18,306 nt of DNA. Source: Candidatus Bathyarchaeota archaeon. GTDB lineage: Archaea; Thermoproteota; Bathyarchaeia; 40CM-2-53-6. Position numbers and translations under genes: made by a program. Below the pieces are notes generated by a model. The model worked only from the letters and a program-made list of their open reading frames with translations. It had not been told where the DNA came from and did not search any database. The stretch is from NCBI GenBank assembly GCA_005888755.1, contig VBBQ01000018.1, positions 3,256-21,561 on the forward strand. Direction: 5' to 3'. Below are positions 1-18,306 of the stretch, in pieces. Position 1 is the stretch's first letter. Each line of letters begins with the position of its first letter.

Positions 1-106
1 CGTAATCTCTCATGAGTAGCGAGCCTCCGCATTCCGGACACAATCGTATTCTCCGAGAGCTGCTTTCCGGTCTCCGTTCTAGCGTCTGGCCTACTTCTTC
101 AACCAT
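1..106 (-). CDS. tfb: Transcription initiation factor IIB (TFB), N-terminal fragment
   Basis: This is the first 35 residues of a protein that runs off the left edge. It starts at ATG 106-104, 14 bases after the stop of gar1, and reads in the same direction, so the two are probably co-transcribed. After a polar N-terminus comes Arg-Leu-Cys-Pro-Glu-Cys-Gly-Gly (Cys23, Cys26), followed by Asp34. This is the usual opening of the TFIIB zinc ribbon, which recruits RNA polymerase to the TBP-TATA complex. The neighbouring gar1 agrees with a gene order often seen in archaea. The cyclin-fold repeats, which would prove the identity, lie outside the window. Other zinc-ribbon proteins remain possible. Confidence 0.75.
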   Translation of the reverse strand, partial: MVEEVGQTLERRPESSSRRIRLCPECGGSLLMRDY

Positions 107-120
107 TCTTCTCGTATCTC

Positions 121-369
121 CTAATTATCCTCTAAAAGGTACAAGACCCTGCCCGCGAACCCTTCGCTAGCAGCGTCGGGCTTTACGGAGACATATGGAC
201 TCTTCACAGGACCGAGAATATTATTGACCGTCCCAATACTCTTGATCTTGTAATCGACCACTCGGACACGTTCTGCTGGCACTGGTGGCTGTTCGAGCCG
301 AACAATCAGGTTACCGCTCTTCGACATGTGCAGAACTTTGCCAAGCCGTCTTAATCCCGCACCTGGCAC
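121..369 (-). CDS. gar1: H/ACA RNP protein Gar1
   Basis: Gar1 is a small beta-barrel protein of the H/ACA ribonucleoprotein, where it helps Cbf5 release pseudouridylated RNA. The sequence shows the typical archaeal pattern: a Leu-Gly-Lys-Val-Leu-His opening strand, Ser-Lys-Ser-Gly-Asn-Leu-Ile-Val-Arg, then Gly-Thr-Val-Asn-Asn-Ile-Leu-Gly-Pro-Val-Lys-Ser-Pro-Tyr-Val and a C-terminal hydrophobic strand. The frame is open up to a TTG at 396. However, a good TATA box on this strand at 410-403 puts the transcription start near 380, so I chose GTG 369, giving 82 residues and a short leader. The TFB gene follows 14 bases downstream. Family identity is firm; the exact start is an inference. Confidence 0.85.
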   Translation of the reverse strand: MPGAGLRRLGKVLHMSKSGNLIVRLEQPPVPAERVRVVDYKIKSIGTVNNILGPVKSPYVSVKPDAASEGFAGRVLYLLEDN

Positions 370-402
370 ACTCCAATGAAAGGCGAAAAATGCCAAATCG
401 CG

Positions 403-410
403 TATATAAA
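403..410 (-). promoter_or_regulatory. TATA box for gar1; may also serve the SMC operon
   Basis: The minus strand reads TTTATATA, an excellent archaeal TATA box. Its centre lies about 37 bases upstream of the chosen gar1 start at 369. The same bases read TATATAAA on the plus strand, where a start site near 430-435 would fit the SMC gene at 456. The region between the two divergent genes is too short for two clearly separate promoters, so shared use is plausible. Confidence 0.6.
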
Positions 411-455
411 CATTGATTGGACGAGAAAGACTTCTAATTCAGCCAAGCGATACTA

Positions 456-2447
456 TTGAACAACAAGGCTGCCGGCGAAAAATTGATCCTCGAGGTCCAA
501 CTCTCCAACTTCATGTCCTACAAGAACACCAGCATCCCACTCCGGCCAGGCCTAAACCTGATCATCGGACCAAACGGCGCAGGAAAATCTTCCATACTGC
601 TGGCAATCTCAGTCGTCCTAGGTCAAGCGTACACAGAGCGAGCAAAAAAACTCAGCGAGCTAATACGCTGGAACGAACAAGAAGCCCGCATCTCACTTCT
701 CTTAGACAACGAGGCGCCGAGAGGTCCAAGACCGTTTCCACAAGCAAGATCAGACAAGGTCCTCCTAACTAGAGTTCTGAAGAGGTCAGGAGATTACCAC
801 TACTTGCTCAACAACAAACCCATCAGCAAGACCAGCCTAATCGAAGGACTATCCAGAGTCGGACTCAACCCTGACAACATGCTAGTCATAATGCACCAAC
901 TTATGGTTGGACGATTCGGCTCAGTCAGCCCAATAGACAAACTGCTCCTCTTGGAGGATGCTGTCGGGTTTGGAGCCTATCGTCGAGAGGTACTCGAAGC
1001 CTCTTCTCGTCTGCAGAAACTCACGACTGAACGCGAGACAATGTCCTCGGTCCTAGAGGGCACGAAGGAGACCTACTTGCACTGGCAGCGTGAATACGAG
1101 AAGTACGAGCTGAAGAGGAAACTTGAAGATCAGTACAAGGATCTCCAGAGAGAACTAATCTGGAGACGCATCATTAGAAGAGAGTCCTCACAAGAGAGGG
1201 TCAAGGAGCGCATCTCATCTTTGCACGGCAAGATAGAAGAGACGAGAGAAGAGTTTGAGACATCGCACAAGCAACACCAGCAGGTCCTTGTCGACCTTGC
1301 AAAGGTCTCAGAGCAATTGGAAGCGCTGAGGGCGGAGCACCTGAAGCTTGAGCATGGCCGCGGCCTTCGAGCAGGTGCGCTCGAATGGATGGCAAGAGTC
1401 ACGAGCCTCCTACGGTCACAACAGGACGTTTTGACCGCTCTTCAACAGAGAACTCATGATGCGAGCTTGGCAAAGGAGAACGACCAACTGAGTCACATGT
1501 TATCTGACCTAGTGGACGAACGGGAAAAAATATCGGACACTGCGAAGAACGCGAACCAGGACTTTGAGAGAGTTCGCATAGGGATTTCCGAACTCGCTTC
1601 ACAACTCAGCAAGAATACAGACCTACTCATAGACTCCAGAGTCAAGAAAGAGGTCAGCAACTTCAAACTCGCGTTGATGGAACAGGAGGTCCAAGAACTC
1701 GGGGTCCAGCTGCGAATTGGCCAAGAAGAAATAGAACCCCTAAGAACACAAGCATCTCAGCTCGGACCAGTTTTCGAGAATCCTAGAGACCTGCAACAGA
1801 TCTCATTAGACGTCGCTTCCGTCCAAGAACGTTTACGCCCGCTCGCACATCTCTCCGCTGAGGTCGAAAAGATGTACAAGAACTATGGGGAGCTCTATGA
1901 AGGGCTAAGGAAAAAAGCCGAAGTTGTAGAACAGAATAGGTCCGAGGTTCTTGGCGAACTGAGAGAACGTTTCGACCGATGGAAAACGGTCATGGACAAG
2001 CTGCTGGAGGAACTCTCAACAAAATACAATACGTTGCTGTCGGAGGTGGAGTCAAAGGGACGAATCGTCATGAAAGCCTCCAAAGACATCGAGAAAGCAG
2101 GCCTCGAACTTTACGCGGGGTTCAAGGGAAACGAGCCAGTCTCGCTGGACGGTCTAGCTCCAAGTGGGGGCGAACGGACGGTCGCACTTGTCGCATTTCT
2201 CCTCTCCCTACAACAGTTCATCTCATCTCCTTTCAGGGCGATCGATGAGTTCGACGTTCACATGGACCCGCGAAACAGGGAAACAGTATCCAAGCTCATC
2301 TACGCTGCCTCAAAGGCCACCGATTCTAGTCAGTACATTGCGATCACGCCAGGACAGGTCACCATCCCAGGAGAAGAAAACGTCCATGTGATCATTGTCC
2401 AGAATATCCAGGGCAGTTCCATGGTCAGGGAGCTAGCACAACCATAA
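456..2447 (+). CDS. Short-armed SMC ATPase resembling Smc5/Smc6
   Basis: This 663-residue protein is an SMC-family chromosome or DNA-repair ATPase. The Walker A loop GPNGAGKSS spans residues 38-46, and a Q-loop region (His147-Gln148) is followed by FGSVSPIDKLLLLEDAVG at 154-171. Two coiled-coil stretches cover roughly 175-300 and 340-545. The C-terminal head has the SGGER signature at 570-574 and the Walker B/D-loop block SPFRAIDEFDVHMDPRNR (591-608), then SQYIAITP (626-633). The Pro-Phe-Arg, Asp-Glu-Phe-Asp and Ser-Gln-Tyr...Ile-Thr-Pro elements match eukaryotic Smc6 and Smc5 better than canonical Smc. There is no Rad50-type CxxC zinc hook and no obvious globular hinge; canonical Smc is near 1,170 residues. 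The start is TTG 456, with an in-frame stop just upstream; TTG 483 is an alternative. It is the first gene of a three-gene operon with kleisin-like and KITE-like proteins. Confidence 0.9.
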   Translation: MNNKAAGEKLILEVQLSNFMSYKNTSIPLRPGLNLIIGPNGAGKSSILLAISVVLGQAYTERAKKLSELIRWNEQEARISLLLDNEAPRGPRPFPQARSDKVLLTRVLKRSGDYHYLLNNKPISKTSLIEGLSRVGLNPDNMLVIMHQLMVGRFGSVSPIDKLLLLEDAVGFGAYRREVLEASSRLQKLTTERETMSSVLEGTKETYLHWQREYEKYELKRKLEDQYKDLQRELIWRRIIRRESSQERVKERISSLHGKIEETREEFETSHKQHQQVLVDLAKVSEQLEALRAEHLKLEHGRGLRAGALEWMARVTSLLRSQQDVLTALQQRTHDASLAKENDQLSHMLSDLVDEREKISDTAKNANQDFERVRIGISELASQLSKNTDLLIDSRVKKEVSNFKLALMEQEVQELGVQLRIGQEEIEPLRTQASQLGPVFENPRDLQQISLDVASVQERLRPLAHLSAEVEKMYKNYGELYEGLRKKAEVVEQNRSEVLGELRERFDRWKTVMDKLLEELSTKYNTLLSEVESKGRIVMKASKDIEKAGLELYAGFKGNEPVSLDGLAPSGGERTVALVAFLLSLQQFISSPFRAIDEFDVHMDPRNRETVSKLIYAASKATDSSQYIAITPGQVTIPGEENVHVIIVQNIQGSSMVRELAQP

Positions 2448-2620
2448 CAGAGAAGGTCACTCGAGCGTCCGGGAGACGGGAGTTAGAGGAACTAATTCAG
2501 ACGTGCATTTCCATCGAGAACCGTCGGTTCAATCCATTTCTCCTGGACATCTCCGAGGCTCTCAGCATAATCCGGCGTCACTCGAACAAGCTGCGGACCC
2601 TCGAAGACCATCTGCTCGAT

Positions 2621-3238
2621 ATGCGTGCGATTACGAGCGTTGCTAGAGTTGTGGGATTGCAGAGTGCAGACCTGAGATTCCAGTCCAGCGCCCTCTATGT
2701 CGATCCTAGTATGGTTAAAGAGAAGTTAGATTCGCTATCGAGAGAGCAATTGGCCGAGTTTCTCCTCCTCTCATGGCATCCGATCGTGGAGTTGGAACAA
2801 CTAACGCTGGCCTCTACCAAGGAAGCGAAAGAATTTTGGGAAAAAATGCTCTCGTTCTTCGAGCGGCGAAAGAGACTCCACCTCGGACCCTTCGCCATGC
2901 CTGAGACAGCTGATCTAGGCGAGCTTGCCCGCATGCGTGTACTCGATGAGAAAGCGTATACAACAAAAATGCGAGACCTTTGGAAAGAACTCAAGGAGAG
3001 AGCTGGCGAAGACCAAAGAGTAGACTATTGGGACTTCATTGGAGGATCGGACTTTGCTCAAACCATTGTCCGAGCACAACTTGTCAGCTTTCTTGTGAGT
3101 TACGGATACGCGAACCTGCTACGCACGGGGAACAGCTTGTTTCTAGTCCCGAAAGCAAAGCCCGATCCTCATCTCGAAGGGTCGCCGCTCAGCTTTCCGA
3201 TCCCGATCACAAAGGAGGCTCTCGTACGGGCGAAGTGA
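2621..3238 (+). CDS. Kleisin-like partner of the SMC protein (Nse4-like C-terminus)
   Basis: The assigned frame gives 205 residues from ATG 2621. Residues 134-178 read as a small winged-helix block: Val-Asp-Tyr-Trp-Asp-Phe, then Phe-Ala-Gln-Thr, seven residues, SFLVSYGYA and a Leu-Val-Pro end. This closely follows my memory of the Nse4 C-terminal domain (Phe-Ser-Gln-Thr-Val, seven residues, Ser-Phe-Leu-Val-x-x-Gly), the part that binds the Smc5 head. The front half is helical and polar. The gene lies between an SMC gene and a KITE-like gene and overlaps the latter as GTGA, exactly where a kleisin is expected. The same frame is open and protein-like upstream to about 2444, so the true N-terminus is probably longer, with a non-standard start (see findings). 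Coding status is firm; the kleisin role is an inference from the motif and context. Confidence 0.7.
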   Translation: MRAITSVARVVGLQSADLRFQSSALYVDPSMVKEKLDSLSREQLAEFLLLSWHPIVELEQLTLASTKEAKEFWEKMLSFFERRKRLHLGPFAMPETADLGELARMRVLDEKAYTTKMRDLWKELKERAGEDQRVDYWDFIGGSDFAQTIVRAQLVSFLVSYGYANLLRTGNSLFLVPKAKPDPHLEGSPLSFPIPITKEALVRAK

Positions 3239-3852
3239 AAAACGAACCGGCGTACTATAATGAAAAGGTCAAGCGCGCAGCACACATGCTCTTCTTCAAA
3301 CGTGGAAGAGTGCCTGGTGCAAGATCCTGGGAGTTGAAAACAGGCCTCGGAAAGGGCTATGCGAAAGTCCTCGAACAGCTAGATGAGAGTCTGAAAGACT
3401 TAGACCTTGAAGTCAAGAAGGTCGACCCCCAGATCGTGTCTGATTACAAGCCAAGACCGGACGATGGGGAAGAAGAGTCCCGCTATTTCGTCCGTCTCAA
3501 AGGAACACTGGCTCCCAAGGAAGCAAGATTGTGCGGCTGGAGAATCGACAATCTCGCAGCCCTTGCAGCGTCACTGGCGCTTGTAGTATCCAAACAAGGT
3601 AAGAGCGAAAGGAAGGAGATTGAAACTGTCATCGGGAATAAGGCCGGGCGCTGGAGAGCGCTGACTCTAATGGACACTTTCCTCCGATCCGGTTACCTAG
3701 AAGAGGACGAGGAAGGACTTGTCAAGCTTGGCTGGCGGACGCGCGCGGAGCTCGATCTTCCGAGTCTAATGATGCTCCTTGCCGAATCGAAGGCATCACC
3801 CACGGAGGACATCGAGTCTATCGATGAGGATCACGCGTCGATGGATGGCTGA
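3235..3852 (+). CDS. Tandem winged-helix KITE-like protein (Nse1/Nse3-MAGE-like)
   Basis: This 205-residue protein starts at GTG 3235, which overlaps the TGA of the preceding gene (GTGA), and so is translationally coupled. An AAAGGAGG sequence ends 16 bases upstream. The first helical segment (about 10-66) and the second (about 104-175) each look like a winged helix. Between them, Tyr84-Phe-Val-Arg-Leu resembles the Tyr-x-Leu-Val strand of MAGE proteins. The second unit ends with SGYLEEDEEGLVKLGWRTRAEL (152-173), like the Gly-Tyr-Leu...Leu-Gly-x-Arg-x-x-x-Glu-Leu ending of Nse1/Nse3. KITE proteins (ScpB, MukE, Nse1/Nse3) bind the middle of a kleisin, so the context supports the call. The Nse1 RING finger is absent. 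The C-terminal tail is acidic. Its last 22 bases overlap a convergent gene. Another DNA-binding winged-helix protein is the main alternative. Confidence 0.65.
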   Translation: MKNEPAYYNEKVKRAAHMLFFKRGRVPGARSWELKTGLGKGYAKVLEQLDESLKDLDLEVKKVDPQIVSDYKPRPDDGEEESRYFVRLKGTLAPKEARLCGWRIDNLAALAASLALVVSKQGKSERKEIETVIGNKAGRWRALTLMDTFLRSGYLEEDEEGLVKLGWRTRAELDLPSLMMLLAESKASPTEDIESIDEDHASMDG

Positions 3853-4238
3853 AGACTCTCAAGATACTTCTTTCCTTGAGGCACAGCAGCAGCGCATAAC
3901 TTGTCAAACGGAAGAATCTTCTCGTCCCATTCGGAGACTTCTTCAGGGTGGAGCTTCAGGAATCCTTTGTCTTCGCTGACTCTTCCCCATACAAGCATGT
4001 AGCGGCGGTCTGTGTAGCCGCCGGTCGGGATCCCGGTTATGTGGTTGAAAAGGACTCCAACACTAGCGCCCATCATTGTTGGGTAGGCGCTGGGTTTTTT
4101 CAGGAGAATCTCGCCGTTCTCTGAAAGCAGAAAATCGGTTGCGACACTGAAGGGGAAGCCATCCTTGTCGATCCAGGTGACTATGCCATATCTAAACCGT
4201 GAGACTCTATCAGGATCGACGAGTTCTAAAGTGGTCAA
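3831..4238 (-). CDS. PPOX-type FMN-binding split-barrel protein (second of pair)
   Basis: About 135 residues. The opening Phe-Arg-Tyr-Gly-Ile-Val-Thr-Trp-Ile-Asp-Lys-Asp-Gly-Phe-Pro and Ala-Thr-Asp-Phe strands are typical of the pyridoxamine-5'-phosphate-oxidase-like fold, which binds FMN or F420. The substrate cannot be told. The frame is open up to 4334, but I chose TTG 4238 because it overlaps the TGA of the upstream gene (TTGA) and has a clean GGAGG at 4253-4249, ten bases away. ATG 4283 is the alternative. The 3' end overlaps the convergent KITE-like gene by 22 bases. The protein is distinct from its neighbour in sequence but belongs to the same fold, so the pair may form a heterodimer or may result from an old duplication. 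Confidence 0.75.
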   Translation of the reverse strand: MTTLELVDPDRVSRFRYGIVTWIDKDGFPFSVATDFLLSENGEILLKKPSAYPTMMGASVGVLFNHITGIPTGGYTDRRYMLVWGRVSEDKGFLKLHPEEVSEWDEKILPFDKLCAAAVPQGKKYLESLQPSIDA

Positions 4239-4702
4239 AGGCCGACTGCCTCCGGAGCCTTGGAAGTATCTCCGTTCTTCCATGCAAGTATCTTCCTTGG
4301 TTCCACCTCTACTACTATTCTTTTCCAGAACCACGCAAATTGCTCGCGGGCCGCAAGGAATCCGTCAATGTAAGGCTCCTTTTTGCGCCACATGGGCAGG
4401 TACCGTTCCCATCCATGGTCGAGGTCAGAATCCTCGATCTTGGCAACGCCTTGGACGAGGACTACGTGCTTCTCAACTCCACTTCCTTCGGGGTTGGAGA
4501 AGAGGAGGGAGACCTTCGGGTTCTTTTTCATGTGCTCAATCTTGCGAGAGAAGAGTATACTCGATGTTACAACGAACTTGGTCGAGTTGTTGTCGTAGAA
4601 GAATAGTAGAGGAAAAGTAACAGGCTTCCCGTTGTCTATGGAGGTGAACTCGCAGATCAGGTAATGTTCGAAGACTTCTTGAACCCAGCTCGGAGCTTGC
4701 AT
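4235..4702 (-). CDS. PPOX-type FMN-binding split-barrel protein (first of pair)
   Basis: A 155-residue protein from ATG 4702. The strands Tyr-Leu-Ile-Cys-Glu-Phe, Pro-Val-Thr-Phe-Pro-Leu-Leu-Phe-Phe-Tyr and Phe-Val-Val-Thr-Ser-Ser, then Arg-Lys-Ile-Glu-His-Met-Lys-Lys-Asn-Pro-Lys-Val-Ser-Leu-Leu-Phe, follow the FMN-binding split barrel, where the Lys-x-x-Asn-Pro-Lys-Val turn is very common. Gly-Val-Ala-Lys-Ile and a C-terminal Val-Glu-Val-Glu-Pro strand complete the fold. The family includes FMN and F420-dependent oxidoreductases; the reaction here is unknown. The next gene starts inside its stop codon, so the two are a coupled pair. A TATA-like CTTATAG lies at 4753-4747. Confidence 0.8.
   Translation of the reverse strand: MQAPSWVQEVFEHYLICEFTSIDNGKPVTFPLLFFYDNNSTKFVVTSSILFSRKIEHMKKNPKVSLLFSNPEGSGVEKHVVLVQGVAKIEDSDLDHGWERYLPMWRKKEPYIDGFLAAREQFAWFWKRIVVEVEPRKILAWKNGDTSKAPEAVGL
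4249..4253 (-). promoter_or_regulatory. Shine-Dalgarno site that sets the TTG 4238 start
   Basis: The minus strand reads GGAGG here, ten bases before TTG 4238. The site lies inside the end of the upstream PPOX gene and decides the start of the second PPOX gene. Confidence 0.6.
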
Positions 4703-4746
4703 TGTGCGATTCTACCTTGCGTTACCGGTTTTTGCCAGCTCCTTGG

Positions 4747-4753
4747 CTATAAG
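4747..4753 (-). promoter_or_regulatory. TATA-like box for the PPOX pair
   Basis: The minus strand reads CTTATAG, centred 48 bases upstream of ATG 4702. This predicts a start site near 4723 with a leader of about 20 bases, and the leader contains an AAGGT that could act as a weak ribosome site. The box lies just beyond the stop of the TGT-like gene at 4771. Confidence 0.4.
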
Positions 4754-4770
4754 ACCGCCGATTAGACTGT

Positions 4771-5862
4771 TCATGCTCCCTTTGGGATCTGTCTGAGAAA
4801 TTCCTTAGGATACTGTTTCGAATTCAGCAGAGAAAGGAACTCTCCCTTCTTGATTGATGCTCTCGCGGATTCTAGCTCCTGTCTCTGCGCGAGATGATCG
4901 TGGACCTTTGCCTTTGCTAGCACGTCCAGGACCTTGCCTTCGTAGAATGGTTCTAGGTCCTTTCCCTGGCAGACGGCGCAGTTGCAGCTCGTCGAGTTTC
5001 CTCTGATCTCTTCGTAGTCTCTCTTTTTCAGAGCTCCCCAGCCTTTTCGATCGAAAACATTGATCACCTCCTTGGTAAGTGGCGTTGGCGGGGGTGGAAC
5101 AATCCATCTGGAGAAACTGTCAATGCTGAACATTGGCAGGATCATTCCTTGGCTGCAGGGCATTGGGCTGCGTCCTAGGCGGATCTTTGGTGGAACTTGG
5201 AAGGCGTGTAGCCAGACCTCGGGTTTTCTCTTCTTGAATTCCTCCATGACTCGGAGAGTGTGATAGTGGAATCCGCCTTTGAGGTCAAGTCCGATCTGGG
5301 CGGACTCGTGCTTTTCGATTATCTTGACCAGTTCCGCAGCGACCTCCTTGTTGTCCGTGGCTTGTATTATTGGCATCAACGGCTTTTCGACGCCGCGCTC
5401 TTCCATCCAGCGCTCCGCGAAACGGTACTGTGCCTCGAAGTCATCTGGACTCATGTCGGTCGTGTGTTGTACAGTAATGATGTCCAGCCCTGCTAGATAC
5501 TGCAAGTCCAGGATCGTTTTCAAGTCCTGAGTCTCCTTCACTACCGCTCCGCCTTTGAAGGCGAGGTACAGGAGACGGACAGCGTCAGGGCTAGTTTCTC
5601 TTGACAAGAATCTTGCGGTTGACTTCACGGCTTCTTCCTGGGTAAGAATTCTTTTGAGTGTGTCCGGCGGGGCGAGCCGGGCGAGAACGGCAACCTCTCC
5701 AGGTAATGGCTCCCTGACTCCGGCTGGTTTGAGCGCGTTTCTCTCAGGGCTGATAGGGAACCTGTTTGGAAGAGGAATCCGCTGTTGGCCGATCCTTAGC
5801 TCGGATTGAGTTGCGCTAGTCTTTGAGTCGACTTTGATCTGGGCGAGCTGGACCGTAGACAT
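4771..5862 (-). CDS. tRNA-guanine-transglycosylase-like protein
   Basis: A 363-residue protein from ATG 5862. The second half resembles the TGT/archaeosine-transglycosylase TIM barrel. Phe-Ser-Ile-Asp248-Ser is placed like the nucleophilic Asp, and Cys293-x-Cys295-x-x-Cys298 with His321/His323 about 25 residues later matches the structural zinc site. The C-terminal helix, Gln-Arg-Gln-Glu-Leu-Glu-Ser-Ala-Arg-Ala-Ser-Ile-Lys-Lys-Gly-Glu-Phe, mirrors the TGT ending. The N-terminal third has no clear TGT match, and the substrate-pocket Gly-Gly loop is not evident. It may therefore be a paralog acting on another base or nucleic acid, as the DNA-modifying DpdA group does. No DNA-modification partner genes are visible nearby. 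Superfamily assignment is moderately sure; substrate is unknown. Confidence 0.6.
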   Translation of the reverse strand: MSTVQLAQIKVDSKTSATQSELRIGQQRIPLPNRFPISPERNALKPAGVREPLPGEVAVLARLAPPDTLKRILTQEEAVKSTARFLSRETSPDAVRLLYLAFKGGAVVKETQDLKTILDLQYLAGLDIITVQHTTDMSPDDFEAQYRFAERWMEERGVEKPLMPIIQATDNKEVAAELVKIIEKHESAQIGLDLKGGFHYHTLRVMEEFKKRKPEVWLHAFQVPPKIRLGRSPMPCSQGMILPMFSIDSFSRWIVPPPPTPLTKEVINVFDRKGWGALKKRDYEEIRGNSTSCNCAVCQGKDLEPFYEGKVLDVLAKAKVHDHLAQRQELESARASIKKGEFLSLLNSKQYPKEFLRQIPKGA

Positions 5863-5916
5863 TAGAGAATGAGAAGATCTTGGCCAGTAGAAAGAGGCTT
5901 CGATCGCGGAGCGACA

Positions 5917-7269
5917 CTAGTAGTCTTGGTCGTTTGCCTTCGCGGTTTCTTCTGCGGGCTCTGTAACCGTTTCGCTCGGCTCTGCAACTGCTTCACTCGG
6001 CTCAGAAACCTGCTCAGTGGGAGCCGCTTCCTCTGCTTTCTCTTCGGCTTGCGGCTCGGGTGCCTTCGCGGCTTTCTTCCACGGGAGTCGGAATAATGGG
6101 CGATGAGGCTTAGCAGCGTCGGTTGAAGACTCGTTGGGGATCTGGCCAGTCAGTTTGGCCTTGTAAGCGTTCAACTCAACTGATACAAGGTGTCTTCTGA
6201 TCAGAAACATCATGGTAAAGATTCCCGCAGCGAACACTGTTGCGTTGACGATGATTGAGAGGTCGATTCTCGTGATGGGAACTTGGAGAATAAAGTAGAA
6301 TTGTGCGACCGCATAGACCGAGCCGAACGCAAACACTAGGAAGGGTAGAACTTGGCTCCAGCGCCGGTCCGAACGCGTAACCGTTTTTCTCGCAAACGTC
6401 TGCATCGCACCAATAACGGAGACCAGCATCAGACCGCTATCGACTAGAGGATTGGATGGCTGGTTTTGGGTGATGTATCCGATCGCCAGTGTTGTCGCAC
6501 GGTATAGCAGATAGCCCCAGAGAACCAGAAATGTTCCTCCAGCGAAGACCGCTGCTTGCGGTTTCTTCTGTACGATAACTCTCCAGCCCCAGAGCGCGGT
6601 GAAGAAGTAGGTTGCGAGGAGGAGTACTGTCACAATCACTGTCCAAATGAGTATCTTGTCTGTCGCTCCCTGAACACTCTGGTATGTTGAGCTAAGCCAG
6701 TTCGAGATTGCCCACACGCCGTATGTCAACGGGGCGATGGGGAGGAAGAGTGTTGATATTCCCAGGGTCCTCATTATCCTCTTGGCGTGTCCTTCGCCGG
6801 TCAGGCCTCTCTCTACTTTGACCAGGAGCTGCGAAACTGGTGTAACGATGAAGTAGGCCTGCAGGAGAATCCATGTGTAGAAGATTATGATGAACGCGGG
6901 GAATATCGGGAGCGCTTCTACCGTTCCGGCTTGTTGGATCCAGTATGCGATGCCGGCGATCATAGGTGCGTACGCTAGCGCGAGAATGATGATGCGTCTT
7001 GTCATTCTTGAGAACAGGATTGTGTTTCTGAATTTTTCGAGGAGAGCGAGTGGGGTGAGGACTAAGTATACTCCTGTGGTGCTGGCGCCGGCGATGAAGA
7101 TAAGGGTCCATGCTTGTGCAAAGCCGAGATTCGCGCCGACATATGCGGTTGCGAATAGGAAGGACATGAGGACGGTGAAGATCAACGTGTGTCCGCGGAC
7201 GCCTGGAGAAAGGAGCAGCCTGATCGAGCTGGGCAGATAGAATCTCGATTTCTGTTCCGGTAGAGTCAA
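5917..7269 (-). CDS. Polytopic membrane protein with acidic repetitive C-terminal tail
   Basis: A 450-residue protein of unknown function. About ten hydrophobic stretches span residues 20-360, among them Phe-Thr-Val-Leu-Met-Ser-Phe-Leu-Phe and the Trp-Thr-Val-Ile-Val-Thr-Val-Leu-Leu-Leu segment. A cytoplasmic-looking basic region (His-Arg-Pro-Leu-Phe-Arg-Leu-Pro-Trp-Lys-Lys) follows, then about 45 residues of Glu, Ala, Pro and Ser with repeated Glu-Pro-Ser-Glu units. I see no transporter signature. The start is TTG 7269. A later Met at residue 35 falls inside the first membrane segment and is less likely. Its upstream region holds one of two AGCCTANGTTA motifs shared with the divergent RAM-domain gene. 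Confidence 0.75.
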   Translation of the reverse strand: MTLPEQKSRFYLPSSIRLLLSPGVRGHTLIFTVLMSFLFATAYVGANLGFAQAWTLIFIAGASTTGVYLVLTPLALLEKFRNTILFSRMTRRIIILALAYAPMIAGIAYWIQQAGTVEALPIFPAFIIIFYTWILLQAYFIVTPVSQLLVKVERGLTGEGHAKRIMRTLGISTLFLPIAPLTYGVWAISNWLSSTYQSVQGATDKILIWTVIVTVLLLATYFFTALWGWRVIVQKKPQAAVFAGGTFLVLWGYLLYRATTLAIGYITQNQPSNPLVDSGLMLVSVIGAMQTFARKTVTRSDRRWSQVLPFLVFAFGSVYAVAQFYFILQVPITRIDLSIIVNATVFAAGIFTMMFLIRRHLVSVELNAYKAKLTGQIPNESSTDAAKPHRPLFRLPWKKAAKAPEPQAEEKAEEAAPTEQVSEPSEAVAEPSETVTEPAEETAKANDQDY

Positions 7270-7288
7270 AACGTATTCTCGCCAGGCT

Positions 7289-7299
7289 AGCCTAGGTTA
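7289..7299 (+). promoter_or_regulatory. Candidate operator, copy 1 (AGCCTAGGTTA)
   Basis: This 11-base motif matches 10 of 11 positions with 7418-7428 in the same divergent intergenic region. It overlaps the perfect palindrome AGGCTAGCCT (7284-7293), 15-24 bases upstream of TTG 7269. No regulator is proven. Confidence 0.3.
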
Positions 7300-7417
7300 C
7301 TGGTCTGCGGAGAGAGGCCTAATCATTTCGATGATACCGGGTCTTTGCTTGGCTCGTAACTGAACCAATCCCACCATGTAAACAGGACCACGAAAATTCC
7401 GGCCTGATGGTTGTTGT

Positions 7418-7432
7418 AGCCTATGTTAGGCT
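7418..7432 (+). promoter_or_regulatory. Candidate operator, copy 2 (15-base palindrome)
   Basis: AGCCTATGTTAGGCT is a perfect palindrome with six-base arms and a three-base centre. It lies about ten bases upstream of the TATA-like box of the RAM-domain gene. Its left part repeats the motif found in front of the divergent membrane-protein gene. Confidence 0.35.
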
Positions 7433-7442
7433 CGTCCAAGAG

Positions 7443-7449
7443 GTTATAT
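7443..7449 (+). promoter_or_regulatory. TATA-like box for the RAM-domain gene
   Basis: The plus strand reads GTTATAT, centred near 7446, which predicts a transcription start near 7472. That lies upstream of both possible starts, TTG 7486 and ATG 7519. Confidence 0.45.
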
Positions 7450-7518
7450 GGAGTTCCACAAGTCGCGGTTCAAGGGTCTTAGAAATTGGTCGAAGCTCAC
7501 TATCATCCGAAAGGCGAG

Positions 7519-7797
7519 ATGAAACGGCACGTTCGCGCTTTCATCTATGTCGCTGCGGTTCTTGGAAAAGAATCAAAGGTTGCGGACGCTTTGTTCAAGC
7601 TCGCCGAAGTCAAAGAGGTTCATGTGATTCCTGGCCGACATGATATCATGGCCGTTGTAGAGGTTCAGAGAAAACTTCTCGAGCCTGACGCCCAGAGCAT
7701 CTACTGGTTCATTCTTGAACGTATCAAGACCATCGGGGATGTCACGGACACAGAGACTTTGATTCCGATCGTGTCAGCTTCGAAATGGTCTGACTAG
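7519..7797 (+). CDS. Stand-alone Lrp/AsnC C-terminal (RAM) domain protein
   Basis: A 92-residue protein consisting only of the ligand-binding RAM domain of Lrp/AsnC regulators. The beta strand His-Val-Arg-Ala-Phe-Ile-Tyr-Val, a helix Lys-Val-Ala-Asp-Ala-Leu-Phe-Lys-Leu, Val-Lys-Glu-Val-His-Val-Ile-Pro-Gly-Arg-His-Asp-Ile-Met-Ala-Val-Val-Glu-Val, and a final Thr-Asp-Thr-Glu-Thr-Leu-Ile-Pro-Ile-Val strand give the alpha/beta ferredoxin-like fold. There is no helix-turn-helix, so it cannot bind DNA alone in the usual way. It may sense small molecules or pair with full-length Lrp proteins. I chose ATG 7519 because AAAGGCGAG precedes it; TTG 7486 would add 11 residues. Confidence 0.8.
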   Translation: MKRHVRAFIYVAAVLGKESKVADALFKLAEVKEVHVIPGRHDIMAVVEVQRKLLEPDAQSIYWFILERIKTIGDVTDTETLIPIVSASKWSD

Positions 7798-7840
7798 CCA
7801 CTCGACCACACGTGCGGCGCGAGGGTCGGTCGCTAAGACC

Positions 7841-7955
7841 CCCTGTTTTCCCGCGAAACATTTCCGGTCTGACAGTGATAATGGGCGAGACAGAACGATC
7901 AAAGCACAATTCGGGCTTATGTCGACCGGAATTATCCACGTTTGCAGCACGAATT
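7841..7955 (+). repeat. Imperfect direct repeat, copy A
   Basis: This copy begins with a C-run and TGTTTTCCCG, then TTTCCGGTCTGACAG, GGGCGAGACAG and TCGACCGGAATTATCCACGT. It aligns with copy B at 8071-8188 in the same order with small gaps. I estimate by eye that about two thirds of positions agree. Confidence 0.5.
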
Positions 7956-8070
7956 TTTGCTTGTTCTAGATGTGCCTGTTCAACTCCCGAATCAGGGCTG
8001 ACAATGGCCGATCTGACTGCCTGAGAGATTCCGGGAAGACGGCTCACGCGACACAAAACCGCTGTACAAT

Positions 8071-8188
8071 CCCCCCGTTTTTTCCCGAATCGTTTCCTGT
8101 CCAGCGCCGATTCCGGGCGAGTCTGGCTGATTCAGGCATGGTTTGCGCTTCGATCGGACAAGTATTATCGTGTTTTTCAGCGTGCCTC
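8071..8188 (+). repeat. Imperfect direct repeat, copy B
   Basis: This copy begins CCCCCCGTTTTTTCCCG, then TTTCCTGTC, GGGCGAGTCTGG, GCGCTTCGATCGGACAAG and TATTATCGTGTTTTTCAGC, in the same order as copy A. It starts about 230 bases after copy A. I see no terminal inverted repeats or open frame that would make it an insertion sequence. Confidence 0.5.
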
Positions 8189-8264
8189 ATCCATTGAGGG
8201 TTCGACCGACCTTTCAGACTCGAGATTAGGGCTTGTTTCGGCGAGTTTGGCAAGATTTTGGCTT

Positions 8265-8534
8265 GACGGGTTTGCGCCCGTCTTCAGAAAGCACTCAAAA
8301 GAGTCTAGCCATGGAGGTTGATCGTTCTTTGCAGTTTTCTCGTTCCACTAGGGCTCGGTTTCTTTTCTCGAGAGCTGTTAGTCTCGGTTTCTAGTTCTGG
8401 GGCTACCGGATCAGGATGAGCAGGATCCGGCTAGCGAGGACGGCTTCAATAAAGGCGTCCCTGGGCTCAGTCGCATTTGATACTTGAGGTTTGGAGATAG
8501 TTGTCTGTCTACCTTCCATAAGGTATCAATGCGA
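8265..8534 (+). ncRNA. Candidate structured RNA: four consecutive hairpins
   Basis: Four inverted repeats lie in order. 8265-8282: GACGGG/CCCGTC, perfect six-base stem, six-base loop. 8402-8435: GCTACCGGATC/GATCCGGCTAGC, one bulge. 8438-8460: GGACGGCTT/AAGGCGTCC, one mismatch, five-base loop. 8471-8534: TCGCATTTGATACTT/AAGGTATCAATGCGA, two bulges, 34-base loop. No open frame of note covers them. I do not recognise RNase P, SRP or a riboswitch in it. The ends, the strand and expression are unknown, and inverted repeats of a decayed element are an alternative. Confidence 0.35.
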
Positions 8535-8779
8535 ATGCTGGCGTATGTTCATGATAAAAGGGGCGCCGACGGTTTCCACCTAATTACCTCAGTTTTCTCC
8601 TGCCGATTCTGTTGGGAACCAGAAGGGGATCATGGATTCCACAAGCCTGGATGATGCCACGTTGTGCATTCCCCGGGCTGGCTTCGATTTCATTGGAGAT
8701 GCATTTCCGCCAATCTGGATGCATTTCGAGGGGTTTGTTGTCTCTTTGATGGGCTAGTATCGCTAGGATGGTCAATCGT

Positions 8780-8974
8780 TCACACTACGCCTGTTAATTC
8801 ACACTTCGGGCATACCACAGACCAGTGTGTGATGTCACCTTCAGCTTGCTGATGAGTCTCGGTAGGTACAAGTCTTGCTTTGCATTTTGGACATTTGTGG
8901 GAATCCTCATCACTGGCTTCGACGTTGATTTTGCCATCGAAAGGTGGCCGGACTTGTTCCACAACGTAGAACAC
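8780..8974 (-). CDS. Small zinc-ribbon protein, probably truncated by a frameshift
   Basis: The frame gives 64 residues from GTG 8974. The C-terminal half contains His-Lys-Cys-Pro-Lys-Cys, then 21 residues, and Val-Cys-Pro-Lys-Cys-Glu-Leu-Thr-Gly: a two-knuckle CxxC...CxxC zinc ribbon. The front part is charged and ordinary. The same frame stays open upstream to 9079 and still reads like protein (Ser-Leu-Gly-Thr-Ile-Asp-Thr-Ser-Glu-Gly-Arg-Ala-Leu-Val), but it has no ATG, GTG or TTG start there. An ATG at 9093 in another frame gives only 28 residues. The gene is therefore either broken or has a sequencing error near 9010-9060. Function is unknown. Confidence 0.55.
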   Translation of the reverse strand: MFYVVEQVRPPFDGKINVEASDEDSHKCPKCKARLVPTETHQQAEGDITHWSVVCPKCELTGVV

Positions 8975-9093
8975 TAAAGCACGTCCTTCGGAGGTGTCGA
9001 TGGTTCCTAAACTGATAATCTGTCTCTTTCTGGAGAAGAAACTGCGCTCCCATGGGTTTTTCCATAAACGGTCGCTCCGCTAGGCTGAGTCAT
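8975..9093 (-). pseudogene. Probable displaced 5' part of the zinc-ribbon gene
   Basis: On the minus strand ATG 9093 opens a 28-codon frame that stops at 9007. The overlapping frame that continues into the zinc-ribbon protein is open from 9079. Joining the two by a single frameshift would give a normal start and a protein of roughly 105 residues. This is an inference from frame continuity only. Confidence 0.35.
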
Positions 9094-9254
9094 GACAAGC
9101 GTTTAGGTCATTTTGGTTAATCTACCATTCCCATGATGCACGCCTACTGACTTCTGCCCTGGAATGAAGGACAGCGTCATTCTTCTCGGTTTCTTCTGAG
9201 AGTAATCGCCCGTACTATTTTAGTTCTGAGAATCGCTAATCGGGCATCCTACGG

Positions 9255-9485
9255 CTAAGTCCTCTTCAATTGCTTCCCTAATTCTCTCAGGAACTTCTCT
9301 TTTGCATCTGGAACCAAGAGAAAGTAAGCCAGAGTCATCCGGAAGAGAGAAGATTTTGTCAAACCTTTGACTTCTCCTCTCCTAACCGCGCTGGAGAAAC
9401 AGCCTTGAAACATTTGATGAGACAGAACTTCATGTTTGAGTTCGTTTAGGGCGTGAATTATGTTCTCATGGGAAAGTTGCGTCAA
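9255..9485 (-). CDS. Orphan small protein, possibly a fragment
   Basis: The frame from TTG 9485 gives 76 residues that I do not recognise. It is rich in helix-forming residues (His-Ala-Leu-Asn-Glu-Leu-Lys-His-Glu-Val) and ends with a basic helix, Lys-Phe-Leu-Arg-Glu-Leu-Gly-Lys-Gln-Leu-Lys-Arg. Codon use looks like real coding sequence. The frame remains open for about 30 more codons upstream and still looks protein-like, but no standard start is found there. With the integrase-like remnant just upstream on the same strand, it may be the rest of a decayed element. Confidence 0.4.
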   Translation of the reverse strand: MTQLSHENIIHALNELKHEVLSHQMFQGCFSSAVRRGEVKGLTKSSLFRMTLAYFLLVPDAKEKFLRELGKQLKRT

Positions 9486-9596
9486 AGGCTTACGCTCGAT
9501 GACAAGACAGCCTCTTCCCAGATAACCTCTTTGCCCGCTTCCTTTTTGCAGATTGTGGACCCTGTCCTTCTGGTCTTTCTATCGCTCTAAGGCAAC

Positions 9597-9875
9597 TCAA
9601 AATCCGAATTCTGGAGAGACAGAGCTCCATTTGCGGGTTGTGGACAGCTTGGCATTGGCAATCCATTCTTTTACCGCCTCGGGTTTCGACAGTTCGCAGT
9701 TTCTCGCGAGAATCCTCAGGTCAGAACCGTAGCAACGAATTGTAGCTTCAGCAAACCCGTCTTTTTTGAGTTGTAAGAGGAAAACTGGAATTAGGGCACT
9801 CCCATTCGGAGAAACGGCACTTCCAGTAGGAGAAACAGTCTGGAAGAAGTTCGACCTTCTAGAATATACAGTGGT
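9597..9875 (-). pseudogene. Remnant of a tyrosine-recombinase-like N-terminal domain
   Basis: This minus-strand frame is open for 92 codons but has no ATG, GTG or TTG. It reads Phe-Leu-Leu-Gln-Leu-Lys-Lys-Asp-Gly-Phe-Ala-Glu-Ala-Thr-Ile-Arg-Cys-Tyr, then Asp-Leu-Arg-Ile-Leu-Ala-Arg and Glu-Ala-Val-Lys-Glu-Trp-Ile-Ala. This is the pattern of the SAM-like core-binding domain of XerC/D and archaeal integrases (Leu-Lys-x-x-Gly-x-Ser/Ala-x-x-Thr-Ile-x-x-Tyr). It stops at 9597 before any catalytic domain, and no Arg...His-x-x-Arg...Tyr catalytic motifs follow. It is probably a relic of an integrated element. I saw no tRNA gene or attachment repeat. The match is from memory and covers one small domain. 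Confidence 0.5.
9795..9836 (-). repeat. 21-base tandem duplication within the integrase-like remnant
   Basis: Two adjacent 21-base units encode Val-Ser-Pro-Thr-Gly-Ser-Ala and Val-Ser-Pro-Asn-Gly-Ser-Ala. They differ at only a few bases and lie just ahead of the integrase-like helix. This is an in-frame duplication at the N-terminus. Confidence 0.7.
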
Positions 9876-10032
9876 CTATTGTTGAATTGGGCAGAAAAAG
9901 GCAGTCTGAACATCTGTTATGCACATGCGGCATATATTCTTGTTCTTTGTCAGTGGAGATGCATTTCTTCATCTGGGCGAGGTGCCCTCTGTGCAGGTCA
10001 GTCCACATCATTGGCGTGTTTCCGATTCTCAC
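9859..10032 (-). CDS. Tiny Cys/His-rich protein, possible metal binder
   Basis: The frame from GTG 10032 gives 57 residues; ATG 10011 is an alternative. After Arg-Gly-His-Leu-Ala-Gln-Met-Lys-Lys-Cys-Ile-Ser come Gln-Glu-Tyr-Met-Pro-His-Val-His-Asn-Arg-Cys-Ser-Asp-Cys, so Cys, His-x-His and Cys-x-x-Cys could form a metal site. A TATA-like AATATA at 10087-10082 on the same strand would give a leader of about 25 bases. The composition is balanced and charged, unlike the Cys-rich, hydrophobic translation of the opposite strand. I do not recognise the family. The integrase-like remnant begins just beyond its stop. Confidence 0.5.
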   Translation of the reverse strand: MRIGNTPMMWTDLHRGHLAQMKKCISTDKEQEYMPHVHNRCSDCLFLPNSTIDHCIF

Positions 10033-10081
10033 CGGGAAGACTCAATCTTTGGAACGCCGATCAACACCTCCCGACAGCGGT

Positions 10082-10087
10082 ATATTG
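10082..10087 (-). promoter_or_regulatory. TATA-like box for the tiny Cys/His gene
   Basis: The minus strand reads AATATA, centred about 52 bases upstream of GTG 10032. This predicts transcription start near 10057. Confidence 0.35.
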
Positions 10088-10175
10088 GGTTTAGCGGCGG
10101 CATTCAATGGCTGGCTGACAAAGTCTTAATGGATCAAAGATTAGGAACCCGGCAAATCTTCACGGGGTTGGATCA

Positions 10176-10757
10176 GTGCAGAATCTGAAATACGTCGCAC
10201 CCAGCTGGGACGACGTATATAGAATGTTGGTAGACCTTGCAAGTGAGATTCGGCTGTCAGGATACAATCCCCAGGTCATCGTAGGGGTCTCACGAGGCGG
10301 CTGGCCTCCCGCTAGGGTCATGAGCGACCTCCTTGAGAATCCAAATCTTGCCAACATGAGAGTAGAGTTCTACAAAAACATCGGAGTGACAGCGAAAAGG
10401 CCGAAGATCTCCCAGCCCGTCACCTCTGAGGTTTCTGGGAAGCGCGTACTCGTAGTGGACGATGTCTCCGATTCAGGACACAGTCTGCGCGTTGCCTCCA
10501 AACATCTAGCTAGAAAGGGCGCACGGGAGATCAAGGTCTGTACTCTATATTTGAAGCCAAAGAGCGTCTTCAAACCAAACCATTATGCAAGAACAACCTC
10601 AAAGTGGGTGATCTTTCCATGGGAAAGATTGGAGGCCATCAACCTCATCAAAAGGAACCTCCGGTCAGATGGAGGAACATACGAGATAATTCGGGAGCTG
10701 AAAGGCAGTGGATTGAGTGGCCCGCTCATTAGAAGGCTCTTGGCGCTGGATCGATGA
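10176..10757 (+). CDS. Phosphoribosyltransferase (type I PRTase)
   Basis: A 193-residue protein from GTG 10176. Val-Ile-Val-Gly-Val-Ser-Arg-Gly-Gly (35-42) is the pyrophosphate loop and Val-Leu-Val-Val-Asp95-Asp96-Val-Ser-Asp-Ser-Gly-His-Ser-Leu is the PRPP-binding motif of type I enzymes. The flexible hood is ordinary and the C-terminal part (Trp-Val-Ile-Phe-Pro-Trp-Glu-Arg) resembles archaeal xanthine/hypoxanthine-type enzymes. The substrate is probably a purine base, but this cannot be settled. The stop overlaps the next gene's start (ATGA), so it is coupled with the KEOPS gene cgi121. The coupling suggests shared expression rather than shared chemistry. Confidence 0.85.
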   Translation: MQNLKYVAPSWDDVYRMLVDLASEIRLSGYNPQVIVGVSRGGWPPARVMSDLLENPNLANMRVEFYKNIGVTAKRPKISQPVTSEVSGKRVLVVDDVSDSGHSLRVASKHLARKGAREIKVCTLYLKPKSVFKPNHYARTTSKWVIFPWERLEAINLIKRNLRSDGGTYEIIRELKGSGLSGPLIRRLLALDR

Positions 10758-11320
10758 TAACTGAGAAAATCGGGTCATATTCCCTGTTTGTCCAAGGATT
10801 CAGAGACGCCAATGTAACAGACTCAGAGAAAGTCTTGCGGGATCTGCGAGGATCCTTTCCGGGAGTTGATCTTCAGCTCTTGCGCGCGGATAGAGTAGCG
10901 GGGAGAGAACACATCGTCTTCTCGGCAAGGAGCGCGGTTGAATCCTTCCAAAGCAAGAATCGAAGGGCGAAACATCTCTCAATGGAGCTCCTCCTGTTCG
11001 CCTCGGGTGAGCACCAGATCATCGAAGCAATCAAGCTTCTCGGCGTAACCGCGTCTAGCAGAGAACTCGCTCTCGTGGGGCTCTCCGACACCAGGCTTGA
11101 TTCGAACCAGTTGAGTAACAGAGCAATGGAATCCGTCAAGGGAATACCTGATGATACAGTCTTGCAGATTAAGACCCGGAAAAAAGTGGAGGATCTGAAG
11201 AGAGCCTACTATATTCCCGACAAAGAGCTGAATGCATCGAAGATGCCGAGTGAGGAAGACAACAGTGTATTGAAGAGATTGATCATCGAGCGCTCTGCGC
11301 TTTTGGCACTGGAGAACTAG
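10754..11320 (+). CDS. cgi121: KEOPS complex subunit Cgi121
   Basis: A 188-residue protein from ATG 10754. Cgi121 binds the Bud32 kinase and, in archaea, helps the KEOPS complex capture tRNA for t6A37 synthesis. The recognisable core is Asn-Arg-Arg-Ala-Lys-His-Leu-Ser-Met-Glu-Leu-Leu-Leu-Phe-Ala-Ser-Gly-Glu-His-Gln-Ile-Ile-Glu-Ala, followed by Ile-Lys-Leu-Leu-Gly-Val. The C-terminal tail (Asp-Lys-Glu-Leu-Asn-Ala-Ser-Lys-Met) is longer than in many homologs. The gene is coupled to the PRTase by ATGA, and its stop shares a CTAG with the convergent Tan1-like gene. The TsaC/YrdC gene of the same pathway lies about 0.5 kb away on the other strand. Confidence is good from the core motif and context. 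Confidence 0.8.
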   Translation: MITEKIGSYSLFVQGFRDANVTDSEKVLRDLRGSFPGVDLQLLRADRVAGREHIVFSARSAVESFQSKNRRAKHLSMELLLFASGEHQIIEAIKLLGVTASSRELALVGLSDTRLDSNQLSNRAMESVKGIPDDTVLQIKTRKKVEDLKRAYYIPDKELNASKMPSEEDNSVLKRLIIERSALLALEN

Positions 11321-11844
11321 GATACTCTCTTTTCCCGTTCTATCCCCAGTATGCCGTTAGGTCGGATGACCGCAATTCCAGCCACCCTGCCAATGATTTC
11401 GACCAGGACGATCTTTCCGGGGTCTCGCAGGTCAACCTTTCTGGGAATCTTCGCTGCAATCGCGTCAATGACCTCCTTTGAAGAAACGTCACTCCTGCGC
11501 TTCTCGATGGATACACGAAATGTTTCGCCGTCTCGAATCGCCCTAGATCTCTCGGAAACCGCGTTCCCGATAGCTTCAATTTCACAGGGTACAACTTTCT
11601 GAACCGGTTTGACCTTGAGAACGTACCGAAACTCCCAAGGTTTCTCTTTAAGGATCGACCGAAGATTCTGTATCACTGTGAGTGGGTCAAGGGATGTCTT
11701 AGCGACAGTAAGGCCGCTTACGGGGGTATAGCTGGTCTCAGCCGAACGATCCCCGAGCTCGCCAATCAGATACACTAGTTCCGAGTTTGCCTCCCGCTCA
11801 TTGCCTCTAGCACTAGACACGAGCAGGTTGAAGTCGTCAAGCAA
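11317..11844 (-). CDS. THUMP-domain protein, Tan1-like (tRNA ac4C factor)
   Basis: A 175-residue protein. Phe-Asn-Leu-Leu-Val-Ser-Ser-Ala-Arg-Gly-Asn-Glu near the start, a Leu-Lys-Val-Lys-Pro-Val strand, and Phe-Arg-Val-Ser-Ile-Glu-Lys-Arg with Lys-Val-Asp-Leu-Arg-Asp-Pro-Gly-Lys-Ile-Val-Leu-Val-Glu-Ile fit the THUMP RNA-binding fold of Tan1/THUMPD1. In eukaryotes Tan1 assists the acetyltransferase Kre33 in making ac4C12 in tRNA. The start is TTG 11844; an in-frame TGA three codons earlier excludes any longer version. It follows the TsaC/YrdC gene by about 12 bases and is probably co-transcribed. It converges with cgi121, and both stop codons lie inside one CTAG. Confidence 0.8.
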   Translation of the reverse strand: MLDDFNLLVSSARGNEREANSELVYLIGELGDRSAETSYTPVSGLTVAKTSLDPLTVIQNLRSILKEKPWEFRYVLKVKPVQKVVPCEIEAIGNAVSERSRAIRDGETFRVSIEKRRSDVSSKEVIDAIAAKIPRKVDLRDPGKIVLVEIIGRVAGIAVIRPNGILGIEREKRVS

Positions 11845-11856
11845 TCTGAATCAATC

Positions 11857-12498
11857 TCAATGTTCGACTTTTGCCTTGAGAGCCATTACGATCTCTTGTC
11901 GGCTAATTGCTCCTTCTCGCAGAATATCGACATGGTTGCCCGCTACTCTGACGACCGTTGACTCCGGACTCTTGGAGAGGGACCCTCCATCCAGAACGAG
12001 ATCGACTTTGCCTTCAAAGGTCTTCAATGCTTCTTCTGCTCGCGTCGTGGAGGGAGCGCCTGAAATGTTCGCGCTTGTACCTACTAGGGATCCTCCACAC
12101 ATCGAAATCAAGTCCAACGTATCTTTCCGTCCAGGGATCCTAAGTCCAACCATGCGGTCAGTACCAACTATCGCGGGGGGGAATTCTGCTCTCGACGAGA
12201 CTACGATAGTTAGGGGTCCGGGCCAAAATCGCAAAGCAAGCGTCTCGGCGTTGCCATCGACTTCGCCTAATTCCTTTGCCTTCTCAATTGAGCCAACGAG
12301 CACTGGGAAGTTCCCTTTGCTTCTTCTCTTTACATCTGACACCTTGTTGACCGCTTCCTTATCGAATGGATGGCATCCAAGTCCGTACACCGTGTCCGTC
12401 GGGTAGACCACGAGTCCGCCCTTGAATATCGTTGCCGCCGCTTCACGAATCGATTCGCTCCCAATCCTAAGAAGCCTAGTCAACGTTTTTGCAATCAT
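11857..12498 (-). CDS. tsaC: Threonylcarbamoyl-AMP synthase (TsaC/YrdC-type)
   Basis: The chosen ATG 12498 gives 213 residues; the frame is open back to 12573, but a TATA-like box upstream of 12498 supports the shorter protein. The enzyme makes threonylcarbamoyl-AMP from threonine, bicarbonate and ATP, the first step of t6A37. Key stretches are Val-Val-Tyr-Pro-Thr-Asp-Thr-Val-Tyr-Gly-Leu-Gly, Lys-Arg-Arg-Ser-Lys-Gly-Asn-Phe-Pro (nucleotide and RNA-side basic motif), Phe-Trp-Pro-Gly-Pro-Leu-Thr, Arg-Ile-Pro-Gly and Gly-Thr-Ser-Ala-Asn-Ile-Ser-Gly. The length matches single-domain TsaC/YrdC rather than two-domain Sua5. It leads a small operon with the Tan1-like gene and lies next to cgi121 of KEOPS, the next step of the same pathway. 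Confidence 0.9.
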   Translation of the reverse strand: MIAKTLTRLLRIGSESIREAAATIFKGGLVVYPTDTVYGLGCHPFDKEAVNKVSDVKRRSKGNFPVLVGSIEKAKELGEVDGNAETLALRFWPGPLTIVVSSRAEFPPAIVGTDRMVGLRIPGRKDTLDLISMCGGSLVGTSANISGAPSTTRAEEALKTFEGKVDLVLDGGSLSKSPESTVVRVAGNHVDILREGAISRQEIVMALKAKVEH

Positions 12499-12514
12499 CG
12501 GGGGCAAGTCGACT

Positions 12515-12523
12515 CTTATATCT
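12515..12523. promoter_or_regulatory. TATA-like box in the divergent tsaC/asparaginase region
   Basis: The sequence reads ATATAAGAG on the minus strand and CTCTTATAT on the plus strand. It is centred about 21 bases before ATG 12498 and 35 bases before TTG 12554. This could serve a leaderless tsaC transcript and a short-leader asparaginase transcript, or only one of them. Confidence 0.4.
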
Positions 12524-12553
12524 CGTTGAGATGGGACGCCATCGGACTCAAAA

Positions 12554-13489
12554 TTGGCCAATCCAACGATCATTGTTCATGGCGGGGCCGGCAACTGGCC
12601 CAAGAACAAACACGCAATTGGCCTCTCCGGAGTTCGGAAGGCTGCCACGAGAGGATTCCAGATCCTCCAACAAGGCCGCTCCGCAATCCAAGCCGTCGAA
12701 GCTGCAGTCATAGAAATGGAAGATAATCCGATCTTCAATGCTGGCAAAGGGTCCACCCTGAACTTTGAAGGTAACGTTGAGGCCGACGCGGGAATCATGG
12801 ACGGAAAGACATTGCGTGGAGCAGGTGTCGCACTCTTGCATCAGGTGAAAAACCCGATCAGCCTCGCAAGAATTGTCATGGAGAAAACTGACCACGCTCT
12901 TCTAGCAGGCAAGACTGTCGAGAGGCTCGGGGAAGCTTATGGTCTGCCAAAGGCGAACCTAAGGCTTCCAGAGCGTATCCGCCAATGGAAACAGGCAAGA
13001 CGCGAGTTGGAAAACGGGAGCATCAAATACTTTTCCAGAAACTTGAAACTCGTTCATGACAAGGGGAGACTCTTTCTCGGGGACACGGTTGGCGCGCTCG
13101 CGATGGACCAAAGGGGAAACTTGGCTGCGGCAGATTCTACAGGAGGCGTTTCCTTGAAATTGCCAGGTAGAATCGGTGATAGCCCAATCCTTGGCGCTGG
13201 ACTGTACGCTGATAACAAGCTTGGAGCTGCCACAGCAACCGGCGTTGGCGAGATAGCTATGAGGTTGGTCGTGTCTAAGGCGGCTTGCGATGAAATGCAG
13301 TCATTGACCGCACAACGTGCGGCCTCTAAAACAGTGAGGCACGTGACAAGGTTGGCTGGCAGAGGACTAGGGATTCTATCTCTTGACCGAGAAGGTAGAT
13401 ATGGAATCGCTCACAATACACTGCACTTGTGCTGGGCCGCAGAGACCAAGGACAAGGGTCTTGTCTCACAGATGGTTGGCAGTCGCTAG
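12554..13489 (+). CDS. Plant-type L-asparaginase / isoaspartyl peptidase (Ntn hydrolase)
   Basis: A 311-residue protein from TTG 12554. It begins with Ile-Ile-Val-His-Gly-Gly-Ala-Gly and contains Asn-Pro-Ile-Phe-Asn-Ala-Gly-Lys-Gly-Ser and Gly-Asp-Thr178-Val-Gly-Ala. Thr178 is the expected N-terminal nucleophile after self-cleavage of the Gly-Asp|Thr bond. Asp-Ser-Thr-Gly-Gly, Gly-Arg-Ile-Gly-Asp-Ser-Pro-Ile and Ala-Thr-Gly-Val-Gly-Glu complete the substrate pocket. These enzymes hydrolyse L-asparagine and beta-aspartyl dipeptides. The length is normal and all visible key residues are present. It is transcribed away from tsaC and followed by T-tracts; there is no apparent functional link to its neighbours. 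Confidence 0.9.
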   Translation: MANPTIIVHGGAGNWPKNKHAIGLSGVRKAATRGFQILQQGRSAIQAVEAAVIEMEDNPIFNAGKGSTLNFEGNVEADAGIMDGKTLRGAGVALLHQVKNPISLARIVMEKTDHALLAGKTVERLGEAYGLPKANLRLPERIRQWKQARRELENGSIKYFSRNLKLVHDKGRLFLGDTVGALAMDQRGNLAAADSTGGVSLKLPGRIGDSPILGAGLYADNKLGAATATGVGEIAMRLVVSKAACDEMQSLTAQRAASKTVRHVTRLAGRGLGILSLDREGRYGIAHNTLHLCWAAETKDKGLVSQMVGSR

Positions 13490-13524
13490 AAGCTATTCTC
13501 AATACAAGATGATTGCCTTTGATG

Positions 13525-13541
13525 TTTTTTCGCGTGTTTTT
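13525..13541 (+). terminator. T-rich terminator after the asparaginase gene
   Basis: Two T-tracts, six Ts at 13525-13530 and five at 13537-13541, lie 36 to 52 bases past the asparaginase stop and just before the next TATA-like box. Archaeal RNA polymerase often ends at such tracts without a hairpin. Confidence 0.5.
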
Positions 13542-13549
13542 CGGAAGCC

Positions 13550-13555
13550 TTTTAA
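13550..13555 (+). promoter_or_regulatory. TATA-like box for the acidic Trp-Gly peptide gene
   Basis: The plus strand reads TTTTAA, centred about 48 bases before ATG 13600, so transcription would start near 13578. A GGAG at 13588-13591 then sits eight bases from the ATG, a standard Shine-Dalgarno spacing. Confidence 0.5.
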
Positions 13556-13599
13556 GAGGGTACAATTCGCGATAACCCCTAGTTTTCGGAGACGATCAA

Positions 13600-13716
13600 A
13601 TGTTACCCTATACCAAGGGGGAGGAATGGGGCGAAGACGAGGACTGGGGCGGCGAAGATGAATGGGGCGAAGACGACGATTGGGGCGGCGGAGATAACGG
13701 AGCCGAGGACAACTAA
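13600..13716 (+). CDS. Micro-protein with acidic Trp-Gly repeats
   Basis: ATG 13600 opens a 38-codon gene. The first eight residues are followed by two 12-residue units, each Glu-Trp-Gly-Glu-Asp-(Glu/Asp)-Asp-Trp-Gly-Gly-(Glu/Gly)-Asp, and a short acidic tail. About half the residues are acidic. There are four Trp-Gly steps, and I see only one basic residue (Lys6). The DNA of the two units forms a 36-base tandem repeat. A TATA-like box at 13550 and an ideally spaced GGAG support real expression. Function is unknown. The acidic-aromatic style recalls disordered binding peptides such as DSS1 and Argonaute-hook WG proteins, but only in composition. A random acidic ORF seems unlikely given the promoter and ribosome site. 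Confidence 0.6.
   Translation: MLPYTKGEEWGEDEDWGGEDEWGEDDDWGGGDNGAEDN
13629..13700 (+). repeat. Two 36-base tandem units inside the micro-protein gene
   Basis: Both units begin GAATGGGGCGAAGACGA and end in GGAGAT or CGAAGAT. They differ at only a few third or near-third positions and encode the 12-residue Trp-Gly repeat. The boundary is approximate. Confidence 0.6.
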
Positions 13717-13839
13717 GAACCCGATCCAACCGAGACCACCAAGCGCTCGTAACTGTTTCTAGAAAGGCAGTGAACCGGTAACAGGAGTTCTATCTTCCCG
13801 TGCCGCGAAGCGTGGAGTCAATAAAGGAACGAGAGATCA

Positions 13840-15387
13840 ATGCAGCAATTATCCCTCAAGTTCAAAGCCCTACCCATGATCGCGCTATCCTTTCTCTTCG
13901 TCATTCCTACAATCGCATTCCAGCCGGCCCAAGCGGCCGCCACAACAAACCCCGACTTTTCTGCTCAGAGCTTCAGCAAGACCGTTGACTGGTATGATTA
14001 TGTCCGCCAGTACGCCGTAGCCAATAATCTGCCTCAGCCCAATGCGAGCGAGCACGCCTACATCTACACCAACTATATCAACGTCGGCGGCTTCCAGCTC
14101 TTCTACACGGGTCTAGTGAACGCGACCCACAACGGACAGTTCGTCACCATCCCACTCCAGACATTCTTCGAACACTACAAGACCATAGGCGGCAAAGACG
14201 CGATAACGGCATCATCCTTCATCAGCCTCGTCGCCTTCAATGAATCCAACACGGATCCGTACCCGAACTCGCCTGACAAATCAGACACGGTCTACGCCAG
14301 CTTCAGCCTGGGAGTAAATCTCACCCAGATAACAGGCCACAGATTCCCCTCCTATGTCGCAAGCAGCAGCATCATCCCGCTCACCCAGACAGACGCGAAT
14401 CACTGGAGCTGGGGCTTGAACTACACCAACCTTAACGCGATATGGTGGAAGATCAACCCCGACCCATTCTTCCCGACAGCTGACCTTGTCCAGCCACGCG
14501 GCTTCGCCATGTACAGCCAACTGACCTTCAACTACGCGCTCGCCATCGACCCGGCATCTAAGACAGCCACCCTCACCACTAGCTACACAATCGGCCGGAT
14601 GACCGATCTCTACATCCTCTACCCGATACCGGCCATTCATCTGAACTCAACCGGGACGTACAACCTCAACGGTGCACGGGTCAACAGCCAAAACATCTAC
14701 CAGTTCCTAGACACAAAACAGCTCAAGATATCGATCGTCATGGCTAACAAGGCGATTCTAGCCAGCAGTGTCATTGACAAGGACGACTCTGGTGCTATCG
14801 TCGACAACGGGAACTCCACCGATGTAAGCCACACAGCGGTCACATCCGCTACAAGCGACGGCGACAAGGTCTTCAAAACAGACTTCGGCGTCAAGCCAAC
14901 GTACAAGCTCTACAACTACACCGCGGATGCTACTGAAAGTACTGCAACCACCCTCAGCACTAACGTCCGGACAGTCAACATCCACGCCTGGGCCGGCAAT
15001 CCCGTCTTCTGGTTCCAGAACCGCTTCATGGGATTCCTTCCACTATTCGTTGCCAACGTGGATCCAGGCCTAATCCAGCAAGCGAAGCAGGGACTTCTAG
15101 ACCTCACATTCTCAGACTATCTCTACATCATATCCTACCCAACATGGGGAGGATACAAGATCGTGCACGACCCTGACTACACCGCGTTCTACACTCCAGC
15201 TAGCAACGTCGGACTGCTGACAGCGGTCTTCCTAGCAGTAGCGGTCGCCGCGGGAGTTGGCGGTCTATTCGCCTTCCTATTCAGGAAACGAAGAGCAGCC
15301 GGAATAGCCGTCAGTGGTGCGGGGACAACTGGTCCAACCCCGACTCCGGGTCCTACCCCCTCGGGTCCACCTATTCCAGGCCGATAG
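13840..15387 (+). CDS. Secreted, membrane-anchored protein of unknown function
   Basis: A 515-residue protein from ATG 13840. Residues 1-32 form a signal peptide: a basic start, a hydrophobic core (Leu-Pro-Met-Ile-Ala-Leu-Ser-Phe-Leu-Phe-Val-Ile-Pro) and an Ala-Gln-Ala cleavage site. The large outside region is rich in Tyr, Asn, Thr and Ser with many Asn-x-Ser/Thr sites, fitting a glycosylated surface protein. A membrane segment at about 457-481 is followed by Arg-Lys-Arg-Arg and a Pro-Thr-Gly tail. I recognise no domain. It lies about 100 bases upstream of an ABC transporter pair on the same strand, so it may be a partner or cargo, but nothing shows a binding-protein fold. Confidence 0.8.
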   Translation: MQQLSLKFKALPMIALSFLFVIPTIAFQPAQAAATTNPDFSAQSFSKTVDWYDYVRQYAVANNLPQPNASEHAYIYTNYINVGGFQLFYTGLVNATHNGQFVTIPLQTFFEHYKTIGGKDAITASSFISLVAFNESNTDPYPNSPDKSDTVYASFSLGVNLTQITGHRFPSYVASSSIIPLTQTDANHWSWGLNYTNLNAIWWKINPDPFFPTADLVQPRGFAMYSQLTFNYALAIDPASKTATLTTSYTIGRMTDLYILYPIPAIHLNSTGTYNLNGARVNSQNIYQFLDTKQLKISIVMANKAILASSVIDKDDSGAIVDNGNSTDVSHTAVTSATSDGDKVFKTDFGVKPTYKLYNYTADATESTATTLSTNVRTVNIHAWAGNPVFWFQNRFMGFLPLFVANVDPGLIQQAKQGLLDLTFSDYLYIISYPTWGGYKIVHDPDYTAFYTPASNVGLLTAVFLAVAVAAGVGGLFAFLFRKRRAAGIAVSGAGTTGPTPTPGPTPSGPPIPGR

Positions 15388-15485
15388 CGCGTACAATTTC
15401 CCGTCCTGGCATTCTTCTTTCTCGTTCACCTAAGGAACAGTGAGCTAAACTTCATCTCCAATGCTGATACCGCAACGAACTATCC

Positions 15486-16262
15486 ATGACAACGACCGGT
15501 TCAGCGATTGATGTTTCACACCTGACAAAGACTTACGGACCTACCGTTGCCCTCAACGATGTCACGCTATCAGTTGGCACCGGTGAAGTACGAGGCCTCC
15601 TCGGACCCAACGGGTCAGGAAAATCAAGCCTGATGAAGACAATCATAGGTGTGACAAAGCCATCCTATGGCTCAATCCAGGTCCTCGGCTATGATGTCCG
15701 AGCAAGCCCCATGGAGATCAAGAAGATTGTCGGCTATGTACCCGAATCACCACGCCTGTACGAATTCCTCACTGCGACCGAATATCTTGATTTCATCGCT
15801 GACGTTCGAGGACTGCCGTTCGAACAGAAGAAAGAGCGTATCGCGAGATTCGTCGACGCCCTCGACCTCGAAGGAAAACAGGGCGATATGATCAGCAGCT
15901 ATTCGCAAGGCATGAAGCAAAAAGTCGCGATCATAGGAGCACTGCTCCACAGGCCTCGAGTCTTGCTCATGGACGAACCGCTCAACGGGTTAGACCCGAA
16001 ATCAGCCCGGTTGGTGAAGGAGCTTATCCACGGTTTTGCAAGGGAAGGCGTGTCGGTGGTGTTCAGCACGCATATTCTTGAGATCGCTGAGGCCATCTGT
16101 GACAAGTTAACGATCCTTCAGGGAGGGAAGATCCTGGCAGAGGGAACTTCCAAGGACTTGAGAGAGAATGCAGGCCTTCCGGGATCGGGACTCGAAGATG
16201 TCTTTCTGAAGCTCACCGGAACCAAGGGAGTCGAGGATATCGTCGAGGCACTGATTAGATGA
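15486..16262 (+). CDS. ABC-2-type transporter, ATP-binding subunit
   Basis: A 258-residue ATPase from ATG 15486. Walker A is GPNGSGKSS (40-48), the signature is SQGMKQK (140-146), Walker B is VLLMDEP (159-165), and the switch His196 lies in STHI. The Q-loop position reads Val-Pro-Glu-Ser, with Glu in place of the common Gln, as in many ABC-2 exporters. The C-terminal extension after residue 225 is typical of this class. Its TGA overlaps the permease start (ATGA), so the subunits are coupled. The substrate is unknown; this class exports drugs, lipids, polysaccharides or sodium. The secreted protein upstream may be related. Confidence 0.9.
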   Translation: MTTTGSAIDVSHLTKTYGPTVALNDVTLSVGTGEVRGLLGPNGSGKSSLMKTIIGVTKPSYGSIQVLGYDVRASPMEIKKIVGYVPESPRLYEFLTATEYLDFIADVRGLPFEQKKERIARFVDALDLEGKQGDMISSYSQGMKQKVAIIGALLHRPRVLLMDEPLNGLDPKSARLVKELIHGFAREGVSVVFSTHILEIAEAICDKLTILQGGKILAEGTSKDLRENAGLPGSGLEDVFLKLTGTKGVEDIVEALIR

Positions 16263-17923
16263 GACTTCCCGTTCTGTTCAAGTTTGCCAAGATTTTAATG
16301 ATTTCGCGGCTTCGAAGTACCCGACGCTCAATCGTCTCGAAGAGCATTACCAGCCGGCCGATTCTCATCGGCTTGATAGGAATCGTTCTCTTCTTCGCTG
16401 GACTCTTCTTTGGATATGAGACAACGGTCTTTCTTAGTTCTGGAGGAGCACCGTTGACGGGGCCCGCCGCGCATCAACTTGTCGTGACGATTTTTGGAGG
16501 AGTGCCTCTTTTCCTTGTAGGTTTCTACTTTACTATGGGACTCTTGTGGGAAGTGAACGCTTCTGCGGAGGCTGAAAGTACAGACGCGATTAACTGGCTC
16601 CCCATAACGCCTGGGGAGTATGTGGCAGCCTCGGCGCTTTCGACCAGCTACACATACTCTCCGCTCCTGATGGTCGCCTTCGGCTACTCTCTTCCAATCG
16701 GACTTCTCACTGGGAACCTGGCTGGATTCTTGTTGCTTGTTCCGATCGCCCTGTTGTCTACGTCCGTGGGCTCGGTCAGCGTCGAGATTCTAAGGTCAGC
16801 ATTGGCTAGCGCATCAACAGCGTTCAACAGGCTCGGCGGTAGAATAACAGTAATAATGAGAATCATCGGAATAATCCTGATACTCCTAGTTACGCAGCTT
16901 CTATTCAGCGGAGTCTTCCTGATCCAGATAATTGGCTCCCTCGTCGGAACCGCAGCCGCGGCTAGTTTCGTACCTGTCTTCTGGCCGACGCTCGCCATAA
17001 CCAAGGTGCTCCAGTCCGACTTTGTTGGAGGTGCTGGATTTCTAGGGCTGAGTGTAGCACTGTTTCTCTTGCTGTCGTACGCGGCCCTTTTCTTGCGGGC
17101 TAAATATTGGGCCGTGACTCCTGCAGCCCTCCACTTCGCCGGAGCCGGCTCTGTGTCGGGGCCAAGCCGACTAGGCTACCTTGGCCTCAGTTCCTCCTCG
17201 ATTGCAATGCTCAGGAGAGAGATTCGCTCGGCAACCCGAAGAAAAGAAGTGGTCAGACTGATGGCAATACCGATTATCATGCCCATCATGATATCGTTTC
17301 CAGCCATCTTCTCCCCAGCCCCATCATCAACGTCTGGACCCGCTCAAATTGATCCGATTTTTCTAGTTATTCCGTTTCTGTTCGGGATCGGACTGGGCTC
17401 ATTGTTTCTTGGCATGACCTCGATTGGTCAAGAGGGAAGAAGGTTGTGGAACATCAGCACATTGCCAGTTTCTGCCAAGATGCTTGTGAAGAGCAAGCTC
17501 TTGTTCACGTCCCTAGTCTCAAGCATTGGGCTTGGTCTCGGAGCTGTAGTCTCCGCCCTTCTCCTACACGCCTCGATGTTCGTTGTTCTCGGGTTCTTAG
17601 GCCTGGGGCTCATCGTAATACTGGCCGAGGCAAGCCTTGGAATCGCTGTAGGGTCCAGGTTCCCGGATTTCTCAGACGGTCCAAGGCCAAGATTCGTCAC
17701 AGTAATTGGCTCTTTAATTGGAGCTGTTCTGGGGATTGTGGAGATGGCAATAATGGCCTTCCCACTCATCTTCTCATTCATCCTAAGAACTTTCTTCGCG
17801 ATATTGATACCCCTACAATTTGTGCTGGTCTTTTCAGGTTCGGTAGGGGGCCTTCTCGCCTGGATAGCTTACGTCCTATCGGTCAAGCCTGTCGATTCTA
17901 TTCTTGCAGAATTGCCCAACTAA
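16259..17923 (+). CDS. ABC-2-type transporter permease
   Basis: A 554-residue membrane protein from ATG 16259, coupled to the ATPase by a four-base overlap. About twelve hydrophobic stretches are visible, from Pro-Ile-Leu-Ile-Gly-Leu-Ile-Gly-Ile-Val-Leu-Phe-Phe near residue 35 to a last one near residue 535. A large loop separates the two halves (about 280-345) and contains a basic patch (Arg-Arg-Glu-Ile-Arg-Ser-Ala-Thr-Arg-Arg-Lys). The pattern fits a full-length ABC-2 permease that pairs with an ATPase dimer. I saw no substrate signature. Confidence 0.85.
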   Translation: MRLPVLFKFAKILMISRLRSTRRSIVSKSITSRPILIGLIGIVLFFAGLFFGYETTVFLSSGGAPLTGPAAHQLVVTIFGGVPLFLVGFYFTMGLLWEVNASAEAESTDAINWLPITPGEYVAASALSTSYTYSPLLMVAFGYSLPIGLLTGNLAGFLLLVPIALLSTSVGSVSVEILRSALASASTAFNRLGGRITVIMRIIGIILILLVTQLLFSGVFLIQIIGSLVGTAAAASFVPVFWPTLAITKVLQSDFVGGAGFLGLSVALFLLLSYAALFLRAKYWAVTPAALHFAGAGSVSGPSRLGYLGLSSSSIAMLRREIRSATRRKEVVRLMAIPIIMPIMISFPAIFSPAPSSTSGPAQIDPIFLVIPFLFGIGLGSLFLGMTSIGQEGRRLWNISTLPVSAKMLVKSKLLFTSLVSSIGLGLGAVVSALLLHASMFVVLGFLGLGLIVILAEASLGIAVGSRFPDFSDGPRPRFVTVIGSLIGAVLGIVEMAIMAFPLIFSFILRTFFAILIPLQFVLVFSGSVGGLLAWIAYVLSVKPVDSILAELPN

Positions 17924-18098
17924 CTTGAAGCTAGGATCCGACGGATCTCATTTCGTCGATTGTTTACCTAGAATAATTGTTACCGTCATTTTGCAGGGTC
18001 TGTTGCAGATAACGTTAAGTTGTCGTGCGGCAGCGCGCCCCTCTAGATTGCCTCATATTATGCGAATTATTTGGCATAGCTAGCCTCTAGAATTTTTC

Positions 18099-18306
18099 CT
18101 ATATTTTCGCGTCGCATGTGCGGCATTTCTCAGCCGCAAGAGGGTTTTCGGCACCACACTTGGGACAAGCTTTTAGGAAATTGGCGGGGGTCGGACCACC
18201 AACCAGTGGAGTTGGTGTTGGTGATTCGCTTCCGGGAAGTGTCTCAACTTTCTTGAGTTTTTCCGGACGAAAGGCGAGAACGAGACTCGCGGCCCCGAAT
18301 ACAATG
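18099..18306 (-). CDS. C-terminus of a membrane/zinc-ribbon protein, truncated by window edge
   Basis: About 68 residues on the minus strand, open at the right edge. A hydrophobic stretch (Ile-Val-Phe-Gly-Ala-Ala-Ser-Leu-Val-Leu-Ala-Phe) is followed by a basic linker, a Pro-Thr-rich spacer and a terminal zinc ribbon, Cys-Pro-Lys-Cys-Gly-Ala-Glu-Asn then Lys-Cys-Arg-Thr-Cys. Membrane proteins with a short C-terminal zinc ribbon are common in archaea, but the function is open. The gene converges with the ABC permease across about 175 bases, where a T-rich run near 18093-18097 may end plus-strand transcription. Confidence 0.65.
   Translation of the reverse strand, partial: IVFGAASLVLAFRPEKLKKVETLPGSESPTPTPLVGGPTPANFLKACPKCGAENPLAAEKCRTCDAKI

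Follow-up and report, generated by a model that had tools for sequence, protein, structure and literature searches.

A probable archaeal relative of Smc5/6: an SMC-kleisin-KITE operon whose SMC protein lacks a hinge

Layout and conservation of the operon

The window, the whole stretch of 18,306 nucleotides analyzed here, lies on contig C15 of a Candidatus Bathyarchaeota genome (2.0 Mb, 48 contigs, 95% complete), and its closest relatives are soil MAGs carrying the same label (SMC identity 97%). Positions 456 to 3852 hold a translationally coupled trio of plus-strand genes that encode an SMC ATPase, a kleisin, and a KITE protein. The SMC gene (456 to 2447, TTG start) specifies a 663-aa protein placed in the Smc5/6 lineage by profiles and a tree and modeled without a hinge domain. 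It is followed by the gene for an Nse4-like kleisin of 264 aa (2444 to 3238) and that for a 205-aa KITE protein (3235 to 3852), an Nse3/Nse1-like tandem winged helix whose GTG start overlaps the kleisin stop codon. Neighbors overlap by 4 bases at both junctions, in agreement with the original prediction of three overlapping or closely spaced plus-strand genes.

The start of the kleisin gene required correction. A mechanical ORF call beginning at the ATG at 2621 would give 205 aa, but it was ruled out because a conserved kleisin N-domain is encoded upstream. The kleisin is taken to be 264 aa long because the reading frame continues, open and conserved, upstream of 2621 and relatives use an ATG at the overlap with the SMC stop codon. 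In the window this codon (2444) is ATA, versus ATG in a relative with 97% identity (L015); ATA is therefore either an unusual start codon or the result of a single-base variant or error. Purifying selection acts on each of the three genes (dN/dS of about 0.05 to 0.09 against close relatives, with synonymous changes dominating), and chance is excluded as the source of the trio.

A scan of a genome collection found 80 loci, one from a Thermoplasmata MAG. By the taxon names in the record titles, the loci come from Bathyarchaeia, Nitrososphaeria, Conexivisphaerales, Hecatellales, Geothermarchaeota, Methanomethylicota, Thermofilales, and others. Locus counts refer to the 79 archaeal loci with a short SMC (535 to 676 aa), the window included. 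The short SMC is accompanied by a kleisin at 77 of them and by a KITE protein at 74; both partners are encoded at 74 of the 79, or 74 of the 75 that reach far enough downstream. Four of the five incomplete loci are contig ends, within 745 bases of the SMC gene, and only L060 truly has no partners nearby. A survey of archaeal genomes for the same trio had been proposed with the original prediction, and it found the SMC-kleisin-KITE order kept on a single strand within 2.2 kb at 72 of the 79 loci. The KITE profile matches 157 of 398 genomes and 77 of 163 genera of the window's phylum, nearly always in single copy, while in the phylum of L083 it matches only 2 of 194 genomes, one being that of L023. 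Pairwise distances of the three proteins are correlated (Mantel r of 0.81 to 0.84, P = 0.001). The trio is kept through much of the archaeal phylum Thermoproteota, in some genomes together with canonical Smc-ScpA-ScpB and in others in its place. Judged by single copies and congruent protein distances, it looks vertically inherited.

This mode of inheritance bears on whether the trio could be an anti-plasmid or anti-phage defense system like Wadjet (JetABCD) or Lamassu rather than a housekeeping complex. SMC-like ATPases are common in such systems, and the generic head is hit by PADLOC models including mad3, LmuB, and AriA. However, neither the kleisin nor the KITE protein matches any PADLOC model, no JetD-like (Toprim) nuclease occurs among the recurrent neighbors, and the single copies and congruent distances speak for vertical descent. 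We regard a defense function as very unlikely.

Lineage of the SMC head

The head carries the expected nucleotide-binding motifs. Walker A (GPNGAGKS, residues 38 to 45, positions 567 to 590) is invariant at almost every position in 51 relatives. The ABC signature is SGGER (residues 570 to 574, 2163 to 2177), and Walker B with the D-loop reads PFRAIDEFDVHMD (residues 592 to 604, 2229 to 2267). Since Walker A, the Q-loop, the signature, and Walker B are all invariant or nearly so across the family, the ATPase is predicted to be functional.

Several of these positions are lineage specific. In Walker B and the D-loop, an R before xxDE and MD in place of LD are common to the protein and Smc5/6, and the motifs PFR, DEFDV.MD, and ITP, like the head lineage, link it to the eukaryotic Smc5/6-Nse1-Nse3-Nse4 complex. 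The D-loop reads HMD in 80 of 80 scorable family members and is followed by [IVL]TP in 78 of 80; Smc5 and Smc6 have MD and TP as well. By comparison, the D-loop is LD in 15 of 15 canonical Smc proteins from comparable genomes, and their displayed strings lack TP.

The head had been predicted to resemble Smc5/Smc6, with a closer match to canonical Smc or Rad50 named as the contrary outcome. Profile searches against the PDB ranked yeast Smc6 first (8.6e-70), Smc5 second (8e-67), and human Smc6 third, with Pyrococcus Smc (3.4e-58) and Smc2 (3.9e-48) behind them. Rad50 models also match the head but are far outscored by SMC and Smc5/6 matches. A head-only tree was built from 282 columns with 30 family members, eukaryotic heads confirmed against PDB chains, and canonical archaeal Smc proteins of trio-bearing genomes. 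In this tree the archaeal family, Smc5, and Smc6 form a clade with support of 100/100, apart from Smc1-4 and canonical archaeal Smc. Thus, both analyses uphold the predicted affinity.

One alternative is that the trio arose by duplication of canonical archaeal Smc-ScpA-ScpB and evolves fast, so that long-branch attraction joins it to Smc5/6. Smc5, Smc6, and the archaeal family do all have long branches, and in a structural alignment head identity is higher to Pyrococcus Smc (28 to 31%) than to Smc5/6 (22 to 24%), which could be explained by long eukaryotic branches. Structure comparison itself cannot place the protein, as every SMC head scores alike. Against a duplicate, approximately unbiased (AU) tests on a reduced sequence set under a simplified model rejected trees in which the family was forced together with canonical archaeal Smc (P = 0.004 and 0.005), and the MD and TP residues in common with Smc5/6 are discrete characters. 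A duplicate origin is accordingly improbable in our estimation. For the order among Smc5, Smc6, and the archaeal family, the AU test singled out no arrangement (P = 0.25 to 0.59).

An affinity of archaeal SMC proteins to Smc5/6 is not new. An archaeal "SMC5/6-related" group that clusters with Smc5 and Smc6 was published earlier (Yoshinaga and Inagaki 2021, cited in PMC9389158), and it very probably includes the SMC of the trio. The accessible part of PMC9389158 describes the SMC alone and mentions neither kleisin, KITE, nor a missing hinge. Our literature search, run without preprints and most subscription papers, likewise found no report of the operon kleisin, the KITE protein, or the missing hinge.

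Kleisin, KITE, and the canonical complex

Single-sequence Pfam searches with the window's kleisin and KITE protein gave no relevant matches, so that family-wide scans and profiles were needed. The second protein is identified as a kleisin by its profile-profile match to canonical archaeal ScpA (E = 4e-8), which spans 193 columns and both end domains. Its type is indicated by the C-terminal winged-helix block DYWDFIGGSDFAQTIVRAQLVSFLVSYGYANLL (3023 to 3121, plus strand), which had been predicted to be Nse4-like. The best matches of the kleisin profile are indeed human EID3/Nse4B (1.4e-5) and yeast Nse4 (3.3e-5), with ScpA domains next (0.02 to 0.08), and Pfam Nse4_C is matched by 24 of 51 kleisin members (best, 1.6e-6), where the next family reaches 4. 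The Nse4-type match is restricted to the C-terminal domain; no match was obtained to the part of Nse4 near its N terminus that binds Nse3.

For the KITE protein the evidence is chiefly structural. The protein is modeled as a tandem winged helix (pLDDT 84.6), for which Foldseek returned Nse1/Nse3 entries as the top three hits and ScpB as the sixth. VIA gave a Z of 11.9 and an rmsd of 4.2 over 170 residues for the model against Nse3, versus 8.7 over 143 residues against ScpB. Among SMC partners the sequence matches only MAGE/Nse3 and Nse1; none of these matches is significant on its own (best E = 0.0026, to MAGE, with Nse1 weak too). The ScpB profile gave no significant match to the KITE profile, and no extra domain such as the RING of Nse1 was seen in the 205 aa. 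The predicted tandem winged helix resembling Nse1/Nse3 therefore stands for the fold, but the sequence signal is weak and does not divide Nse1 from Nse3. As a best match of the model, the protein is assignable to the Nse1/Nse3 type and to neither one specifically. An Nse4-like kleisin C-domain is a further feature in common with the eukaryotic Smc5/6 complex, and an Nse3/Nse1-like tandem winged-helix partner is a probable one.

Canonical complexes of like genomes served as a control. They resemble the trio in their three-gene logic and homologous kleisin, but their kleisins match ScpA, Rad21, and CAP-H2 and none matches Nse4_C, while their KITE proteins all match ScpB and none matches MAGE or Nse1. 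Canonical Smc is about 1190 aa long, with an LD D-loop, compared to 663 aa for the SMC of the trio. Reading the trio as Smc-ScpA-ScpB fails, since in the family-wide scans its partners do not match ScpA and ScpB and its SMC has neither the hinge nor the length of ∼1150 to 1200 aa. The claim that the canonical complex differs in both head and partners was confirmed by the LD D-loop and the ScpA/Rad21 and ScpB matches. The kleisin and KITE protein independently indicate Nse4 and Nse1/3, as the canonical partners do not, which argues further against a duplicated canonical operon.

The window's genome also has a canonical operon, on contig C13, with ScpA- and ScpB-like frames beside Smc. An apparent absence of ScpA from this genome, where a Pfam search was blank, was a sensitivity failure. 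By gene content, the same cell is predicted to hold two complete SMC systems, one per lineage. A check of 40 family genomes showed a canonical-type Smc as well in about 26; about 14, mostly Methanomethylicota and Thermofilales-like and some perhaps incomplete, show the trio only. For Methanomethylicia and Thermofilales-like genomes, no SMC complex other than the trio is apparent. Crenarchaeota that lack smc, scpA, and scpB, and archaeal Smc with no working kite, were reported in a 2020 survey (PMC7055376), to which the trio may be an exception.

The hinge-less arms and a proposed DNA clamp

An AlphaFold2 model of the SMC protein (51 sequences, mean pLDDT 86) shows a coiled-coil hairpin without a globular hinge (residues 173 to 529, 972 to 2042 on the plus strand). 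A single outgoing helix (173 to 333, 161 residues) meets returning helices (336 to 436, 446 to 463, and 469 to 529) at a two-residue turn (334 and 335, 1455 to 1460), the usual site of a hinge or zinc hook. The modeled arm would be about 24 nm long at 0.15 nm per residue of helix. The coil segment between the head halves measures 211 to 298 residues in the short forms, and SMC_hinge was not among the Pfam families listed for 51 members. A CxxC motif, as in a zinc hook, is likewise absent from the short forms and present only in L071 and L072. Two Bathyarchaeota loci encode long members of 1039 and 1067 aa that are nested in the family tree, have a hook-like CDKCGS motif, and are accompanied by neither kleisin nor KITE protein; one of these genomes encodes three SMCs, canonical, short, and long.

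A coiled-coil ABC ATPase without an SMC hinge recalls Rad50, coalescin, and Sph, and the protein might be read as Rad50- or coalescin (ASRP)-like, acting without a kleisin and with two unrelated genes downstream. The missing hinge, the long paralogue with its CxxC motif, and the Rad50 matches of the head are compatible with this. However, Rad50, coalescin, and Sph have a zinc hook and no kleisin or KITE partner, whereas the SMC of the trio is hookless and has both. Moreover, the kleisin profile matches both end domains of ScpA as well as Nse4, the two downstream genes are kept at nearly all loci, and the SMC and Smc5/6 matches lie far above those to Rad50. We consider this reading the least plausible of those weighed here, with hardly any chance of being correct.

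Compared with eukaryotic Smc5/6, the trio has one SMC gene and one KITE gene, each instead of two, so that its KITE protein has no one-to-one counterpart in Nse1 and Nse3. Eukaryotic Smc5/6 is a hinge-joined SMC heterodimer; the SMC of the trio has no hinge, and its arms are about half as long. Genes for the Nse2 SUMO ligase and for Nse5/Nse6 were absent among the recurrent neighbors. The original prediction of a compact Smc5/6 relative built on one SMC gene therefore holds for the lineage and the gene number but not as a simple miniature, as the hinge dimerization domain, by which the ring is normally closed, is missing. Consequently, the accompanying suggestion of a probable homodimer needs another dimer interface.

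The products of the operon likely assemble into a complex of SMC, kleisin, and KITE subunits that belongs to the Smc5/6 lineage and would work as an ATP-gated DNA clamp. We are highly confident of the family assignment; the clamp mechanism seems to us slightly better than an even bet. ATP would engage the heads of two SMC copies, and the kleisin would bridge them asymmetrically, its N-domain on one neck and its C-terminal winged helix on the other head. The KITE protein, in one or two copies, would attach to the kleisin and hold DNA against the engaged heads, resulting in a clamp like the Smc5/6-Nse1/3/4 head module. Only the heads, the kleisin, and perhaps coil or tip contacts would join the arms, which, having neither hinge nor hook, would have no usual lock at the far end. 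Clamping or short-range tethering on replication or repair intermediates would be favored over long-step loop extrusion, and the complex may double as a chromosome organizer wherever it is the only SMC complex.

Smc5/6 guards DNA and is the least understood of the eukaryotic SMC complexes. The chances are evenly balanced that the trio is an archaeal sister of the whole Smc5/6 core, with SMC, Nse4-type kleisin, and Nse1/3-type KITE, and an SMC-kleisin machine without a hinge, in which a closed hinge ring is dispensable for the core function of DNA clamping. A compact archaeal version with one SMC and a kleisin and KITE of its own, next to a complete canonical Smc-ScpAB operon, would place the split between the Smc5/6 and cohesin/condensin lineages, for every kind of subunit in the trio, before the origin of eukaryotes. 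A natural hinge-less SMC-kleisin complex would be a direct test of which ring parts clamping, loading, and loop extrusion require, and through it the origin and minimal design of Smc5/6 would become testable. Methanomethylicia and Thermofilales-like archaea, for which no canonical Smc was found here, would gain a candidate SMC complex.

Two genes recur beside the operon. An Lhr-type helicase gene (Pfam WH_Lhr, DEAD) follows the trio, mostly in convergent orientation, at 38 loci, and a eukaryote-type topoisomerase IB gene lies divergently upstream of it at 10 Methanomethylicia-type loci. These neighbors would fit a role in DNA topology or repair, which we offer as a suggestion.

SMC genes without trio partners

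The trio SMC family also includes two long paralogues, of 1039 aa (L071:2941-6060) and 1067 aa (L072:1657-4860), in related archaeal loci from the genome-collection scan, for which coordinates are internal to each locus. Both long SMCs contain CDKCGS, a Rad50-like zinc-hook motif, and neither kleisin nor KITE was found downstream of their genes. One of the two genomes concerned encodes three SMC types: the long SMC, the short SMC with its trio, and a canonical Smc. Kleisin and KITE were both absent from the 8 kb downstream of the trio-type SMC gene of another locus, L060.

Recurrent neighbors of the trio

An Lhr-type helicase gene, usually convergent with the trio, lies 3' of KITE at 38 loci (e.g., L073:12717-15566). 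At 10 Methanomethylicia-type loci, a eukaryote-type DNA topoisomerase IB gene adjoins the trio upstream and in divergent orientation (e.g., L041:5621-7159). A conserved protein of ~227 aa that has no Pfam match is encoded at 34 loci (e.g., L050:5912-6598, minus strand), its gene frequently being divergent from that of the SMC. Within the window's own clade, a gene judged by eye to be Gar1-like (window 121-396, minus strand) is divergent from the SMC operon, and in relatives it is adjoined by a TFIIB-like gene.

Kleisin start codon and other genes in the window

The kleisin gene starts with ATA at window position 2444, where L015, a relative with 97% identity, has ATG; the ATA is an unusual start, a real variant, or an assembly error. 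Elsewhere in the window, inspection by eye suggested genes for a Cgi121-like KEOPS subunit (10754-11320) and a Sua5/YrdC protein (11857-12573), two tRNA t6A genes near each other, and consecutive genes for a secreted protein, an ABC ATPase, and a membrane permease (13840-17923), apparently a transporter operon.
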